Of a stretch of 64,000 nucleotides of DNA, positions 1-64,000 are shown in pieces; positions within the stretch are counted from its first letter, which is position 1; the number at the start of each line of letters is the position of its first letter. Location: the IMG/VR virus record IMGVR_UViG_3300042886_000261, positions 1 to 64,000 of that record; one strand, given 5' to 3'. A program made the position numbers and the translations under genes. This DNA comes from a virus. The notes beneath the pieces were generated by a model. The model searched no databases and was not told the origin of the DNA. It saw only the letters and a program-made list of their open reading frames with translations.

Positions 1-196
1 TTTTTCCACCAAAAGAAGACAACTGGTATAAAGGCATTTCAACTTTTTGAGCCATAGCCCATAAGTCTACTGGACCTAAATCCATTGGTTCTGCATCTTT
101 TAGCATGTTTTGTAAATGGTAAGAATCTACATGTGAACTAGCATTGTATGCCGTATCACGCAAGAAAATCCCATTATTTAATACTGGAGTTGCCAT
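1..196 (-). CDS. Major capsid protein candidate, N-terminal part
   Basis: A gene reading off the left edge; only about the first 65 residues are present, starting MATPVLNNGIFLRDTAYNAS. The ATG is at 196 and the frame stays open to base 1. It is the next gene after TerL, portal and an acidic scaffold-like protein on the same strand, which is where tailed phages, including crAss-like phages, usually encode the major capsid protein. The call rests on position only; no motif was recognised in the visible part. It could instead be another head protein. The 35-base gap to the upstream gene is pure A/T-rich leader. Confidence 0.5.
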   Translation of the reverse strand, partial: MATPVLNNGIFLRDTAYNASSHVDSYHLQNMLKDAEPMDLGPVDLWAMAQKVEMPLYQLSSFGGK

Positions 197-231
197 TTGT
201 ATTTATTTATTTGTTTATTTATAATACTTTT

Positions 232-1485
232 TTAAAATCTTTTAAACATGTTGTTACCACCTGTTCTTGAGACTGTGTTATTTGATCCTGTTTTTCTAGT
301 CTGTGCTCTTTCCTCATGTGGAATAGATGAAGCAATTTTTTTACCTTCTTCAGTCTTTAACATTCTTACAGTTTTTTCAGTAGCAAGTTTAGTACCTTGA
401 TCTTTAATCTTATTTTTATACCCTTCTGGATCTGCTAATAGCCAAAGAGCTTCAGCAATAAGATCATGTCTTGGTTCTACAAACTGATACTTCTCTAATA
501 AGTGTCCAAGTAAGTTAGTAGGTTTACCTGATATAGAAGGATAAGCTGGTTGAACTAATCCACTGTATAACATGTTTTGTACTTTCTTATCTAGTTTAAC
601 ACCATCTAATTCACCTACTGATAATACATTATATACATTATCTGTATATACTTTAGCAGCTTGTACTTGTTGTTCCTTTTTGTTTTCCTGTTCTGCAAGT
701 TTTCTAGATACTATCTCTTCTTGCATTCTGTCTAACTTAGGTTTAAACTGTCTAGCTTTTTGTCCTAACTTATCTACATCTGCCCAGTCTTCAATCTCTG
801 ACTCTATTTCTTCTGGTGTACCAAAATTAGTAGCCCAAAGATATTGTCTTGCAATTTCTGCTTGGTGATTCTCATCATCTGCATCAAGTTCAAATACTTC
901 TTCTACTTGAGCAAGAGTTCTGAATAAACCTTTAAGATCTTGTCCACCATCTGCTACATACTTAGCTGCAGTTTTCAATTCATCAGGTAATGCATTAAAG
1001 AAATCTTTAGGAGCTGCCTCTTTAATCTTTCTCTCTTTCTCTTGAAAGTTGGCTTCAAATAACTCTCTAAAGTCTTTAGTAGTATAATCTTCTAAATCTT
1101 TATCATCATCAAATCCAAATAGAGTACCTTCTTCTATCATCTTAGCTGCTAACTCATGAAGACCTGACTTATCTATCTTTGGTCTTCCTTTGTTACCTGC
1201 ATCTTCTTCCTGAGCAATAAGTCCATCTAACTCATCAATAGTTTCTTGGACTTCTTCCTTAGTAATAGTTTGCTCTGCCGTATCTGGTTTACTTGTTACA
1301 CCAGTTTTGCTGTCAAGGAACTCATAATCAGTTTTTTTATCCTTAGTAAAAAGAGATTTCTTTTCCTCTTCTTCTTCTGGTAGCATCACGTTTTCTGCCC
1401 CAGGCATTCCAAATAATTCATCCAAGTTTACATCTACTTGTGATACAGTAGTGTTTTCTTGAGTTGTTTGTTCTTCAGTATTCAT
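232..1485 (-). CDS. Acidic head-scaffold candidate
   Basis: A 417-residue, highly charged protein. Its N-terminus is acidic and low-complexity (a run of Glu near residues 37-42), and much of the middle looks helical and coiled-coil-like (for example DRMQEEIVSRKLAEQENKK). No enzymatic motif is visible. It lies between the portal and capsid candidates, the usual site of a scaffolding or head-assembly protein, which would line the procapsid interior and leave on maturation. Function is inferred from composition and position. A minor head protein is the main alternative. Confidence 0.5.
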   Translation of the reverse strand: MNTEEQTTQENTTVSQVDVNLDELFGMPGAENVMLPEEEEEKKSLFTKDKKTDYEFLDSKTGVTSKPDTAEQTITKEEVQETIDELDGLIAQEEDAGNKGRPKIDKSGLHELAAKMIEEGTLFGFDDDKDLEDYTTKDFRELFEANFQEKERKIKEAAPKDFFNALPDELKTAAKYVADGGQDLKGLFRTLAQVEEVFELDADDENHQAEIARQYLWATNFGTPEEIESEIEDWADVDKLGQKARQFKPKLDRMQEEIVSRKLAEQENKKEQQVQAAKVYTDNVYNVLSVGELDGVKLDKKVQNMLYSGLVQPAYPSISGKPTNLLGHLLEKYQFVEPRHDLIAEALWLLADPEGYKNKIKDQGTKLATEKTVRMLKTEEGKKIASSIPHEERAQTRKTGSNNTVSRTGGNNMFKRF

Positions 1486-1598
1486 ATGTTGGTCTTTATG
1501 TTACTATAAATAATATAACTATTTTAATGCAAATAAACTTCAAAAATTTAGAATAGTGCAATTTTATTTTTTCATTTTTGGCATTATATGGCTAAGTA

Positions 1599-4349
1599 TT
1601 ATTTTTTGTTATCAGATTTTCCTTTAACATCAAATTTATTTTTGTTTTCTCTAGCTATTTGCAATTGTTTATCAGCAATATTTTGTTGAACCATGAGTTT
1701 TTCTCTCTCTAATCCTGCTTTTTGATTATTGCTAGAAGTCCTATTAGATTCTTTTTGTCTCTCTAAACTCATTTGACTAGTAAACTGTTCTGAGTTTTGT
1801 ATTTCTCTTAGAGTATCATTGTAATCAGATTGTTGATTTTGATTAATATCTTGTGTAGCACCAAACCCAGCGGATCTAATTTCAGCAACAAGGATATCTC
1901 TCTGTCTATCTTTTTCTCCTCTAATGTCTTCTGAATCTCTTTTAAGTTTTTCATCTTCCGCTCTTGCTTTTAATGCTTGATCTTGCATGTCTTGTTGATG
2001 TTTCATTTCTGCATCTTTCTGTGCTTTAACTTTTTGCTCAGAATCTTTAAGTACACTATTTAATTCAGATATACTTTCTGACTGCATTAATTTTCCTAAG
2101 TCATATATTGAAGCTCCTGTAGTATTATTAGATATTGCCATGTTTTTCAATTGCTCTAATACTGCTCTATAGTTAGCTTTAGTAGTTGCAAATATATTAA
2201 GATCTCTCATTAATAAATCTGTACCATTAATCTGGAAGTTTACTTTTTCATCTGCAGAAGTCATATATGATAACCTAGCAGAAGGTTTAGTAGATTGATA
2301 AAACTGTGCAAGATCTGTTCTCATCTGATGTACTCTTGGCATTAAGTAATCTGAGTGTTGTATAAAGTACATTTCTGTTTGAGCATAAGATGATCCAACT
2401 GCTTGTTCTACACCTGTTGCAGTTTGTTGAGATAACTGCTGACCCATTCTTTGTGGATTAATACCTATAACTTCATATGCTTGTTGTTTCATATATGTAG
2501 CTAATTGTATTCTTGACATTAACCTATTAGTCTGTTCTAGGTCTAATTTCTGAAAGTGTTGGAAGTTAAGAGCATTCTCTGTATTAGTAATACTGGTATC
2601 TAAAGGAAGCATCTGAAAATTCTTCATTGCTACATAAGCTTTAGCTAAATTGTTTTTACCCCAGTCTTCACCCATAGAGTGTCTTGGTAATGCATTCTGA
2701 TCTAATAAGATAACTGTACCTAACTCATCTACTAAGATATCTGCTATTTGATTATTAACAATGTTATATCCTATCTGGAAAGGTTTCATTAAATCTATTA
2801 ATGCAGTTGACTTAGTATTTCTATCTGAGAATACTGCACCTTCTACTGGTAGTTTACATCCGTATAAACTATTATCACCTTTAAATTGAAATCTAAGTGG
2901 TCCTATATTTTGTTTATCAACACCAATATATATAGGAGTAAATCCACCAGGGTTATTCATACCCCAAAAAGAAGGAATATTTGGTCCAACTTTAATACCA
3001 CCCCATACCTCATTAATCCAAATCCAGTCTATATGCTCACCATATACAATATTGTCTTTAGTTTTATTTTTAAAGAGTCTTGTATCATACACGGGTGAGT
3101 CTGTTACTTTATAGTCTTCAGTAATAATTTCTGTAATTACTTCACCTGAGTCAGTAACTTTAGTTAAGTGACCTACTTTTCTTTGAGATTTCCAATATGC
3201 TGTAGTACAACGTAATAGATATGCAGTACCTTGATCATAATAATCTTCTCCTTCTCTAAGTATGTAATTAACAATATCTCCTCCGTTGAATATACTATTA
3301 GCTGCTGCAGTAGAATATTGTCTGAATCCTAATGAAGGCATATTAGTATTCCACTCATGTGATTTAGTAGCATCATAAAATGATCCGTCATTCTGAGTAC
3401 CACCAATATTATATCCTGCAGATCTGATAGGATAGATAGCTTCTAATGATGCCATCTGATCTTCATTCATCATATATCCATACTTGTCAATAACATCTGC
3501 TACTGTAAGCATGTCAGTTTTACCAACCCAGTTAGATTGTGATATGTATCTTGCATCAGGAGACTTATGATAAAATGTTAATACAGGATTCCATAATTCT
3601 ACATCATAATCATCTTCCATCATACGCATGTGCCAGAACTCTCTATCAGTAATAAGCATATCTCTGAAACCTCTTTCTTCTAACTCATCCATTCTGAATC
3701 TTTCAGTATCAACTTCATGTTGATGAGTAGCCCATTGTTCTACTATAGATCTATAATCTTTTTTAAAGAATTTTTCTATTTCAGGTAGTGTTTTAAGTTT
3801 TTCTGGATTTAATTTTTCTTGTGCTTCTGGAGATTCTGGATTAAGACCTTGTTCAATTAATGCAGATGTTATCTTCATCTGTGCATCTTGCATTAAGGTG
3901 TCTTCTACCATTTGTCTTTTTTGCTCCATCATATCATTATATGATCCTTCATCAACAGCACGGTAAGATAATTTACTTGATCTTTTAGCAAACTCAGCTA
4001 CAAGAACATTAATTACATTGGGTATAATTGGATAAAATTTAAGTTCAAGTGCAGAAGAATCTTCTTTAGTAAGAGTCTCAATTATATCTCTATAATCATT
4101 ATCTTCCTCTACAATGTAGTCAGACTTATCAATAACACCTTTAGCTAACTTATAATTTTTCATTAACCTACGGGCATTTCTCTTAATCTGTTTAAGACCA
4201 TTCCACTCTAACCAGTCAAGATTCCAAGCTGCCCACTTATCATCTTTTTCTGCTTTAGGAATAAACTGTAAAGGTTGAGTTATACTACCTAACCTGTTGT
4301 GTTCTGTCTTTGCTCCTTTTTTTAACTGTAGTGCATTATATACTTGCAT
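1599..4349 (-). CDS. Portal protein
   Basis: A 916-residue protein directly downstream of TerL, with a 6-base gap. It starts MQVYNALQLKKGAKTEHNRL and has the mixed alpha/beta body expected of large portal proteins of this phage group. The C-terminal ~160 residues are a Q/K/E-rich helical segment (AEMKHQQDMQDQALKARAED and onward), resembling the extended barrel or tail region of portals. A portal forms the dodecameric DNA channel at one capsid vertex and docks the terminase. Gene order (TerL, portal, scaffold, capsid) supports the call, as does length. No single diagnostic motif was used. Confidence 0.8.
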   Translation of the reverse strand: MQVYNALQLKKGAKTEHNRLGSITQPLQFIPKAEKDDKWAAWNLDWLEWNGLKQIKRNARRLMKNYKLAKGVIDKSDYIVEEDNDYRDIIETLTKEDSSALELKFYPIIPNVINVLVAEFAKRSSKLSYRAVDEGSYNDMMEQKRQMVEDTLMQDAQMKITSALIEQGLNPESPEAQEKLNPEKLKTLPEIEKFFKKDYRSIVEQWATHQHEVDTERFRMDELEERGFRDMLITDREFWHMRMMEDDYDVELWNPVLTFYHKSPDARYISQSNWVGKTDMLTVADVIDKYGYMMNEDQMASLEAIYPIRSAGYNIGGTQNDGSFYDATKSHEWNTNMPSLGFRQYSTAAANSIFNGGDIVNYILREGEDYYDQGTAYLLRCTTAYWKSQRKVGHLTKVTDSGEVITEIITEDYKVTDSPVYDTRLFKNKTKDNIVYGEHIDWIWINEVWGGIKVGPNIPSFWGMNNPGGFTPIYIGVDKQNIGPLRFQFKGDNSLYGCKLPVEGAVFSDRNTKSTALIDLMKPFQIGYNIVNNQIADILVDELGTVILLDQNALPRHSMGEDWGKNNLAKAYVAMKNFQMLPLDTSITNTENALNFQHFQKLDLEQTNRLMSRIQLATYMKQQAYEVIGINPQRMGQQLSQQTATGVEQAVGSSYAQTEMYFIQHSDYLMPRVHQMRTDLAQFYQSTKPSARLSYMTSADEKVNFQINGTDLLMRDLNIFATTKANYRAVLEQLKNMAISNNTTGASIYDLGKLMQSESISELNSVLKDSEQKVKAQKDAEMKHQQDMQDQALKARAEDEKLKRDSEDIRGEKDRQRDILVAEIRSAGFGATQDINQNQQSDYNDTLREIQNSEQFTSQMSLERQKESNRTSSNNQKAGLEREKLMVQQNIADKQLQIARENKNKFDVKGKSDNKK

Positions 4350-4355
4350 ATTCTT

Positions 4356-6560
4356 TTATTTTAAATTTTTAAATGGTGATCTGTTAAATTTTTGATTTTC
4401 ACCTAATCCACTTCTACCCATATGTCTAAAAGGACTACTCTTTAAGGTATACAAATTTTTTGAATTTTCCAATTTTTTACTTGCCTCATCTCTTACAATT
4501 CTTTTTGTATAACCCATATTAGCTTGTTGGATTTTAAGAAATGAAACTAATGCAGAAAAAGCTACTAACCTATCCACGTTGAGTCCATCTTGATAAGCCT
4601 GCATTTCTTTCATTAACATTATATCCGGTATTCTTTCTACACCATAATGTATCTTTACAGTAGTACCATCATCTTTCTGTATATGATCTATCTCTTCAGT
4701 TAAGAAATCTTGAGTATAACTGATCATATGATTCTTAAATAGTACTCCTGTATTTCTCCATCCGTATTCCTGGAATACATTTGCATTAGAACCTAAATCT
4801 TTTAAGAATACTATTTTGTTTCTTGGTACCAGATATCTTTGTTTCTTTCTTGATATCATGTGGTTTATAAATTGAGATATATTATTCTCTACTATAGTCC
4901 ATGCATTATACCATTCTATTATTAACTCTAGTCTCTCATGTGTTTTATTGATATCATCAAACCTTCCACACCATGCTGCTACAATTTTATCTCTTTCTAT
5001 AAATGTCTCAGCCTCACCATTAGTAACCTTAGTTACTTCAACTGGAGCTTTCATTATATATATGGAACATAGTGAGTCTGAGGTAGTTGTCTTTCCTTCT
5101 GCAACAGGGTCAATACTACCATAGTACATACCAAATGTAGGATCTGGTACTGGTCTTTCCCATACTACTAATGTACCTGTTTTATCTTCTGTCTTCTTAG
5201 ATATAGGGAATTCTGCTATTGGTAATTTATTAGTAGCTTTTACTTTTACTTTACCGGTTTCATCTCTAGATATATCAAGAAACTCTGAAGAGTATTCTTT
5301 TTCTTCTATTCTTTTTATCTGAGCATTTACAAGATGTGGTGGGAATTTAGCCTCTTTTCTAAATGCAAATGCCTCTTCTATATTTCTTGGATGCTGAGAT
5401 ACCTCAAGTTGATAATCTTTAGGTTCTTTATTTTTCTTGATTTCCTCAAAGTATTCATCTAAAGCAATTAATGCTTCTTGGACAAGTGAATTACCATAGT
5501 CATCTATATATGGTGGCATAGACCATTGTTCCGGTATAAACAATCCTGATTCTCCCCATGTATTATCTTTATCAATTAGATTAGTTTTAACTGGGTATAT
5601 ATCATTACTAATTGGATCAAGTATCATTTTCTTTAAAGGACCACATTGATCAAGATCCCCTACTGATCCTGCAGCAATAAATAATCCTGTAGTAATCATA
5701 CCAGACTTAAGTGCTGGCTTGATATATCCAAAAGTTGTATCCATCTTGGGAGCAATTCCTGCTTCCTCATGAAAGAAGAACTTAACTGGACCCCCTACAC
5801 CATTTGTTGGATCTTTCTCAAAAGACATACCTTGCATAGTACCTTTAAGTCCTATTTCAGCTTTTCTATCACCTTTTCTTATTTCAATTTTTTGTTGCCA
5901 CATCATTATTTTATCTGGAGACATAGGTCTATACCATGCAGTATGTTCATTTAAGAATGCTGCATACTCAGATAAAAACTTCCATGTACCTTTCTCATTG
6001 ATGTAATCTTTAAGTGAGGCACCCATTTTTAATGTGACCCCTGCTTCAAACCATAACTGATTAATGAGTTTACCTGCATGAAAGTATGAACTAGCTATCT
6101 GTCTTTTTTTAAGAATAGCCACGTGCATGTAGTTTATCTCTGCAAGTATCTCATATAAAGCCATGTGATATTGTGCATCTCTTATCTTAGCAAATCCAAA
6201 CTTTTGCTCTTCCTTATCAAAGATAGGTAAGAAGTTTAACCACATATAATAATCTCTTGTAAGGAACCAGGTTTTAGGTCCTGATTTAATTATTACACCT
6301 AATCTGCATTTAGCTTTTTGGTCTTCCCAATAGTTAATAAAATCTTTAGATTTAAAGGGAGCTACACAATATACTTTATCTATATTGAATTTTGTTGATT
6401 CAGATATAAATATTTTATTACTAACATCATCAAATTCATATTCACCTGGCTCTTTAAATAATGCAAACACAAACTCACCAAATTCTTTTCTTGTATCAAA
6501 AGATGTAGTAGTCCATGTTCCATTATCCCAGGTGGGGATATCCGTGTACATATTTTCCAT
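4356..6560 (-). CDS. terL: Terminase large subunit
   Basis: DNA-packaging motor with ATPase and nuclease halves. A degenerate Walker A-like segment (LKKRQIASSYFHAGKL) lies near residue 150, and the Walker B segment VKFFFHEEAG near residue 260. The nuclease half starts at GSIDPVAEG near residue 484, whose Asp would bind metal; a further acidic motif is in WTIVENNISQF. About 734 residues, long for TerL but usual in crAss-like phages. I chose the ATG at 6560 because the longer reading would begin at TTG inside the upstream stop. The classical GKT/S in Walker A is replaced, as in related crAss-like terminases. Confidence 0.93.
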   Translation of the reverse strand: MENMYTDIPTWDNGTWTTTSFDTRKEFGEFVFALFKEPGEYEFDDVSNKIFISESTKFNIDKVYCVAPFKSKDFINYWEDQKAKCRLGVIIKSGPKTWFLTRDYYMWLNFLPIFDKEEQKFGFAKIRDAQYHMALYEILAEINYMHVAILKKRQIASSYFHAGKLINQLWFEAGVTLKMGASLKDYINEKGTWKFLSEYAAFLNEHTAWYRPMSPDKIMMWQQKIEIRKGDRKAEIGLKGTMQGMSFEKDPTNGVGGPVKFFFHEEAGIAPKMDTTFGYIKPALKSGMITTGLFIAAGSVGDLDQCGPLKKMILDPISNDIYPVKTNLIDKDNTWGESGLFIPEQWSMPPYIDDYGNSLVQEALIALDEYFEEIKKNKEPKDYQLEVSQHPRNIEEAFAFRKEAKFPPHLVNAQIKRIEEKEYSSEFLDISRDETGKVKVKATNKLPIAEFPISKKTEDKTGTLVVWERPVPDPTFGMYYGSIDPVAEGKTTTSDSLCSIYIMKAPVEVTKVTNGEAETFIERDKIVAAWCGRFDDINKTHERLELIIEWYNAWTIVENNISQFINHMISRKKQRYLVPRNKIVFLKDLGSNANVFQEYGWRNTGVLFKNHMISYTQDFLTEEIDHIQKDDGTTVKIHYGVERIPDIMLMKEMQAYQDGLNVDRLVAFSALVSFLKIQQANMGYTKRIVRDEASKKLENSKNLYTLKSSPFRHMGRSGLGENQKFNRSPFKNLK

Positions 6561-6562
6561 AA

Positions 6563-7078
6563 TCAACTATCATAAGATAAACCAATTCCTCCTCTAACTT
6601 TACTAGATTGTTCTTCCTGTAAATCTTTATATACTCCTTTAAAAGAAGCTCTAATAAGATCAAAGTTCTTTGCTGCAGCAACTAATGAATTTATATTACC
6701 ATCTCTTCCTGCAGTAATTGGAGTAGTCTCCATATATCTAGCTAATCTATCTAACATAGATGCCATACCTTTATATGCTCTATATGTAGGAGTCTCATAT
6801 AATCTTTGACAGAATACTAATGCTTGATATATTGTTTTATCTTCAGTAGAAAATTCAGCTTTTATTTCAGCTAGAATTAAATCTTCTTTATCTATCTCTG
6901 GTGTGTGAAAGAATGGATTCATATCAGGATTAGGACATGTCATATAAAACAAGTACTGATATATCTTAATGTAGTTTTCCGGATATTCATCCATAACATC
7001 CTTAAGTGCATGTAGGGTATAACAATGTTCAGTTGGTATTACTACATTATTTTGTACATCAAATAATTTTATTAACAT
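6563..7078 (-). CDS. Conserved protein upstream of TerL
   Basis: A 171-residue protein (MLIKLFDVQNNVVIPTEHCY) ending 2 bases before the TerL start, so it is almost certainly co-transcribed with it. It appears largely helical and has no motif I recognise. Position would suit a terminase small subunit or packaging accessory factor, but I see no helix-turn-helix or other support, so function is left open. Confidence 0.75.
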   Translation of the reverse strand: MLIKLFDVQNNVVIPTEHCYTLHALKDVMDEYPENYIKIYQYLFYMTCPNPDMNPFFHTPEIDKEDLILAEIKAEFSTEDKTIYQALVFCQRLYETPTYRAYKGMASMLDRLARYMETTPITAGRDGNINSLVAAAKNFDLIRASFKGVYKDLQEEQSSKVRGGIGLSYDS

Positions 7079-7079
7079 G

Positions 7080-7373
7080 TTAAAAAGGATTTATTACTTT
7101 TGGTTTAGATTTTATTTTAAATAGTTTTTTAAAACCATCAATAAATCCTGTAGCAAGATAAGGATTAAGAAATAAATGATCATTGTTAACTACAACATAT
7201 CCTTTTAAATATTCTTCTTCAATTTCTGAATAGTTTTTACCTAGTTTTTGATTAGGTTTAATCTTTACAAGTATCTTACCTTTATATCTAAATAATACTA
7301 AGCCTGAATAACCTAATATAATTGTTCTACCTGGATAGTTCTTGTCATAATGTCTTATTTCATAAAATTTCAT
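7080..7373 (-). CDS. Hypothetical basic protein
   Basis: A 97-residue, Lys/Tyr-rich protein (MKFYEIRHYDKNYPGRTIIL), separated by one base from the next gene. The composition suggests a small beta-rich protein; the C-terminus is basic (KKLFKIKSKPK). No family recognised. It belongs to the packaging-region operon. Confidence 0.7.
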   Translation of the reverse strand: MKFYEIRHYDKNYPGRTIILGYSGLVLFRYKGKILVKIKPNQKLGKNYSEIEEEYLKGYVVVNNDHLFLNPYLATGFIDGFKKLFKIKSKPKVINPF

Positions 7374-7375
7374 AA

Positions 7376-8182
7376 TTATAAGTTTTTAATTATTGCTATA
7401 ACTTCTTCTTTTAAATATGGTATTTCCATTGGTATTACTTGTTTAATTTCTGGATCTCCTTGATCAGTATATTTAGTAATAGGATATCCCCATTCATCTA
7501 CTCCATCTAAGTCAAATGTAACATGATGTATAAACAATTTACCCGGTTTTAATTTTGGGTTATGCTTTAACATAATATACATATATATACTTAATTGTAG
7601 TGCATAGTGGTTAAAATTACAGTCATCCAAATGTGATACAGGTTCCTGTAATTTGTCACTAATCCCATCCCAATCCTTATATGATTCAACATCAATCTTC
7701 TTATTTGTCTTGTAATCAATGATATTTATCCTATCATTAACTACTTCTACTAAATCTGATTGACCACATATACCTGCAGACTTTAAATAAACCATATGTT
7801 CAGGATATACACCTTGTTCTAATTTTTGAGAAGGAGCATACTTTAAATTGTTTACTTCAGGTACCGGAGTTATTATTGGTATTATCACACCATCTACTTC
7901 CAATGAAGATAGACTGCATAGATCTGATTCTCTTTGGTTATGATAAAAGGTCCCTAATGATGTAGCTCTTAGTGCTTCACTATCCCAGATTTCAATTATC
8001 TTTTCTGGTGCTATACCAAACCATTTTGATTTTTTTTGTTTGGAGCATTTAGCAGCTACTTTAACTTTATCAAATGGCTTTTTTAATTTTGATATAAGAC
8101 TTGTTACACTAGTCCATTTGATAGATTCTTCACCTTCAATACTAGTATAACTATGATCATCTGCTTTAAATACTATACTCAT
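7376..8182 (-). CDS. PD-(D/E)XK nuclease
   Basis: A 268-residue protein with the ordered motifs of the RecB/lambda-exonuclease-like PD-(D/E)XK fold: SLGTFYHNQRES (His near residue 81), GQSDLVEV (Asp near 143), then NIIDYKTNK (Asp and Lys near 156 and 158). A Gln/Tyr helix follows (NHYALQLSIYMYIM). These residues form the metal-binding nuclease site. It is encoded next to TerL and the IHF-like gene, so roles in DNA processing during packaging or late recombination are plausible. A second, unrelated PD-(D/E)XK protein is encoded at 52.5 kb. Confidence 0.85.
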   Translation of the reverse strand: MSIVFKADDHSYTSIEGEESIKWTSVTSLISKLKKPFDKVKVAAKCSKQKKSKWFGIAPEKIIEIWDSEALRATSLGTFYHNQRESDLCSLSSLEVDGVIIPIITPVPEVNNLKYAPSQKLEQGVYPEHMVYLKSAGICGQSDLVEVVNDRINIIDYKTNKKIDVESYKDWDGISDKLQEPVSHLDDCNFNHYALQLSIYMYIMLKHNPKLKPGKLFIHHVTFDLDGVDEWGYPITKYTDQGDPEIKQVIPMEIPYLKEEVIAIIKNL

Positions 8183-8184
8183 TT

Positions 8185-8484
8185 TTATAATTTTTCTAGT
8201 TTATCTTCATCTTCTTCTGTGATAACTGCTTTCCATCTTAAGTCTGGACAGTCTGATGATAATGATCTTGTTTTAAATGTAAGTGAGCATCCGCATAAAT
8301 TACAACATGGTTGCGTCCCTGGCATTACACATGATTTACCTTTAGTATCTTTTCTTACACACACATTACATAACTCCATTCTGTCTGCTGCAATTTTTTC
8401 TACAAAGGCATCTCTTATTACAGAGTTCTTAATACCCTCCATAATCTGTTTTCTATTGTTCCAAATTTCCTTTAGCTTTACCAT
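8185..8484 (-). CDS. Cys-rich zinc-binding protein
   Basis: A 99-residue protein with a cysteine cluster from LCNVCVRK through PCCNLCGCSLTFKTRS to SDCPDLRW, giving several CxxC-type pairs expected to bind one or two zinc ions. Similar short zinc proteins sit near TerL in crAss-like genomes, in my recollection. The start overlaps the end of the IHF-like gene by 32 bases, indicating coupled translation. Likely nucleic-acid or protein binding; function unknown. Confidence 0.75.
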   Translation of the reverse strand: MVKLKEIWNNRKQIMEGIKNSVIRDAFVEKIAADRMELCNVCVRKDTKGKSCVMPGTQPCCNLCGCSLTFKTRSLSSDCPDLRWKAVITEEDEDKLEKL

Positions 8485-8842
8485 CTGCTTTATCCTTTAA
8501 AAATTTATCTTTAATTTCTTTATCTGTTTTTAGCATTTTATCTACTTTCTCTAATAATATAACTTTAGCTTCTATTCTTTTCTTATAGTTATAATTGGCC
8601 ATAGTATCAGTATTTAGTGTTTCAATACTATTATGATACTTGTCCAAGAGTGCAGTAACTAATCTAGGTTTAATTGACATGATTCCTAAACCATCTAAGT
8701 TTATTCTGATATGATTTAACTCAGTTAAATTTTTTCTTATCTCTTTATAGTAGAAAGTCATGAAATTATCTACAAGTGTTTCTGAGACATTTAAATCTTC
8801 AGCAACTTGTTTATATAATATATTAGGTTTTTTTGGAATCAT
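8453..8842 (-). CDS. IHF/HU-like DNA-binding protein
   Basis: A 129-residue protein. The N-terminal half resembles IHF/HU subunits: a helix pair (YKQVAEDLNVSETLVDNFMT) followed by LDGLGIMSIKPR, matching the beta-arm approach GxGxFxxxxRP of the family. The C-terminus is an added Lys-rich tail. Such a protein would bend DNA in packaging, recombination or transcription control. crAss-like phages commonly encode an IHF-type protein in this neighbourhood. It overlaps both flanking genes by a few bases. Confidence 0.7.
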   Translation of the reverse strand: MIPKKPNILYKQVAEDLNVSETLVDNFMTFYYKEIRKNLTELNHIRINLDGLGIMSIKPRLVTALLDKYHNSIETLNTDTMANYNYKKRIEAKVILLEKVDKMLKTDKEIKDKFLKDKADGKAKGNLEQ

Positions 8843-9201
8843 CTTCCTAGAAATTTATAATCTAATAATATATCTCCTTCTGTTTGTACTTGCAAGGTAG
8901 GATTTAATCTGATAAGTTTTTTATCTACATCATCTTTAATTACTAACATTGTCTTCATTGCTTTATTAACCGCATTTCTAACTGTTTGTGGAGACTTAAA
9001 TATCATCTGTTCATCAGAAGAAGCATCATAACAAAAATGAGTTAATTCAATAGGTCCTGACATGCTCAATAATGTTAAACAGTTTAAGTCAGAATCACTC
9101 ACCACTATATGATTAATATAGCAGTGAGATAATATCTGAAACTTAACAATTTCCCATTTTGGCATTACAGCACGTTTCTGTACTTGATTTACTAATGCCA
9201 T
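8839..9201 (-). CDS. Putative winged-helix protein
   Basis: A 120-residue protein (MALVNQVQKRAVMPKWEIVK). The segment LNCLTLLSMSGPIELTHFCY followed by KSPQTVRNAVNKAMK reads like a helix-turn-helix of the winged type, with a recognition-like helix around TVRNAVNKAM. The stop overlaps the next start by 4 bases (ATGA-type coupling). Possible roles are small terminase-like DNA recognition or late transcription control; both are speculation. Confidence 0.65.
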   Translation of the reverse strand: MALVNQVQKRAVMPKWEIVKFQILSHCYINHIVVSDSDLNCLTLLSMSGPIELTHFCYDASSDEQMIFKSPQTVRNAVNKAMKTMLVIKDDVDKKLIRLNPTLQVQTEGDILLDYKFLGR

Positions 9202-9207
9202 AAGTTC

Positions 9208-9483
9208 CTATTGAGTTTTAAGTTTTCTTTCTTGTTCTGGTGTTGGTGCATCAATTTCTTCTTCACCTTCAGTAGGTGGGTTCATCATCATTGCAAGTTG
9301 ATAGTTAATACTTGTTCTTTTGAATCTAGCCTCATCAATTTCACATAGTACTTTCTCATACTCTAATTGTGCTGTTAAATAAGGAATTGATTCTGTGTAA
9401 AATTTAAGCATATCAGCCTTTCTTTCTGCTAATTCTTCTGCTGTTAATTCTACTTCTTCTTGATGTTGGTTTTCTGTACTCAT
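9208..9483 (-). CDS. Hypothetical acidic helical protein
   Basis: A 91-residue, Glu-rich protein (MSTENQHQEEVELTAEELAE) predicted to be mostly helical. It is the first gene of the packaging operon: a TATATTTG promoter-like box lies just upstream at 9507-9514 and a terminator hairpin of the previous unit at 9551-9577. No family recognised. Confidence 0.7.
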   Translation of the reverse strand: MSTENQHQEEVELTAEELAERKADMLKFYTESIPYLTAQLEYEKVLCEIDEARFKRTSINYQLAMMMNPPTEGEEEIDAPTPEQERKLKTQ

Positions 9484-9506
9484 GATATATATTTTATATG
9501 TTTACG

Positions 9507-9514
9507 CAAATATA
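9507..9514 (-). promoter_or_regulatory. Candidate Bacteroidota-type promoter (-7 box)
   Basis: Read on the minus strand this is TATATTTG, an exact TAnnTTTG match to the Bacteroidota -7 consensus, about 25 bases upstream of the start at 9483 and just downstream of a terminator hairpin. No clear -33 TTTG was seen at the expected distance, so the call is tentative. Confidence 0.4.
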
Positions 9515-9544
9515 CAAAATAAGTTTAAACTTCTAGTATTTAAA

Positions 9545-9577
9545 ATAAAAAACTCAGATACGTTAATTACCTGAGTT
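9545..9577 (-). terminator. Intrinsic terminator of lysis/fibre unit
   Basis: Inverted repeat AACTCAG (9551-9557) / CTGAGTT (9571-9577) with a 13-base loop, followed on the minus strand by TTTTTTATTTTA. It sits after the small gene at 9600 and before the promoter-like box at 9507. Confidence 0.6.
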
Positions 9578-9599
9578 CTAAATTATAGATGCGTAGTTA

Positions 9600-9758
9600 T
9601 TATCTATTTTTAATTGTAAAGTTTAATATAGTCAACATATAAAAATTTCTATCTATATCAAATTCAATAGTGAATAAGTCTAAAGCTCCAAGACGGATTC
9701 TTACACAGGCTTTATCCCATTGTTTATTCTTTATTTTCCAGGCATTTCTTAATTTCAT
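9600..9758 (-). CDS. Small hypothetical protein (52 aa)
   Basis: A short frame starting MKLRNAWKIKNKQWDKACVR whose ATG overlaps the TGA of the YkuD-like gene (ATGA), a typical coupled arrangement. It ends just before the terminator at 9545. The C-terminal half is hydrophobic/amphipathic (NFYMLTILNFTIKN). Function unknown; it could be part of the lysis group. Confidence 0.6.
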   Translation of the reverse strand: MKLRNAWKIKNKQWDKACVRIRLGALDLFTIEFDIDRNFYMLTILNFTIKNR

Positions 9759-10357
9759 ACTGCTACTATATCTTTAGATTCAATTAATGTGTAAGAGAAT
9801 TTGTTACCATGTATTTTTGCTGCTATTCTACAGATCTTCATGAACTCATCAAAGTCTTTTACTCTTTTAAATACTTGACATCCTTCTGACCAGTTCTCTA
9901 CCCATGTAGAATCTTGACCTGCTTTGTGGATATTAATACCAAACATACCATTATCTCTAGTTATATCATCAAAGGTCATGTCTTTATTATTATCTCTAAA
10001 GATTGCTACAGCACCATTTCTTTGACATAGGGCTTCATATTTACCTTGATGCTTATCAATAGACCATACACCTCTGTATTGTCCAGGAATAAGTCTTGCT
10101 ACACCTTTAGGATTATGATACTGCATTACACCTTTTTTACCTGGTTCAGTTGTATTCATCCATTCATGGTATTGCCATATACCTTTATCATCTTTATATG
10201 ATATTGTGATAACATCATCAAATACATTAGTAACTTTTCTACCAGTAGCACTATTACGTACTCCTACTATATTAACATCATAACTTTTGTTTGCTGCATC
10301 CTCAAACCACTTGTAGCCTTTAGAGTTAACTGCATTTCTTATTTGACTTAATATCAT
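9755..10357 (-). CDS. YkuD-like (L,D-transpeptidase-fold) protein
   Basis: A 200-residue protein. Near residues 140-165 it shows FGINIHKAGQDS then NWSEGCQVF: a His, then Ser-x-Gly-Cys, the catalytic signature of the YkuD/L,D-transpeptidase fold (H...S-x-GC). The Cys would be the nucleophile acting on peptidoglycan peptides. Phage proteins with this signature occur in lysis or virion-associated modules. It is followed by other cell-wall genes (YiiX-like, lysozyme, holin-like). It could alternatively be a virion-bound wall-remodelling enzyme. No signal peptide is seen. Confidence 0.65.
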   Translation of the reverse strand: MILSQIRNAVNSKGYKWFEDAANKSYDVNIVGVRNSATGRKVTNVFDDVITISYKDDKGIWQYHEWMNTTEPGKKGVMQYHNPKGVARLIPGQYRGVWSIDKHQGKYEALCQRNGAVAIFRDNNKDMTFDDITRDNGMFGINIHKAGQDSTWVENWSEGCQVFKRVKDFDEFMKICRIAAKIHGNKFSYTLIESKDIVAV

Positions 10358-10395
10358 AACTTATTATTTATTGGTTAAACCTGATTATAAAAATA

Positions 10396-10403
10396 CAAAT
10401 TTA
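10396..10403 (-). promoter_or_regulatory. Candidate Bacteroidota-type promoter (-7 box)
   Basis: Minus-strand TAAATTTG matches TAnnTTTG and lies about 40 bases upstream of the YkuD-like gene start at 10357, overlapping the end of the preceding gene. No convincing -33 element. Confidence 0.3.
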
Positions 10404-10886
10404 AATTACAATTTCATAAAAGAAATTCTTTTTACACCAATCATGTAAATCTTGTGGTGTAAAGTTATATACTTTCTCTATACAATATATCCATGCAATA
10501 TACTCTGAACAGTATAAACTTTCATATTTTTTCTTTCTCCACCTGCCTGTAAGTAATTGAAAAGGTTTCTTCATAATAATTTCTTCAAAACTATATGCTG
10601 AACAACCTACTCTGGAGAGTGCTCTTTGAGCAAATGTTTTCTCATTAGTGACTGTACTTGATCTATGTATTATAATATCATATTCATATTCAAGTAACCA
10701 GTCTGCCCATGCTCTTAAATTTACACCATCTTTTTGTGCATCTAAGACATAGGGTTCTCCCCATACTTCTATGAATACTGCAGAATGTGTAAATTTTGAT
10801 TTAGTAAATTTCTTAACTAATTTACTATTTAAATTTTTTCCACTACAATGTAATATATCTCCCGTTTTTAAAAATGTGGGATTCAT
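10401..10886 (-). CDS. YiiX/NlpC-P60-like cysteine peptidase
   Basis: A 161-residue protein with GDILHCSG at the N-terminus, then FTHSAVFIEV (His) and, late in the chain, YCSEYIAWIY (Cys). This order, His before Cys, is that of the permuted papain-like YiiX/NlpC-P60 group. Members cleave amide bonds in cell-wall peptides or lipids. Together with the adjacent YkuD-like and lysozyme genes it suggests wall degradation at lysis or entry. The start overlaps the end of the membrane/coiled-coil gene. Confidence 0.7.
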   Translation of the reverse strand: MNPTFLKTGDILHCSGKNLNSKLVKKFTKSKFTHSAVFIEVWGEPYVLDAQKDGVNLRAWADWLLEYEYDIIIHRSSTVTNEKTFAQRALSRVGCSAYSFEEIIMKKPFQLLTGRWRKKKYESLYCSEYIAWIYCIEKVYNFTPQDLHDWCKKNFFYEIVI

Positions 10887-11194
10887 TTTACATTTTTAAG
10901 TTGAATGGTAATTAGTTTACCAACTGTATCAGATAACTCACCAATTTTAGTAGCCATATTCTTAATCTCTTGTTGAGTTGTTTCTGTGATCAACTGATAT
11001 TTAAGTCTATGCTCTTGTTCAAGTAATTCTATTTTGCCTTTTAATCTACCCTCTTCTTCTGTGTGAGCTTGATCATTAGATTTAAGAACTGCAACATCTG
11101 CAATTATTGATGTGTGTGTTGTTTTTAAAAAGTACCCTATAACTGTAATAATAAAACCTATACAGAATAAACCTATTGTAAGTATTGTATTCAT
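10883..11194 (-). CDS. Membrane-anchored coiled-coil protein (holin/spanin-like)
   Basis: A 103-residue protein with one N-terminal membrane segment (LTIGLFCIGFIITVIGYFL, residues ~5-23) followed by a charged coiled coil to the C-terminus. This topology resembles inner-membrane spanins or holin accessory proteins. It is encoded between the holin-like and peptidase genes, overlapping the latter by 4 bases. Confidence 0.6.
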   Translation of the reverse strand: MNTILTIGLFCIGFIITVIGYFLKTTHTSIIADVAVLKSNDQAHTEEEGRLKGKIELLEQEHRLKYQLITETTQQEIKNMATKIGELSDTVGKLITIQLKNVK

Positions 11195-11267
11195 AGTAAT
11201 AAAAATAAAAAATAATATATATTCTAATATAGTTATATTTTACTAGATACAGCGCACTTTTTTAAAA

Positions 11268-11480
11268 TTATTTTGCTGGTTCTATGGTTAACTGTGATAA
11301 TGTGGCAGTTACAGTTCCAGCTAATATTAAGTATCCACTAGCTGATACCAATATTGCAGGTAATGCTACAGGAGAAGCAATAATTATTCCTCCTATTGTT
11401 CCTGCTATAATACCAATTTTTTGTACTTTTTTCCAAAATGTTGGAGTTTTAGCATTCCATCTTTTTTTTAAATTTTTCAT
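11268..11480 (-). CDS. Holin-like membrane protein
   Basis: A 70-residue protein with a basic N-terminus (KKRWNAKTPTFWKK) and two hydrophobic segments, about residues 22-38 and 42-60, separated by a short Pro-containing turn. The size, topology and position 4 bases downstream of the GH24 lysozyme fit a holin that opens the inner membrane to release the endolysin. No sequence family was identified. Confidence 0.6.
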   Translation of the reverse strand: MKNLKKRWNAKTPTFWKKVQKIGIIAGTIGGIIIASPVALPAILVSASGYLILAGTVTATLSQLTIEPAK

Positions 11481-11484
11481 AATC

Positions 11485-11931
11485 TTATTTTTTAATGTAT
11501 AAATCTGCTTCTTTTTTTCTTCTTTTTAATAATCCAGGAAGTATTTTATTTCCACTAGATACATAATGGTTTATCCACCAATCATGTATAACTGCATCTG
11601 TAGCTTTTTTATTTATTAAACCAAATAAATCTTTTGAGCTACCACAATTCCAGCAAAAAGATACTAGTGCATCAAATTGATTTTGGTTTAAAGTAACCTT
11701 TATATTCCTATCTACAGTAGCTTCATACTTAGGTAGTAACTCTATAAATAATTCATTAGCTCTTTCTTGAGTAATCTTATCACCCAATTTAAACTTGCTA
11801 CCATCCTTTCTAGATGTATTTCCATACCCAATAGTTATTGGTAATCCACCAGTTCCAGGATCAACATAAGCCTTTAACTTACATCCTTCAAATCCTTTAA
11901 TCAGGTCTATGCCTTGTTGTGAAGTTTTCAT
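11485..11931 (-). CDS. GH24 (T4-type) lysozyme, endolysin
   Basis: A 148-residue protein starting MKTSQQGIDLIKGFEGCKLK. The catalytic motif is intact: Glu15 in KGFEG, then AYVDPGTGGLPITIGYGNT, the E...D...T triad of T4-type lysozymes. The family hydrolyses the beta-1,4 bond between MurNAc and GlcNAc. Length is normal for a single-domain endolysin. No secretion signal, so a holin is expected, and a holin-like gene follows immediately. Confidence 0.92.
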   Translation of the reverse strand: MKTSQQGIDLIKGFEGCKLKAYVDPGTGGLPITIGYGNTSRKDGSKFKLGDKITQERANELFIELLPKYEATVDRNIKVTLNQNQFDALVSFCWNCGSSKDLFGLINKKATDAVIHDWWINHYVSSGNKILPGLLKRRKKEADLYIKK

Positions 11932-11933
11932 AA

Positions 11934-12176
11934 TTATAATTCAAATTGGTTTCTGATTTCTAAGGGCACATTATCCATTAACTGAAATTCTATAAACAGT
12001 AATGGTGTCATCTCAGTAATAAAAGCTGGTGTTTCAGCAATTGCTATAGCCTCATTCTCAAAAGTTTTATATGTTGCTATATAGTTTTCTATTAATGGAC
12101 TTGAAGGTTTTAAACATACATTAGCTTCTAAGTCTTCTTCAACAAAAGTAGTTGCTATTAAAATAAATTTTTCCAT
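11934..12176 (-). CDS. Hypothetical small protein, fibre operon
   Basis: An 80-residue acidic protein (MEKFILIATTFVEEDLEANV) between the fibre proteins and the lysozyme. Gene junctions on both sides carry the same TTATAATTATG leader. Its content resembles small fibre-associated or chaperone-like proteins, but no family is recognised. Confidence 0.6.
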   Translation of the reverse strand: MEKFILIATTFVEEDLEANVCLKPSSPLIENYIATYKTFENEAIAIAETPAFITEMTPLLFIEFQLMDNVPLEIRNQFEL

Positions 12177-12178
12177 AA

Positions 12179-12952
12179 TTATAATTGTGAGTATACTCCT
12201 AATTTCATTAAATCAAATTGTCCTGTATTTGTTACAGAGGTTGCTGACATACATCTACTTGCAAATAAATTTAACCCTTGTGATGTTGCTGGTAAATCTG
12301 TTGTAAGTATTCCCGTTGCAACCACTCCAGTTTCATTATTTACTACTCTATATGTAACACTTGTAGAACTAGGTTCATTATATAATACTATACTATAAAC
12401 AGTTGTTGAGATTGCACCTGCGGTTCTATTTGCAGGAAAGTCAACTCCTAAATCTATTTTACTAGCTGTACCTGTAGCATCATTATAAAATACTTGTAAA
12501 TTAGTATCTCCAACTTCATTACCAACACCAATTATATTAGTTAATGTACTAACTAATGTATTAGATACTCCACCATAAGCTAAATCAGTAGTTTGACCAG
12601 CCATTCCATAAAATTGTTGACAACCTGCTGAATATGCAGTATCAGAAATATTAAAATCACATATGTATTTAAAACCACCGTGTATATACCAATATAAACC
12701 AGTTGTTCTTGTTCCTGTGTATCTTCCTCCAGATACTACCGATGCATAATATCTTAATCTTATTTGTTTTGTTGCAAAATTAGTAGATGCAACAGATTGT
12801 GATGATGTTGAAGCTGAAGATGACATTGACATACCACCATCAACTACAACTGTTGTAGTATTATTATTTATTGAAATACCTCTGTATGTTACAGATGGCT
12901 TTAAATATAATACATTTAAAACATCTTCAGTCCAATATGATCCTCCTGCCAT
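12179..12952 (-). CDS. Tail-fibre/adhesion protein, Ser/Thr-rich
   Basis: A 257-residue beta-rich protein with a Ser/Thr-rich stretch (MSMSSSASTSSQSVASTN) and a probable C-terminal jelly-roll-like domain (GLYWYIHGGFKYICDFN). It looks like a virion surface or receptor-contact protein in the fibre array. Function inferred from composition and neighbours. Confidence 0.6.
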   Translation of the reverse strand: MAGGSYWTEDVLNVLYLKPSVTYRGISINNNTTTVVVDGGMSMSSSASTSSQSVASTNFATKQIRLRYYASVVSGGRYTGTRTTGLYWYIHGGFKYICDFNISDTAYSAGCQQFYGMAGQTTDLAYGGVSNTLVSTLTNIIGVGNEVGDTNLQVFYNDATGTASKIDLGVDFPANRTAGAISTTVYSIVLYNEPSSTSVTYRVVNNETGVVATGILTTDLPATSQGLNLFASRCMSATSVTNTGQFDLMKLGVYSQL

Positions 12953-12957
12953 AATAT

Positions 12958-13305
12958 TTAGTTTAAAATTATTTCTATTTCACTTACTTCTATACCAAAT
13001 GTTATAGCCATTTTTATTCTGAATCCTAAGTAGTAAAGATATGTAGTAGCATCAGTATAACTTAAATCTGTTGGTACTTCATCTTTAACTTGAACATACA
13101 AAGCATTTGTTTCTTCTTCTGTAACAGGATATAAGTTAGATGTAATAACTTGACCTAATTCAGATACGTATTGAAACATATACATAGAATTAAATGAACC
13201 TCCTAATTGTTGATTACAAGTTGATAAAATTCCTTCTACTATTGAAGTCTCTTGTCCTGCTATCCCATTGTTATAAGTTACAGGTACTAATGTTTTTAAT
13301 TTCAT
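12958..13305 (-). CDS. Hypothetical fibre-region protein
   Basis: A 115-residue protein (MKLKTLVPVTYNNGIAGQET), soluble, no recognised motif. It is spaced 5 bases from the next gene and 12 from the YadA-head-like gene, so it is probably co-expressed with the fibres, perhaps as an adaptor. Confidence 0.6.
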   Translation of the reverse strand: MKLKTLVPVTYNNGIAGQETSIVEGILSTCNQQLGGSFNSMYMFQYVSELGQVITSNLYPVTEEETNALYVQVKDEVPTDLSYTDATTYLYYLGFRIKMAITFGIEVSEIEIILN

Positions 13306-13317
13306 ATTATTTTATTT

Positions 13318-14559
13318 TTATGCATAAATATTTTCTACTGTATCTAAAACCGCAAACCATTGTATGTTTGTTGCTATTACTCCTGTAATTGTTATTAATA
13401 AACCACCAACATTTACACTTGTGTTTGCAGCTAAAGTAGGAGTTACCCAAGCAGGTATGTTTGTAACAACATTTACGTTACCTACCGTTAACACAGTACT
13501 AGCTGCATTTGCTCCTCTTACAATTACTCCATCAATATCCCATACAGCTATATCAGTTGTTCCACTTTTCTTAGCTGTAATAGAACCTTTAAACCTCATT
13601 ACTTGTTGATTTCGTAAAGCTAATTGTGAACCAGCATTATCATTAAATGCAACTGCATTATTTGTTGTTAATATTGTAGGTGTGGCATCTGTAGTTAATT
13701 GTCTATATTGAATTATACCTTTTTGTGCTTCTCCTGTGCCTCCAGCTACTCCACCAATTGCTATTCTACCAATTGTACTGAAAGTATTAGCACTATAACC
13801 AATAGCAGTTGCTTGAGCACCAGTTGCAGTTACAGAAAAACCTAAACCTAAAGAATATGTTCCACCTGCAGACCCATATCCAATTAATGTTGAATTAGCA
13901 CCACTTGCAGTAGAATCAGCAAAAAAATAACTTGCTAAACATATGGAAGAATCTCCTGTTGCTTTAGCTCTATTACCCATTGCAATAGCATTAGCATTAG
14001 ATGCTGTACAACTACTTCCAAATGAAAATGAAAATGTATTACTAGCTATATTTCCATAGCCAATAGCTGATGAATAAGTACCACTTGCAGTATTTAAATA
14101 ACCAATAGCAGATGAATAACTGCCATTTGCTGTACTTCCATTTCCAGCCAAAAAAGAACTTATACCACTTGCAACTTGGGAATTAGAACTTCTAATACTC
14201 TGCAAATCTACTGCATTAGTTCCACGTTTATTACCTCCACTTGCAAGGTTATCTGCAACTGCTAAAGTAAATGCTCCTGTACCTTTAGGAACTATTGCAA
14301 CATCTCCATTGGTTGTTGCTGTTACTGCTGTTAAAGTATCTACAGGAACAGTAGCATTAGGTGCTGTTGTGTTTTGTGCTTCTGTAAAGTAAGTTAAACC
14401 ACCACTTAATGGCATTAAATTCCATATTGTAGTATATTGATACGTATTACCATTTGCTGTATCTGTATATCTATCTCCTGCAACTGCTGTATGTACAGGT
14501 GCTCCTGTTCCTGTTGCAACTGTTAATCCTTGGTCAGTTTTTGTATATACTATTGCCAT
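13318..14559 (-). CDS. Tail fibre with YadA-head-like repeats
   Basis: A 413-residue fibre protein. Residues ~125-260 contain repeats of the trimeric autotransporter (YadA) head type, such as GSYSSAIGYLNTASGTYS, TASNANAIAMGNRAKATGDS and VTATGAQATAIGYSANT, with the AxAxG spacing of ~14 residues that forms a left-handed beta-roll trimer. The N-terminal part (YTDTANGNTYQYTTIW) is typical of phage fibre bases, and the C-terminal part is beta-rich. It likely trimerises and binds the host surface. A phage using a bacterial-adhesin-like head is notable. Confidence 0.75.
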   Translation of the reverse strand: MAIVYTKTDQGLTVATGTGAPVHTAVAGDRYTDTANGNTYQYTTIWNLMPLSGGLTYFTEAQNTTAPNATVPVDTLTAVTATTNGDVAIVPKGTGAFTLAVADNLASGGNKRGTNAVDLQSIRSSNSQVASGISSFLAGNGSTANGSYSSAIGYLNTASGTYSSAIGYGNIASNTFSFSFGSSCTASNANAIAMGNRAKATGDSSICLASYFFADSTASGANSTLIGYGSAGGTYSLGLGFSVTATGAQATAIGYSANTFSTIGRIAIGGVAGGTGEAQKGIIQYRQLTTDATPTILTTNNAVAFNDNAGSQLALRNQQVMRFKGSITAKKSGTTDIAVWDIDGVIVRGANAASTVLTVGNVNVVTNIPAWVTPTLAANTSVNVGGLLITITGVIATNIQWFAVLDTVENIYA

Positions 14560-14562
14560 CTT

Positions 14563-14886
14563 CTAACTATTTAATAATTCTGTACATATAACTCCTACCT
14601 TATCTACTATTGCTTTATCTTCAGGACTCATTTCAGAAACAATTAAGCATACTACCTCATTATCTTCACCTTGTATATCCAATCTATTTACATCAGTTGT
14701 ATAAACTATATATACTAATGGGTCTTTTTGTGTTAAACAAAATGCTTCAAGTTCATAGAATGATGCTTGTTGTTCTACTGTTAATTCATTTACAAATCTT
14801 GGTACTACTTGAAGTTCCTCATTTTGTGGTATAATCATCAGAGCTTTATCTGATTGTCTATATACTATTTGTTTAAAATTTTCCAT
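14563..14886 (-). CDS. Hypothetical fibre-region protein
   Basis: A 107-residue acidic protein (MENFKQIVYRQSDKALMIIP). No motif recognised. It is tightly placed between two fibre genes (3-base gaps on each side), which suggests a fibre accessory or assembly role. Confidence 0.6.
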   Translation of the reverse strand: MENFKQIVYRQSDKALMIIPQNEELQVVPRFVNELTVEQQASFYELEAFCLTQKDPLVYIVYTTDVNRLDIQGEDNEVVCLIVSEMSPEDKAIVDKVGVICTELLNS

Positions 14887-14889
14887 AAA

Positions 14890-17800
14890 TTAATAATTAT
14901 ATGATGAACTTAATAATTCTGTTCCACCACCCAACACAGTTCCTACAAAACCACCACCACCTGCATAAGTACCAATAGAACCAATATTTGTAGTTACCGT
15001 AAAAGTTGCCGTAAATCCTGCTCGTGGTATAAATATTACAAATCCATAAGCAGAAGCATAAGAACAGTTTTGAAATAGTAAAATACTAGCTTTAACTAAT
15101 GTTACTATTTCAGCAGAAATAACTGCAATTGATTTCCCTGCACCTACAACAGAAATTATAACTGTATTAGTGCCATCAAATATTGTTAAACTTGTATCTG
15201 TATTTGCTAAAGAAACACCAAATCTATTTATATCCCCTGTTCCACTTGTAGAGTTACCATATACATTTCCATTAGACATTGCATAAGCTAAAATAACTTC
15301 CTTTGAAACAGATGTATTAGCACCATATTTAACATACATATTACACGGATTGGACATTCTCCCATTACTAACAAGTACACCACTTGTTTTTTCTATTAAT
15401 GGACAGTAATCTACTGTGTTGTCAGAAATTAAATCTTTATTATTTATGAATTTTCCTGCATTTGTTATTTTAATGGGAGCAGAGGTATTTGTTGCACCAC
15501 TTGTTATAATCGTACCATCATTTACAAATTTTCCTGCACCTGTATATGTTAATGCTATTAATCTTATAAGACCATTATTAATAAATGTACCTGCTCCAAT
15601 AATAACAGTCATATATCTTGAAGGATGTGTACCTTCTTGATTTCCATTAAATTTTACACTACCTGCATTTACTGTTATAGTACCGTTTATTGAACCATTT
15701 ATAACACTTCCCATTGTAGAAGCTAATCCATTAACAATTACATTTCCTGTAATATCCCCATCTAATATTACAGGAGAACCTGCTAAAGTTGTTGTTGTTA
15801 CAGTTAAAGAACCGTAAACATTTACAGATTTAACACCATCTCCGCCATCTATTAAAGCTGTTGTTCCTACTATATTAGCATATAAATTAACTATTCCACC
15901 ATGAGTATAACTTCCTAAGATAGTTCCGTTTATATTGCCACGTGTAGCAGTTCCGTTTATAGCTAAAATACTTGCAGGTGTTGTTACTTTTGTGTTTACG
16001 TCAGCATATCCAGCTACATATCTTAAACCTGCTAACAATCCATAAGCATTACCGTTCCAAGTAAAATTACCTGATACTGTAATAAAAGAAATAGAACCAA
16101 ATCTACAATCAAACATTTCTGTATTGATACTTAAATTTGTAAATGATAAATAGTTAGTTCCTGTTGGATGCCCTAATTGAATTACAGTACCAATTGAATA
16201 GTAATTTCCTAAATCTAAAAATCCATCAATTGCAGTAAATCCTGCTGGATTAATTAATCCTGAATTTGTATGAGTTCCAAAAGTTTTACCTAAGCTTAAA
16301 TAAAAAGGAATTACAATATTTGCAGTAAAAGTAAATAAAGATAAATTACCATAAGATATTGTAGCTCCTAAACTTTTACTGTTAATATAGAATCCTGTTT
16401 TATGTATATTACTTGTTACAACAAAATTACCGTTTAATATAACTTCATAAATAGTCCACCATGTTGCAGTAATTGTAGCACTTGCTGTACACGCTTTACT
16501 TAATACAATTGTATTAGACGTTTTACTTACAACTATTGTGTTATAAGGTATTCCTGTTCCTGTAATAAATTGTCCTATAACTATATTAGCTGTAGAACTT
16601 ACCGCTGTTAATGTAGCACTTAAATTTGCTGTAGTTGCTGTTACTGTACCTGTATTAGTTATATCTGATAAAGCATATTCAACTGTTAAGTAAGGATTAT
16701 TAATATTACCTCTACCTGTTGCATTAACTCCATTAAGTGAATCTACGTAAATTTTATTAGCTTGTGGAATACTTGTTGATAGTGCAGCCCATTGTGCCTT
16801 ACCATCTGCTGTCATTGAAGTAAGAACCTTGCCTATTCCTTCTGTTCCATCTTGTAATTGTACTGAATAGTTTGTAGTAGCTAATATTGCACTAAATTTA
16901 CCACCAACATTTTCAGCACTTGCACCAGTTGCTTGACCGTAAACACCAATGTTTAAAGCAGTTGAACTTTGTGCTGTACCTGATGTACCATAATTAGTAG
17001 ATGCACCTACACCTTGATTTACTCCTGCAACACCAACTGCCCCATTAACTGTAGTATTACCATAAATGTTATAGTTCTCTCCAGGAGTTGTACTATATAC
17101 AGCAAATTTATATGCTGATAATATTGCACCATTAACTGCTATATTAGCACCATCATCTTGAGTTTGACTATTACCTATAGTTCCAGTTCCAGTAAATTTA
17201 GATAAATAATTAGTAGTACCACTACCTCCTACTTTAGCATTAAATACTGCAAAGTCTGAAGAAGATAAATATCCATCTGCTATTGCTGATGATTGTGCCA
17301 TACTAATAGCTGGTGTTGTACCTCCTGAAGATACTACTGGAGCTGTTCCTGTTACAGATGTAACTGCTGATGGATTATATGTTGGATTTAAAGTAGTTGT
17401 TGCTACTGAGTAATGCTGAGATCCTTCTGTTCTAAATGTAACGGTTTGAGATACACCAGTAGTATTTTCCATTGAAATCCTTACTACTAATCTATCTGTT
17501 GTAAGTAAAGTAGTTGCAGGAAATACACCATCAGAAAGATACATTGTAGTTACTGTAGCCATATTAGTTACTACAATAGGATCTGAAGTAAATAGTAATG
17601 TTTCAATACCACCTAAATCTCTTTTCCATACAGTAGGTCTTATTATCCAATTTTGTCCTGCAATAGCAGCATTAAAATGTAAATAAAGAGACCATAGTCC
17701 AGCTGCTATTTGAGTAGACCCTGGTACTCCTACTGGAGTTTGATATTCTGCAATAACTGATGTTACTCCTCCTGCTACTGTTAGTGGAACTAATTGTTCT

Positions 17801-18033
17801 GCTGCTGTAGTTACTATAGAAGAAAATTCTTTATAAGGAGTTTGTGTAACTGTTTGATTTAAATAATAAGTTATAGCACCTACACCACCACCTATTGTAA
17901 CAGTAACATCATCTCCTATTGTAGATGCAACTACACCTGCTCCTACAAAATCAATACTATTAACATCTTTAGTTAATATTGCAGATTCCTCTAGTATTGT
18001 AATTCTTTTTTTTATGTTTATATCTGTACTCAT
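14890..18033 (-). CDS. Large tail-fibre protein with beta-helix
   Basis: A 1047-residue fibre. The N-terminal ~50 residues (VNSIDFVGAGVVASTIGDDV) resemble the start of the next fibre upstream and probably form the virion-attachment module. A phage-fibre linker follows (SSAIADGYLSSSDFAVFNAK, near residue 250). From about 430 to 900 there is a Gly/Asn/Val-rich repetitive region typical of a right-handed parallel beta-helix (for example YVDSLNGVNATGRGNINNPY and LDGDITGNVIVNG). It probably recognises or degrades surface glycan; no catalytic residues can be named from sequence alone. Confidence 0.75.
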   Translation of the reverse strand: MSTDINIKKRITILEESAILTKDVNSIDFVGAGVVASTIGDDVTVTIGGGVGAITYYLNQTVTQTPYKEFSSIVTTAAEQLVPLTVAGGVTSVIAEYQTPVGVPGSTQIAAGLWSLYLHFNAAIAGQNWIIRPTVWKRDLGGIETLLFTSDPIVVTNMATVTTMYLSDGVFPATTLLTTDRLVVRISMENTTGVSQTVTFRTEGSQHYSVATTTLNPTYNPSAVTSVTGTAPVVSSGGTTPAISMAQSSAIADGYLSSSDFAVFNAKVGGSGTTNYLSKFTGTGTIGNSQTQDDGANIAVNGAILSAYKFAVYSTTPGENYNIYGNTTVNGAVGVAGVNQGVGASTNYGTSGTAQSSTALNIGVYGQATGASAENVGGKFSAILATTNYSVQLQDGTEGIGKVLTSMTADGKAQWAALSTSIPQANKIYVDSLNGVNATGRGNINNPYLTVEYALSDITNTGTVTATTANLSATLTAVSSTANIVIGQFITGTGIPYNTIVVSKTSNTIVLSKACTASATITATWWTIYEVILNGNFVVTSNIHKTGFYINSKSLGATISYGNLSLFTFTANIVIPFYLSLGKTFGTHTNSGLINPAGFTAIDGFLDLGNYYSIGTVIQLGHPTGTNYLSFTNLSINTEMFDCRFGSISFITVSGNFTWNGNAYGLLAGLRYVAGYADVNTKVTTPASILAINGTATRGNINGTILGSYTHGGIVNLYANIVGTTALIDGGDGVKSVNVYGSLTVTTTTLAGSPVILDGDITGNVIVNGLASTMGSVINGSINGTITVNAGSVKFNGNQEGTHPSRYMTVIIGAGTFINNGLIRLIALTYTGAGKFVNDGTIITSGATNTSAPIKITNAGKFINNKDLISDNTVDYCPLIEKTSGVLVSNGRMSNPCNMYVKYGANTSVSKEVILAYAMSNGNVYGNSTSGTGDINRFGVSLANTDTSLTIFDGTNTVIISVVGAGKSIAVISAEIVTLVKASILLFQNCSYASAYGFVIFIPRAGFTATFTVTTNIGSIGTYAGGGGFVGTVLGGGTELLSSSYNY

Positions 18034-18695
18034 TAGTATACTTTTTGTAATGTAAAGTTATATGATTTAATAGTGTTTCCTGCATTAGCTGTATTAAATT
18101 GAGCAGTAATAACTAATTCATTATTCACTGTTGTATCAAATGTAGTAGCATTAATAGTACTTAATACAAATCCTTCAAATTGAGTTCCTCCATTTCTAAT
18201 ATATGAAAATAAACCACCTGATGAAATTGATGCAACACCTACTCCTCCTAATGTTCTAACTGTAAAGTATAAATTTAATATCCAAGATTTATTAGTTGCT
18301 GCAGCTAGTGACACTACACCTGTATCAGCAAGAATTGCACCTGCTACTGTTTTTACATAAATATGTATTGTTGCTGAACTTATACATGAAATTATTCCAT
18401 CTAATGCTGCAGTAAAAGAATCACCAATTGAAAAAGCATTTGCAGGAACTGATAAAGTACCTACTCCTGCACCTATTATACTTTGTTCTGCAATACCTGT
18501 TACATTTGGTCCAGTTACTGTTTGAGCATATAACCCATAACTTGTAGATGGAATATTTCCAGGAATATCTACTGTAGCTGCACCTCCTACATTACTTACA
18601 GTAACACCAGATCCGGTAAAATTTATAATGTCATTAGAAAGTACAGTTGTACCTTCATCTTGTACAATTGTTTTTGTAGAGATTTGAGTACTCAT
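18033..18695 (-). CDS. Tail-fibre protein sharing attachment domain
   Basis: A 220-residue protein starting MSTQISTKTIVQDEGTTVLS. Its N-terminus (NFTGSGVTVSNVGGAATVDI) parallels that of the large fibre downstream (DFVGAGVVASTIGDDVTVTI), suggesting a shared module that docks on the baseplate. The remainder is a beta-rich C-terminal domain. The stop overlaps the next start by one base. Confidence 0.65.
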   Translation of the reverse strand: MSTQISTKTIVQDEGTTVLSNDIINFTGSGVTVSNVGGAATVDIPGNIPSTSYGLYAQTVTGPNVTGIAEQSIIGAGVGTLSVPANAFSIGDSFTAALDGIISCISSATIHIYVKTVAGAILADTGVVSLAAATNKSWILNLYFTVRTLGGVGVASISSGGLFSYIRNGGTQFEGFVLSTINATTFDTTVNNELVITAQFNTANAGNTIKSYNFTLQKVY

Positions 18696-18700
18696 ATGTA

Positions 18701-19306
18701 TTATGAATTATAAGTAATAAGTAATTCAGTACCAGTTCCATCATATGTAAATGTAGAAGCAGCATAAGAATTATTAATACCATCAGCTCCAAAATTTACT
18801 GATTCACCTGGTTTAATTGTATCACCTAAGAAAGTTCCATTACCTGTTCCTACATTTGCTATAGAAAAGCTATATGTTACTGCAGCTATTGTACCTGATG
18901 TAGTTGTTCTAAAGTAAACTGGAGTTCTACTAACAGCTGATGTATTATTTACTATTTGAGCTAAGTAAGTATTAGGATTGATATAAGTAATTGGTGCAAC
19001 TGGTGTACCTGGAGTATTTGTTCCTGCTAAATAATAAACTGGTGGATCAAATGTTCCCGTACCTGCATTATAAATTCTTATCTCTAACCAAGTAACATCA
19101 TTAGCATCAATAACTAAGGCTGCTTCATATTCAGTTCCTGCTTGAATTGCAGTTAATATTTGGTTAAGTAATGAGTCAACATTAACAGTATTATTATTAA
19201 TATCAACTAAATTGTCACAGGTACACTCTTGACCATATAACATTTTTAATTGCCATGGCATATTGGTACCTTTGCCACCATATGTTTTTAAATTTCCTAC
19301 AGACAT
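18701..19306 (-). CDS. Fibre-region structural protein
   Basis: A 201-residue protein (MSVGNLKTYGGKGTNMPWQL) with a beta-rich C-terminus (TKPGESVNFGADGINNSYAA-like composition). A short coiled segment (NNNTVNVDSLLNQILTAIQ) precedes it. It is the first gene after a terminator and a TATATTTG promoter-like box at 19356, so it begins a fibre transcription unit. Possibly a fibre-base or adaptor protein. Confidence 0.6.
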   Translation of the reverse strand: MSVGNLKTYGGKGTNMPWQLKMLYGQECTCDNLVDINNNTVNVDSLLNQILTAIQAGTEYEAALVIDANDVTWLEIRIYNAGTGTFDPPVYYLAGTNTPGTPVAPITYINPNTYLAQIVNNTSAVSRTPVYFRTTTSGTIAAVTYSFSIANVGTGNGTFLGDTIKPGESVNFGADGINNSYAASTFTYDGTGTELLITYNS

Positions 19307-19355
19307 AATAATTTGATTTTATATATAATAATATACGCAAAAGATTCTAGATATA

Positions 19356-19363
19356 CAAATATA
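19356..19363 (-). promoter_or_regulatory. Candidate Bacteroidota-type promoter (-7 box)
   Basis: Minus-strand TATATTTG, an exact TAnnTTTG box, 50 bases upstream of the gene starting at 19306 and directly after the terminator hairpin at 19373-19390. Confidence 0.4.
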
Positions 19364-19365
19364 AA

Positions 19366-19395
19366 AAAGAAAAGCCACATTACTGTGACTCTTAC
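19366..19395 (-). terminator. Intrinsic terminator
   Basis: AGCCACA (19373-19379) / TGTGACT (19384-19390) with a 4-base loop. On the minus-strand RNA the one non-Watson-Crick pair becomes a U-G wobble, and the hairpin is followed by UUUUCUUUUUU, so it functions on the minus strand, ending the gene at 19406. Confidence 0.6.
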
Positions 19396-19405
19396 TTTTT
19401 AATTT

Positions 19406-19723
19406 TTATTCAGCAAAGCTGTGTGTATTAACTTCTAAAATTACTTTTTTAATCTTAGTTGGAAGATCATTAAAATTAATTTCAATTGGTATTGTATTTT
19501 CAACTGAATCAATTGAACTAATTAAATCTATAAATGCCCAGTATGGAGCATCTAAAATTACAGTAAAAAAATTAGTACTAAAGTAAGCAATAAAATCAGT
19601 TAATGCTTTTGCATCTGTTTTATTTTCTAAAGATGGTTTTATTACTACTTCTTGAGCACCTAAGTCAACTACAATTGTTTCCTCAATTTGTGTAGAAACA
19701 TTATTTGTTATTTTAATATCCAT
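19406..19723 (-). CDS. Hypothetical fibre-region protein
   Basis: A 105-residue protein (MDIKITNNVSTQIEETIVVD) with alternating beta and helix character. No family recognised. It lies directly downstream of a beta-helix fibre and before a terminator. Confidence 0.6.
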   Translation of the reverse strand: MDIKITNNVSTQIEETIVVDLGAQEVVIKPSLENKTDAKALTDFIAYFSTNFFTVILDAPYWAFIDLISSIDSVENTIPIEINFNDLPTKIKKVILEVNTHSFAE

Positions 19724-19726
19724 GGT

Positions 19727-21376
19727 TTAAAAATTTGGTAATGTTAATAATGGTTCTATTTCTAAATTATTTGTTGCATATTTATATAGAACTACATTTG
19801 AAACCGCAACATTTGAAATACTATTTTTTATTCCTAATGAAGGAGTAAAAGCATTAGAGTTAATTAAAAATCCACCTAATCCTGTTAAAACACAATCTGT
19901 TCTTAATAAATTTACTTCAGTTGCTGTTGCACTAACATTTATCATATCAATAGCAGCAACATCTTCTTGTAAAAATTGACATCCAATCATGTTTAATTTT
20001 GCTGAATTTCCAACTTGAAAAGCTGCTGTTACAGTACCTAATTGTTTAATGATTCTACATTTATTAAATAATATTTGTAAAGATTGAACAGCACTCATAA
20101 GAGTAGTAGTTCCTTTAAATGTAGGACTATTAAATATAATTTTTGTACTACTACTATTAAGTGCAGTACCACCATTACCACCTCCTAGATTTATATTACC
20201 ATTAAATGTAAGTGTATCATCATAACCTAATAAAATATAACTAAGCAAAGCTGTATTATTTCCTGCTTCAAAAAGTACATCCCCATTAACTATACATTCA
20301 AATCCTAAAGCAGAACCTTGTATTCTAAAAGCATATTTAGGATATGAAGCACCTGCAGTTTTAAATAACCATGATGGCGCAGTCATAACAATTTTACCAA
20401 TTGATGGTTGAGCTCCATTTGCAACAACAGCAATAATTGCATAAGTAAATTCAACTTGTGTTTTACATGTAAAATTAAAATTTGTAAGACCTCTAGTTGT
20501 AATATCATAAGCTGTAGTACCAAATATACATTTATCTAGTACAACAGTAACTGTAGACCATCCATTACTTGGTATAACACTAATACCCCTATTACCATAT
20601 CCTGCAGTTTTAATTAATGAATGAGCTTCAATATAAACATCTGTAGCGTAAAGACCAGTGTAAAGTGTAGCATTTTGAATAAATTGTCCATATCCTAACA
20701 CTATTGCTTTAACAGTAGTAATCTCATCAAAAAAACCACCTGATGTGAATATTACTCCTGGTTCACAATAAGTAATTATATTAGTTCTTAAAGTTACAGC
20801 TACTCCATATTCACCACTTCTTAAGTATATACAACCTGGGGAGGTTTCAGATACTCCAAATGCAATTAATGCTAATTGAGCTTCAAGAATATTGAAGAAA
20901 GGTTTACCTTCATTTCCTAAAACAGCAGTTGAATCATCACCATGTACTAAATCTACAAAAGCATAATGAGTATGAAGAACTGCACTAACTGAAACTAAAG
21001 GATTTCCAGAAGTTCCATCTCCTGTAACTGTAACTCCATCAACTGCAATATTAACTATTGGGTTTAAAGGATCTGTGTTATCTGTATCTAATCCAGTAAC
21101 TGAAGCAACACCAGTACTAGTATAATTAGGAATGTTTAATACTGTACCAATTAATGTTGATACTCCTGATGTACCTGTTGTAGTTAAAGTAAAAGGGAAT
21201 GGTAATAAAGGAGCAATACTATTAGCTAAATTAGTTGTAGTAATTAATGCTGGCTCATAGTGTCCACCAAAGTTTGGATTTCTAACACCAATGGTAAATA
21301 AATCACTTGCTTCTAAAAGTGTTTTTATTTTCCCTGCTTTAATCAGTGGAGAAAAATTAGTTAAATTATTTAACAT
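19727..21376 (-). CDS. Beta-helix tail-fibre/tailspike protein
   Basis: A 549-residue protein starting MLNNLTNFSPLIKAGKIKTL. I chose this ATG over an in-frame one 36 bases upstream because the longer reading adds a hydrophobic extension lying in the terminator/leader. Residues ~80-140 are a phage-fibre linker (LTTTGTSGVSTLIGTVLNIP; DGVTVTGDGTSGNP). From ~150 onward it is a pectate-lyase-like right-handed beta-helix (KPFFNILEAQLALIAFG, YLRSGEYGV, LGYGQFIQNATLY). Probable surface-binding or depolymerising fibre. Confidence 0.7.
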   Translation of the reverse strand: MLNNLTNFSPLIKAGKIKTLLEASDLFTIGVRNPNFGGHYEPALITTTNLANSIAPLLPFPFTLTTTGTSGVSTLIGTVLNIPNYTSTGVASVTGLDTDNTDPLNPIVNIAVDGVTVTGDGTSGNPLVSVSAVLHTHYAFVDLVHGDDSTAVLGNEGKPFFNILEAQLALIAFGVSETSPGCIYLRSGEYGVAVTLRTNIITYCEPGVIFTSGGFFDEITTVKAIVLGYGQFIQNATLYTGLYATDVYIEAHSLIKTAGYGNRGISVIPSNGWSTVTVVLDKCIFGTTAYDITTRGLTNFNFTCKTQVEFTYAIIAVVANGAQPSIGKIVMTAPSWLFKTAGASYPKYAFRIQGSALGFECIVNGDVLFEAGNNTALLSYILLGYDDTLTFNGNINLGGGNGGTALNSSSTKIIFNSPTFKGTTTLMSAVQSLQILFNKCRIIKQLGTVTAAFQVGNSAKLNMIGCQFLQEDVAAIDMINVSATATEVNLLRTDCVLTGLGGFLINSNAFTPSLGIKNSISNVAVSNVVLYKYATNNLEIEPLLTLPNF

Positions 21377-21402
21377 GATATTTATTTTTAGTTTAATGTA
21401 AA

Positions 21403-21433
21403 AATACCACAAACATATTATATCTGTGGTATT
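21403..21433 (-). terminator. Intrinsic terminator
   Basis: Perfect 9-bp inverted repeat AATACCACA (21403-21411) / TGTGGTATT (21425-21433). On the minus strand it is followed by UUUUACAUU; it separates the 78-residue gene from the beta-helix fibre. Confidence 0.65.
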
Positions 21434-21457
21434 TATATTTTTTTATTTTTTTTTTAA

Positions 21458-21694
21458 TTACGGTACTATTGGTGCAGGTACTTTTGTAGTTAAAATATCA
21501 CCTGATATACTATCACGGAAATATACTCCTAATCCAAATTCATTGTATACGTCAGTATTATTATATGAATTAACAAAAAAATCATATATTGCAGTTAATG
21601 CTACTGCTTTTTCATCTAATGATACTGAGTTATTCATCAATACTGATGCGTATACTTTAATATCTGCTTCTTTTAATGCTATTGGTGCTGCCAT
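21458..21694 (-). CDS. Hypothetical protein (78 aa)
   Basis: MAAPIALKEADIKVYASVLM, a small soluble helical protein with a Pro-rich tail (TKVPAPIVP). It sits in the fibre block and ends before a terminator. Function unknown. Confidence 0.55.
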   Translation of the reverse strand: MAAPIALKEADIKVYASVLMNNSVSLDEKAVALTAIYDFFVNSYNNTDVYNEFGLGVYFRDSISGDILTTKVPAPIVP

Positions 21695-21725
21695 TTTATT
21701 TATTTTTTATAGTTAATTAATTTAT

Positions 21726-21848
21726 TTATACTTTATCTTTTTTAATATATTCACTTTGTTTTTGTTTAAAAACTTCCATAGCTTTTTTTGTCACATCTGC
21801 TCCATACTTTTTTAATAAAAAAGCGGTTACTCTATTTTCTTTTTCCAT
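21726..21848 (-). CDS. Small hypothetical protein (40 aa)
   Basis: A 40-residue Lys-rich frame beginning MEKENRVTAFLLKKYGADVT. It follows the same spacing and leader style as its neighbours and fills the gap between two genes. Predicted helical. Function unknown. Confidence 0.5.
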   Translation of the reverse strand: MEKENRVTAFLLKKYGADVTKKAMEVFKQKQSEYIKKDKV

Positions 21849-21863
21849 AATTTTTAAGTTTTA

Positions 21864-22493
21864 TTAATTAATAAATTCTACTGTTTCATCTTCAGGTATT
21901 GCTATTGTAAAATCAATATTTACTTGAGCTTTAAATGGAGTAGCTGCTGCCATTACTAAAGTATACCAATGATCTTGTATAGTACTAATTGTATTATCAT
22001 CTGCTATAAGAGCATTTGTTGTTGAAATTAAATTACCTGCATTATTAGCTACTAAAACATTAAAGTTCATTGCAGAAGCAACAGTGTCATATATATTAGT
22101 ATTTTCTGCTAAGATTACTGTATCTTCTCTTACTCTAAATGAAGTATTAGAACCTGAAACAACTCCAATAAGCAGAGCATATGAACTTGAACCTGTAAGA
22201 TCAGCAATACCTTGTATTCTATATCTTTTAAGTACAGTACCATTTTTCTTAGTTATTGTACCACCTATTGCAGTCATAGTAGCTTGAACTGTTGGTTCAA
22301 TTGAACCTTGTACAAAGGTTACTGAAGGATCTGAAACTACAGCAGCAAAGTCAGCAACTGAAATAGTACCAGCTAAGTAGTCATCATCTCTACGTCCATC
22401 TTTAAGACCTAATGGTATTACTGTTTTAGCAGGGTCTACTGTTGTTACTATTCTCTTACCTTTAATCCAACTTATAAAATTTAATATATCCAT
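21864..22493 (-). CDS. Virion/fibre protein, MDILNFISWIK family copy 1
   Basis: A 209-residue protein starting MDILNFISWIKGKRIVTTVD. It shares its N-terminal ~20 residues and the following RRDDDYL/RKRDDKYL block with the protein at 22698, so the two are paralogues with divergent C-terminal beta-rich domains. The conserved N-terminus probably attaches to the virion and the variable part may contact the host or decorate the capsid. Confidence 0.65.
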   Translation of the reverse strand: MDILNFISWIKGKRIVTTVDPAKTVIPLGLKDGRRDDDYLAGTISVADFAAVVSDPSVTFVQGSIEPTVQATMTAIGGTITKKNGTVLKRYRIQGIADLTGSSSYALLIGVVSGSNTSFRVREDTVILAENTNIYDTVASAMNFNVLVANNAGNLISTTNALIADDNTISTIQDHWYTLVMAAATPFKAQVNIDFTIAIPEDETVEFIN

Positions 22494-22509
22494 GTTATTT
22501 ATTTTATGT

Positions 22510-22680
22510 TTATGCTCTAGTAAATAAATTTGCTTTTATTTCATTAGCTTTTTTTCTAATTTCTGCTTGACGTTTTTTGTCTCCTTTTACTTCTTCTTTA
22601 GCTGCTTTAGCTGCTTGAGCTTTAGTAAGTTTTACAGCAACTGGTTTACTCCATCCTGCTAGTTTATTAAATAATCCCAT
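22510..22680 (-). CDS. Small basic protein (56 aa)
   Basis: MGLFNKLAGWSKPVAVKLTK followed by an Ala/Lys-rich helix (AAKAAKEEVKGDKKRQAEIR). It lies between the two MDILNFISWIK paralogues. Short basic proteins of this kind can be minor virion or DNA-binding proteins; nothing more can be said. Confidence 0.55.
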   Translation of the reverse strand: MGLFNKLAGWSKPVAVKLTKAQAAKAAKEEVKGDKKRQAEIRKKANEIKANLFTRA

Positions 22681-22697
22681 GATTAATATTTTTTAAA

Positions 22698-23369
22698 TTA
22701 GTATATAATAAAATTTATTTCTTCACCTTCAATAGTTAAGAACTCATATTCAAATGAAACTTTAGCATCAATACCATCAATACCAGCAGTAGCCGCATCT
22801 ATTACTAAATACAAATCTACTTCAGTTGGAGAATAATTATCTAATGCAATAGTCATATATTCTGCAGGAATTCTAGCACCACTATTATCATCTGTTACAA
22901 ATGCACCATTTGCAAAAGCAGATGCAAGTGATGATGGTGTTAATCCATTAGAAGTTACTGACCCAGATGTTTTCCATGGCAAATTAAAATTAAGACCATT
23001 AAGACATTGTATTGTACCAATGTATTCTACAATACTATTATCTGCAATAAGATCATATGATCCACCTATTTTTTGACCAACTAGATTTGCTGCAAATGCT
23101 GTAGGAAAAGCAGGAGTATCTTCAATTCTTGTACAAGTTTTAATCATTGATGGTGTAATGATCCAAGGATAATCATCTAAGATACCTGTTTTATAAGTAC
23201 TATTAGCTTGACAACCTGCAGCAACTGCATCATTTAATGTCATTGCTACTGTAAGATATTTGTCATCTCTTTTTCTTGAGGGCGCACCTACAGCAACTAA
23301 AGATCCATCTGGAGGTGTAGTAGTTACACGCTTTGCTTTGATCCAGGAAATAAAATTTAAAATGTCCAT
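22698..23369 (-). CDS. Virion/fibre protein, MDILNFISWIK family copy 2
   Basis: A 223-residue paralogue of the 21864 gene, starting MDILNFISWIKAKRVTTTPP. After the shared N-terminus the proteins diverge, this one with a beta-rich region (TVAMTLNDAVAAGCQANSTY) and an acidic end (EYEFLTIEGEEINFIIY). Probably a virion surface protein. It begins after the terminator-like repeat at 23421. Confidence 0.65.
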   Translation of the reverse strand: MDILNFISWIKAKRVTTTPPDGSLVAVGAPSRKRDDKYLTVAMTLNDAVAAGCQANSTYKTGILDDYPWIITPSMIKTCTRIEDTPAFPTAFAANLVGQKIGGSYDLIADNSIVEYIGTIQCLNGLNFNLPWKTSGSVTSNGLTPSSLASAFANGAFVTDDNSGARIPAEYMTIALDNYSPTEVDLYLVIDAATAGIDGIDAKVSFEYEFLTIEGEEINFIIY

Positions 23370-23420
23370 GATTATTTTTTTTATATATATATACTATAAT
23401 ATACAAAATAATTATATAAA

Positions 23421-23476
23421 AAACAAAATCCCAGATTAATTTTCTGGGATTTCCTTACCTAGCTAGTCGAATAAAT
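23421..23476 (-). terminator. Terminator element, repeat copy A
   Basis: Perfect 10-bp stem AAATCCCAGA (23426-23435) / TCTGGGATTT (23443-23452). On the minus strand it is preceded by TAGGTAAGG and followed by TTTTGTTTTTT. The same arrangement recurs at 24811-24864 and 25041-25084. Confidence 0.7.
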
Positions 23477-23531
23477 AGTCTAATACTGAGAATAATAGTT
23501 TAGCTGTTGCAATATATAAATAATATTTTAA

Positions 23532-23753
23532 TTAGATATACTTTTTTAATTTTTTATTTCTAATTTTTTTTGTCTTATGTATACTTTTTCTAGCAGAGGT
23601 TCTAGCATTAACCATTTTGTTTTTAACTCTTAGGTCTTCCTTGAATACAATCTTATTACGCATTGCCATATCATCATTGTGACTCCCTCCTTGATTATAG
23701 TTAGGACCAACTGATGCACATGAATACAATAATAATATCAAGAACCATTTCAT
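23532..23753 (-). CDS. Small lipoprotein
   Basis: A 73-residue protein whose first 12 residues (MKWFLILLLYSC) form a short signal peptide with a lipobox ending in Cys12. After lipidation a Gly/Asn-rich linker and a very basic C-terminus (KKTKKIRNKKLKK) remain. An outer-membrane spanin or a surface lipoprotein that modifies the host envelope are both possible. It overlaps the upstream gene by 4 bases. Confidence 0.65.
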   Translation of the reverse strand: MKWFLILLLYSCASVGPNYNQGGSHNDDMAMRNKIVFKEDLRVKNKMVNARTSARKSIHKTKKIRNKKLKKYI

Positions 23754-24064
23754 TTCTTTAACTCAGCTATTCTTCTTTTTAAATATACTTCAGCTTTTTC
23801 CAGATCCTCTAACTCTTTAGTAGCATCTTTTTTTCCAGCACGTGCCAGATATTTAATTACATTACCTAAGTAAAAATCTTTATCAAGTCCCCATGCTTCT
23901 AGTACGTTGAATACTTCATATACATTTCCATCACCACCATAGTGTTCTGGTCTTAGTACAGGCTTAGGAGTTGTGTACTTAAAAGAGTTTGGTAATGCAT
24001 TATCATAATATCTATTCTTAGATTTCTCATTATAGAGATCACAAAGTTTATTCATATCTACCAT
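23750..24064 (-). CDS. DUF3310 protein (T7 Gp1.7-like)
   Basis: A 104-residue protein with the DUF3310 pattern: RPEHYGGDGNVYEVFNVLEA, then FYLGNVIKYLARAGKKDATK and EDLEKAEVYLKRRI. The family includes T7 Gp1.7, a nucleotide kinase acting on dTMP/dGMP. A role in nucleotide supply is likely, though many members are uncharacterised. It is encoded with a GroES-like gene and a lipoprotein in one short operon. Confidence 0.85.
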   Translation of the reverse strand: MVDMNKLCDLYNEKSKNRYYDNALPNSFKYTTPKPVLRPEHYGGDGNVYEVFNVLEAWGLDKDFYLGNVIKYLARAGKKDATKELEDLEKAEVYLKRRIAELKK

Positions 24065-24348
24065 ACTATTGCAATGTCATATTCACTTACCATCAACTTA
24101 ATACCTCCGTCAACTTCAATAGCTTCTGCATTCTTGATAGCATTAACACCAATGTAAACTACATCACCTGCCTCTAAAGTTTTAACTTCTTCACCAACTG
24201 CATACACTGTTAACTTGGTCCACTTCTTCATGTCCTCAGCATCCATGTGTGCTTTGTCAGCTTCACTTAATTCAATCACAGATTCTTTTCTTTCTGGCTG
24301 ACTGATTAATACTCTACGTCCTTTAAGACTTTTAATTGCTTTACTCAT
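24058..24348 (-). CDS. GroES-like co-chaperonin
   Basis: A 96-residue protein with the layout of GroES/Gp31 proteins: GRRVLISQPERK at the N-terminus, TVYAVGEEVKTLEAGDVVYIG in the middle, and a closing VDGGIKLMVSEYDIAIVW that parallels the ...VLAIVE end of GroES. The segment between residues 18 and 45 would be the mobile loop. Phage GroES analogues assist host GroEL in folding the capsid protein. Identity is by pattern only. Confidence 0.65.
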   Translation of the reverse strand: MSKAIKSLKGRRVLISQPERKESVIELSEADKAHMDAEDMKKWTKLTVYAVGEEVKTLEAGDVVYIGVNAIKNAEAIEVDGGIKLMVSEYDIAIVW

Positions 24349-24417
24349 AATACTATGTTTTAATTATCCAGTAAAGATAATAAATTTATTAAACAATTAA
24401 AGTTTAAACAAAAAAAT

Positions 24418-24443
24418 AAGTCTAGAATTTTACATCTAGACTT
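24418..24443 (-). terminator. Intrinsic terminator, AAGTCTA arms
   Basis: Perfect 9-bp inverted repeat AAGTCTAGA (24418-24426) / TCTAGACTT (24435-24443), followed on the minus strand by TTATTTTTTTG-like sequence. GGGTAAG precedes it, similar to the TAGGTAAG before the other minus-strand terminators. Ends the unit containing the gene at 24514. Confidence 0.65.
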
Positions 24444-24501
24444 ACCCTGATAACCAATCAAAACAATAACCATTATAAATCGCAAAACAATAATGATATC
24501 A

Positions 24502-24509
24502 CAAATATA
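24502..24509 (-). promoter_or_regulatory. Candidate Bacteroidota-type promoter (-7 box)
   Basis: Minus-strand TATATTTG just after the stop of the 24514 gene. A transcript from here would run about 75 bases into the terminator at 24418-24443 before reaching the GroES-like gene, an attenuator-like layout. Confidence 0.35.
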
Positions 24510-24513
24510 AGTA

Positions 24514-24777
24514 TTATTCAAATACCTTATACATCCTATTAAATTTTTTTTCTGGCATGAGTGAAAATGTACCGGCCCAATCCTGTATCACATAGTCCCC
24601 CGGTACTAATCTAATTTCACCATTATCAGTAGTGAGAAAAAAGCTATCAAATTTATGATTGATATAATTAATATGTCCCTCAAAATTCTCATATCCGGAA
24701 ATCTTAATAGCACATTCTTCTGTACCATCATACTGTATAGCCTCAATACTCTTAGGCCTTTCTCTATATAACTGCAT
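24514..24777 (-). CDS. PGDYVI-motif phage protein
   Basis: An 87-residue protein: MQLYRERPKSIEAIQYDGTE, ending LVPGDYVIQDWAGTFSLMPE then KKFNRMYKVFE. This is the layout of a widespread small phage protein family (xYRKKPVxIEA...GDWIIxGxxGExYxxxxxxFxxTYE) of unknown function. It is the first gene of the minus-strand region left of the divergent intergenic zone. Confidence 0.75.
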   Translation of the reverse strand: MQLYRERPKSIEAIQYDGTEECAIKISGYENFEGHINYINHKFDSFFLTTDNGEIRLVPGDYVIQDWAGTFSLMPEKKFNRMYKVFE

Positions 24778-24810
24778 AATAAATAATTTTAAGATACAAA
24801 GATAATAATA

Positions 24811-24864
24811 AAAACAAAATCCCCAGACATGTGCCCAGGGATTTCCTTACCTAACTAAATAAAT
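24811..24864 (-). terminator. Terminator element, repeat copy B
   Basis: AAATCCC (24817-24823) / GGGATTT (24838-24844), preceded on the minus strand by TTAGGTAAGG and followed by TTTTGTTTTTATT. Matches copy A in both the flanks and the outer stem, while the apex differs. Confidence 0.55.
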
Positions 24865-24886
24865 TTAAAAAAATTTATGATACATG

Positions 24887-24894
24887 CAAATATA
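24887..24894 (-). promoter_or_regulatory. Candidate Bacteroidota-type promoter (-7 box)
   Basis: Minus-strand TATATTTG directly downstream of the hairpin at 24906-24943. A transcript would meet terminator copy B after about 50 bases, before the gene at 24777. Confidence 0.3.
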
Positions 24895-24897
24895 CAA

Positions 24898-25030
24898 TAA
24901 AAAAACCCAGGTAGTAATTCTTGATCAGAGAAACTTTCCTGGGGGTAGTAAAGTTATAGACATTGTCCTTTCCCTTACTAAGAAGTCCAAACCTGGGACG
25001 CTGATCTTACGGGAAGCGTGTCTGGCACCT
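24898..25030 (-). ncRNA. Candidate small RNA in divergent region
   Basis: A minus-strand unit bounded by a TATATTTG box (25035-25042) and a textbook intrinsic terminator: CCTGGG/CCCAGG arms (24938-24943 and 24906-24911) followed by TTTTTTT. The ~130-base product contains a second hairpin (ACGCT/AGCGT) and no plausible protein. Length and start are inferred; expression is unproven. Confidence 0.35.
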
Positions 25031-25034
25031 AATA

Positions 25035-25042
25035 CAAATATA
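25035..25042 (-). promoter_or_regulatory. Candidate Bacteroidota-type promoter (-7 box)
   Basis: Minus-strand TATATTTG between repeat copy C and the candidate small RNA. No clear -33 box. Confidence 0.35.
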
Positions 25043-25084
25043 AAACAATTCCCCGGGAATACACCTTACCTATAATAAATAAAT
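25041..25084 (-). repeat. Terminator-like element, repeat copy C
   Basis: Near-palindrome ATTCCCCGGGAAT (25048-25060), preceded on the minus strand by ATAGGTAAGG and followed by TGTTTTA. Same order of parts as copies A and B (AAATAAAT, TAGGTAAGG, CCC/GGG hairpin, T-tract), but the spacing to the hairpin is a little different and no gene precedes it. Confidence 0.45.
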
Positions 25085-25221
25085 ACGGAGGTAGATTTAG
25101 TATATGCAGTAAGATGTAGTGGACCCTCCATAGCAAACCCCCCGGCCCTTCAGGCCTAGCTGGTACCCCCCATTGTTTAAAGGAATTCAGCTCACAACCA
25201 TTATGAAAAATACTAAAAATT

Positions 25222-25419
25222 ATGAGAACAGATATTAGAATTGTACTTGTGTTGGTGGATCCAACACTTGCTACTGCTGCACCTGAAGGTGCTAGAGTTA
25301 TTGCTATGAGCCAAGCTCAAGCAATGATCAACACCTGGATAACACAAGGTGTTCTTGTTAAATATAAAGTTGGCCCTTGTAATGACCACTTATTATTTGA
25401 GATTATAAGAACTAAGTAA
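25222..25419 (+). CDS. Small hypothetical protein, first plus-strand gene
   Basis: A 65-residue protein: MRTDIRIVLVLVDPTLATAA, then SQAQAMINTWITQGVLVKYK. It is the first rightward gene after the divergent region and ends in an intrinsic terminator overlapping its stop codon, so it is expressed alone. Its codon use is less A/T-biased than its neighbours. Function unknown; position suggests an early-expressed phage protein. Confidence 0.65.
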   Translation: MRTDIRIVLVLVDPTLATAAPEGARVIAMSQAQAMINTWITQGVLVKYKVGPCNDHLLFEIIRTK

Positions 25420-25440
25420 GGGTTATACCCTTATTTTTTT
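25418..25440 (+). terminator. Intrinsic terminator
   Basis: AAGGGT / ACCCTT hairpin (25418-25423 and 25427-25432) with a 3-base loop, followed by ATTTTTTT. It directly follows the 65-residue gene. Confidence 0.65.
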
Positions 25441-25499
25441 CTTGCCTGCGGCAGCTTTTATTTATTCAGCTCTAAACTATTAGGGATATAAATGTTTAA
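25433..25499 (+). repeat. Leader element copy 1 (hairpin with covarying stem)
   Basis: About 60 bases containing TGCC-tgc-GGCA then AGCTTTTATTTATTCAGCT, TAAACT and GGGATA, just upstream of the SSB-like gene at 25518. A diverged copy lies at 25953-26018, where the hairpin has become TGGC-ttt-GCCA. The compensating change suggests a conserved RNA hairpin. Confidence 0.5.
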
Positions 25500-25517
25500 T
25501 TAATTAAATTTAGAGTT

Positions 25518-25844
25518 ATGGAAACTGTTAAAGACCCAATTGCGGTTTGTACTATTAAAAGTATAGACGCAGAAATCAGTATCAATACCAATGGTAAAAG
25601 ATACAAAAAAGTAACTTTAATCACTGCTTCAGGGAAACCTGCTAGAGGAGTGATTTATGAAGTTGTGTGGGATAAAGTATCTCAGGGAGATGAAGTAAAT
25701 GTGGCGTTATCCTTAATGGATGATAACAAAACACTTATCCCAAGTGTATTAGGATTACCAATGGAATCATTATCATATGATGATTTTGGTATCACTGCAC
25801 CTGCACCTGCTGTTAAAGATGATATGGAAAACCCATTCTCTTAA
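25518..25844 (+). CDS. SSB-like OB-fold protein candidate
   Basis: A 108-residue protein (METVKDPIAVCTIKSIDAEI) with a five-strand-like pattern (YKKVTLITASGKPARGVIYE, GDEVNVALSLMDDNKTLIP) and an acidic, hydrophobic-ended tail (VKDDMENPFS), the hallmark of ssDNA-binding proteins that recruit partners. It is a single-gene unit flanked by terminators. An OB-fold and ssDNA binding are inferred, not demonstrated. Confidence 0.5.
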   Translation: METVKDPIAVCTIKSIDAEISINTNGKRYKKVTLITASGKPARGVIYEVVWDKVSQGDEVNVALSLMDDNKTLIPSVLGLPMESLSYDDFGITAPAPAVKDDMENPFS

Positions 25845-25852
25845 CACGGAAG

Positions 25853-25890
25853 AATAAACCCTTACCTTAATAGGTAGGGGTTTATTATTT
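25853..25890 (+). terminator. Strong intrinsic terminator
   Basis: Long stem: AATAAACCC (25853-25861) / GGGTTTATT (25878-25886), extended inside by TACCT/AGGTA, followed by ATTTTTATT. Ends the SSB-like gene. Confidence 0.75.
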
Positions 25891-26460
25891 TTATTCCCAT
25901 TGTAGTTAAATGTATTACTGTGTTTGATATACTGTGTATGATGCACTATGTATTTTTTCTTGGCTTTGCCAGCTTTATTATTCAGCTTTAAACTGTAGGG
26001 GATAGTAGTGTTGGTAAATTATGTGGTCTATTGATATAAAGATATAATGTCATTTAACTACATGGTCTTATTATATATACTTAGTCAGATGCATTAAGTA
26101 TAAGTTGACAGTAATGTTGTATTTATATTAATCATATTGACAGTCTCACACCGGTACTTGTAGTCAAATTGATTATATTATAGGTGATGTTAGTTATGTT
26201 GTAGGTAATGTTGTAACATGCTGGTAGTTAAATAGTTATGTGGATATAATTTGTGTGAGAATGTGTGAGATAAAGTAGTTGACAGTCAAACACCCACCTA
26301 AACTAATGCTTTAACTCACATCTGTAACTACCTGATTAGGCTATATCTATATTAATATATGGCTAAATCATGAACTTAGTCTACTCACTCACATTACAAT
26401 ACTATATTCTTATCTATTAGTTAGTAGGAGAGTATAATAGCTATTGAATCCGGAATCTTA
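25891..26460 (+). other. Gene-free region with repeats and a long inverted repeat
   Basis: No gene. It contains a perfect 12-bp inverted repeat (TGTAGTTAAATG 25901-25912 / CATTTAACTACA 26051-26062), extended to 15 bp across one bulge by CCA/TGG. It also has three copies of TTGACAGT (26105, 26137, 26279), TCTCACAC (26144-26151) complementary to two GTGTGAGA copies (26253, 26263), and a ~21-base near-repeat TAGGTGATGTTAG / TAGGTAATGTTGT (26181, 26202). It may be a 5' domain of the structured RNA that follows, a promoter region, or an iteron-type origin. Confidence 0.5.
25953..26018 (+). repeat. Leader element copy 2
   Basis: Diverged direct repeat of 25433-25499: T-tract, CTTGGC-ttt-GCCAGCTTT, ATTATTCAGCT, TAAACT, GGGGATA. 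The stem bases differ from copy 1 but still pair. It lies inside the long inverted repeat at 25901/26062. Confidence 0.5.
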
Positions 26461-27230
26461 ATAAATTTAAAATAGTAATGTACCATTCTCACTTCCCAAG
26501 GGTGAGCAGTTGTAATACACATATAGACTCAGTTGAAACCTCCAAAGGCTCCCTTAAAAAGCCCAATAGAATATTTGGTAAATACTGTTTAAAATGGTGT
26601 ATGTAACATGTCTGTGATAGACTCTTTAATTAGAGAACTAAAACATCAGCTTATGTATTACAACTGAGTACAGAGGGATTATTACCGTGATGTCCTGTTT
26701 GGGTTCTTGAATACACGTAAAAACTGAAGAACATCCTATCCAGTAAGTTGCTGGCGTTGGCTCACCATAACAGACAAGTGAGAAATTAAATGTAGGTGAC
26801 AACCATTAACCAAAGAGGATCTTTGGGGTTACGCTGAACAGATTGACAAAGTCTTTAGTATCATAAATCGGGGATGCCCAGTTCAGTATTGATACACTAC
26901 ATTTTAATAACATAGTCCTATGCACCTTAACCAATAAAAGCTAAGGGACTTAATCCGTTAAACAAAGGTGGTTAGCAATAACCAGTATATAAGGAGTGTT
27001 ATTATTATATGATTCAAGACAATCAATCCTGAAGAGGATTTGTCAGGAGAAATTCATAAGGCTGAACAATAGTTCAGTATATAAACTTATGATGTCTAGC
27101 CTGATATAAACAAGCAGAGTACATTGTACTAACTTATCTGTGCTTTTGGAGTTAGCTACCAAGGGTGGGAACGGGGAACAGAGTGTGTAGATATTCCATG
27201 GGTCTACACCTGCTTGTTTATTTTTATTAA
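26461..27230 (+). ncRNA. Large structured non-coding RNA candidate
   Basis: About 770 bases without any credible reading frame but rich in long complementary helices. They include a 15-bp helix with a 2-base bulge (26507-26523 with 26652-26666), a 10-bp helix with one bulge (26788-26798 with 26895-26904), CCAAAGA/TCTTTGG (26810-26826), and CTGAAC/GTTCAG (26834 with 26881, and again as a tetraloop hairpin at 27062-27077 inside CATAAG/CTTATG). There is also TGGTTA-GCAA-TAACCA with a GNRA loop (26969-26984), GTGTAGA/TCTACAC (27185-27209), and a perfect 12-bp closing stem (27106-27117 with 27210-27221) followed by TTTTATT. The GC content is higher than in nearby genes. The architecture resembles giant phage RNAs such as GOLLD or ROOL; membership is not established. 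Confidence 0.65.
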
Positions 27231-27232
27231 CT
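27222..27232 (+). terminator. 3' end of the structured RNA (U-tract)
   Basis: T-rich stretch directly after the 12-bp closing stem (27106-27117/27210-27221) and the 7-bp hairpin at 27185-27209. Together they would act as an intrinsic terminator or define the RNA's 3' end. Confidence 0.45.
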
Positions 27233-27265
27233 GAAAAATTATTAACTGAAACTAAAACTGAAAAG

Positions 27266-27406
27266 ATGAAAGAATTAACATGTAGTCAATGTGGTAATAT
27301 TATTATAGAATCTTATGTAACAAAAGGAACATATATACAATGTTTTGATTGTTATGCACAAGAAGAATATGATTTTGAAAACCCAAATCTTAATGATTAT
27401 GAATAA
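27266..27406 (+). CDS. Zinc-ribbon microprotein (46 aa)
   Basis: MKELTCSQCGNIIIESYVTK, then IQCFDCYAQEE: two CxxC pairs 18 residues apart, a rubredoxin-like zinc ribbon, with an acidic tail. It is the first gene after the structured RNA, preceded by repeated ACTGAAA leader sequence. Confidence 0.6.
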   Translation: MKELTCSQCGNIIIESYVTKGTYIQCFDCYAQEEYDFENPNLNDYE

Positions 27407-27644
27407 AGAAATAGTATATTGGACAATGAGAAATGGTCAGCAAATAGATGTTGACCTAATGGATGAAAAACATTTAAGAAATACTCTTAAAATGATTATT
27501 AGAAACTCTAATAAACAAGTAGTTAAACCTGTTAAAGAGTTTAAATTCAATGGTGAGATTGCACAAGAAATGCATGATAATATGATCATTGAAGAAATAA
27601 TGGGAGATATGATGGATGAATGGTATGATATAACTGAAAATTAA
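27399..27644 (+). CDS. Hypothetical acidic protein
   Basis: An 81-residue protein. I place the start at MNKEIVYWTMRNGQQIDVDL because this ATG overlaps the upstream stop by a few bases, whereas longer readings run inside the zinc-ribbon gene. Met- and Asp/Glu-rich C-terminus (EEIMGDMMDEWYD). Function unknown. Confidence 0.6.
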   Translation: MNKEIVYWTMRNGQQIDVDLMDEKHLRNTLKMIIRNSNKQVVKPVKEFKFNGEIAQEMHDNMIIEEIMGDMMDEWYDITEN

Positions 27645-27658
27645 AAACTGAAAAGATT

Positions 27659-27961
27659 ATGAAAGCAATTAGATTTGGTAAGTTAAAAAGTACAACTATT
27701 GTTGAATTAGTAGCAATGATTGGTGTAGATACAAACCCTAACTCAAAGGTTTATATTAGCACAGAAAAACCTGCAAAACAAGCATGTGAATATACCATTG
27801 AAGAATTAGCAAATATGTTAATGATGGCAAAACAAGCCAAGTTAGCAGAAGATGCAAGAACATTTGAGTTTAATAACCGTGAATTATATGAGTATATAAA
27901 ATACAAGATTAAACTTGAATATGATAAAGAACAACAAGAAGAAGATTATAATTTTAACTGA
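27659..27961 (+). CDS. Hypothetical protein (100 aa)
   Basis: MKAIRFGKLKSTTIVELVAM with a helical, charged second half (NMLMMAKQAKLAEDARTFEF). Preceded by the AAAACTGAAAAG-type leader seen before neighbouring genes. Function unknown. Confidence 0.6.
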   Translation: MKAIRFGKLKSTTIVELVAMIGVDTNPNSKVYISTEKPAKQACEYTIEELANMLMMAKQAKLAEDARTFEFNNRELYEYIKYKIKLEYDKEQQEEDYNFN

Positions 27962-27980
27962 AAACTAAAAACTGAAAATT

Positions 27981-28097
27981 ATGAGTGAAGAAGAGTATGA
28001 TGCATTTATGCTAGCAGTAGAAGATGTAAAAAAGAGATTGTATTATTATGATCCAGAAGCTCCAGAGGATCCAAATCCATTTGGAGTATTTGATTAA
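27981..28097 (+). CDS. Acidic microprotein (38 aa)
   Basis: MSEEEYDAFMLAVEDVKKRL, then a Pro/Asp-rich tail (DPEAPEDPNPFGVFD). Preceded by the ACTGAAAATT leader. Short, but with the same initiation context as its neighbours, so probably real. Function unknown. Confidence 0.5.
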   Translation: MSEEEYDAFMLAVEDVKKRLYYYDPEAPEDPNPFGVFD

Positions 28098-28100
28098 TAA

Positions 28101-28238
28101 TAAACAGATTGACCCAAAGGCATGGGTTGCAAATTAAGGTTAGTGTCCGCGCGTTGAAGATCATGAGAGGGTTATTGCGTGGTAGACTATTTAATTTGTT
28201 CTTTACAATCTGAACAGGTGCTTCCTGTTATTTTTAAC
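28101..28238 (+). ncRNA. Small structured RNA candidate
   Basis: A gene-free interval with a closed multi-branch fold: CAGATTG/CAATCTG (28105-28111 with 28206-28212) encloses ACCC/GGGT (28112-28127) and a long arm TAGT-CCGCGC / GCGTGG-ACTA (28141-28152 with 28177-28189). It is immediately followed by a terminator hairpin. The CCGCGCG run is conspicuous in this AT-rich DNA. It could be a phage small RNA or a leader regulating the next gene. Confidence 0.5.
28213..28236 (+). terminator. Intrinsic terminator
   Basis: AACAGG (28213-28218) / CCTGTT (28224-28229), 5-base loop, followed by ATTTTT. Adjoins the outer stem of the structured RNA candidate. Confidence 0.6.
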
Positions 28239-28253
28239 TTAAAACTAAAAATT

Positions 28254-28520
28254 ATGAAACTAATATTAATAGCATTAAGCTTCTTTGGATATAATACTCC
28301 TAAAGATAGCAGATCAACAACCAGGTTTACTAAAAGTGAAACAGAATTCATTAATAATATTATTAAATTAAATGGTGAACCTAATGAAATATATCACTCA
28401 GGTAAAAATATTCAAGTTAATTATTCAAATCAAAGATTAAGCTTAGGTCAAGATGGATTTATCCATGAACTTGAAGTTTTAGTTGATGGACAATGGATCA
28501 ATGCTGGTCCTGAATTTTGA
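28254..28520 (+). CDS. Hypothetical exported or membrane-bound protein
   Basis: 88 residues: MKLILIALSFFGYNTPKDSR has a short hydrophobic N-terminus that could be a signal peptide, then a polar domain (SETEFINNIIKLNGEPNEIY). I reject the longer frame because it begins inside the terminator; this ATG follows a standard A-rich leader. Function unknown. Confidence 0.55.
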   Translation: MKLILIALSFFGYNTPKDSRSTTRFTKSETEFINNIIKLNGEPNEIYHSGKNIQVNYSNQRLSLGQDGFIHELEVLVDGQWINAGPEF

Positions 28521-28762
28521 TTACTGAAAATTGTTTAGTGGGATGTAATGAGATTACACACCATAGAAACTGCAGTGAATATGTATTACAGAAGATAAGT
28601 ATAAGAGAGATAACCTGTAAAGAGGGTTATCTTAATTTATTATCATATCATAAGGAATATGCAGTATTAGGAGAATCGGCTATATCATACACAATAATGT
28701 GTGATAATGGTCACGTAAAAAAATTAAGTAAAAAGTTATTTTATGGAGGAAATGATAAATGA
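28517..28762 (+). CDS. Hypothetical Cys-containing protein
   Basis: An 81-residue frame with no ATG near its beginning; candidate starts are TTG at 28517 (overlapping the upstream TGA) or GTG at 28538. It contains several Cys/His (CNEITHHRNC, EITCKE, IMCDNGH), which might bind metal. Uncertain start; function unknown. Confidence 0.45.
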   Translation: MITENCLVGCNEITHHRNCSEYVLQKISIREITCKEGYLNLLSYHKEYAVLGESAISYTIMCDNGHVKKLSKKLFYGGNDK

Positions 28763-28889
28763 ACTGAACAGTCTGAGAGAAAGTCTCAAGGATGTAGACT
28801 CTTTAAATGCATCATGGGATGTAAAAGAGTATATGAAAAATGAAATTCAATATGCAATTATGTGTATTGAATTCACAATAACTAACTGA
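28743..28889 (+). CDS. Hypothetical protein (48 aa)
   Basis: MEEMINELNSLRESLKDVDS, helical. It overlaps the preceding gene by 20 bases and lies directly before a small membrane peptide. Function unknown. Confidence 0.5.
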   Translation: MEEMINELNSLRESLKDVDSLNASWDVKEYMKNEIQYAIMCIEFTITN

Positions 28890-28890
28890 T

Positions 28891-28977
28891 ATGGAAACAT
28901 TAATAGTAATAAGTTGTTCAATACTAGTAGTAATGGTCAGTGTAATGATCATAATCAGTATTGATAAAAATAAATAA
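28891..28977 (+). CDS. Membrane micropeptide (28 aa)
   Basis: METLIVISCSILVVMVSVMI and a Lys-rich end: a single transmembrane helix. One of several tiny membrane peptides in this block (others at 35279, 36793, 38218, 41000). Function unknown. Confidence 0.45.
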   Translation: METLIVISCSILVVMVSVMIIISIDKNK

Positions 28978-29010
28978 CATTTTGGTCAATGTATATAATT
29001 CAGAAAAGAT

Positions 29011-29232
29011 ATGGAAAAAGATTTAATTATGTCAGTGATAGGTTTTGATAAAGCTTGTCAACTTGAGGTAGACGGTAAAGTACTTACAGGAGGTGTAACT
29101 AGAACAGTTATGCCACCTGTATATGGTATTGCAAGTGAAGAATGTATTAACAATACCCTTGATGTTAAGGTGTTTGACCACTTTAACTGGGAGTTATTCT
29201 TTAGGTTAAGGTCAGTAAAACATTCATTATGA
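29011..29232 (+). CDS. Hypothetical protein (73 aa)
   Basis: MEKDLIMSVIGFDKACQLEV, with a beta-rich middle (GKVLTGGVTRTVMPPVYG). Overlaps the next gene's start (ATGA). Function unknown. Confidence 0.6.
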   Translation: MEKDLIMSVIGFDKACQLEVDGKVLTGGVTRTVMPPVYGIASEECINNTLDVKVFDHFNWELFFRLRSVKHSL

Positions 29233-29654
29233 GTAAAATAAGAATAGAAGTGGATGAAGAGAAATTAGTAAATGCATTAGATGGTTTTATTGGTGCTGGT
29301 GGAGTTAGAGATCTTATAAAAGATATGTTTAATCATACTCAAAAAGCAAAAGAAATGCTTGGTCAACTATTATTAGGTGAAGAATTACCTATAAAACCAA
29401 CTGTTGGTCAAATGGGTTATGTCAAAATGGAACACATGTGGTTTACTAATAAAGAATTTACACAGAATACTAATTTAGATGTAAAAGGAACTTTATCTTG
29501 TAAAGTAGTAAGAATTAATGGATATACTGAGTATTCACAAGTATCAATAGAATTTCCAACATATGATTCTGCAGGTGAAATACAAATTATATCAAATGGA
29601 GTTGCTTTTGATCAATTTATTTGGTTACAAGAGGATTTAAAAGATAGTATCTGA
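29229..29654 (+). CDS. Hypothetical protein (141 aa)
   Basis: MSKIRIEVDEEKLVNALDGF; helical first half and beta-rich second half (SCKVVRINGYTEYSQVSIEF). Followed by a terminator at 29670. Translationally coupled to the preceding gene. Function unknown. Confidence 0.65.
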   Translation: MSKIRIEVDEEKLVNALDGFIGAGGVRDLIKDMFNHTQKAKEMLGQLLLGEELPIKPTVGQMGYVKMEHMWFTNKEFTQNTNLDVKGTLSCKVVRINGYTEYSQVSIEFPTYDSAGEIQIISNGVAFDQFIWLQEDLKDSI

Positions 29655-29669
29655 GTATACTACATGACC

Positions 29670-29707
29670 AATAATTTGGGGAGTATTTATATTCCCCATT
29701 ATTATTT
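29670..29707 (+). terminator. Intrinsic terminator
   Basis: TGGGGA (29677-29682) / TCCCCA (29693-29698), extended by AATAAT/ATTATT, then a T-rich tail. Confidence 0.65.
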
Positions 29708-29757
29708 AGCCATATAATGCTGAAATAAATGATAAACTGTTGAATTATTTATATATA

Positions 29758-29775
29758 AAGTCTAAATTTAGACTT
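29758..29775. promoter_or_regulatory. 18-bp perfect palindrome, possible operator
   Basis: AAGTCTAAATTTAGACTT, perfectly self-complementary, ending 11 bases before the start codon at 29787. The arms AAGTCTA/TAGACTT are the same as those of the minus-strand terminator at 24418-24443. With no loop and no T-tract it looks more like a protein-binding site than a terminator. Confidence 0.4.
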
Positions 29776-29786
29776 ATTTATAAAAC

Positions 29787-30068
29787 ATGCAATATCAGTT
29801 ACCTACGGGACGTGTAATTTACATTACTATAGAACAATATTTGTCTATGACTGATAATGATATACAGTATCTTATATCAACAAATGCAGGTGAATCAATT
29901 CACAATCCCTTCACTAGATCTGCACTAGATGAAAACTCCACAGAAAAGCACAAAAACAAAGAATATGATTTCTCATTTATTTCACCAGATGATGAGAATG
30001 TAAGAGAAATATCATTTGAGGATTTAACTCAAGATGATTTAGATAGAATAGATAGTATGGATATGTAA
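29787..30068 (+). CDS. Hypothetical acidic protein (93 aa)
   Basis: MQYQLPTGRVIYITIEQYLS, with a C-terminus DLTQDDLDRIDSMDM. The opening (LPTGRVIYITxEQYL-Sx-DxDxQxL) recalls small conserved proteins of crAss-like phages. It begins a unit after a terminator and a palindromic site. Function unknown. Confidence 0.65.
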   Translation: MQYQLPTGRVIYITIEQYLSMTDNDIQYLISTNAGESIHNPFTRSALDENSTEKHKNKEYDFSFISPDDENVREISFEDLTQDDLDRIDSMDM

Positions 30069-30161
30069 AACTTAACTTGGAAGAGTAGGCCAAGGAATAG
30101 CTAAAATTATACTCAAATCAATTAAAAAACAAAACAAGTATTAATCGCAAAAACACAAGTT

Positions 30162-30632
30162 ATGAGTAAAGTAAGAGTAATTGGAGATGAAACAGGAAAT
30201 GTTATCAACCAGTCAGCAACTAATCCAGATTATGGATATGTAAGAGTAGAAAGTGTAAAAACTACCATTGATGATAATGGATTTTTAAGAAAAAGATCTA
30301 TTAGTACCTTGATTCAAGGTCATTTAACTGATTTAAAATCAGAAGGTTATTACAGTGGACAAGAATTAAATGGTAAAATTGTAGTATTGGAGGCATTAAC
30401 TCCATTTAACAAAAAGAATCCTGAAAGAGATATTAAACAAGCAGGTAACACTGGTATTGTTTGTACTCTTGGAGGTGAACCAATTTACAGAAAAACTCTG
30501 TACACATTATCATCAAATGCAGAAGATGTATTTATTAAACATGATAATGTAGAGCAAATCAGAAATGCATTTGGAGGTGTTCAAAAAACATCTGCAGTAA
30601 ATGCTGAAACATCTGATGAATTCAATTTTTAA
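30162..30632 (+). CDS. Putative ssDNA-binding protein
   Basis: A 156-residue protein (MSKVRVIGDETGNVINQSAT) with beta-rich core (GYVRVESVKTTIDDNGFLRK; LNGKIVVLEALTPFNKKNPE) and an acidic C-terminus ending SDEFNF, like the acidic tips of SSB proteins. It is expressed from its own unit ended by a terminator. A role in coating replicating DNA is inferred; an abundant early DNA-binding protein is an alternative. Confidence 0.55.
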   Translation: MSKVRVIGDETGNVINQSATNPDYGYVRVESVKTTIDDNGFLRKRSISTLIQGHLTDLKSEGYYSGQELNGKIVVLEALTPFNKKNPERDIKQAGNTGIVCTLGGEPIYRKTLYTLSSNAEDVFIKHDNVEQIRNAFGGVQKTSAVNAETSDEFNF

Positions 30633-30647
30633 GTATTAAATGTATAT

Positions 30648-30678
30648 AAGGGATAGTGTAACAGCTATCCCTTTTTTA
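30648..30678 (+). terminator. Intrinsic terminator, TGTAACAG loop
   Basis: AAGGGATAG (30648-30656) / CTATCCCTT (30665-30673), loop TGTAACAG, followed by TTTTATT. The loop is identical to that of the terminator at 31203. Confidence 0.75.
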
Positions 30679-30694
30679 TTAATTGTAAAAACTA

Positions 30695-31195
30695 ATGGTC
30701 ATGGAGTTACAACAGAACAACAAATTAGAGTATAAAGGTAAGTTAGAGGCTTATCAATTGTATAGAGGTAATACTTATACAGAATATGAAAAAGATAACT
30801 ATAACGGTTATCAAAATCATTTATATAAAAGAGCATTATATGGTCTAAGTGCATTTACTCAAGATGAAATTGCTACTATGTGTAGTAAAAAGAAACAAAG
30901 AGTAAACAAAGTGTACATGAAAGGTCAGAATGTTATTAACCTGTATAAGCAAAAGGTAACTAATGCTTATAGTAATTTTATATTCAAGACATTATTCCCA
31001 GAAAGTCCTATAACACAGTTCTTTATTGAAACTGAGGAAACAGATGTAGATTATAAAAATACACTCTCTTTTAAAGATCTTAATATCAGTAAAGACCAAA
31101 TAGTTGGTGTATTTATTACTGAAGGCATATTACCTAAAAACTTTCATGAGTTAGACAGGGACTTTAATGCTTTACCAAGATTAAAGAAAGCATAA
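30695..31195 (+). CDS. Hypothetical protein (166 aa)
   Basis: MVMELQQNNKLEYKGKLEAY (an in-frame second ATG at 30701 is equally possible). Basic, helical, with the phrase YLQ-like repeats absent; segments CSKKKQRVNKVYMKGQNVIN and KVTNAYSNFIFKTLFPESPI are noticeable. Conserved-looking single-gene unit between two TGTAACAG-loop terminators. Function unknown. Confidence 0.65.
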   Translation: MVMELQQNNKLEYKGKLEAYQLYRGNTYTEYEKDNYNGYQNHLYKRALYGLSAFTQDEIATMCSKKKQRVNKVYMKGQNVINLYKQKVTNAYSNFIFKTLFPESPITQFFIETEETDVDYKNTLSFKDLNISKDQIVGVFITEGILPKNFHELDRDFNALPRLKKA

Positions 31196-31202
31196 TATTA
31201 AT

Positions 31203-31228
31203 GGGTAGATGTAACAGTCTACCCTTTT
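31203..31228 (+). terminator. Intrinsic terminator, TGTAACAG loop
   Basis: GGGTAGA (31203-31209) / TCTACCC (31218-31224), loop TGTAACAG, then TTTT. Different stem, same loop as the terminator at 30648. Confidence 0.75.
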
Positions 31229-31240
31229 AAACTACTAGAT

Positions 31241-31738
31241 ATGAACAGAAATGTAATTATAGAAATAATTGTTGTAGTATTAATGTTATCATTATTAATT
31301 TTATTAGTCACACATAAAAAGAAATCAGTCTTTGATTATAAAACATACAATTATGAAAAGTATGATTTAATATTAGGTAAAGATGCTTGTCAAGTATTTT
31401 ATGCATATAGAGTATCTGAAATGCATGGACTGTCTGTAGAAGGTGCAAAGAAAAGAATATCTCAAGGAGGATCTTATATTGATGGTTTAAGTAATTACCA
31501 TCCTAAAGATAAAAAATTGGATATGAAACTAAAACCTTTTATATTCTTAAATCTGGGTTCATTAAATAAAAACTATTCATTAGATGAAATACATACAGCT
31601 GTAATGCATGAAACTATGCACATGGCTATTAAATGTTTTAACTATGATTTAGAAAACCATGAAGAAGATATGATTACATGGGCTGAGTCTGAGGCTAATA
31701 AGATAATTAAACTGTTAAATAAAGAAAAATACATATGA
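31241..31738 (+). CDS. Membrane-anchored putative zinc metalloprotease
   Basis: 165 residues. An N-terminal membrane helix (IIEIIVVVLMLSLLILLVTH, ~residues 6-25) is followed by a soluble domain with HETMHMA near residue 125, an HExxH zinc site, and ENHEEDMITWAESEANK about 17 residues later, which supplies Glu candidates for the third ligand (gluzincin-like). Topology would place the domain in the periplasm or cytoplasm depending on insertion. Family not recognised; target unknown. The stop overlaps the next start. Confidence 0.6.
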   Translation: MNRNVIIEIIVVVLMLSLLILLVTHKKKSVFDYKTYNYEKYDLILGKDACQVFYAYRVSEMHGLSVEGAKKRISQGGSYIDGLSNYHPKDKKLDMKLKPFIFLNLGSLNKNYSLDEIHTAVMHETMHMAIKCFNYDLENHEEDMITWAESEANKIIKLLNKEKYI

Positions 31739-31944
31739 AACAGACAGCAGTAGAATGGTTTTATCAAAGAATCCTAGCAAAAGATATTGAATCAGTATTC
31801 AAACAAGCCAAAGAAATGGAGAAAGAGCAGATAAGAGATGCTTTCAATGCTGGTGATTTAGATTCTGATACTTATTTTATTCCATTTTTAAAAGAAAGTG
31901 ATGAATCAGAAAACTACTACAATGAAACCTTTAAATCAGAATAA
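31735..31944 (+). CDS. TAVEWF-type small phage protein
   Basis: 69 residues: MKQTAVEWFYQRILAKDIES, then FKQAKEMEKEQIRDAFNAGD. This pattern (TAVEWL...QAKEMEKEQI...A...G) is familiar from many small proteins of Bacteroidota phages; function unknown. Overlaps both neighbours slightly. Confidence 0.7.
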   Translation: MKQTAVEWFYQRILAKDIESVFKQAKEMEKEQIRDAFNAGDLDSDTYFIPFLKESDESENYYNETFKSE

Positions 31945-31945
31945 G

Positions 31946-32086
31946 ATGAATGAAGTAGAATTTTTAAAAAAAATATTAAATGAATTAAGTGATGCCAAAT
32001 ATGGTGAAGGTTTAACATTTAATATTTCATATATTGAAATGCTAATTAGCAAAAGAATAAAAGAATTAAAAACTAAATCAGAGTAA
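31946..32086 (+). CDS. Hypothetical protein (46 aa)
   Basis: MNEVEFLKKILNELSDAKYG then ISYIEMLISKRIKELKTKSE. I start it at 31946, one base after the upstream stop, instead of an earlier in-frame ATG inside the upstream gene. Helical; function unknown. Confidence 0.55.
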   Translation: MNEVEFLKKILNELSDAKYGEGLTFNISYIEMLISKRIKELKTKSE

Positions 32087-32111
32087 AATGAAACCTTTAA
32101 AAATAAAAAAA

Positions 32112-32360
32112 ATGAAAAAGATAATAATACTGATAACAATAGTAACAGCAGGCTTCACTTATAGTTGTAAGAAAAATAATCCTACACCTAATAAGCCCTG
32201 TAATTGTGGTATAATACAGTCAGATAATGTATCCAACTACTCAGTAGATATAAAGAATGACTGTTCAGGTAATGTAAAGACATGGACCTTATCACAGTCT
32301 GATTGGATGACAGCCTATGTAGGCACCCACTATTGTATTACTAATACCACAAGCTGGTAA
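32112..32360 (+). CDS. Lipoprotein
   Basis: 82 residues from MKKIIILITIVTAGFTYSCK: a classical Bacteroidota lipoprotein signal with Cys at residue 19 followed by Lys/Asn residues. The mature part has several Cys (CNCGI, DCSGN, HYCITN) that may form disulfides, consistent with a periplasmic or surface location. I prefer this start to one 24 bases upstream (in frame) because the signal begins here. A superinfection-exclusion role is a possible guess. Confidence 0.65.
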   Translation: MKKIIILITIVTAGFTYSCKKNNPTPNKPCNCGIIQSDNVSNYSVDIKNDCSGNVKTWTLSQSDWMTAYVGTHYCITNTTSW

Positions 32361-32752
32361 TGGAAAAGAAAAAGAAATACTGTTCAGGTTGTGAATCTGA
32401 GCAATATATCTGGAAAGCACATGAAGGAAATAAGTATTGTAAAAATTGCTGGGGTAAGATCCAGTCTAAAGATCCTGATCATAAGGTGATACCACAAGTT
32501 TCTGCAAAAAGAAAGAAACTTGATGTTGAGTATCTTAAATTAAGGGCAAAACATATGGAAAAGTTTCCGTTATGCCAAATTAAAGTTGCTGGCTGTACTA
32601 ATATGGGTACAGATATACATCATACATATGCAGGCTCTAATAGAGATGCATTTTACTTGATTCAGTCAACTTGGGCTGTAACATGTAGAAATTGTCATAA
32701 TTATGTGCATGAAAATCCAGCAAAAGCAAGAACAATGGGTTGGTTAAAATAA
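32360..32752 (+). CDS. HNH-type endonuclease
   Basis: 130 residues. An N-terminal zinc ribbon (YCSGCESEQYIWKAH, YCKNCWG) is followed by an HNH domain: FPLCQIKVAGCTNMGTDIHH, YAGSNRD, then TCRNCHNYVHENPAKA. The HH, N and H plus two CxxC knuckles match HNH nucleases. Similar proteins occur in crAss-like phages either as homing enzymes or as packaging/recombination nucleases. It overlaps the lipoprotein stop by one base. Confidence 0.8.
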   Translation: MEKKKKYCSGCESEQYIWKAHEGNKYCKNCWGKIQSKDPDHKVIPQVSAKRKKLDVEYLKLRAKHMEKFPLCQIKVAGCTNMGTDIHHTYAGSNRDAFYLIQSTWAVTCRNCHNYVHENPAKARTMGWLK

Positions 32753-32765
32753 AATACAATTAATT

Positions 32766-33017
32766 ATGAATACAAATAATATAACTAAAAGACCATGTGT
32801 ACTTGTAGCACATGCTCATTTTTGTGATAGTCCTCATTATTATATTACTGATAAAAAAACTAAAAAAGTAAAGTATTTTACTGATGAAAAAGCTGAACAT
32901 TATATAGATAAACACAGTGAAAAAGGGTATGATGAAACTTTAGTAAAAAATTATACCTTTAATCCAGATTTTCCTGAGTATCAAATAAATGGTAAAGGGC
33001 CTGAAGTATACGGTTAA
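32766..33017 (+). CDS. Hypothetical protein (83 aa)
   Basis: MNTNNITKRPCVLVAHAHFC, His-rich start, then KTKKVKYFTDEKAEHYIDKH. No family recognised. Confidence 0.6.
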   Translation: MNTNNITKRPCVLVAHAHFCDSPHYYITDKKTKKVKYFTDEKAEHYIDKHSEKGYDETLVKNYTFNPDFPEYQINGKGPEVYG

Positions 33018-33028
33018 AATAAATTGAT

Positions 33029-33391
33029 ATGAAAACATTAAGACATGCTAAAGGTATTGAATGCAATCATCCACATGTCATTGAGGTTATTTTAAGTAAA
33101 TTTGTTACTTGTCCTCATTGTAAGATATTGCTAAGAGATCCTGATATTAAAACTAAATTTGAACAGCAAAGAATATCTGAAATTGAAAATGAAAAGTCTA
33201 AATTAGAAGACTTGGATAAAAAATTAATTGAAGAAAAACAAGTTATTTTTTCAGGTAATACTTTTAAATGCCCAAAATGTAATTCATTTATGGTACAAAG
33301 AATAAATAGTAAAACCAGTGAAATATTTTTTGGGTGTAAAGCATATCCAATATGTAAAGCAACTAAAAACGTAAAAATTATAAAAAGATGA
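33029..33391 (+). CDS. Topoisomerase-type zinc-finger protein
   Basis: 120 residues with an N-terminal CPHC knuckle, a coiled coil (residues ~45-75), and a C-terminal FKCPKCNSFMVQRINSKTSE then FFGCKAYPICKATKNV, matching the C4 zinc finger found at the C-terminus of type IA topoisomerases. No topoisomerase catalytic domain is present. Probably a DNA-binding accessory to the helicase encoded next (overlap of 4 bases). Confidence 0.7.
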   Translation: MKTLRHAKGIECNHPHVIEVILSKFVTCPHCKILLRDPDIKTKFEQQRISEIENEKSKLEDLDKKLIEEKQVIFSGNTFKCPKCNSFMVQRINSKTSEIFFGCKAYPICKATKNVKIIKR

Positions 33392-34488
33392 AAAGAGAAG
33401 AGATACAACAGTTAGCACTTGATGCTACTGATAAGAAAAAAAGATCTGGATTATCATTAGCAACAGGAATTGGCAAGACTTTAGTAGCCCTATTACACAT
33501 GGAGAAAAACATAACTCCATTGATGAATGTATTAGTGGTAGCACCTAAGTTAAGTATCTTTACATCTTGGAGAGCTGAAGCAATAAAGTTTAAAAAGTCA
33601 CATCTTATGGATAATGTAAAGTTCACAACTTATTTAAGTTTGAATAAACTTGATCCTAGAGAGTATGATATGATATACTTTGATGAGGCTCACTCATTAT
33701 TACCTACACATAAAACATTTTTGGATGAGTATACCGGTAAAATCTTAGGATTAACCGGTACTCCTCCTAAAAATACACATAGTGAGAAAGGTGAGATGAT
33801 GCAAGAGTTCTATCCTATATGTTATGAATATCTTACTGATGATGCTGTTAATGATAATATCTTAAATGATTATAAAATCATTGTACATGAGATTAAACTA
33901 GACAACATCAACAAAAATGTAAAAGCAGGTAGTAAGTATAAACAATTCTTTACTACTGAAGTAGCTAATTATCAGTACTGGTGTAATAGAATAGATATGT
34001 CTAGACCAGGTAAAGAACAACAGATAGCTAGAATCATGAGGATGAAAGCTATGATGGAGTATCCAAGTAAAGAAAAGTATACTAAACTATTGAGTAATTC
34101 AATTAGTTCTAAGTGTATAATATTTGCTAATACTCAAGAACAGGCTGATGTGTTATGCACAAATAGCTATCATAGTACTAATCCTGAGTCTAATGAGAAT
34201 CTTAATATGTTTAAGTCAGGTGATATTACCAGACTATCATGTGTATTGCAGTTAAGTGAGGGTATTAATATTCCTGAGTTAAAGCAATGCATTATTCTAC
34301 ATGCATATGGTAATGAGCGTAAGGCCTCACAACGTATTGGGAGATGTTTACGTCTTGCAGTTGATGAGACAGCTACTATTCATATACTATGTTATGTAGA
34401 TACTATTGATAAGAGTTGGGTTACTGAAGCATTATCAGGATTTGATCAGGATAAAATAGAGTGGAAAAATTTTAATATTAAATTATGA
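33388..34488 (+). CDS. Superfamily 2 helicase
   Basis: 366 residues. Motif I ATGIGKTLVAL (residues ~26-36), motif Ia VLVVAPKLS, motif II IYFDEAHSLL (DEAH), motif III LTGTPP, then LSEGINIPELKQCIILHAYG (motif V) and SQRIGRCLRL (motif VI, QRxGRxxR). A complete, compact SF2 translocase/helicase of the kind found in crAss-like replication modules. It likely remodels DNA during replication or recombination. Confidence 0.9.
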   Translation: MKREEIQQLALDATDKKKRSGLSLATGIGKTLVALLHMEKNITPLMNVLVVAPKLSIFTSWRAEAIKFKKSHLMDNVKFTTYLSLNKLDPREYDMIYFDEAHSLLPTHKTFLDEYTGKILGLTGTPPKNTHSEKGEMMQEFYPICYEYLTDDAVNDNILNDYKIIVHEIKLDNINKNVKAGSKYKQFFTTEVANYQYWCNRIDMSRPGKEQQIARIMRMKAMMEYPSKEKYTKLLSNSISSKCIIFANTQEQADVLCTNSYHSTNPESNENLNMFKSGDITRLSCVLQLSEGINIPELKQCIILHAYGNERKASQRIGRCLRLAVDETATIHILCYVDTIDKSWVTEALSGFDQDKIEWKNFNIKL

Positions 34489-34703
34489 AACCAAAAGAAA
34501 AAGCAGAAGAGTTAGTTGAAAAGTTCTATTCAAGAGCCACATCCTATTCTTTAGATAGAAAAAATCAGAATGAAAATGCTAAACAATGTGCATTAATTGC
34601 AGTTGATGAGATAATGAAACAATGCTATGATTATAGAGATATTGATTTACAAGCATCTTATGATTATTGGGAAGAAGTTAAATCTGAAATAGAAAAATTA
34701 TGA
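34485..34703 (+). CDS. Hypothetical helical protein (72 aa)
   Basis: MKPKEKAEELVEKFYSRATS then NAKQCALIAVDEIMKQCYDY. The pattern AEELVxxF...AKxCALIAVDEI..........YWxEVKxEIEKL is a common small phage protein. Function unknown. Overlaps both neighbours by 4 bases. Confidence 0.7.
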   Translation: MKPKEKAEELVEKFYSRATSYSLDRKNQNENAKQCALIAVDEIMKQCYDYRDIDLQASYDYWEEVKSEIEKL

Positions 34704-35074
34704 CAGCAAAATTAGTTAAAGATAGTAATGGTTATTGGTTAGATTCTAATGATGAAGTTATTAAAGATTTTTTACAAGAAGGTAAATTATCTAAAGAGAA
34801 CTGTGATGAGATATTTGGAGTAGTTGATGTTGATAAGTTGGCAGAAGAAGAAACAAGAAAATATTTACCAGGTTGTCCTGAAAATATAATGAATTTCATA
34901 GCACATAAAAGATTCTTTAAAATAGCTTTTGAACAAGCAATGGAGTTGTATCAACCAAAAGTAATTAATGTTGATGTAAAAATGAAAATTGTAAAAGAAG
35001 AGTCTACAAAAAATTCACCAGCTAAAACATTTAAATTAGATGAAAATGATTGTTTAATACTTAAAAAAATATAA
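34700..35074 (+). CDS. Hypothetical protein (124 aa)
   Basis: MTAKLVKDSNGYWLDSNDEV; central AHKRFFKIAFEQAMELYQPK. Overlaps the upstream gene. No recognised family. Confidence 0.65.
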   Translation: MTAKLVKDSNGYWLDSNDEVIKDFLQEGKLSKENCDEIFGVVDVDKLAEEETRKYLPGCPENIMNFIAHKRFFKIAFEQAMELYQPKVINVDVKMKIVKEESTKNSPAKTFKLDENDCLILKKI

Positions 35075-35075
35075 G

Positions 35076-35282
35076 ATGTATAAAATAACAAGAACAGTGA
35101 TAGATTTATCTTCTATCCCAGTAGAATTAAGATGTCATCCTTTAATACCTACAATTAAGCATTCATATGCTGAGTTTCACTATAGTAAAGAAGGAGATGA
35201 TGATTCTTTAACAACTTATTTAATTGAGACATATCCTAGTCTTAGACGTAAAATATCATTTTTAATTTATATAGATATATGA
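35076..35282 (+). CDS. Hypothetical protein (68 aa)
   Basis: MYKITRTVIDLSSIPVELRC; stop overlaps the next small gene's start. No recognised motif. Confidence 0.6.
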   Translation: MYKITRTVIDLSSIPVELRCHPLIPTIKHSYAEFHYSKEGDDDSLTTYLIETYPSLRRKISFLIYIDI

Positions 35283-35374
35283 AAAAAAGAATTGTAGAAA
35301 TAATTATATTTTTAATTGGATTTATAGGTGGAAGTGCAATTTTACATTATATATTAAATTATGGCAGAATATGA
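35279..35374 (+). CDS. Membrane micropeptide (31 aa)
   Basis: MKKRIVEIIIFLIGFIGGSA: one membrane helix with a positive N-terminus, so likely an N-in orientation. ATGA-coupled to the upstream gene and overlapping the next start. Function unknown. Confidence 0.5.
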   Translation: MKKRIVEIIIFLIGFIGGSAILHYILNYGRI

Positions 35375-35873
35375 TCAAGACAATGTCAAATTCATAAGAG
35401 CACTGGTAAAAATATCTAGTGCTCTTTATGATATTGATGAAATGAAAAAGAATAAGAAGTTTAAGTATGCATTAAAGAAAGATGTATCTGAATGGCATGA
35501 ATGGTCTGAAGAGTATATTAAAGAACCAATGAGTGTATTTGGTGATACTGATGCTAATGCTTTAATGACGCTGATACAGATTTTTGATGATTATAGTCAT
35601 AAAATTCACATAAAAGATGAATTTAATACTAGATTAAACTTATTTTTGGCTAAAATTGCATCAGCAAGATGGGATTTAATCCAGCTTGAAGTTGATAATA
35701 AATCAAGAATGAGCTTATTGATTAAGAATATAGAAATATTAACTAGTAAAGGTTACTTTAAGTCTTATACAGACTATATAGATCCTTATGGTAAAGGTTT
35801 TACTGATATTGTTGATTCTATGAATAAAGTAGGAAACACAATAATAGTAGGAACTGAAGAAAATAATTTGTAA
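35361..35873 (+). CDS. Hypothetical helical protein (170 aa)
   Basis: MAEYDQDNVKFIRALVKISS; mostly helical, acidic. No motif recognised. Confidence 0.6.
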   Translation: MAEYDQDNVKFIRALVKISSALYDIDEMKKNKKFKYALKKDVSEWHEWSEEYIKEPMSVFGDTDANALMTLIQIFDDYSHKIHIKDEFNTRLNLFLAKIASARWDLIQLEVDNKSRMSLLIKNIEILTSKGYFKSYTDYIDPYGKGFTDIVDSMNKVGNTIIVGTEENNL

Positions 35874-35889
35874 ATTAATATATAAAAAC

Positions 35890-36138
35890 ATGGTTTTGGA
35901 AAAGACACATAAAATAACATTGTATAATGATGACAACCATGATTTTTTATATATCATAGCTTGTCTCATTAAAATATGTAAGCACTCACCTGATCAAGCT
36001 GAGCAGTGTGCTATAATAGTAGATAATAAAGGTTCATATGATATTATGTCTGGTGCATTTAATGATATCTTTGATATATATAACCAATTATCTGATCTAG
36101 AATTAAATGTAGAGATAGGTGAAAGTCAAGTTCATTAA
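35890..36138 (+). CDS. ClpS-like adaptor candidate
   Basis: 82 residues: EKTHKITLYNDDNHDFLYII, then ACLIKICKHSPDQAEQCAII. The phrase xLYNDDxHxFxxVIxxLxxxxxxSxxQAxxxAxxVxxxG is characteristic of ClpS, the N-degron adaptor of ClpAP, where NDD binds the ClpA/peptide interface and the Asp pair contacts the N-terminus. A phage-encoded ClpS-like protein could redirect host proteolysis. The C-terminal half (DLELNVEIGESQVH) also matches ClpS end strand. The motif match is strong but short. Confidence 0.65.
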   Translation: MVLEKTHKITLYNDDNHDFLYIIACLIKICKHSPDQAEQCAIIVDNKGSYDIMSGAFNDIFDIYNQLSDLELNVEIGESQVH

Positions 36139-36140
36139 GT

Positions 36141-36407
36141 ATGATCAAGGTTATTTGCATTAACTCAAAAAATAAACCCAATAAGATTCCTTTAAGTCAA
36201 TGGCCAGTAGAAAATCAATTCTACACAGTGGTGAAAGTAATGAATATGGGTATTCAAGCTAACACATATGGATATGAGTTAGAAGAAATAAATCTTGATG
36301 GATGTTTTCCTTATGAATATTATAATGCTAATAGATTTGCTGTAGTAAGTACAAGCAAGACTAAGAAAGCAGAAGAAATTCTTGAAGAAGATTTTGCATT
36401 AGTTTAA
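36141..36407 (+). CDS. Hypothetical protein (88 aa)
   Basis: MIKVICINSKNKPNKIPLSQ then W-PVENQFYTVVKVMNMG and YELEEINLDGCFPYEYYNAN. The layout (VICINxxxxPxxIPxxxW...YxVxxV......YxLxEIxL....PYxxYxxxRF) is a well-known small protein of Bacteroidota phages, function unknown. Located right after the ClpS-like gene. Confidence 0.7.
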   Translation: MIKVICINSKNKPNKIPLSQWPVENQFYTVVKVMNMGIQANTYGYELEEINLDGCFPYEYYNANRFAVVSTSKTKKAEEILEEDFALV

Positions 36408-36417
36408 CTTAAATAAA

Positions 36418-36780
36418 ATGAATAAAACAGAATTAGAAGAAGCTGCTGAAAGATATTACATAAACTGTATCCCATCAGATAGACATTCATTTATTAATGG
36501 TGCTTTATGGCAAGCTAAAAGAATGTATAGTGAGGCAGGATTTATTACTAACAATTTAATTATAAACACTATGGAAACAATTGACATAAAAGAACTATTA
36601 AAGTATTTAGTTCTAAACACTAACCAAAGCAGTCCTTTTCTCTCCCCTGAAATAACACATACCCTCGATCTTTATCCTTTATTAAATAAGATTGCAGAAC
36701 TAAGAGGTATGACTCCAGAAGAAAATGGAGAACAATACAACGCAATAGGTGATGAATTATTTCCACCTAAAATAATTTAA
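36418..36780 (+). CDS. Hypothetical protein (120 aa)
   Basis: MNKTELEEAAERYYINCIPS; the N-terminal DRHSFINGALWQAKRMYSEA recalls small phage proteins with F-x-x-GAxWxA. The second half from METIDIKELL (position about 36571) could be an independent initiation. Function unknown. Confidence 0.6.
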   Translation: MNKTELEEAAERYYINCIPSDRHSFINGALWQAKRMYSEAGFITNNLIINTMETIDIKELLKYLVLNTNQSSPFLSPEITHTLDLYPLLNKIAELRGMTPEENGEQYNAIGDELFPPKII

Positions 36781-36792
36781 AAAGAAATAATT

Positions 36793-36885
36793 ATGACTAC
36801 ACTAACATTATTAATAATTCATATAGGTTTTGTCTTATGGTTTTATGTAGGATATAGATTTGGTAAACAATTTAAAAAAAAATAG
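36793..36885 (+). CDS. Membrane micropeptide (30 aa)
   Basis: MTTLTLLIIHIGFVLWFYVG then a basic end: a single transmembrane helix. Function unknown. Confidence 0.45.
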   Translation: MTTLTLLIIHIGFVLWFYVGYRFGKQFKKK

Positions 36886-36886
36886 T

Positions 36887-37060
36887 ATGAAAAAAGAAAA
36901 TGTATTTGCTACAAGCTTATTTATATACATAGCATGTACTCAGTTATTTAGCATGCATTTTTGGTATTTATGGGCTCAACATCATGGGTTCTTAAGTACT
37001 GTATTTGTAGGTCCTATAGTAGCTGAGATTAAAGGATTCCTGTTTCCATTTTTTATTTAA
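36887..37060 (+). CDS. Small membrane protein (57 aa)
   Basis: MKKENVFATSLFIYIACTQL; hydrophobic, two candidate membrane segments (residues ~6-22 and 33-57). Longer reading rejected because it begins inside the preceding micropeptide. Function unknown. Confidence 0.5.
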   Translation: MKKENVFATSLFIYIACTQLFSMHFWYLWAQHHGFLSTVFVGPIVAEIKGFLFPFFI

Positions 37061-37063
37061 ACT

Positions 37064-37516
37064 ATGGAGTACACTAAAGATGATGTTATACAAGAGTTAA
37101 GAGATTTTTGTAATACACATAAAACCAAAGAAAGACATGTAACTGATAGGAGAAACTATTTAATTGCTATACTTTATTATGAATTTGCAATGGCAGAAAC
37201 AGAAATTGTTTCACACACAAATTTAACTAGTAGAAGTACAATTAATCATGCAAAAAGATCTGGGTATGAGTTATATATGACAAAAGATAAAGGTTATCTT
37301 GAAAACATTAAAGATTTAGTTATTAAGTATCCGTGTAAATTTAAAGATCTTAATGTAAAAACAAGAACATGTTTACCGTCAACAACAATGTCTGTATCAT
37401 TATCACATCCTAATATTATAATACTTAATAATTATATGAAAGCAAAAAATATTGACAATGTTGATGATGCAGTTAAAAAATTAATCATATCAGTCTTAAA
37501 GTTATGGGAAGAATAA
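37064..37516 (+). CDS. DnaA-C-terminal-like DNA-binding protein
   Basis: 150 residues. Residues ~25-70 (RRNYLIAILYYEFAMAETEI, TNLTSRSTINHAKRS) resemble the DnaA C-terminal helix-turn-helix, where STVxHAxR is the signature. The second half (HPNIIILNNYMKAKNIDNVD) could be a ribbon-helix-helix-like dimerisation region. It may bind the phage origin or act as a regulator; the AAA+ part of DnaA is absent. Confidence 0.55.
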   Translation: MEYTKDDVIQELRDFCNTHKTKERHVTDRRNYLIAILYYEFAMAETEIVSHTNLTSRSTINHAKRSGYELYMTKDKGYLENIKDLVIKYPCKFKDLNVKTRTCLPSTTMSVSLSHPNIIILNNYMKAKNIDNVDDAVKKLIISVLKLWEE

Positions 37517-37647
37517 AAGAAATATATATTGATTTAATTAATCAGTACGGACATGTGGATGATATTCCACTAGATGTTGAAATTGGAGATTATATAGCTA
37601 AAAAAAGAGAAAATGAAGAAGAAAGAGAAGAAAAGAGAGATCAGTGA
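37504..37647 (+). CDS. Small hypothetical protein (47 aa)
   Basis: MGRIKEIYIDLINQYGHVDD, ending in a charged helix (KKRENEEEREEKRDQ). Overlaps the upstream gene by 13 bases. The IYxxxxNxYGxxxxxxLxxYxxxKxxExE layout suggests a small conserved phage protein; function unknown. Confidence 0.5.
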   Translation: MGRIKEIYIDLINQYGHVDDIPLDVEIGDYIAKKRENEEEREEKRDQ

Positions 37648-37783
37648 TATAAAAACTGCATGTTGTAATGCAGATTGGTATATAAGATCAAGAGGTAATT
37701 ACAGATGTGAAAAATGTGATGGTGACATTGCATTACAAATCCTATATTATGGTATGCTAATTAATGACTCTAAAAAAAAATGA
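37613..37783 (+). CDS. Zinc-ribbon microprotein (56 aa)
   Basis: MKKKEKKREISDIKTACCNA, then YRCEKCDGDIALQI: CC and CxxC would form a zinc ribbon. It overlaps the upstream gene by 35 bases and the next gene by 4. Function unknown. Confidence 0.5.
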   Translation: MKKKEKKREISDIKTACCNADWYIRSRGNYRCEKCDGDIALQILYYGMLINDSKKK

Positions 37784-37974
37784 AGCATTTTCTAAAATAT
37801 CTTACAGTATGGATTAGTCAAAACTTGGCTATTCCATTCTGGACAATTGGACATTTACATCTTATGGTAAATGTTTATGAAGATATTATAGAAGTTATTG
37901 CATCATGTGGCATGAATTTAATAGTTGCCATAGGATTTATTATTGATTATATAGATCAGAGAAAAAACCGTTAA
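37780..37974 (+). CDS. Small membrane protein (64 aa)
   Basis: MKHFLKYLTVWISQNLAIPF, with a central hydrophobic stretch (IEVIASCGMNLIVAIGFIID). ATGA-coupled to the zinc-ribbon gene. Function unknown. Confidence 0.5.
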   Translation: MKHFLKYLTVWISQNLAIPFWTIGHLHLMVNVYEDIIEVIASCGMNLIVAIGFIIDYIDQRKNR

Positions 37975-37984
37975 CTTAAATAAT

Positions 37985-38212
37985 ATGGGTTTACAGGAAG
38001 AATGGAATGAAAGAAGAAATACTGTAAAGATGCATAATCAAGTGGTTAAAAAGAATATTGTAAAAAAAAATATTATTATTAATCAGACTGATTTAGATAA
38101 ATGTTTTATACATTTAGGCTGGAAAAACACAACTGATGCTTTTTATAATCTTGATTACACACCTTTTATGGGAGTTCTTAATGATTATATGGCAAAGTTG
38201 ATTAAAAAATAA
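37985..38212 (+). CDS. Hypothetical basic protein (75 aa)
   Basis: MGLQEEWNERRNTVKMHNQV; Lys/Asn-rich. No motif recognised. Confidence 0.5.
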   Translation: MGLQEEWNERRNTVKMHNQVVKKNIVKKNIIINQTDLDKCFIHLGWKNTTDAFYNLDYTPFMGVLNDYMAKLIKK

Positions 38213-38217
38213 ATATT

Positions 38218-38289
38218 ATGAAAACATCATTAGTTATCACATGTATAGTAATTTGTATTATTTATTATCAAATTAGAAACAGTGATTGA
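38218..38289 (+). CDS. Membrane micropeptide (23 aa)
   Basis: MKTSLVITCIVICIIYYQIR: a single hydrophobic helix. Very short; inclusion rests on the ordered spacing between neighbours. Confidence 0.35.
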   Translation: MKTSLVITCIVICIIYYQIRNSD

Positions 38290-38290
38290 T

Positions 38291-38503
38291 ATGGAAGATT
38301 TATATGGAATTGAGTTAATGTTAAAATGGATTAAGTATAAAGTGACAAATAAAACAAGTATGCTAAGAAAAAGAAAAATAATAAAAAAGTCACCTATAAA
38401 TAATTCTATGATAATTAAAAAGCATAATCATAGAAAATTATATAGAGAATACATAGAAAAGAAAGCAAGCACAGGATTTTACACACAAACAATTAATTAT
38501 TAA
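38291..38503 (+). CDS. Hypothetical basic protein (70 aa)
   Basis: MEDLYGIELMLKWIKYKVTN, very basic middle (MLRKRKIIKKSPINN). ATG at 38291, directly after the stop of the micropeptide. Function unknown. Confidence 0.45.
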   Translation: MEDLYGIELMLKWIKYKVTNKTSMLRKRKIIKKSPINNSMIIKKHNHRKLYREYIEKKASTGFYTQTINY

Positions 38504-38519
38504 CTTGGTCAGTAGTAAT

Positions 38520-38726
38520 ATGAAGACAAAATATAAAATATTAAAATCACAGTACTCATATGGTGGGTATTTTGTACAAACTAAAGAAGGCTTTTTTGGC
38601 TTTTGGAGATATAGTAAAGATCCACAAGGATTTATTATATTATTCTCAACAGCAATGGAGGCTGAAGACTATATTGATAACATAATAGAAGAAAAATTAA
38701 AAAATGAAGCAGCAAGAACTAACTGA
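38520..38726 (+). CDS. Hypothetical protein (68 aa)
   Basis: MKTKYKILKSQYSYGGYFVQ then GFFGFWRYSKDPQGFIILFS: an aromatic beta-rich small protein. The YKILKS...GGYxVQxKxGxFGFW pattern recurs in small phage proteins. Start at the first true ATG. Function unknown. Confidence 0.55.
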   Translation: MKTKYKILKSQYSYGGYFVQTKEGFFGFWRYSKDPQGFIILFSTAMEAEDYIDNIIEEKLKNEAARTN

Positions 38727-38961
38727 AGCAGGATTTGATAAAGTAATTGTTACTAAGGAAGAATCTGGTGATAAAAATGATTATTACTATTACTCATATG
38801 AAATAAACTCTGATGTAATACTGATATCAAATGAAAGTGATGAGATAAATAATAATCAGTGGAAAGTATATGAGCACTCTTGGGGTGTTGCTATGACAGA
38901 TATTGAAGATGTAGTATTACTTATTGACTTATTTAAAAAGTGGAGTAAAATACCATTATAA
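38704..38961 (+). CDS. Hypothetical protein (85 aa)
   Basis: MKQQELTEAGFDKVIVTKEE, acidic, Tyr-rich (KNDYYYYSYEIN). Overlaps the upstream gene by 23 bases. Function unknown. Confidence 0.55.
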   Translation: MKQQELTEAGFDKVIVTKEESGDKNDYYYYSYEINSDVILISNESDEINNNQWKVYEHSWGVAMTDIEDVVLLIDLFKKWSKIPL

Positions 38962-38980
38962 CCTTTAAAACAAAACCAAT

Positions 38981-39367
38981 ATGTTTAGCGCAAAATTTAT
39001 TAAGAAAAATGGAAAACTCACCTACAAAACTGAAAAGGAAAGTTTAGCTTATGCTGAATTTGTAAAATTAGTAGAAGAAGATGAGGAATTAGAAATGTTT
39101 ATTAGCATTCAAGGTAAATCTGGATCTTATGCACAAATCTCAAAAATACATGTATGTATTAGAGAAATGGCAAAAGAATCAGGATATACATTTGATGAAA
39201 TGAAAAAACTTGTCAAAACACAAGCAGGATTATGCTTTGATGTAAATGATGAAGGTAGAAAGCTTGAGATGTGCAAATCATTTGCTGAGTGTTCAAGTGA
39301 TGAGCTATCCCAAGCTGTTCAAGCATGTATAGAAATAGGAGCAGAGTACAATATTAATCTAGCGTAG
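38981..39367 (+). CDS. Conserved phage protein, possible recombination mediator
   Basis: 128 residues: FISIQGKSGSYAQISKIHVC, then REMAKESGYTFDEMKKLVKT and QAGLCFD. The layout loosely recalls NinB/Orf-type recombination mediators of phages (KIHxxxRELAxxTGxTxEExKxxVK). It overlaps the end of the convergent gene at 39354. Function uncertain. Confidence 0.55.
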   Translation: MFSAKFIKKNGKLTYKTEKESLAYAEFVKLVEEDEELEMFISIQGKSGSYAQISKIHVCIREMAKESGYTFDEMKKLVKTQAGLCFDVNDEGRKLEMCKSFAECSSDELSQAVQACIEIGAEYNINLA

Positions 39368-39674
39368 GTTCTACATAACCTTCATCTCCTGGTTCAAGAA
39401 CTTCTTTCTCATCAAAAAGATTTTGCTCTACAGAAAGTCTTTCAATTTCAGCTATCATTAAAGTAACAGTGTAAAAAGATTGCTCAACTTGAGACATCTT
39501 TGAGTAATCTGCAGCTTTAATAGTTTCAAATGACTTTTCAGAAGCTTCTGGACCAGCCAATTGAATTTGATTGTATAAGTAAAACAAGTTATTCTTTAAC
39601 ATAAAGTAATATGCTTTGTTTACTGGGACACTGATTTGAGCATCATCTTTTAATTCTTTTACTTTTATAGCCAT
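39354..39674 (-). CDS. Lone minus-strand gene in the plus block
   Basis: A 106-residue protein (MAIKVKELKDDAQISVPVNK) with helical character and an acidic C-terminus (EKEVLEPGDEGYVEPTLD). It faces the plus-strand block, converging with the 38981 gene over 14 bases and starting divergent from UNG, and no plus-strand frame fills this interval. Amino-acid composition is normal, which argues for a real gene. It may be expressed with the late/virion set; a virion or internal protein is a guess. Confidence 0.7.
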   Translation of the reverse strand: MAIKVKELKDDAQISVPVNKAYYFMLKNNLFYLYNQIQLAGPEASEKSFETIKAADYSKMSQVEQSFYTVTLMIAEIERLSVEQNLFDEKEVLEPGDEGYVEPTLD

Positions 39675-39694
39675 GGCTTAAAATTTTAATTAGT

Positions 39695-40408
39695 ATGACA
39701 ACAAATATAAACATAAATGAAATAAAAGAAAAATTAAACGCAAAATTAATTGAATCAGGATGGGCAAGAGTTCTCAGAGGGTTTATATTTAGTAGTGAGT
39801 TTGATACTATTTTATTGACATTGATAAAAGATTCACAGGAAGATAGACGGTTTACTCCATTTATGAAGTATGTGTTTAGAGCATTTGAAGAATGTCCATA
39901 TGATGAACTCAAGGTAGTGATAATTGGACAAGATCCATATTCTGGAATTGAACAAGCTGATGGACTTGCTTTCTCATGTGCTTTTGAAAAGAAACCATTA
40001 CCAGCATTGGAATATTTATTACAAGCTGTTAATGATACTGTATATGAGTCTGAGAGCATTTCTAATGACAAAGACTTAAAGAGATGGAGTAACCAAGGTA
40101 TTCTAATGCTAAATAGTGCCCTTACTACAACAATAGGCAAACCAAATTCACATATAGAATTATGGAGACCAATGATGGCATATGTATTAGATTACCTTAA
40201 AATCTACAATCCTGGATTATGTTATATTTTGATGGGAAGAACTTCAGAACAGTTAATTGATTACTTATCTGAAAAAGATCCTTTATTTATTTTAACACAT
40301 CCTATGAATGCTATATCTTTAGGTAAAAAGAAATGGCCATGTGATGATGTATTTAGAAAAGTATCTGAGATTACAAAAAAGAATTATAATTTTGATATAA
40401 AGTGGTAA
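39695..40408 (+). CDS. ung: Uracil-DNA glycosylase, family 1
   Basis: 237 residues. The water-activating loop is GQDPYS (residues ~78-83; canonical GQDPYH), followed by QADGLAFSCAFEKKPLPALE; then GILMLNSALTT and, near residue 206, THPMNAIS in place of the HPSPLS loop, with the catalytic His retained. It removes uracil from DNA. The His-to-Ser change in the first motif and the altered Leu-loop region are departures from the bacterial enzyme. It lies at the head of the replication gene run. Confidence 0.9.
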   Translation: MTTNININEIKEKLNAKLIESGWARVLRGFIFSSEFDTILLTLIKDSQEDRRFTPFMKYVFRAFEECPYDELKVVIIGQDPYSGIEQADGLAFSCAFEKKPLPALEYLLQAVNDTVYESESISNDKDLKRWSNQGILMLNSALTTTIGKPNSHIELWRPMMAYVLDYLKIYNPGLCYILMGRTSEQLIDYLSEKDPLFILTHPMNAISLGKKKWPCDDVFRKVSEITKKNYNFDIKW

Positions 40409-40409
40409 T

Positions 40410-41000
40410 ATGGATGAAATTTTTAATTTATTAATAAAGAAACAGTTGAGTCCAAATCAATTGTATATACTCTATTGTATTAAGCATAAAATTAAAACTA
40501 ATGATTTTATTAATGATGCATTAGAGGTAAAACGCTTACAGTCAACAGACTGGTTAGAAGCTGATATGAAACTAGCAGGTAAGGCAATAATTCTTTTACA
40601 AGAACTAGAATCTTATTTTAAGAATAGTAAGAAAAAAACAAGTACAACATTGATGGGTGATAATTTTATGGAAAATATTGATGTTTATTTAGATATTTTT
40701 CCTAAATTTAAGCTACCAAGTGGTAAATATGCAAGGTCAGATAAAAAGAATCTAGAGAATAACTTCAGATGGTTTTTTGAATCACATACTTATACATGGG
40801 AAACAGTAATTAATGCTACAAAGACATATGTTGATGAGTATGAAGCAACAGGATATAAGTATATGAGAACATCTCAATACTTTATTAGAAAACAAGGCTC
40901 AGATAAAACTTATGATTCTGAATTAGCAAATTATTGTGATATGTTATTAAATGGGTCAGATGATCCGTCACAAACACATTTTAAAGAAAAAGTAGTATAA
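40410..41000 (+). CDS. Replication-module protein (196 aa)
   Basis: MDEIFNLLIKKQLSPNQLYI, a winged-helix-like N-terminus (LSPNQLYILYCIKHKI) and a C-terminal region (TYTWETVINATKTYVDEYEA, YKYMRTSQYFIRKQGSDKTY) that resembles the C-terminal part of phage replication initiator/DnaD-like proteins. It precedes the DnaB-like helicase and may load it; the inference is positional. Confidence 0.6.
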   Translation: MDEIFNLLIKKQLSPNQLYILYCIKHKIKTNDFINDALEVKRLQSTDWLEADMKLAGKAIILLQELESYFKNSKKKTSTTLMGDNFMENIDVYLDIFPKFKLPSGKYARSDKKNLENNFRWFFESHTYTWETVINATKTYVDEYEATGYKYMRTSQYFIRKQGSDKTYDSELANYCDMLLNGSDDPSQTHFKEKVV

Positions 41001-41176
41001 TGTATAAATTACCCAAATTAATACTAGGGTGTTGTGCCATAGTAGGAATTCTATTAGGTTATTTAGTAATTAATACATTTGTTATTTCTATTACTGCAAT
41101 TCAGTTTATTGTAGTTGAAGTAGTGATTAGTGTATTACATGCTACATATAATAGAGTAAAAGTAAAAATTATTTAA
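41000..41176 (+). CDS. Small membrane protein (58 aa)
   Basis: MYKLPKLILGCCAIVGILLG, then a second hydrophobic stretch (FVISITAIQFIVVEVVISVL). Start overlaps the upstream stop (TAATG). Odd inside the replication run; function unknown. Confidence 0.5.
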   Translation: MYKLPKLILGCCAIVGILLGYLVINTFVISITAIQFIVVEVVISVLHATYNRVKVKII

Positions 41177-41185
41177 TTATTGTAT

Positions 41186-42190
41186 ATGGCACTTAAGCAA
41201 ACAGTTAATTCTAAGTGGGTTAGCCAAAAAGAAGGTTTTCAGGAATCATTACATTATTTAAAAGGCAGAATGGTAGGTGAGATTAAAAGTCTTAGAACAC
41301 CGTGGCCTAAGTTTAATGATGCAATGACTGATGGTATTGAATGGAATACTATGACTGTAATTGGAGGAAGACCTGCAAGTGGTAAAACTTTAATTGTTGA
41401 GCAGATAGTAAGGGAATCTTTTATTCTTAATCCCGCAGAAGATTTTAGAGTTTTACAGTTTCAATTTGAAATGTTAGCTAGGTCATCTGCAATTAGAGAG
41501 TATTCAAGTATTATTGGTAAGTCATATAAGTATTTATGTAGTGCAGATGGTCAATTATCAACTGAAGATCTACAAAAATGCTATGATTATGCAAAGCAAA
41601 AGATTAAGTATCCCATTGATATAGTAGAAAAACCATGTACAGTAGATGAATTTATCAGAACTATACATGAGTATATGTCACATCATTCTGAAGTAGATGA
41701 AGAAGGTAAAAGGAAATATAAAAAGACTTTAATTTCCCTAGATCACTCCCTACTTGTAAAAAAAGCACAAACTGAAAGAGATAAAAATGAAACTTTAAAT
41801 AACCTTGGTGAAGCATTAACAAATCTTAAAAGAGTTTACCCGATAGCATTCATTATATTAAGTCAATTAAACAGAAATATAGATAATCCTGAGAGATCAG
41901 AAGATGGAAAGTATGGTAATTATGTATTAGAATCAGATATATTTGGTGCTGATGCTTTACTACAACATGCAGATACTGTAATTGGTATCAATAGACCTGC
42001 TAAACAAAAAATCAGATTCTATGGTCCTGATAGATATATAATAGAAAATGATAGGGTAATGGTATTACACTTTCTTAAATGTAGAAATGGTGATACTAGA
42101 TTAAGTTTCTTTAAAGCTGAGTTTGAAAGAATGAGTATAGCAGAAATGAATACTCCAGCACAACAAGAAAAAAGAATTGGAACCAAATAA
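41186..42190 (+). CDS. DnaB-type replicative helicase (RecA-like core)
   Basis: 334 residues. Walker A GGRPASGKT at residues ~60-68, then FQFEMLARSSAIREYS, Walker B-like TLISLDHSLLV near 180, and FIILSQLNRNID (the QLNR motif of DnaB). C-terminal ADTVIGINRP and LKCRNGDTRL. The N-terminal primase-interaction domain of DnaB is missing or very short. It should unwind the fork together with the primase encoded at 44240. I start at the ATG at 41186; the longer reading uses TTG. Confidence 0.88.
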   Translation: MALKQTVNSKWVSQKEGFQESLHYLKGRMVGEIKSLRTPWPKFNDAMTDGIEWNTMTVIGGRPASGKTLIVEQIVRESFILNPAEDFRVLQFQFEMLARSSAIREYSSIIGKSYKYLCSADGQLSTEDLQKCYDYAKQKIKYPIDIVEKPCTVDEFIRTIHEYMSHHSEVDEEGKRKYKKTLISLDHSLLVKKAQTERDKNETLNNLGEALTNLKRVYPIAFIILSQLNRNIDNPERSEDGKYGNYVLESDIFGADALLQHADTVIGINRPAKQKIRFYGPDRYIIENDRVMVLHFLKCRNGDTRLSFFKAEFERMSIAEMNTPAQQEKRIGTK

Positions 42191-42197
42191 TTAATAT

Positions 42198-42749
42198 ATG
42201 GCATTAACAACAAAAGATAGCAGCAGTGCTAGTTTTAACAGAAAAGAAAAAACTGAAGAGATGGTGAAGTACCATCAAAAAGTATTTGACGCATTAGGTG
42301 TAAGTAGTCCACTATATATTCCTAAATGTGCTTATAGACCATATGGTAAAGATGATTTATATATGGGATTCTTTAAGAGTGAATTATCAAGAGGAGAAGA
42401 CATCTATACTGAATACGTAAGTATTACACTAGAGTCTGAAGACCCAACAAGAACACTGTATAAATGGAGTTATAATTCATTTTATGATGAGGAGTATGAA
42501 ACTACAGATCCTAATGCAAATGGGCATGTAAGATATCTGATTCCTGTATCTGAACTGACAGCAATTAAAACTGAAACTAAAACTGAAACTAAGAATACTG
42601 AAACGCAAGGGTTATTTCCTGATTTTGATGATTTAATGGATTCAGATTTAGATGCTCCTTTAAGCAGTTTAACTGTAAGGGATCTAGCTGCCATTCTATT
42701 ACAGAAGCCAGTAAGTAATAAAAAATGGTTAAATGATTTAATAAAATGA
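42198..42749 (+). CDS. Replication-module hypothetical protein (183 aa)
   Basis: MALTTKDSSSASFNRKEKTE, a Thr/Glu-rich low-complexity stretch (IKTETKTETKNTETQ) and a helical C-terminus (RDLAAILLQKPVSNKKWLND). Located between helicase and Sak4-like ATPase. Function unknown; could be a helicase accessory. Confidence 0.65.
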   Translation: MALTTKDSSSASFNRKEKTEEMVKYHQKVFDALGVSSPLYIPKCAYRPYGKDDLYMGFFKSELSRGEDIYTEYVSITLESEDPTRTLYKWSYNSFYDEEYETTDPNANGHVRYLIPVSELTAIKTETKTETKNTETQGLFPDFDDLMDSDLDAPLSSLTVRDLAAILLQKPVSNKKWLNDLIK

Positions 42750-42753
42750 AAGT

Positions 42754-43482
42754 ATGAGTGAAGGATTAGTATTGCCCACTAAGAAAGTGAGTGCAACAAG
42801 AGTCAATCCAAAAAGATTAATTATTTATTCTAAGCCAAAGACAGGTAAAACTACTGCATTTGCTGGTCTAGAAGATAATTTAATTATTGATTTGGAGAAT
42901 GGGACTGATTATGTAGATGCATTAAAGGTTAAAGCAAGTAATCTTAAAGAGTTGCTAGCAATTGGTAAACAAGTAGTTGAAGCTGGTAAACCTTATAAGT
43001 TTATTACTATTGATACTGTAACTGCATTAGAAGAAATGGTAATGCCATTAGCTGTCAAAAAGTATAAAGCCACTAGTATGGGTAAAAACTTTGATGGAGA
43101 TAATGTAATTACTTTACCAAATGGAGCTGGTTATTTATATGTAAGAGAAGCATTCTTTGATGTTTTAAACTATGTAGACACATTAGCTGACCATATTATT
43201 CTATCTGGGCATATCAAAGATAAGCAAGTAGATGATAAAGGTGAAATGGTTATGTCTGCTAATATAGATTTAACTGGTAAGATCAAGTCTTTAATCTGTG
43301 CTAATGCTGATGCAATTGGTTATATGTTTAGAAAAGGTAATCAAGTATTCTTATCATTTAAAACTAATGAAGAGACAACTTGTGGTGCAAGACCTGAGCA
43401 TTTAAGAAATGCAGAAATAGTTATTAGTGAAGCTAATGACAAAGGAGAAATAGTTACTCACTGGGATGAGATATATAAATAA
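42754..43482 (+). CDS. Sak4-like RecA-fold ATPase
   Basis: 242 residues. Walker A IIYSKPKTGKTTAF (residues ~23-36), Walker B YKFITIDTVTALEEM near 85-99, and DHIILSGHIKDK. This is the AAA_24/Sak4 arrangement: a compact RecA-like ATPase of phages used in single-strand annealing recombination with an SSB partner. The next gene has the acidic tail of an SSB, which fits such a pair. Confidence 0.8.
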   Translation: MSEGLVLPTKKVSATRVNPKRLIIYSKPKTGKTTAFAGLEDNLIIDLENGTDYVDALKVKASNLKELLAIGKQVVEAGKPYKFITIDTVTALEEMVMPLAVKKYKATSMGKNFDGDNVITLPNGAGYLYVREAFFDVLNYVDTLADHIILSGHIKDKQVDDKGEMVMSANIDLTGKIKSLICANADAIGYMFRKGNQVFLSFKTNEETTCGARPEHLRNAEIVISEANDKGEIVTHWDEIYK

Positions 43483-43501
43483 TAAATAAAAAATAAGAAA
43501 A

Positions 43502-44182
43502 ATGGCAATTGGAACAAAAGATGTAGGAACAGGTGGAAGTGGAATACCAAAAACAATTACTCCAGGTAATCACAAATTAAAACTTAATAGTTTAGTAGGT
43601 GAAGATTTTAAATTTATCCCAGGTGGTATAAGTTTAATACTTAATGTTGAGACTGAGCCTCTTGAAGGATTTGAAGGATTCATGTTAGATAAAGAAAATC
43701 CAGATGCTGGTCATTATAAAGGTCAAATTGGTAGAGTAAAATCTGGTCAATATGCATTTGCAGATGGAGTAACTAAATCAGGTGTACAAATCTCTAGAGA
43801 TAATAGTATATTAGTATTTATTAAATCATTATGTACTACATTAGACATAGTAGATTGGTTTGATGCTCAAGATAATAAGCACAATACAATTGAAGAGTTT
43901 ATCACTGCATTTGATAAAACAGCACCTTATCAAGATAAGTATTTAGATTTCTGTATTGCAGGAAAAGAATATGAAGGTAAAACAGGTTATACAAATTATG
44001 ACTTATATTTGCCAAAATCTTCTAGAGATGGTTTTGCATATGCTAAACTTGGATCTGGTAAACAGTTACTATATTCTGAAGCTCTACATCTTAAAAAATT
44101 AGAAGCTAAGAAAGTAGAAGCATTTGGTGAAGATGATTTTGAGGTATCAACTAAGGTTGGCTCAGACTTTGATTTAGACTAA
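43502..44182 (+). CDS. ssDNA-binding protein candidate (Sak4 partner)
   Basis: 226 residues: MAIGTKDVGTGGSGIPKTIT, a beta-rich N-terminal domain (GNHKLKLNSLVGEDFKFIPG) and a C-terminus of acidic residues ending VGSDFDLD. Directly follows the Sak4-like ATPase and ends in a terminator. The position and the tail suggest a single-strand DNA-binding protein; no OB-fold motif can be confirmed. Confidence 0.6.
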   Translation: MAIGTKDVGTGGSGIPKTITPGNHKLKLNSLVGEDFKFIPGGISLILNVETEPLEGFEGFMLDKENPDAGHYKGQIGRVKSGQYAFADGVTKSGVQISRDNSILVFIKSLCTTLDIVDWFDAQDNKHNTIEEFITAFDKTAPYQDKYLDFCIAGKEYEGKTGYTNYDLYLPKSSRDGFAYAKLGSGKQLLYSEALHLKKLEAKKVEAFGEDDFEVSTKVGSDFDLD

Positions 44183-44191
44183 CAATAGTTT

Positions 44192-44223
44192 AAAGGGGAG
44201 TCAGGAAATGGGCTCCCTTTTTA
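44192..44223 (+). terminator. Intrinsic terminator
   Basis: GGGAG (44196-44200) / CTCCC (44213-44217), extended by AAA/TTT across a bulge, then TTTTT. Confidence 0.65.
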
Positions 44224-44239
44224 ATTAAAGTTAAAAGAT

Positions 44240-45226
44240 ATGATTTCAACTAAAAATGTGATTAGATTCCAGGATGTACCAACAATCTGGATTTTTGAGA
44301 ATTACTTAAATCTTACTGAAAAATTAGACGGACAGCAGATAAAAATTAAATCTGTATTTAAAACTGAAAAGACTCCATCAATGATTATTTATATGGATGC
44401 TGCAACAATGACATATAAGTTTAAAGATTTTTCATCAGGTTATGGAGGAGACTCTATAGCATTAGTACAATATATATTTGGTATTAAAGATAGAGGAGTG
44501 GTTTCTTATAAGATAGTTAATGACTATGTTAAATACTTAGATGATCATAAATCTTACAAAGCTCCTGAAATTAAAACTTATGAGAACTATAAAGTAACTG
44601 ATTATACTATTAGGCATTGGTCTAACTTTGATCAGAAATACTGGGGACAATATCATATTGGTTCTAAGATGCTAGAAATATATAATGTATCTGCATTAGA
44701 GTATTATAAGATGACCAGACTTGAACTTAATGGTACTACATCTGAAATTATTATTACAGGTTTAAATCTGTATGGTTATTTCAAAAAAGATGGCACATTG
44801 TATAAGATTTATCAGCCTAAGAATATGAATAAGAAATTCTTAAAGTTAGGTAATCATATACAAGGGTCACAACAACTATCACTTACAGTAGATTATTTAG
44901 TTATTACTTCTTCATTAAAAGATATAATGGCTTTTAATAAGCTTGGCTTTAAAGATATAGAGTGTATTGCTCCGGATAGTGAAAATACTATGATTAAAGA
45001 GCAAAACATAAATAAACTTAAAGAGAAATATAAAAAGATATGTGTACTATTTGATAATGATGAAGCAGGTATTAATTCTATGAAGAAATATAAAGAAAGA
45101 TATAATCTTGATTTTATTATTCTTGATATGGAGAAAGATGTATCAGATTCTATTAAAGTGCACGGTATTGAAAAAGTAAAAGAAGAAGTATTAAAATTAC
45201 TTAATGAAACATTATATGAAAGGTAA
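44240..45226 (+). CDS. DnaG-type primase with Toprim domain
   Basis: 328 residues. The N-terminal half has TYKFKDFSSGYGGDSIALVQ near residue 55, the core of the DnaG catalytic N-terminal region (fkDFssgxgGdxixlv). The C-terminal half is Toprim: YLVITSSLKDIMAFNKLG (the Glu of the first Toprim motif appears replaced by Ser/Leu context), then KICVLFDNDEAG with the DxD-like acidic pair. No zinc-binding CHC2 knuckle is seen. It would make primers for the PolB encoded at 54.5 kb. Confidence 0.75.
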   Translation: MISTKNVIRFQDVPTIWIFENYLNLTEKLDGQQIKIKSVFKTEKTPSMIIYMDAATMTYKFKDFSSGYGGDSIALVQYIFGIKDRGVVSYKIVNDYVKYLDDHKSYKAPEIKTYENYKVTDYTIRHWSNFDQKYWGQYHIGSKMLEIYNVSALEYYKMTRLELNGTTSEIIITGLNLYGYFKKDGTLYKIYQPKNMNKKFLKLGNHIQGSQQLSLTVDYLVITSSLKDIMAFNKLGFKDIECIAPDSENTMIKEQNINKLKEKYKKICVLFDNDEAGINSMKKYKERYNLDFIILDMEKDVSDSIKVHGIEKVKEEVLKLLNETLYER

Positions 45227-45449
45227 GATTAAAATAAATTATGAGTTTGATGAAAAGTCACCAGAAAAATTTACTACAAGTTTAAAGATACATGGAGTTA
45301 CTCCTGCACATCTTATACATGCAGTAGTATTATTAATAGAGACTATTGAGAAAGAAGGTGGTATCAATGTAAAAGAAACATTAACTGAGGTATTCTCAGG
45401 TAAATTTATACAAGAACGTAACAGTATTATACCACAGGGTGATGCTTAA
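45216..45449 (+). CDS. Hypothetical protein (77 aa)
   Basis: MKGKIKINYEFDEKSPEKFT; starts inside the end of the primase gene. Helical middle (AHLIHAVVLLIETIEKEGGI). Function unknown; perhaps a primase accessory. Confidence 0.55.
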   Translation: MKGKIKINYEFDEKSPEKFTTSLKIHGVTPAHLIHAVVLLIETIEKEGGINVKETLTEVFSGKFIQERNSIIPQGDA

Positions 45450-45460
45450 ATTTTAAAATT

Positions 45461-45880
45461 ATGAGTTGGATATACAAGGGTAAAATTTTTACTGAAGATA
45501 TGATTCCTGAAAATGCAATAGGTTTTATTTATAATATGACTGCAATAATAGACGGAAAATCAATTAGTTATATTGGTAAAAAGAATTTTTATGCAGATAT
45601 TAAAACAAAACTGAGTAAGAAGGCTATGCCAACTGATAAGAGATTAAAGACATATAAAAGAGTAAAGAAAGCTACTTATCAAAATTATTACAGTAGCAAT
45701 GAAGTACTGAAAAAAGCACACAAAGACAATATAAAAATTAAAAGAGATATACTAATGATATGTACTACTAAATTAGAATTGTCATACCAAGAAACTAAAC
45801 ATCAATTTGTATTAGGAGTACTTGAGTCTGATAAATATTTAAACGGTAATATACTGGGACGTTTCTATAAATTTAAATAA
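45461..45880 (+). CDS. GIY-YIG-like nuclease (Seg-type)
   Basis: 139 residues: WIYKGKIFTE then AIGFIYNMTAIIDGKSISYI and GKKNFYADIKTKLSKKAMPT, a diverged GIY-YIG (GFIY...YIG). Later KRDILMICTTKLELSYQETK and NILGRFYKFK match the C-terminal part of a common phage protein family annotated as Seg-like GIY-YIG endonuclease. The GIY is altered to GFIY. It may cut host or competing DNA, or be a repair nuclease. Confidence 0.75.
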   Translation: MSWIYKGKIFTEDMIPENAIGFIYNMTAIIDGKSISYIGKKNFYADIKTKLSKKAMPTDKRLKTYKRVKKATYQNYYSSNEVLKKAHKDNIKIKRDILMICTTKLELSYQETKHQFVLGVLESDKYLNGNILGRFYKFK

Positions 45881-45904
45881 TATAAGTTTAAATAATAAAA
45901 AGTT

Positions 45905-46297
45905 ATGGATAAAAATAGTTTAGAAAAAATAATGTTTGGCTTAGTCAGTCATGGTATTAAAAAAGTTGTAGTACATTATGAAGGTGGTGGAGATAGTGGA
46001 GCAATTGAATATGTTAATGCTACTCAAGATCCATATATAGATTATGATGAATTAGAAAATTGGGATCAAGAATACTTATTAAATGATATTGATAGTGGAT
46101 TAAGTACTTTAATTGAAGATTACTGTCAAGAGATGTTATTAAATGATATAGAAGACTGGTGGAATAATGAAGGTGGCCGTGGTTATGTTCATATTGATGT
46201 AGAACTTGGTACATATACAATTAATAATAGTATCAGAATTGCTGATTGGGAAGAATATACTCATGAAGGTAGTTTAAAAGATAAAAATAAAAAATAA
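45905..46297 (+). CDS. GDSGAI-motif protein, copy 1 (DUF6878-like)
   Basis: 130 acidic residues: VVVHYEGGGDSGAIEYVNAT near residue 20, IEDWWNNEGGRGYVHIDVEL near 80. It is a paralogue of the next gene, sharing YxGxGDSGAI, IEDxxQ and DIEDWxxxEGGxG. The block resembles the DUF6878 family, a small acidic domain of unknown function. Tandem duplication is evident. Confidence 0.65.
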   Translation: MDKNSLEKIMFGLVSHGIKKVVVHYEGGGDSGAIEYVNATQDPYIDYDELENWDQEYLLNDIDSGLSTLIEDYCQEMLLNDIEDWWNNEGGRGYVHIDVELGTYTINNSIRIADWEEYTHEGSLKDKNKK

Positions 46298-46302
46298 TAA
46301 CT

Positions 46303-46704
46303 ATGGAAGAATTAAAAATGACAAGCCTCTTACTTAAATTGGCTGACCGTGGTATTACAGGTATTAAAGTACAATATAATGGTGAAGGAGACTCAGGTGC
46401 TATAGACTGGATTGGTTATACAAATGAGCCTTGTGCAAGTACAGCAGATGTATTTAATAATATTGATGCTTGGGACAATAATAATAATGCTTTAGAAGAT
46501 AAAGAATTATATGACTCAATTGAAGATTTTGCACAATCTAAAATTCTTGATGATATAGAAGATTGGAGAACTGATGAAGGTGGTTTTGGTAACTTATGTA
46601 TACTTGTTCCTTCAGGAAATTATAGTATAAACAATTATATAAGAATCATTGAACTTGTAGCTTATCATCATGAAGGTAATTTAATTGATAAAAGTTTAGA
46701 ATAA
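46303..46704 (+). CDS. GDSGAI-motif protein, copy 2 (DUF6878-like)
   Basis: 133 residues: IKVQYNGEGDSGAIDWIGYT, IEDFAQSKILDDIEDWRTDE and GGFGNLCILV. Begins 5 bases after copy 1. The core is conserved between copies while the insert between residues 40 and 65 differs. Possibly a bound-protein adaptor or mimic; function unknown. Confidence 0.65.
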   Translation: MEELKMTSLLLKLADRGITGIKVQYNGEGDSGAIDWIGYTNEPCASTADVFNNIDAWDNNNNALEDKELYDSIEDFAQSKILDDIEDWRTDEGGFGNLCILVPSGNYSINNYIRIIELVAYHHEGNLIDKSLE

Positions 46705-47108
46705 TGAATAAAAAACAAGAAATAGAAAAAATGGAAATTGATACTGGATATCTTAATTATGAGTTTTCAAAAAAATTAAAAGATTTAGGCTATGACGGAA
46801 TGAGCCTTATGTTGTATATTAAAGATGCTCATGTTGGCTGGTATTCAAAATACATAACAAATGAAATTATTGACAAGTTAGAAAACACAACTGAAGAATC
46901 TTGTGTTGCGGCACTTAGACCTTTTGTATTTAATTGGTTTGATGAAAAAACAGATTGGTTAATTTCAATACAACAAGTTGGAAAAACAGAATTTGGATTT
47001 ACTATTTCTTTTGATAAAGAAAATGTAATAAAAAGTTTTTCCTATTCTAATAGAAAAATAGCTGAAGAAACTTGTTTAAAAGAACTTATTAAAAAATACA
47101 TTAAATAA
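46704..47108 (+). CDS. Hypothetical protein (134 aa)
   Basis: MNKKQEIEKMEIDTGYLNYE; LNYEFSKKLKDLGYDGMSLM. Stop of the previous gene overlaps its start. No motif recognised; unrelated in sequence to the two copies upstream. Confidence 0.6.
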   Translation: MNKKQEIEKMEIDTGYLNYEFSKKLKDLGYDGMSLMLYIKDAHVGWYSKYITNEIIDKLENTTEESCVAALRPFVFNWFDEKTDWLISIQQVGKTEFGFTISFDKENVIKSFSYSNRKIAEETCLKELIKKYIK

Positions 47109-47109
47109 A

Positions 47110-47451
47110 ATGAGTCATCCTTTAGAGCATTGTAAGTCCTCAGTAAGAAAATGGGGTGGAGAATGGAGTGATTACATTGCAATTCATAATTGGTTTGATG
47201 AAACTAAAAAATGGATTGGGCATAGTAAACACAGAATGTTTAGACATCATAGTGAAGGTATATTTGAATGTGAAAAGATATTTGGAATGTCTTTTGTCAA
47301 CTCAGATGGTAAAACTGTATATACAAGATATGTTGGAGAACAACATGTAAAAGAGGATTGTAATAATTATATCCCAAGTGCTAAAGAATGGGTTCAGAAT
47401 TTAGATAAACCCACAGAATGGATGATTAAAACACTTAAAATAGAAGACTAA
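47110..47451 (+). CDS. DUF6915-like protein
   Basis: 113 residues: SSVRKWGGEWSDYIAIHNWF, DETKKWIGHSKHRMFRHHSE, GIFECEKIFGMSFVNSDGK, then YVGEQHVKEDCNNYIPSAKE. This is the DUF6915 pattern (IHNWFDxSK, HRxxRHHxEGIFxCExxFG, GEQHVxEDxGxIP). The many His suggest metal binding. Found in phages and bacteria; function unknown. Overlaps the next gene by one base. Confidence 0.8.
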   Translation: MSHPLEHCKSSVRKWGGEWSDYIAIHNWFDETKKWIGHSKHRMFRHHSEGIFECEKIFGMSFVNSDGKTVYTRYVGEQHVKEDCNNYIPSAKEWVQNLDKPTEWMIKTLKIED

Positions 47452-47738
47452 TGGAAAAAATAACACATGAAACTTTACTAGAACATGATTGGAAATGTAC
47501 TGATATAGGAAATCAAAGGTATGAACATACTTTTTATCCAAATTTAACATTGTTTTTAAGCAAAGATTATGGTATTGATAATAACTATATGATACAAATA
47601 TTGGCAATAAGTTCTGATTTTGATACATTAAAACTTAATATAAATTGCATTACAATTAATGATTTAAGAGGACTTGAAGCTTTACTTCAAAAAGCAAGTG
47701 CTGTAGGTTTAATTAAAAGACTATTGATTAATTATTAA
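47451..47738 (+). CDS. Hypothetical protein (95 aa)
   Basis: MEKITHETLLEHDWKCTDIG then YEHTFYPNLTLFLSKDYGID. A small alpha/beta protein; KITxExLxxxGW...YxxxxxxLxL...... is a recurrent layout in phage accessory genes. Function unknown. Confidence 0.6.
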   Translation: MEKITHETLLEHDWKCTDIGNQRYEHTFYPNLTLFLSKDYGIDNNYMIQILAISSDFDTLKLNINCITINDLRGLEALLQKASAVGLIKRLLINY

Positions 47739-47749
47739 ATATAAGACTA

Positions 47750-48088
47750 ATGGAAGAAGTAGAAAAAACAATTAAAATAGAAAATGAGAAAATCAAAGTG
47801 GTTTTTACAAATGAGGTAAATTCTGATGAGCCAAGTTTAGAAGTAGAATTTATTTTTACAAGAAACAGTGAAGGTGAAAAAATAACTGAAGTGTCAATTG
47901 ATAAATCTATTTTTACTAGAGAGCAATCATTTATGAGTGAATTGTATATGAATACAGTTAATTCTTTATTAATGGTAAAAGAAATATTTGATAAAGGTGA
48001 AGTGTATGAAGGTGTACATACAATAACTAGAGAACAATACAAGCAGTATTTAATAAAAGTAAGAGGTGTTGATCCAACTAAATTATAA
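47750..48088 (+). CDS. Hypothetical acidic protein (112 aa)
   Basis: MEEVEKTIKIENEKIKVVFT; charged, with a C-terminal helical region (REQYKQYLIKVRGVDPTKL). No family recognised. Confidence 0.6.
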   Translation: MEEVEKTIKIENEKIKVVFTNEVNSDEPSLEVEFIFTRNSEGEKITEVSIDKSIFTREQSFMSELYMNTVNSLLMVKEIFDKGEVYEGVHTITREQYKQYLIKVRGVDPTKL

Positions 48089-48094
48089 AGACTA

Positions 48095-48268
48095 ATGGAA
48101 AAGATGAATAAAGAAGCAGAAACACAAGTAGTAAACTTGTTAAATCAATTAGAAGTACTAATTTCTAATAATATGGAATATGATGATGAAAACCCAGAAA
48201 CATGTCAAAAAACTGAAGTTTTAGGGTTATTAGGTTATATATCTGATGAACTTTTAGAAATAAACTAG
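48095..48268 (+). CDS. Hypothetical acidic protein (57 aa)
   Basis: MEKMNKEAETQVVNLLNQLE, helical and acidic, with the same GACTA leader as the preceding two genes. Function unknown. Confidence 0.5.
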   Translation: MEKMNKEAETQVVNLLNQLEVLISNNMEYDDENPETCQKTEVLGLLGYISDELLEIN

Positions 48269-48272
48269 AATT

Positions 48273-48368
48273 ATGGAAATGCAATTATTTATAATAGATG
48301 GCTATAAAATCTGGGCATTTACATATGAAGATGCATATGCAAATTACTTAGTGATATCAAAATTATAA
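48273..48368 (+). CDS. Micropeptide (31 aa)
   Basis: MEMQLFIIDGYKIWAFTYED: a soluble-looking short frame tucked between two genes with normal spacing. Low certainty that it is expressed; the phrase KxWAxTxEEAxxxY is common in small phage proteins. Confidence 0.4.
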   Translation: MEMQLFIIDGYKIWAFTYEDAYANYLVISKL

Positions 48369-48370
48369 AA

Positions 48371-48778
48371 ATGGAAAAAGTAGTACTGAATAGAGAAAGT
48401 GTTGAAAGTATATATGAAATGTATAATTCTCCTGATAAAGAGAATCATGTTGTTGCAAATGAAATACTAAATAATTGTGATATTGATGCATCTGAAGGAT
48501 GGTTAATTATATTTTATGGTATGAGTTTAAAAAGTGATGATTATTGGTTAGAAAATATGCCTAATGTTTTTGTTAGAGTCCGTGAATTAGGTATTCAAAG
48601 TGATCATAAGTTAAGTGCAGCACAACTTGTTAATGCTTTAATTGTTGCAAAAGTAGAACCTGGGATTATGGATTACTATTTAGAAATTCATGTTGAAGAT
48701 TTAAAAAGAGCAATGTCAAACTGGGGTTATCCAGTTAATAAATTAAATTACTCAATAACATTAAAAAATGAAGAGTAG
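48371..48778 (+). CDS. Hypothetical protein sharing a domain with 51244 gene
   Basis: 135 residues. The segment YEMYNSPDKENHVVANEILN (residues ~16-35) parallels CEMFNSSDTDNHTMAMEIMA in the 417-residue protein at 51244, and the hydrophobic stretch after it (WLIIFYG versus LSLLFYSY) also aligns. The two genes flank the VWA/MoxR pair. Function unknown; a shared partner-binding domain is possible. Overlaps the VWA gene start by 11 bases. Confidence 0.65.
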   Translation: MEKVVLNRESVESIYEMYNSPDKENHVVANEILNNCDIDASEGWLIIFYGMSLKSDDYWLENMPNVFVRVRELGIQSDHKLSAAQLVNALIVAKVEPGIMDYYLEIHVEDLKRAMSNWGYPVNKLNYSITLKNEE

Positions 48779-49958
48779 AGAAGATAGTTTAGCAAAAACC
48801 AGTAAAGACTTGATGTTAAAAGAGCCCTATTATGGGTTCTTTTTAATCATGTTAAATAAAGTATGGAATAATAAAATAGTTCCTACTGCTGGTGTAAGTA
48901 AAAATAATATTAATTATCAACTTACAATTAATGAAGATTTCTGGACAAGTTTATCTGAGGATCATAGATTAGGTTTACTTAAGCATGAGTTACTTCATAT
49001 AGCTTTTGGTCATCTTACTATGTATTTTAAGTTTAGTGATAAAAAACTGGCTAATATAGCTATGGATATGGAGATTAATCAGTATATTTCAGATGAATTA
49101 CTACCAGAAGGTGGTATTAATATTGATGATTATCCTGATTTAAATCTTGATAGAAAAGCAGGTTGTAGATATTATTATGATAAACTACAACAGGCTAAAG
49201 AAGATAAAGACAAAAATGGCACAAGTGGTGATGATAATTTTGATAAGTTAGCTGATCAAATGGATGCTGGAGATGAAATGGCCAGTGATCATCCTACTTG
49301 GGCTGATTTTGAAGATATGACTGAAGCTGAGCAAAAGCTAATTGAGAAACAATTAAATAAAATTCTTAATGATGCTAAGGAGATGACTGAAAAGAAAAGA
49401 GGTAATATCCCTGGAGAAATTGAGGGTTTACTTGAAATGGAAGAAATTAAGCCTGCTAAATTTGATTGGAGAGGATATATCAGAAGATTTACTGGTGTAT
49501 CATCTAAAGTGTATACTAAAAAGATAAGGAGAAAAGAGAATAAAAGATATTCTGAGAATCCTGGTCTTAAGATTAAAATGAAACAACACATGTTGTTGGC
49601 TATTGATACTTCAGGATCAGTATGTGATCAAGAGTTACATGAATTTATGAATGAAATATTACACATCTATAAACAAGGTGTTGATATTACCATAGTACAA
49701 TGTGATACTGCTATCAAAAGCATAGAACCTTATAAAGGTAAAAATGAAATTGAGATATATGGAAGAGGTGGGACAGAATTTGATCCCGTCCTTGAATATT
49801 ATAATGAGAATATAAGAAAATATACTAGCTTAGTGTATTTTACTGACGGTGAGTGTTATACTAATGTAAAGCCAAAAGCTCCTATATTGTGGGTGCTGTC
49901 TGAGCAATCTTATATGAACACGGAACTTCCCGGAAAAGTTATTAAGTTAGAAATTTAA
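48768..49958 (+). CDS. Metallopeptidase-like/VWA protein (DUF2201 type)
   Basis: 396 residues in two parts. Residues ~65-110: LLKHELLHIAFGHL, a HExxH-type zinc motif (HELLH at ~73-77), followed by ANIAMDMEINQYI, as in the DUF2201 N-terminal metallopeptidase-like domain. A charged linker (~145-230) follows, then a VWA-like domain from ~270: LLAIDTSGSVCDQE (DxSxS MIDAS), GRGGTEFDPV (Thr of MIDAS), YFTDGECYTN (late Asp). VWA proteins of this type work with MoxR ATPases, and one is encoded 13 bases downstream. Confidence 0.85.
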   Translation: MKSREDSLAKTSKDLMLKEPYYGFFLIMLNKVWNNKIVPTAGVSKNNINYQLTINEDFWTSLSEDHRLGLLKHELLHIAFGHLTMYFKFSDKKLANIAMDMEINQYISDELLPEGGINIDDYPDLNLDRKAGCRYYYDKLQQAKEDKDKNGTSGDDNFDKLADQMDAGDEMASDHPTWADFEDMTEAEQKLIEKQLNKILNDAKEMTEKKRGNIPGEIEGLLEMEEIKPAKFDWRGYIRRFTGVSSKVYTKKIRRKENKRYSENPGLKIKMKQHMLLAIDTSGSVCDQELHEFMNEILHIYKQGVDITIVQCDTAIKSIEPYKGKNEIEIYGRGGTEFDPVLEYYNENIRKYTSLVYFTDGECYTNVKPKAPILWVLSEQSYMNTELPGKVIKLEI

Positions 49959-49971
49959 AAAATTAAAAAAG

Positions 49972-51147
49972 ATGAGTCAAGTTCAATTAAATGTAGAAGA
50001 ATTAAAAGGGTTTTTAAAACACATAGTTGGTAATAATCAATACATCCAAGCTGAAGGTAAAGTACCTGTTGCAATAAATGTAGAAGGTGATGCAGGTCTT
50101 GGAAAGACTTCAGCTGTTAAGCAATTAGCAATTGAAATGGGTATGAATATTATTAAATTAAATCTTTCACAGATTGAAGAGTTAGGTGATTTAATTGGTT
50201 TTCCATTTAAAGAATTTGAGATGGTTAGAGAAGATGGTGCTACTAAATGGGTTCAAGAATCTTTAATGGAAACTTATATTAAGAATAGATATAAACCTAC
50301 TAATAGTAGTAGAATGTCACATGCTGCTCCAGAATGGATACAAGGGCAAGGTGAAGGTGGTTTCTTGATTTTAGATGATTATACTAGAGCTGATCATAGA
50401 TTTATGCAAGCAACTATGGAGCTTATTGATCAGCAAGAATATATTTCTTGGAAATTGCCAAAGAACTGGCACATAATATTAACTTCAAATCCAGACAATG
50501 GAGATTATAATGTAACTGCATTAGATGTAGCTCAAAAGACTAGATTTATCTCAGTTGAAATTAAATTTGATATTAATGTATGGGCTAAGTGGGCTGAGCA
50601 AGTAGGAATTGATGGTAGATGTATCAATTTTATGTTGATGAATCCAGAAGTAGTAACTCAAAAAGTTAATCCAAGAGCTATTACTACTTTCTTTAATGCT
50701 ATTAGTTCTATTGAGAAGTTTGAAGAACAGTTACCGTTAATTCAAATGATTGGAGAAGGTTCAGTAGGACCTGAATTCTCTAGTATGTTCACTATGTTTA
50801 TTAATAACAAGATGGATAAAATTATATCTCCAGCTGATATTATGACTAATGTAAATGAAGCATATGTAGTTGGAGCATTAAATGGAGCAATAGGTACTGG
50901 AGATGAATTTAGAGCTGATATCAGTAGTATTATTACTACAAGACTTATAAATTATTCATTGACACATGCAGCTAATCATTCTATAAGTGATGCTATGATA
51001 AACAGATTAGTAAAACTTACTACAGACTGTGACGCATTCACTAATGATCTTAAATACTATTTAGTGAAAGAGTTACTAGCAGGCAATAAACCAAAATTTT
51101 CCAAGCTCATGATGAATCCACAAGTAGTGAAGATGGCTGTCAAATAG
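49972..51147 (+). CDS. MoxR-family AAA+ ATPase
   Basis: 391 residues. Walker A EGDAGLGKTSA (~38-48), Walker B GGFLILDDYTRAD near 128-140, sensor-1-like HIILTSNPDNGDY near 165, and an arginine-rich motif (KTRFISVEI) after it. The layout is that of MoxR AAA+ proteins, which act as chaperone-like remodelers of metal-dependent or VWA partners. The upstream VWA protein is the obvious partner; the target is unknown. Confidence 0.85.
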   Translation: MSQVQLNVEELKGFLKHIVGNNQYIQAEGKVPVAINVEGDAGLGKTSAVKQLAIEMGMNIIKLNLSQIEELGDLIGFPFKEFEMVREDGATKWVQESLMETYIKNRYKPTNSSRMSHAAPEWIQGQGEGGFLILDDYTRADHRFMQATMELIDQQEYISWKLPKNWHIILTSNPDNGDYNVTALDVAQKTRFISVEIKFDINVWAKWAEQVGIDGRCINFMLMNPEVVTQKVNPRAITTFFNAISSIEKFEEQLPLIQMIGEGSVGPEFSSMFTMFINNKMDKIISPADIMTNVNEAYVVGALNGAIGTGDEFRADISSIITTRLINYSLTHAANHSISDAMINRLVKLTTDCDAFTNDLKYYLVKELLAGNKPKFSKLMMNPQVVKMAVK

Positions 51148-51204
51148 TAAAAGCATAAAACTGTTTCCCATAAAAAGGAGCATAAACACAATTAAAACAA
51201 ATAT

Positions 51205-51230
51205 AAAGCGGTGTAAAAGCCGCTTTTTTT
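51205..51230 (+). terminator. Intrinsic terminator, TGTAAAAG loop
   Basis: AAAGCGG (51205-51211) / CCGCTTT (51220-51226), loop TGTAAAAG, then TTTT. The loop differs by one base from TGTAACAG at 30.65 and 31.2 kb. Confidence 0.75.
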
Positions 51231-51243
51231 AAAATTAAATTAT

Positions 51244-52497
51244 ATGAAAGAGACATTATTTATAGAGATGGAGATTGCAAATGGTGATTGGTATGATAAT
51301 CATGATATAAACTCTTTATCTTTTAGGTTTGATATAGATACTAAAATATGTGATTTTGATAATGTGAATGATAATAAAATATTTAACACAGTATCAACAG
51401 GTTATATACCTACATTAAATGATAAATTATATTTTGCAAAAGGAGTTAATATTCCAAGAGTAAAACTTAAAAATCTTGCAAAAGATTACAAAATTAAATC
51501 TACTACTAATTTAACAGATGCATCAGCAATTTTTGTTTCAGAAAATAGTAATTCAAAATACACAACTTGTCAATGGACATATACTGTTGATACTGTTGAG
51601 TTTAAACAATATTTTGAAAATTATTTAGCTTTAAACTTAGGTGATGATTATTATAATCAAAAAGTAATAGATGCATTAGAATTTTATACTGAAGAATCAA
51701 TTGGAGTTTCATATAATACAAGAGGTTTTCTTGAAAGTTCACATATTCCATTTAGATTAACATCTGGTACTAGTTATTCTTCTAAAAGATATAATAAAAT
51801 ACAAGATGAATATCTTAGTGCTTATAATGAAATAAATAATTCAACTCTACCAGTATATGATGAATCAGAATTACTAAAACACCTTAATGGAAATGAGGCA
51901 TTAGGTATTGATTCTGATATGTATGATAGCTTGTGTGAAATGTTTAATAGTTCTGATACTGATAATCACACAATGGCTATGGAAATCATGGCTAATTCAA
52001 ATTTTGAAGACAGTGTGTTATATCTTAGTTTACTATTTTATTCATACTCTGGTCAAATGCAGCAATGTAGAAGTAAAGGACATGTAAATTTTAAATCATT
52101 ATTATCTCTAATGACATTACCAAGTTCATATTTTAGAATGAATATTGATGATGTTATGGATAAACTGAAAAAGCATAAACAATTAACTAAAGAAAATGTT
52201 GACATAGTGCTAAAGCTCCACGGGGATGATATAACTGATGGAGGTAATTCTTTATATTTTAGAGTAAAAACTATTACTTTATGTACTGAATATCTTGAAG
52301 TTATGGATTTTAATTATACTTTTGTAGTGCAAGAAGATTTTGTTGCATCATCCCCAGAAATTGAATTACCTGATTTAGAAGAAGAAGCAGTTGTTGCATC
52401 TATTGCAACAGAACCTGAAAAGATAGATAAAGTCTTAATTGACTTTGATAATGTGAATCTAGAATTAAAAACAAACACTGATGGCTATTTCTTATAA
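51244..52497 (+). CDS. Hypothetical protein (417 aa), shares domain with 48371
   Basis: MKETLFIEMEIANGDWYDNH. The N-terminal 190 residues are beta-rich; the middle (CEMFNSSDTDNHTMAMEIMA, near residue 240) matches the 48371 protein; the end is acidic. It opens a unit after the terminator closing the MoxR operon. It could be a partner or substrate of that module, but that is inference. The stop overlaps the next start. Confidence 0.65.
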   Translation: MKETLFIEMEIANGDWYDNHDINSLSFRFDIDTKICDFDNVNDNKIFNTVSTGYIPTLNDKLYFAKGVNIPRVKLKNLAKDYKIKSTTNLTDASAIFVSENSNSKYTTCQWTYTVDTVEFKQYFENYLALNLGDDYYNQKVIDALEFYTEESIGVSYNTRGFLESSHIPFRLTSGTSYSSKRYNKIQDEYLSAYNEINNSTLPVYDESELLKHLNGNEALGIDSDMYDSLCEMFNSSDTDNHTMAMEIMANSNFEDSVLYLSLLFYSYSGQMQQCRSKGHVNFKSLLSLMTLPSSYFRMNIDDVMDKLKKHKQLTKENVDIVLKLHGDDITDGGNSLYFRVKTITLCTEYLEVMDFNYTFVVQEDFVASSPEIELPDLEEEAVVASIATEPEKIDKVLIDFDNVNLELKTNTDGYFL

Positions 52498-53488
52498 TGA
52501 AGAATTAAATCAATTTTATAATAGTGACTTTTATTTTAGTTACTCAAGTATTAATAAGCTGCTGTATTCACCGGCAGCTTTTTATAGACACTATATCTTA
52601 AATCAAAGAGAAGATATGGTTGATGCTCATTTAGTAGCAGGGAAAGTAGTACATTGTTTACTACTTGAACCAAAGAATTTTGATAAAGAATTCATAGTAA
52701 TACCTGGTAATCTTCCAAAAGATAACAACAGGTTATTAGTAGATGAAGTCTTTAAGGTTTATCAATCACAACCTGATACTGATTTAACATTAACTGATTT
52801 CTCTGATTCAATAATTGATGTACTTGCAGGTATTAACTTGTATCAGTCATTAAAAAATGATGAAGGTAGAATTGCAAAAATGACAACTGAACAGAATATG
52901 CAGTACTTTGAATTTTTAAAAGTAAAGCAAGGTAAAACTATTGTGGATCAAACCACACTAGACACAGCAAAAGAATCTGTAGAGTTATTAAGAAAGCATC
53001 CAATTGTGAGTGAGTTGATGCAACTTAATGGTGATATAGATGAGAATGTTAAGATCTTTAATGAAGAAGGTGTACAGATAAAATCAAGTAAGTATAAATT
53101 TGGTTTTAAAGGTATCTTAGATAATGTAGTCATGGACTATAATACTAAGACTTTATTTATTAATGACTTAAAAACAACTGGTAAACCTATTCAGGATTTT
53201 CCAGACTCAGTGCAATATTATAAATATTGGATACAGGCCGTCATGTATAAACAGTTGAGTTTGGGTAAATATCTTAAAGGTTTACCTGATATGGCTGAAT
53301 GGAAAATTGTTATTACTTTTATTGTGATTGATAAAGCTAATTTAATTTATCCTTTTCAAGTATCAACAGAAACATTAAAGGTGTGGGAAGAAAATTTTAA
53401 AGAGATATTGACAGTTGTAGACTATCATTATACTAATAAGGATTTTACTCTTCCATATCAATTAGCAACCGGTAATGTAAAACTATAA
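52481..53488 (+). CDS. RecE/PDDEXK-type exonuclease
   Basis: 335 residues. Motifs in order: YSSINKLLYSPAAFYRHYIL, AGKVVHCLLLEPKNFDKEFI (G-x-x-x-H), KFGFKGILDNVVM (Asp), LFINDLKTTGKP (D-x-K) and YKYWIQAVMYKQL (Q-x-x-x-Y). This matches the exodeoxyribonuclease VIII/PDDEXK_1 family, 5'-3' exonucleases that supply single strands to recombinases such as Sak4. It starts at ATG overlapping the upstream gene. Confidence 0.85.
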   Translation: MAISYNEELNQFYNSDFYFSYSSINKLLYSPAAFYRHYILNQREDMVDAHLVAGKVVHCLLLEPKNFDKEFIVIPGNLPKDNNRLLVDEVFKVYQSQPDTDLTLTDFSDSIIDVLAGINLYQSLKNDEGRIAKMTTEQNMQYFEFLKVKQGKTIVDQTTLDTAKESVELLRKHPIVSELMQLNGDIDENVKIFNEEGVQIKSSKYKFGFKGILDNVVMDYNTKTLFINDLKTTGKPIQDFPDSVQYYKYWIQAVMYKQLSLGKYLKGLPDMAEWKIVITFIVIDKANLIYPFQVSTETLKVWEENFKEILTVVDYHYTNKDFTLPYQLATGNVKL

Positions 53489-53493
53489 CAATT

Positions 53494-54063
53494 ATGAGTA
53501 TTAGTGCGCTTTATAAAAATTACTTTCAAAAATCCAAGATATTTGTATATCCACTCTTGGGCATTAAAAAAGGTTCAAGTGTTACTCCAGTTCAAACATA
53601 TTTTGGCTGGAATGATTATGTAAAACCTGAGGATATGAAATTAGTAGCAATTTTTCATGAAAGAAAAGATCAAGATTATCTGAATTTTGAGAAAAATGTA
53701 CTATTAAAACACAATAGACTAAGTGATTATATTAAACTGAATGATACTGAGGTATTATATACATTTGATTTTTCTGACATGAAAGATGATTGGATGCATT
53801 TAATCAATGGTAAATACAGTAAGATGAATCCTACAGTTAAGCGCAAAATAAGAGACCATTTTGATAAGAATGGCAGCAATTTCATGTATATGGATAGTTT
53901 TTTATTTCCTGAAAAGTATTTTAATATTTATTCTGAGTTACTTGGTATATCAGAAGAGACATTAAGAGATGTAGGAGAATTATGTACTATACCAGACATG
54001 GAAAAAGAAATATTAATAGTAAATGTAGAAGAATTACAAAAGTTAAATAAAGATTTAAAATAA
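53494..54063 (+). CDS. Conserved phage hypothetical (189 aa)
   Basis: MSISALYKNYFQKSKIFVYP, LLGIKKGSSVTPVQTYFGWN; then CxxxE-like FEKNVLLKHNRLSDYIKLND. I have the impression that similar proteins occur in phages and mobile elements (KSxxFLYPLLGIKKG...PxxTYxxW), but no function is known to me. Co-transcribed with the exonuclease. Confidence 0.7.
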   Translation: MSISALYKNYFQKSKIFVYPLLGIKKGSSVTPVQTYFGWNDYVKPEDMKLVAIFHERKDQDYLNFEKNVLLKHNRLSDYIKLNDTEVLYTFDFSDMKDDWMHLINGKYSKMNPTVKRKIRDHFDKNGSNFMYMDSFLFPEKYFNIYSELLGISEETLRDVGELCTIPDMEKEILIVNVEELQKLNKDLK

Positions 54064-54068
54064 AAATT

Positions 54069-54455
54069 ATGACAGGAGAAAACACAATGACATTAATTAG
54101 TTCAGAATGGAATGGTCACAGTACATTTAGAATGATACCAGTATCTAATGATTCACCTTATGTAGAATGTATTTATGATTTGACATCAGGGTTATTTGTT
54201 ATTATAGGTAAAGTAACTAAAACTACATTACACATGTTACCAAAACTAGATGAAAATGGAGACCCTACTGCTACTAAAGCATTGAGACCTAATGGTAGAA
54301 ATGTAAAAGAAGAAAGAGTGTCAAGTGAAACATTTCAAGAGTACTACTTAGATAACAAGTTAGATATTAAAAATCTTATTAACTTTATAGGTATTAATTC
54401 TAAAGAGTTTGACTTTCAGACTACACTTGATAAAGCAGTACAACCTGCAAAATAA
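54069..54455 (+). CDS. Hypothetical protein (128 aa)
   Basis: MTGENTMTLISSEWNGHSTF; a beta-rich small protein, NDSPYVECIYDLTSGLFVII. Ends in a terminator. No family recognised; conserved crAss-like context only. Confidence 0.65.
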   Translation: MTGENTMTLISSEWNGHSTFRMIPVSNDSPYVECIYDLTSGLFVIIGKVTKTTLHMLPKLDENGDPTATKALRPNGRNVKEERVSSETFQEYYLDNKLDIKNLINFIGINSKEFDFQTTLDKAVQPAK

Positions 54456-54465
54456 TTAAATAATT

Positions 54466-54499
54466 CACAGAGTGTCATTACTGATGCTCTGTGTTTTTA
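54466..54499 (+). terminator. Intrinsic terminator
   Basis: CACAGAG (54466-54472) / CTCTGTG (54487-54493), 14-base loop, then TTTTT. Confidence 0.65.
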
Positions 54500-54535
54500 A
54501 CTAAATAGGGGAAACAGCTTAACTGAATAATAAAT

Positions 54536-56536
54536 ATGGGAGAGATTACAAAAACACATTGGGTCATGGACCTAGAAACTCTTAGCAATTGCTTTATAGC
54601 TTGTTTTGAAAGTGTTAAATCAGATGAAAGATATGTATTTGTAATGCATGATTTACAGAATGACTGGGATGAGTTTATTGCATTTTTAGAAAGAAATATA
54701 TTATATGATGAATGGCATGTATCTTATAATGGATTAGGATTTGATGGTCAGATAACTGAATATATAATTCAGAATGCTGAAAGTTTATCTTATATGTCAG
54801 GTAGTGAGATTGCAGAATGGGTTTACAGTAAAGCACAACATGTAATCAATAAGCAAAGTAATGGAGAATTTCTAGATTTTTATGAAAAGACTATGAGTGT
54901 TAAGCAAGTAGATGTCTTTAAGTTAAATCATTGGGATAATCCTGCTAAAAGAAGCTCACTAAAGTGGATTCAGTATAGTATGGATTGGGAAAGCATACAG
55001 GATATGCCTATACACCATACTACCAAAGTGACCACATTTGATCAGATTGATGAGATAATTGGTTATTGTTGGAATGATGTAAAGTCAACTAAGCGTATAA
55101 TGATGCTTAGTAAAAGTCAAATTGCTTTAAGGAAAACATTAACTGAGGAGTATAATATTCCTTTATTCAGTGCATCTGAGCCAAGAATTAGTAAAGAGTT
55201 ATTTTTACATTTCTTGAGTGAGAGTACTGGTATTAAAAAGTATGACTTAAGACAATTAAGAACTAAAAGAGAAAGTATTACAGTAAAAGATATAATACTT
55301 GATTATACTGAATTTAAAACTGCAACATTTCAAAAACTATTAACAAGATTTAATGAAATAATTGTATATCCAGAAAACACAAAAGGAGGATTTAAATATA
55401 GTCTGAACTATAAAGGTGTTAAAACTGATTTTGGTTTAGGTGGTATTCATGGTGCAAGGAAGAGTGGTATATATGAGTCTAGTAAGGATGTTATTATTAT
55501 GTCAAGTGATGTAGTATCATATTATCCCAACTTAGCAATCAGAAATGGTTGGTCTCCAGCACATTTACCAAAAGCAGAATTTTGTGAGTTATATGAATGG
55601 TTCTTTAATGAAAGAAAAAAGATAAGTAAAAAAGATGTAAGGAATTATGTATATAAGATTATTCTTAATTCAACTTATGGATTAAGTAATGATGCTAATA
55701 GTTTTCTGTATGACCCAGAGTTTACTATGCAAATTACAATTAATGGCCAGTTAAGTTTATGCATGCTATATGAGATGATATGTGAGGAGATTCCTGATGC
55801 ATATCCTTTGATGCAAAATACTGATGGTCTAGAAACTATTATACCTAGAGAATATCAAGATAAGTATCTAGAGATTTGCAATAGATGGGAAAAGATAACT
55901 AATCTTCAATTAGAACATGATACTTATAGTAAAATGATTCTTGGAGATGTAAATAACTACATAGCAATACATGATTATAAACTTGTTGATAAAGATAGAT
56001 ATAATGAAATGAAGCAAGAGAATCCGCATTATCTTTTTAAAGAAGGAAATGGTACGTTCTATTATGCTGCAACTAAGTGTAAAGGTAGATTTGAGTTTAA
56101 TAATCTGGCCTTACATAAGAATAAAAGTTTTTTAATTATACCAAGAGCAATATATTATCATTTTGTACACGGTATTAAACCTGAAGCTTTTCTACTTACT
56201 CAGACTAATGTGTATGATTATTGTGGAGGAGTTAAGATAAAAGGTGACTGGGAATTTATTGAAGAAAAAATAGAAATGTCTGAATATTCAGCTACAAAAC
56301 TACAGCAGACTATTAGATATTATATATCTGAGAAAGGGTCTAAAATTATTAAGACAAATAAAACTGATGGTAGAAAGATACAAGTTGAAAGTGGTAAGTG
56401 GATGCAAACTGTATTCATTAACTATGTAGAGAAACCTTTTGATGAATATTTAATTAATAAGCAATTCTATTTACAGAAAATCAATAAAGAAATTAACCAG
56501 TTAGCACCAAATAGTAATCAATTAAAATTATTTTAA
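54536..56536 (+). CDS. Family B DNA polymerase
   Basis: 666 residues. The 3'-5' exonuclease domain comes first: DLETL (Asp12, Glu14), SYNGLGFDG near 63, and YCWNDVKST near 183. The polymerase motifs follow: SSDVVSYYPNLAIRNG (motif A, DxxSLYP-like), VYKIILNSTYGLSNDANSFL (motif B, KxxxNSxYG) and LMQNTDGLE (motif C, DTD replaced by NTDG). The C-terminus carries thumb-type sequence. It is the replicative polymerase of this phage. The single Asp in motif C follows the variant seen in related phage PolB. Confidence 0.93.
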   Translation: MGEITKTHWVMDLETLSNCFIACFESVKSDERYVFVMHDLQNDWDEFIAFLERNILYDEWHVSYNGLGFDGQITEYIIQNAESLSYMSGSEIAEWVYSKAQHVINKQSNGEFLDFYEKTMSVKQVDVFKLNHWDNPAKRSSLKWIQYSMDWESIQDMPIHHTTKVTTFDQIDEIIGYCWNDVKSTKRIMMLSKSQIALRKTLTEEYNIPLFSASEPRISKELFLHFLSESTGIKKYDLRQLRTKRESITVKDIILDYTEFKTATFQKLLTRFNEIIVYPENTKGGFKYSLNYKGVKTDFGLGGIHGARKSGIYESSKDVIIMSSDVVSYYPNLAIRNGWSPAHLPKAEFCELYEWFFNERKKISKKDVRNYVYKIILNSTYGLSNDANSFLYDPEFTMQITINGQLSLCMLYEMICEEIPDAYPLMQNTDGLETIIPREYQDKYLEICNRWEKITNLQLEHDTYSKMILGDVNNYIAIHDYKLVDKDRYNEMKQENPHYLFKEGNGTFYYAATKCKGRFEFNNLALHKNKSFLIIPRAIYYHFVHGIKPEAFLLTQTNVYDYCGGVKIKGDWEFIEEKIEMSEYSATKLQQTIRYYISEKGSKIIKTNKTDGRKIQVESGKWMQTVFINYVEKPFDEYLINKQFYLQKINKEINQLAPNSNQLKLF

Positions 56537-56537
56537 A

Positions 56538-57728
56538 ATGGCAATAAGAACTAAAGACTGCACAAAAGAATATTTAACTAGTGTAGCATTACCAAATCAT
56601 GCAGAGTCATATACTGTTATCTCACATGAATTTATTATTAATCATACCATGGAGCAATTAACTCTCCATGGTTTTACTGTAGAGAAAGAGACATACAGAT
56701 CTAATTCTGATGGCTCTATTGCTCAAGGCATATATTATATTAACTATGATAAAGATCCTGAGATAGGATTAATGTTTGCATGGTCTAATAGTTATAATAA
56801 ACTAATGAGATTTAAGTGTGCAATGGGAGGTTATGTATTTATATGTATGAATGGTATAGTATCCGGAGATATGGGTTCATATGGAAGAAAACATCTTGGA
56901 ACTGCAGACACTGAAACTGTCAAAGCAATCATTGAGCAAATTAGTAATGCAGATATATACTTTGACAGAATTGTAGCTGATAAAGATACAATGAAGAAAA
57001 TTACTATTACTGAAAGAAAACAAGCTGAATTATTGGGTATATTATACGCAGAGTATGAACTTCTTACTAATGAGCAGATAAGTATTGTAAAACAACAAAT
57101 GGATAAACCAAGTTATGACTACAACTGTGAGATAAATTCATTGTGGGCATTCTATAATCATGTTACTTATGCATTGAAAAAATCACATCCTAGAGACTGG
57201 ATGGATGACCAGAGAAAATTTCACTGGTTTGTTGCATTTGAATTTGATTTAGCTAACTTTATTGAAGGTGCTGAATTAGTTCCTGTAGATCAATTAGAGT
57301 TAAACTATGGGCAACCTGAGAATCAGTTAAATATTCTTACTGAAATAGAAAAAGCTGAAGAAGAAGCTGAGTTATTACAAGTTGTTGAAGAAAGAGAAAA
57401 AGCTGAAAGAGATGTTGTATGGTATGAGGATCCAGCAGGTAATACTTTTGAAGCACCTATAGTAGAAACTCAAGTAGAAAGACTATCTTTAGATGATATT
57501 ATTATCAGGATACCAAATGCTGAGAAAAAAGCACTTGAAGCAACACTTGAAGTAGAAGAGGTTAAACCTGCTGAAGCTAAAGAACTTATACAGTTACAAG
57601 AAAAGTTAGATAAAAGAGAAATTGAAGTTATAGCAAAAAATATATTAGATGATGATGATTTTAATTTTGATCTTGATTTTGATGATGCTAATAAAGATGA
57701 CACATTAGGAGGAGAATTCTTCTTATAA
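56538..57728 (+). CDS. DUF932-like protein
   Basis: 396 residues: MAIRTKDCTKEYLTSVALPN; GLMFAWSNSYNKLMRFKCAM; GGYVFICMNGIVSGDMGSYG. The pattern (SYxKxxxFxxAxGxxVFVCxNGxxxGD) matches the phage/plasmid-like DUF932/DUF945 family. The C-terminal third is a low-complexity Glu/Lys coiled coil, ending in an acidic tip (NFDLDFDDANKDD). It starts one base after polB and may serve as an accessory replication protein. Confidence 0.75.
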   Translation: MAIRTKDCTKEYLTSVALPNHAESYTVISHEFIINHTMEQLTLHGFTVEKETYRSNSDGSIAQGIYYINYDKDPEIGLMFAWSNSYNKLMRFKCAMGGYVFICMNGIVSGDMGSYGRKHLGTADTETVKAIIEQISNADIYFDRIVADKDTMKKITITERKQAELLGILYAEYELLTNEQISIVKQQMDKPSYDYNCEINSLWAFYNHVTYALKKSHPRDWMDDQRKFHWFVAFEFDLANFIEGAELVPVDQLELNYGQPENQLNILTEIEKAEEEAELLQVVEEREKAERDVVWYEDPAGNTFEAPIVETQVERLSLDDIIIRIPNAEKKALEATLEVEEVKPAEAKELIQLQEKLDKREIEVIAKNILDDDDFNFDLDFDDANKDDTLGGEFFL

Positions 57729-57772
57729 AGACACTTGCTCCAAGGGAGTATAGTTAAACAAATATATCAATT

Positions 57773-57800
57773 AAGGGATGCAGAAATGTGTCCCTTTTTT
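57773..57800 (+). terminator. Intrinsic terminator
   Basis: AAGGGA (57773-57778) / TCCCTT (57791-57796), then TTTT. First of two terminators ending the plus-strand block. Confidence 0.65.
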
Positions 57801-57838
57801 AAACTTGATATATTTAAATTAAAAAGATTTAAACTTAT

Positions 57839-57873
57839 AGGAGAGGGCCACAACGGCTCTCTCCTTTTTTTTC
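57839..57873. terminator. Strong terminator at the strand switch
   Basis: 10-bp stem GGAGAGGGCC (57840-57849) / GGCTCTCTCC (57855-57864, with one G-U), loop ACAAC, then TTTTTTTT on the plus strand. Ends the plus-strand block; it abuts the stop of the convergent gene at 57874. Confidence 0.8.
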
Positions 57874-58008
57874 CTACTTGCCTTGACCTCTATATCCTTT
57901 TTTATAGAGCTTTGATTTCTTAAGCTTAGATGTACCATTCTTAGAGTGTACACCTGGTCTTGATACTTTTGCTGAAGTACCTGCACTTCCTGTTGCTTTA
58001 TTAGCCAT
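57874..58008 (-). CDS. Small basic protein (44 aa), crAss-like type
   Basis: MANKATGSAGTSAKVSRPGV, then HSKNGTSKLKKSKLYKKGYR and a final GQGK. The ending KxYRGQGK/R with VSRxGVHSK is, from memory, found in small proteins of many crAss-like phages. Very basic, so DNA-binding or virion-internal is plausible. It is the last gene of the minus-strand unit from the right edge. Confidence 0.7.
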   Translation of the reverse strand: MANKATGSAGTSAKVSRPGVHSKNGTSKLKKSKLYKKGYRGQGK

Positions 58009-58015
58009 TGTTAAT

Positions 58016-61000
58016 TTATTTTAATAGTGTAGATTTGAATGATTTAACTGCTGCTTCTGGAGTAAAGTTATATCCAGAGAAACCCATTAGTTTAAGAAAG
58101 TATGCCCAAGATTTATTATCACCTTTATTCCATACACCTTCTTTTCTTTGATAATTTAATTTTTCAGGATCCCATGTTAGGAAAAATTGACTAACAAATT
58201 TTGTCATTCTTTCTACTGTACTAACCATAGCTGATGGAGATTTAACAGTACGGTAAGCATCTTGAGGAGATATATATGCTGCAGTCTCAGATTGCATTCT
58301 AGATAATTCATATAGCATAAAGTTATATGCATATCCTTTTTTCTCATCATCATCATCACCAAATGCATGCATTAATAACATTATAAAAGCAGTTGTTCCA
58401 AATATGATTACTGTTTCAGCCATTACTCTTTTAATTTGTGCTTTTTCAAAAGGAGTATATGTTGACCAGTTCTGCATCATGTTAAGTTTCATTTTAGATA
58501 AATCTTTTAACATTGTATTATAAAAAGTCATATAGTAACCTTCAGTTACAGCACCAAGTTCTTGATCTGCTTTAAGTCTTCCCCATCTTCTTTTATAACC
58601 AGGTAAAAGATGTTTTCTATACATGATAGCTAATCTACCTACTGAATATCTTTGTGCTGTACCTTTATCAAATTCATTATAAACCCCGTGTAATTTTTTA
58701 CTTATTGCATGTATTCTATCTTGTAAATCAAGTTTCTTTTTATTAGTAAAATCTGTATTTTTTTCAATTTCTTCAAGACCATATTTAGTATATGCTTCTA
58801 AAAGAGAAATTGTTTCTCCAGTATTAGTATCAGTAACTTTAGTTGCTTCCATTAATGCAAACATTGCAGATACTTGTATCTCATGCTCACCAAAATGCTG
58901 ATTAAAGAATAGTGTATCAGTTCTCATTAACTTAGCAAATACACTACCTGAAACATTTTTACCATACTGATCCTTATAGTTACCTTGTAATGCATCATAA
59001 TGATTTACAAGATTACCTACTAGTGATTCAGCTGTTGGTTTACCAAAATCAGAAAGAAATGAGGTTAAGTTTTTTGCATAATACAATTTACCTTTTCTTA
59101 AATCTTTTTTGCTAAAAAATTCAGATGAGTTAGCTTCAATAATTAATTGGATATTACCTTGTAAATTATTTGCCATACCTTTAAGTAAATCTGCAGCAAT
59201 ACTTGTTATAGCAGAATAACCTAATGCAAGATTTGTTAATTTACCCATAGAGTAATTCCCAAGTATCTCAGCATTTTGCATTTCATTATATAATTGCATA
59301 TTTATAAATGCATCAACATGTCTTTTAGAATTTGCTTCACCTTGTTTTTTAATATTAGATTTAATTCCAAGTTTATTTGCAAGAGAATCTAATACAGCAA
59401 CACCTTTAGAATTAGTTTCAGCAACTTCTCTATCTCCTATTATAGCTTTAAACATTGATGTTTCTGCTGAGATATTATTTACTGCTTCATATTTATTTGC
59501 CATTTGAGAGTAAAGTTCTACAGATCTTATTAAATCTAAACTTACTTCATCAGCATCCATATCTTGAGTGTAGTATACAGGTATAAACTTTGCACCTTCA
59601 TCAGCTAAATTTGAAAGATTAAAATCAGTTTCATCACCTCTTATAGATGTCACATCTTTAATTTTATCTTTTATAACACTTTTAATACTACTTCTTTCTA
59701 TACTACGTTTATGTATTGATGGTAATATATAACCTCTTTTTTGAGCATCAGGTACCTTTTCTTGAGCATCAAGATATAGATTTAATAAAAATGAATGATA
59801 TTCCCCTTTAGCATTTTTAGGTTTATCATTTTTATCATATAGTGCTTCCCATTTTTTATTAAGATACATATCAGCTGGCTCACTAAATTCTTTCATATAA
59901 ATCTTAGTACCATCTTTTTTAATCTGTAAAACAGATTTATGCCATTTATCATAATCCTCTTGATTCCAAATACCATTATTTACTAATTTATTTTTTTCAA
60001 GCAGAATCTTATCAATTTCCTCATCACTTTTCTTTTGTGCATTTTTAGCATACCAGTCTCTTAATATAGTAGATTTATTTGCTTCAAAATTAGAGTTTGC
60101 TATTATTTCTGCATCAGTTGGATTAGGTCCTAATTTAGTAGCACTATATAATTTATTTTGTGCTTCATTATATTTATTAATATCATATTTTTGTACAAAA
60201 GCCATTCTTTTAGTAATTGTTGGCTCACCATTATTATTTTTACCATGAGATATTAATTCTTCATATAATCCTTCATTAAATTTAGCTGGAGTATCTCTAC
60301 TTTCTGATTGACTATCTTTATATTTTGTAAATTGCTTACCTGCAAGTTTTGCTATATCTATATCTAATTGTCTTGCTCCTTCAAATTCTGTTTTAATAGC
60401 TTTTGCAAATAACCCTAGTGAAGCATCTTCATTAGATATTAATGGGCCAAACCAAAATTCTAAAGCACCTTCATCTCTAGATGCAAATTTTAACAATTCT
60501 TCCATTGACTCTTGAGTCTGTGTAAAAGATTGAAATTTAGCAATTCTTTCTGTTATAGCCTTAATTTTTTTATCATTAGGTTTTGCAGATGTTTTTTCAG
60601 CTTCTAATTTTTTTACTAATTCAACTAATTCTTTATTGATTGCATCATCTATACTTAGTGATTTATAATTAAGTAAAAATGAGGCCATTAAAGGTATACC
60701 TTGTTTTATATATTGTTCTTTAACTGCTTTTCTTATTGAAATTGCATCTGTCAACATTTCTCTTATAGTCTTACCTGTTTTTTCAGAGACTTCTTCTTCT
60801 CCTTCTTTTGCAGTAAAGAAACTATATATGTCAGCTTTAGAGATTTCATCAAGAATATTATAACTATTAGCAAAAGTATTTAAATTAGTAAGTTCAACAA
60901 TTCTATCTTTTTTAAACTTATCTGTACCATCATCTTTTTTATTAATGATAGCTTTCATTAATTTTTCAATTTCTAAAGCTTTATCATAGCTGTCTTTAAC

Positions 61001-61333
61001 AAACATGTTAATAGAATTAATACCTTCTAGATGTCTAAATTCATCAGTTAATTTTTTTTGTCTTTCTTCTTTTGCTGTTTGATTAATTAATTTTTGACCT
61101 TGAAGTATTTTTAATTGTTTTTCTAAATGCACCCAAATTTTATCTACCATAGTAGATATATCATCTTTTTTTACTTCAGAAGTATCAGCTAATTCAACAT
61201 CAGGTATATAATTTAAATCTTTATTTAAATCAAAACCCTGTCTAATCCACTCTTCTTCAGCTCTAGTATCATTACCATTTGCTTCATTAAGTATTTTTAT
61301 ATACTCCTTACTGGTTTTAATTGGGCAATACAT
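58016..61333 (-). CDS. Large putative virion (ejected) protein
   Basis: 1105 residues, starting MYCPIKTSKEYIKILNEANG. Mostly helical and charged, without enzymatic motifs I can name. Near the C-terminus there is one hydrophobic segment (AETVIIFGTTAFIMLLMHAF) followed by GDDDDEKKGYAYNFMLYEL and a conserved-looking LPGYKRRWGRLKADQELGAV upstream of it. Size, membrane segment and position with the DNA-associated helicase suit an internal virion protein ejected with the genome, as in related Bacteroidota phages. This is inference. Confidence 0.6.
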   Translation of the reverse strand: MYCPIKTSKEYIKILNEANGNDTRAEEEWIRQGFDLNKDLNYIPDVELADTSEVKKDDISTMVDKIWVHLEKQLKILQGQKLINQTAKEERQKKLTDEFRHLEGINSINMFVKDSYDKALEIEKLMKAIINKKDDGTDKFKKDRIVELTNLNTFANSYNILDEISKADIYSFFTAKEGEEEVSEKTGKTIREMLTDAISIRKAVKEQYIKQGIPLMASFLLNYKSLSIDDAINKELVELVKKLEAEKTSAKPNDKKIKAITERIAKFQSFTQTQESMEELLKFASRDEGALEFWFGPLISNEDASLGLFAKAIKTEFEGARQLDIDIAKLAGKQFTKYKDSQSESRDTPAKFNEGLYEELISHGKNNNGEPTITKRMAFVQKYDINKYNEAQNKLYSATKLGPNPTDAEIIANSNFEANKSTILRDWYAKNAQKKSDEEIDKILLEKNKLVNNGIWNQEDYDKWHKSVLQIKKDGTKIYMKEFSEPADMYLNKKWEALYDKNDKPKNAKGEYHSFLLNLYLDAQEKVPDAQKRGYILPSIHKRSIERSSIKSVIKDKIKDVTSIRGDETDFNLSNLADEGAKFIPVYYTQDMDADEVSLDLIRSVELYSQMANKYEAVNNISAETSMFKAIIGDREVAETNSKGVAVLDSLANKLGIKSNIKKQGEANSKRHVDAFINMQLYNEMQNAEILGNYSMGKLTNLALGYSAITSIAADLLKGMANNLQGNIQLIIEANSSEFFSKKDLRKGKLYYAKNLTSFLSDFGKPTAESLVGNLVNHYDALQGNYKDQYGKNVSGSVFAKLMRTDTLFFNQHFGEHEIQVSAMFALMEATKVTDTNTGETISLLEAYTKYGLEEIEKNTDFTNKKKLDLQDRIHAISKKLHGVYNEFDKGTAQRYSVGRLAIMYRKHLLPGYKRRWGRLKADQELGAVTEGYYMTFYNTMLKDLSKMKLNMMQNWSTYTPFEKAQIKRVMAETVIIFGTTAFIMLLMHAFGDDDDEKKGYAYNFMLYELSRMQSETAAYISPQDAYRTVKSPSAMVSTVERMTKFVSQFFLTWDPEKLNYQRKEGVWNKGDNKSWAYFLKLMGFSGYNFTPEAAVKSFKSTLLK

Positions 61334-61351
61334 ATTGTTTAGAATTTTTAA

Positions 61352-62137
61352 TTAACACAAATTTTTAAGTACTTTAACCATTATTTTGACTAACTGAGAT
61401 TCAGTAGTAATTACTTCTAATTCATCAAATATATCATTAATGTCAATACCTTTATAAGCAAGTTGTTCTTCTGTAAATAGATTTAACATAGTATCATTTA
61501 CAAAAGAATTATATGCTTTTTGATCATATGGCTTTAAAGATACTGGTTCTTTTACTAATTCCATGGTATCCAGATTAATATTTTTTAATAATATTATTTT
61601 ACCTGATAGATCTGTTATATCATATGTACCAGTAATATTATTTAAAATAGCTTTTGAGCCACCAATTATAACTGATCTTGGTTTTTTACCAGTTTTTTCA
61701 AGTTCTTTTTTATACTCAGTTTGAATTGGATATTCTTCCTCAACCTCTACAATATCTTCTACTTCTGGTATAAAGATATCTTCCTTGTTTTCTTGATCAA
61801 ATAAAGCTTCATCATCATTATAAAAACTAGTATCTTTTTCATCAAAATCTTTTTCATCAAAATCTCTTTCACCAGACATTATTGCTAGTTCTTCTTCTAT
61901 ATCTAATTGAGCATCATATTTCTCATCAACAACACTATCAAGAACTTTTTCAGAGATATTTATTATAACTCTATCTTTATCAATAGTACTTTTACTAGCT
62001 AAATTAGAATACTTATCATTAATATCTTTTATGATTCTTTTAGCATTAAAATCACTATGGGTAGTATTTCTATACCCACCTAATTTGTCATCAATTTCCT
62101 TATTTAAATCTTCTTTAATTTGTATTTTACAAGCCAT
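61352..62137 (-). CDS. Hypothetical acidic protein (261 aa)
   Basis: MACKIQIKEDLNKEIDDKLG; an acidic, low-complexity middle (DFDEKDFDEKDTSFYNDDEA) and a helical C-terminus (ITTESQLVKIMVKVLKNLC). It lies between the large virion protein and the helicase, 18 and 10 bases away, so is in the same operon. Function unknown. Confidence 0.65.
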   Translation of the reverse strand: MACKIQIKEDLNKEIDDKLGGYRNTTHSDFNAKRIIKDINDKYSNLASKSTIDKDRVIINISEKVLDSVVDEKYDAQLDIEEELAIMSGERDFDEKDFDEKDTSFYNDDEALFDQENKEDIFIPEVEDIVEVEEEYPIQTEYKKELEKTGKKPRSVIIGGSKAILNNITGTYDITDLSGKIILLKNINLDTMELVKEPVSLKPYDQKAYNSFVNDTMLNLFTEEQLAYKGIDINDIFDELEVITTESQLVKIMVKVLKNLC

Positions 62138-62147
62138 GATATTATTA

Positions 62148-64000
62148 TTAACAAGATTTTTTATAAAGTGAAGCTGCTTCTAATATTCTTTTTTTAGTTA
62201 AAGGATCAGATACTGTTTCTTTAGCTAAGTTAGTTGTTCCTGAACCTAATATAGTATTATCTGAAAGTACATAGTAATTAAATTTAGTAGCTGGATCAGT
62301 AGACACTCTTAATGTACCATCTTGTAATTCTTTTCTAATATACACTTTATTTTTAATAGTTTGCTCAGTTAATTCTTTACCATTACCAAAATATATTTTA
62401 CCATCTGGTTTAATTGTAAAAGTATATTGATCTACTTTTATATTTCTTTCTTCTGGTTCAGATTTTTTAACTATAACTTCTCCAGTTTGTCCATCAGGAA
62501 CTTCTTCTTGTAGTTGTTTTACTATTGGTGCAACATTAGAAACATCAGATGCTTTATTAGTATAAACATAATCCATTTTAGATGTTCTACTTAAACCAAC
62601 ATATCTTAACATATTTCTTTCATTACCGTATGGTTTACCATTATAACTAATAATTTTATTATTAGCTGGGTTATCCATATTTTCATAATCTACAAATACA
62701 TTATCATATGTAGAACCTTGAGCTTTATGTGCTGTTACAGCATAACCATAATCAATATTTTTACTAAAAAATGCTTTAATATTTAATTTTTCATATTGTG
62801 ATGTACCATCTGCTTCTATTTTAAATAACTCAGGTCTTTCTTTTTTAAGAATTGACATTGTAGTAGGCTCATTTTCAAATAATAGTACATCATCTGGGAA
62901 TTGATATTTACTAAATAATGCATCTAATTCTGAACTAGCTTTAGCTCTAAATTTCCAAGCAATAGTATTATTATTAATAGCTTTTTTTACATCTAAAAAT
63001 TGCATTAATATATTTAAATTATTAGAATCACGTGGATTTATAATAAAAACTTTTTGAGGTTTTAATAATTGAGGACTGTGTGTTTTTATTAACTCAGTAT
63101 CACTTTCATTAAAAACTCTTTTAACTTCTATATTCCATCCAGAAAGTTTTCCTTTAATAATATGTGTTGTATTTAAAATACGCTCATTATATAATGAAAC
63201 TTCTTTTGATTCTTGATACTCATTACTTATTACAGTATAATCTTGTCCATTATTAATTATACTATCAGCACTTGATTGCTCATATCCCATAAGAGTTGAT
63301 CCTACACCATATGATTCATCAATATTCATACTTGAAAAAATTTGTTGATTATAAAGAGCAACAGATATATTTGAGTATGTAATTATTTTAGCATATGCTG
63401 GATCTTTTTTATACTCTTCTGAAGTAAAAGCATCAAACATTTTATTTTTAAATTCAGTTTTATCTTTTATAAAGTTAACACCTTCACCTTCACTATTTAT
63501 TTCTGTATCAAAATTAAAATTTTCATTTATGTCTAACATATTATTTCTAACACCAGTAATAATTTTTAAAACAGGGTTATCTTCTTTTTGTCTCATGATT
63601 TCTGTTAACTCATATCCTTCATTATCTTTAGTGTATGTTAATGCTGGACTTAATGAACTATTTCCTACAGGAGGTAACTGAGCAGGATCACCCATGAATA
63701 TTACTGTAGTGTTTTCATCTTGTGCTAAATCATAAATATCTTTATAATCAGAATTATCAATCATAGATGACTCATCTATTATTAAAATTCCATTACTTGG
63801 TACTGCATGATTAGGGCCTGGTTGAAAAACACCATTAATTTTACGTTTATTTAAAAGTTTAGCAGTTGTTATAGGTTTTTTAGTAACACCTCCTCTAATT
63901 AATTGTACTAATAAATTTATAGATGCTTTATGTGTAGGAGCTGCATATACTATTTCTTTCATACCTCTATGTTTAGTATTTACATAAAGTTGAATAAATT
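62148..64000 (-). CDS. RecD/Dda-type SF1 helicase, N-terminus cut off
   Basis: At least 617 residues; the frame is still open at base 64000, so the start and the Walker A motif (GxAGTGKT) lie beyond the window. Visible: VYAAPTHKAS (motif Ia), LIIDESSMID (motif II), FMGDPAQLPPVG (motif III), TEIMRQ (IV), then GYAVTAHKAQGSTYDNVFVD (motif V) and NMLRYVGLSRTSKMDYVYTN (motif VI). This is an SF1B RecD2/Dda-like helicase. The C-terminal ~110 residues are a beta-rich extension. It is transcribed with virion-type genes, so it may be packaged or late-acting. Confidence 0.88.
   Translation of the reverse strand, partial: FIQLYVNTKHRGMKEIVYAAPTHKASINLLVQLIRGGVTKKPITTAKLLNKRKINGVFQPGPNHAVPSNGILIIDESSMIDNSDYKDIYDLAQDENTTVIFMGDPAQLPPVGNSSLSPALTYTKDNEGYELTEIMRQKEDNPVLKIITGVRNNMLDINENFNFDTEINSEGEGVNFIKDKTEFKNKMFDAFTSEEYKKDPAYAKIITYSNISVALYNQQIFSSMNIDESYGVGSTLMGYEQSSADSIINNGQDYTVISNEYQESKEVSLYNERILNTTHIIKGKLSGWNIEVKRVFNESDTELIKTHSPQLLKPQKVFIINPRDSNNLNILMQFLDVKKAINNNTIAWKFRAKASSELDALFSKYQFPDDVLLFENEPTTMSILKKERPELFKIEADGTSQYEKLNIKAFFSKNIDYGYAVTAHKAQGSTYDNVFVDYENMDNPANNKIISYNGKPYGNERNMLRYVGLSRTSKMDYVYTNKASDVSNVAPIVKQLQEEVPDGQTGEVIVKKSEPEERNIKVDQYTFTIKPDGKIYFGNGKELTEQTIKNKVYIRKELQDGTLRVSTDPATKFNYYVLSDNTILGSGTTNLAKETVSDPLTKKRILEAASLYKKSC

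Follow-up and report, generated by a model that had tools for sequence, protein, structure and literature searches.

Within a 1.4-kb non-coding stretch between two plus-strand ORFs of a viral contig lies an interval (26461-27230) in which many long helices can be drawn by hand. Does this interval encode a structured RNA, and if so, of what kind? The contig (IMGVR_UViG_3300042886_000261; 106,750 bases) was analysed over a stretch of 64,000 nucleotides, here called the window, and coordinates refer to the window unless another sequence is named. A preliminary description had seen no credible gene in the interval; from the number, length and nesting of its helices it had proposed a large, ornate phage RNA, perhaps GOLLD or ROOL, perhaps a new class. 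The interval does encode a genuine structured non-coding RNA. What proves it is comparison between homologues rather than folding energy: the conclusion was right, and the reasons given for it were insufficient by themselves.

The ORFs confirm that no credible gene is present, and all of the helices named in advance exist: a 15-bp helix with a 2-base bulge, in which CAGTTGTAATACA[CA]TA (26507-26523) pairs with TATGTATTACAACTG (26652-26666); a 10-bp helix, AAATGTAG[G]TG (26788-26798) with CACTACATTT (26895-26904); a perfect 12-bp stem preceding TTTTT (Table 1); a GCAA-capped GNRA hairpin (26969-26984); and CATAAG/CTTATG enclosing CTGAAC/GTTCAG (27055-27091). That these helices exceed chance holds for length and fails for number. 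The longest Watson-Crick helix, at 13 bp, is longer than in any of 60 dinucleotide shuffles, whereas helices of at least 8 bp number five against a shuffled mean of 2.8, a count reached by 5 of the 60 shuffles. Folding energy, also compared with shuffled controls, carries no information here, since coding DNA from this phage scores as low: the interval gives z of -2.1 on the plus strand and -3.2 on the minus strand, and coding stretches, at -2.2 to -4.8, match or exceed it. Indeed, the single-sequence minimum-energy fold is wrong for the conserved module A described below, leaving almost no probability to its stems P1 and P2, and the true structure would have escaped a search by folding energy alone. 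(The energy model prefers a 9-bp pairing of 26486-26494, in the 5′ arm of P2, with 26776-26784, in module C. This pairing looks coincidental, since relatives that share the C hairpin carry different A stems.)

Homologues revealed that structure. A close relative (L003) is 90% identical to the window up to position 26519 and then diverges, keeping a 5′ element and a 24-nt 3′ element. A pattern taken from the 3′ element matched 21 IMG/VR stretches, 20 of which have a common module, and a second pattern, TTCCCAAGGNNNNNCARTTGTA, matched at least 120. This module, A, is a three-way junction formed by three subelements: P1; the P2 hairpin, with its UUCCCAAGG loop; and P3, CAGUUGUAAU/AUUACAACUG, whose arm holds a hypervariable insert, the cassette. 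Among the matches listed, 110 distinct ones with the 3′ arm have unconstrained 5-nt loop flanks that pair completely, and in three further ones the flanks pair at four, three and two positions. About 20 P2 stem combinations occur among the matches listed (for example CTCAC/GTGAG, CCTGA/TCAGG, TCTAC/GTAGA, CTATC/GATAG, CCTGT/ACAGG and TCAGC/GCTGA), and P1 is found as TGCAC/GTGCA, TGTAC/GTACA, TGCAT/ATGCA, TGCGT/ACGCA, TGTAT/ATACA and TGTGT/ACACA.

An alignment of 37 distinct cores, made without the cassette, has canonical pairing in 98.8% of its cells and changes on both sides in 11 of 20 pairs, counts that are inflated by related sequences; the covariation score is 0.447, as against 0.189 in shuffles and no more than 0.126 when partners are slid. 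RNAalifold recovers the fold unaided, and covariance-model matches fall on both halves of the window's own module A (1.1e-06 and 0.063). The P2 loop is invariant within the aligned set, an invariance that, like that of the P3 5′ strand, is partly ascertainment, because both belong to the search pattern TTCCCAAGGNNNNNCARTTGTA. P1, both P2 strands and the P3 3′ strand lie outside it; the last lies inside the earlier 3′-element pattern. G-U pairs outnumber A-C mismatches on the plus strand (36 versus 9; p ~7e-5), and this excess places the functional RNA on that strand. No conserved coding frame runs across the relatives. Helices formed by chance in AT-rich non-coding DNA would suit an interval whose folding energy does not surpass that of the phage's own coding DNA, but covariation and conservation in more than 100 phage contigs refute this for module A, and as an account of the locus its probability is next to nil. 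The helix joining 26507 to 26666 is P3 of module A; the other helices drawn by hand are without homologues.

Table 1. Features of the array and its flanks (window coordinates)
Feature	Position	Strand	Basis or remark
Intrinsic-terminator-like hairpin, ending the upstream gene (25518-25844)	25853..25886	+	15-bp stem and T-tract
Conserved non-coding stretch with three TTGACAGT repeats	25887..26460		Repeats spotted by eye
GAATCCGGAATCTTA motif, promoter-like, immediately 5′ of the array	26446..26460	+	Common to L003; degenerate in L004
Module A, three-way junction with variable cassette	26477..26677	+	More than 100 homologues; covariation
P1 5′ strand, TGTAC	26479..26483	+	Pairs with GTACA, 26668-26672; both-side changes in 3/5 pairs
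P2 hairpin, CTCAC-TTCCCAAGG-GTGAG	26488..26506	+	Both-side changes in 5/5 pairs
P3 5′ strand, CAGTTGTAAT	26507..26516	+	Pairs with 26657-26666; both-side changes in 3/10 pairs
Cassette of module A, hypervariable insert	26517..26656	+	Differs between phages; exchanged
P3 3′ strand, ATTACAACTG	26657..26666	+	Pairs with 26507-26516
P1 3′ strand, GTACA, and conserved GAGGG tail	26668..26677	+	Homologue comparison
Candidate hairpin GTTCTT...AAGAAC, directly 5′ of module C	26703..26732	+	Hairpin with changed stem at the same place in several relatives
Module C: hairpin CCAGTAAGTTGCTGG, then hairpin CTCAC...GTGAG	26736..26782	+	Homologues
Body with other hand-drawn helices	26788..27105	+	One sequence; short weak matches elsewhere only
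Closing domain: 12-bp stem (27106-27117/27210-27221), then T-tract	27106..27225	+	Sequence; likely RNA 3′ end
Small ORF after the array, 46 aa	27266..27406	+	No Pfam family

Module A has company. The second frame, B (TACTCTCATCC ... CAAGG-GUUGCAA-CCUUGUGAGAGUA), likewise holds its own inserts and was found in at least 120 IMG/VR stretches; it shows few compensatory changes, and its support is weaker than that of A because the retrieval pattern was nearly exact. Its hairpin loop is mostly GUUGCAA or AUUGCAA, in which UUGCAA is self-complementary. Other modules that recur beside A and B are C, J, K, L, E and G; each module is closed by its own helices and separated from the next by linkers of mostly 2-8 nt. 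In K, changes are matched in both the outer and the inner stems. From phage to phage, modules vary in number, kind and order, within preferred orders (K-B, B-J-A and C-L-A), and among the matches listed B precedes A in 47 cases and follows it in two. (B and K share, at many loci, the string CUCUCAUCC(N)GCAGG despite different helices, hinting at a shared origin or a binding motif. In L157, L164, L215 and L136 the 3′ end of B is CTTGTGCTTATAG(C/T)A, not CTTGTGAGAGTA, and P1 pairing is lost; these are perhaps recombinants with another module.)

In the window, the array opens with A, followed by C and by about 430 nt that have no informative relatives and end in the 12-bp stem and T-tract. Module C is 86-88% identical in three relatives (L347, L268 and L300), and its core occurs in 20 of 184 regions among the matches listed. 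Pairing probability is about 1 for most of the 12-bp stem, and the 3′ part of the closing domain weakly matches the 3′ end of L003.

The cassettes are the least constant part. Those of module A are mostly ~20 to 250 nt long. Among the matches listed, 244 A and B cassettes group into 156 clusters (110 with a single member), and no cassette is common to A and B; 20 of the 26 pairs with an A cassette in common differ in the stems of their frames; and of 54 locus pairs, 52 have just one of the two cassettes, A or B, in common. L347, for example, has its A cassette in common with L124 and its B cassette in common with L007. Judged by such like cassettes in different frames, the array is a recombining mosaic. 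A large structured phage RNA is upheld, but one fixed ornate fold is not: small independent domains with swappable inserts take its place. A nearly invariant P3 inverted repeat around exchanged inserts, beside a strand switch and the TTGACAGT repeats, might instead belong to an element that works as DNA (a replication origin, a recombination site or a mobile cassette). However, tolerance of G-U pairs is confined to one strand, P1 and P2 change in compensation while loops are conserved, and no integrase or transposase was seen among recurrent neighbours; a DNA-level element is accordingly given a very low probability.

Which phages carry the array, and where? By portal and genome layout we class the phage and its group as crAss-like viruses of bacteria. 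The window's portal matches phrog_6547, and the same portal was found again in 29 of 29 long records tested, which include all of the module-bearing ones among them. The A pattern is present in 28 of 50 long records (one of them, G011, by a weak one-mismatch match), in one to three copies each, multiple copies being clustered; module B occurs at the same locus, so that each genome has a single clustered locus. Identity to the window's portal ranges from 100% down to ~21%, so module A crosses deep divisions of the phage group. In bacterial and archaeal genomes the module A pattern had 39 matches, of which one alone has both stem and flank: L249 (~4488-4585, locus on the minus strand), in a 4.6-kb MAG contig binned as an alphaproteobacterium. 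This sole genuine module A in cellular genomes is probably a misbinned phage fragment; the other matches fail the hairpin or flank test and were rejected.

Gene direction switches ~2 kb upstream of the interval. Beyond 3 kb on the upstream side of the array, ORFs lie nearly all on the opposite strand; downstream ORFs lie nearly all on the array strand. The array sits at the start of the plus-strand block, just downstream of the switch. In crAss-like phages, regulatory and replication genes form the early phase and are transcribed by an injected virion polymerase (reviewed in PMC10136315); replication genes in the plus block suggest that it is the early block. In L004, whose record has a portal 91% identical to the window's, the flanking site is present and an ORF replaces the RNA, by which comparison the array is accessory.

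The terminator-like hairpin closing the upstream gene is kept in L003 and L004, and transcription probably starts anew further right. The ~570 nt that follow (90% identical in L003; in part ~70% identical in L004, which is without the RNA) form a possible promoter, control or origin region. Their terminal GAATCCGGAATCTTA motif is overlapped by a weak sigma-70-like match (26444-26473), and in L004 the degenerate motif precedes the ORF, not an RNA.

A cultured crAss-like relative, Cellulophaga phage phi14:2 (L350; KC821624), has no module A, B, J or K; its plus block starts with a 690-nt non-coding stretch (2904-3590 of phi14:2) and a tmRNA. (This tmRNA, at 4031-4500 of phi14:2, has the ARAGORN tag GSSVQKLAMVA and scores 46 bits with RF00023, whose gathering score is 47; GenBank annotates the region as small hypothetical ORFs.) Two 145-kb Cellulophaga phages, phi4:1 and phi17:2, carry a 109-nt piece of the stretch at ~75% identity in a gap between genes. 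The closing helix GACCCTACTCTTATTAG ... CTAATAAGAAAGAGGG surrounds a changed insert in L350 (3256-3364), in L351 and L352 (~2501-2600), and in L353, L354 and L357; the element is common to phi14:2, phi4:1, phi17:2 and IMG/VR contigs, and the inserts differ. From this recurrence, the frame-plus-cassette design may extend beyond the family of modules A and B, and phi14:2 offers a handle for testing it in the laboratory. DNA searches of cultured phages (INPHARED) with the interval, module A and a K+B+J+A array returned nothing informative, module A yielding two chance-level matches (E ~6; one Escherichia phage).

Is the array a known RNA? By homology it is not GOLLD, ROOL or OLE. Covariance-model searches with Rfam 15 gave no match in the window at gathering score, none in the interval at E up to 10 and, apart from tRNA, none in seven relatives at E up to 1; the same searches returned no group I or II intron and no known ribozyme. 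The alternative suggestion of a new class fits an RNA that falls in no Rfam class, and no report of such RNAs was found in the open-access literature, to which the search was confined. GOLLD and ROOL are large, helix-rich non-coding RNAs found in phages, with variable linkers inside them, and the array resembles them and OLE in size, in richness of helices and in combining poorly conserved linkers with a conserved fold (PMC12286853). It differs in lacking any sequence or covariance-model match to them; in consisting of separable modules whose identity and number change; and in setting, because GOLLD and ROOL are recognized in or near tRNA islands, whereas ARAGORN finds no tRNA or tmRNA in the 64-kb window and most of 60 relatives' loci have no tRNA beside the array. 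These RNAs also form homo-oligomers of RNA only, through kissing loops and A-minor contacts. The modules could likewise build one scaffold or cage through loop-loop contacts: length, many helices, variable linkers like those inside ROOL and GOLLD, and the self-complementary but only suggestive UUGCAA of the B loop favour this, but no Rfam model matches, and a single cage hardly allows modules to vary in number, kind and order. Self-assembly of this type appears improbable.

Other comparisons are looser. RNAs C and D of phage T4 are stable RNAs of the phage tRNA cluster, and like the array they are structured RNAs of unassigned function in an accessory RNA region; the window, however, has no tRNA, and its relatives hold arrays of recurrent modules with exchanged cassettes. 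The exoribonuclease-resistant RNAs (xrRNAs) of RNA viruses are three-way junctions set in tandem in a viral untranslated region, a likeness in repeated architecture, but no Rfam model matches and host and virus are unrelated. Resemblances to integron attC sites and to the hammerhead were dropped, as box or core sequences misfit. Y RNAs, partners of Ro60, are modular structured RNAs too, and phage crAss001 encodes a TROVE protein among its early genes (PMC10136315). A TROVE/Y RNA hypothesis was rejected: no TROVE domain (PF05731) was found in 31 records searched, some of them fragmentary and so liable to miss genes, with a control genome positive, whereas 28 of 50 long records have the module. 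To our knowledge, no RNA family with a frame-plus-cassette array architecture has been described.

What, then, might the array do? Pfam assigned no family to ten flanking ORFs. Among the matches listed, the ORFs after 107 arrays fall into 81 families, 68 of them singletons, so no single gene is controlled; a test for a riboswitch or gene-specific leader found no downstream gene family conserved across these arrays. Nor does any neighbour protein recur as a common partner in more than 23 of 115 loci among the matches listed. This diversity argues against gene-specific control.

The array could act in cis, as the long 5′ UTR of the first early mRNA, controlling elongation by the virion RNA polymerase, mRNA stability or processing. 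It always lies upstream of the plus block and on its strand; injected virion polymerase transcribes crAss-like early genes (PMC10136315); and in 36 of 107 arrays among the matches listed an ORF starts 20-60 nt after module A with no terminator between. On the other hand, the downstream genes have no common family, same-direction genes before the array do without one, L004 has the site and no RNA, and some arrays finish in a stem and T-tract. We rate a cis-acting leader as less likely than not, and as the strongest of the alternatives.

We incline, at a little under even confidence, to an accessory array RNA that is oriented with early-type (replication) genes and that, as a stable molecule, targets the host in trans early in infection. 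Closed domains, cassette exchange, accessory distribution and the phi14:2 tmRNA at the matching place all favour a stable trans-acting RNA. In this reading the RNA is a string of independently closed domains; each main one joins a conserved frame (in A: P1, the UUCCCAAGG-loop hairpin and P3) to a hypervariable cassette in one arm, and both cassettes and domains are swapped between phages by recombination. The invariant frame would be held by a common partner (a protein of the phage or its host, or the ribosome); the cassette would present a changing recognition surface, as in decoys or inhibitors caught in an arms race with the host. Against a trans-acting RNA stand the many leader-like arrays that enter an ORF within 20-60 nt without a terminator, and the fixed B-before-A order, which the model leaves without explanation; a partner, sought as a common neighbour gene or TROVE protein, was absent from the loci and records searched.

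Together, these results define an RNA class that is widespread in a phage group ranking among the most abundant, and that neither Rfam 15 nor the open-access papers searched contain. It shows strong covariation, keeps to a fixed place in the genome and evolves in an unusual way, by exchange of domains and cassettes. RNA biologists gain defined domains to solve and assay. It is possible, with rather more doubt than confidence, that phages of Bacteroidota possess a combinatorial RNA system, in which conserved scaffold domains present interchangeable, fast-turnover cassettes, are arrayed and traded between phages, and engage varying host targets. For phage biologists, the array is a candidate for an early function carried out by RNA in crAss-like phages, a group in which the first steps of host takeover are poorly understood.
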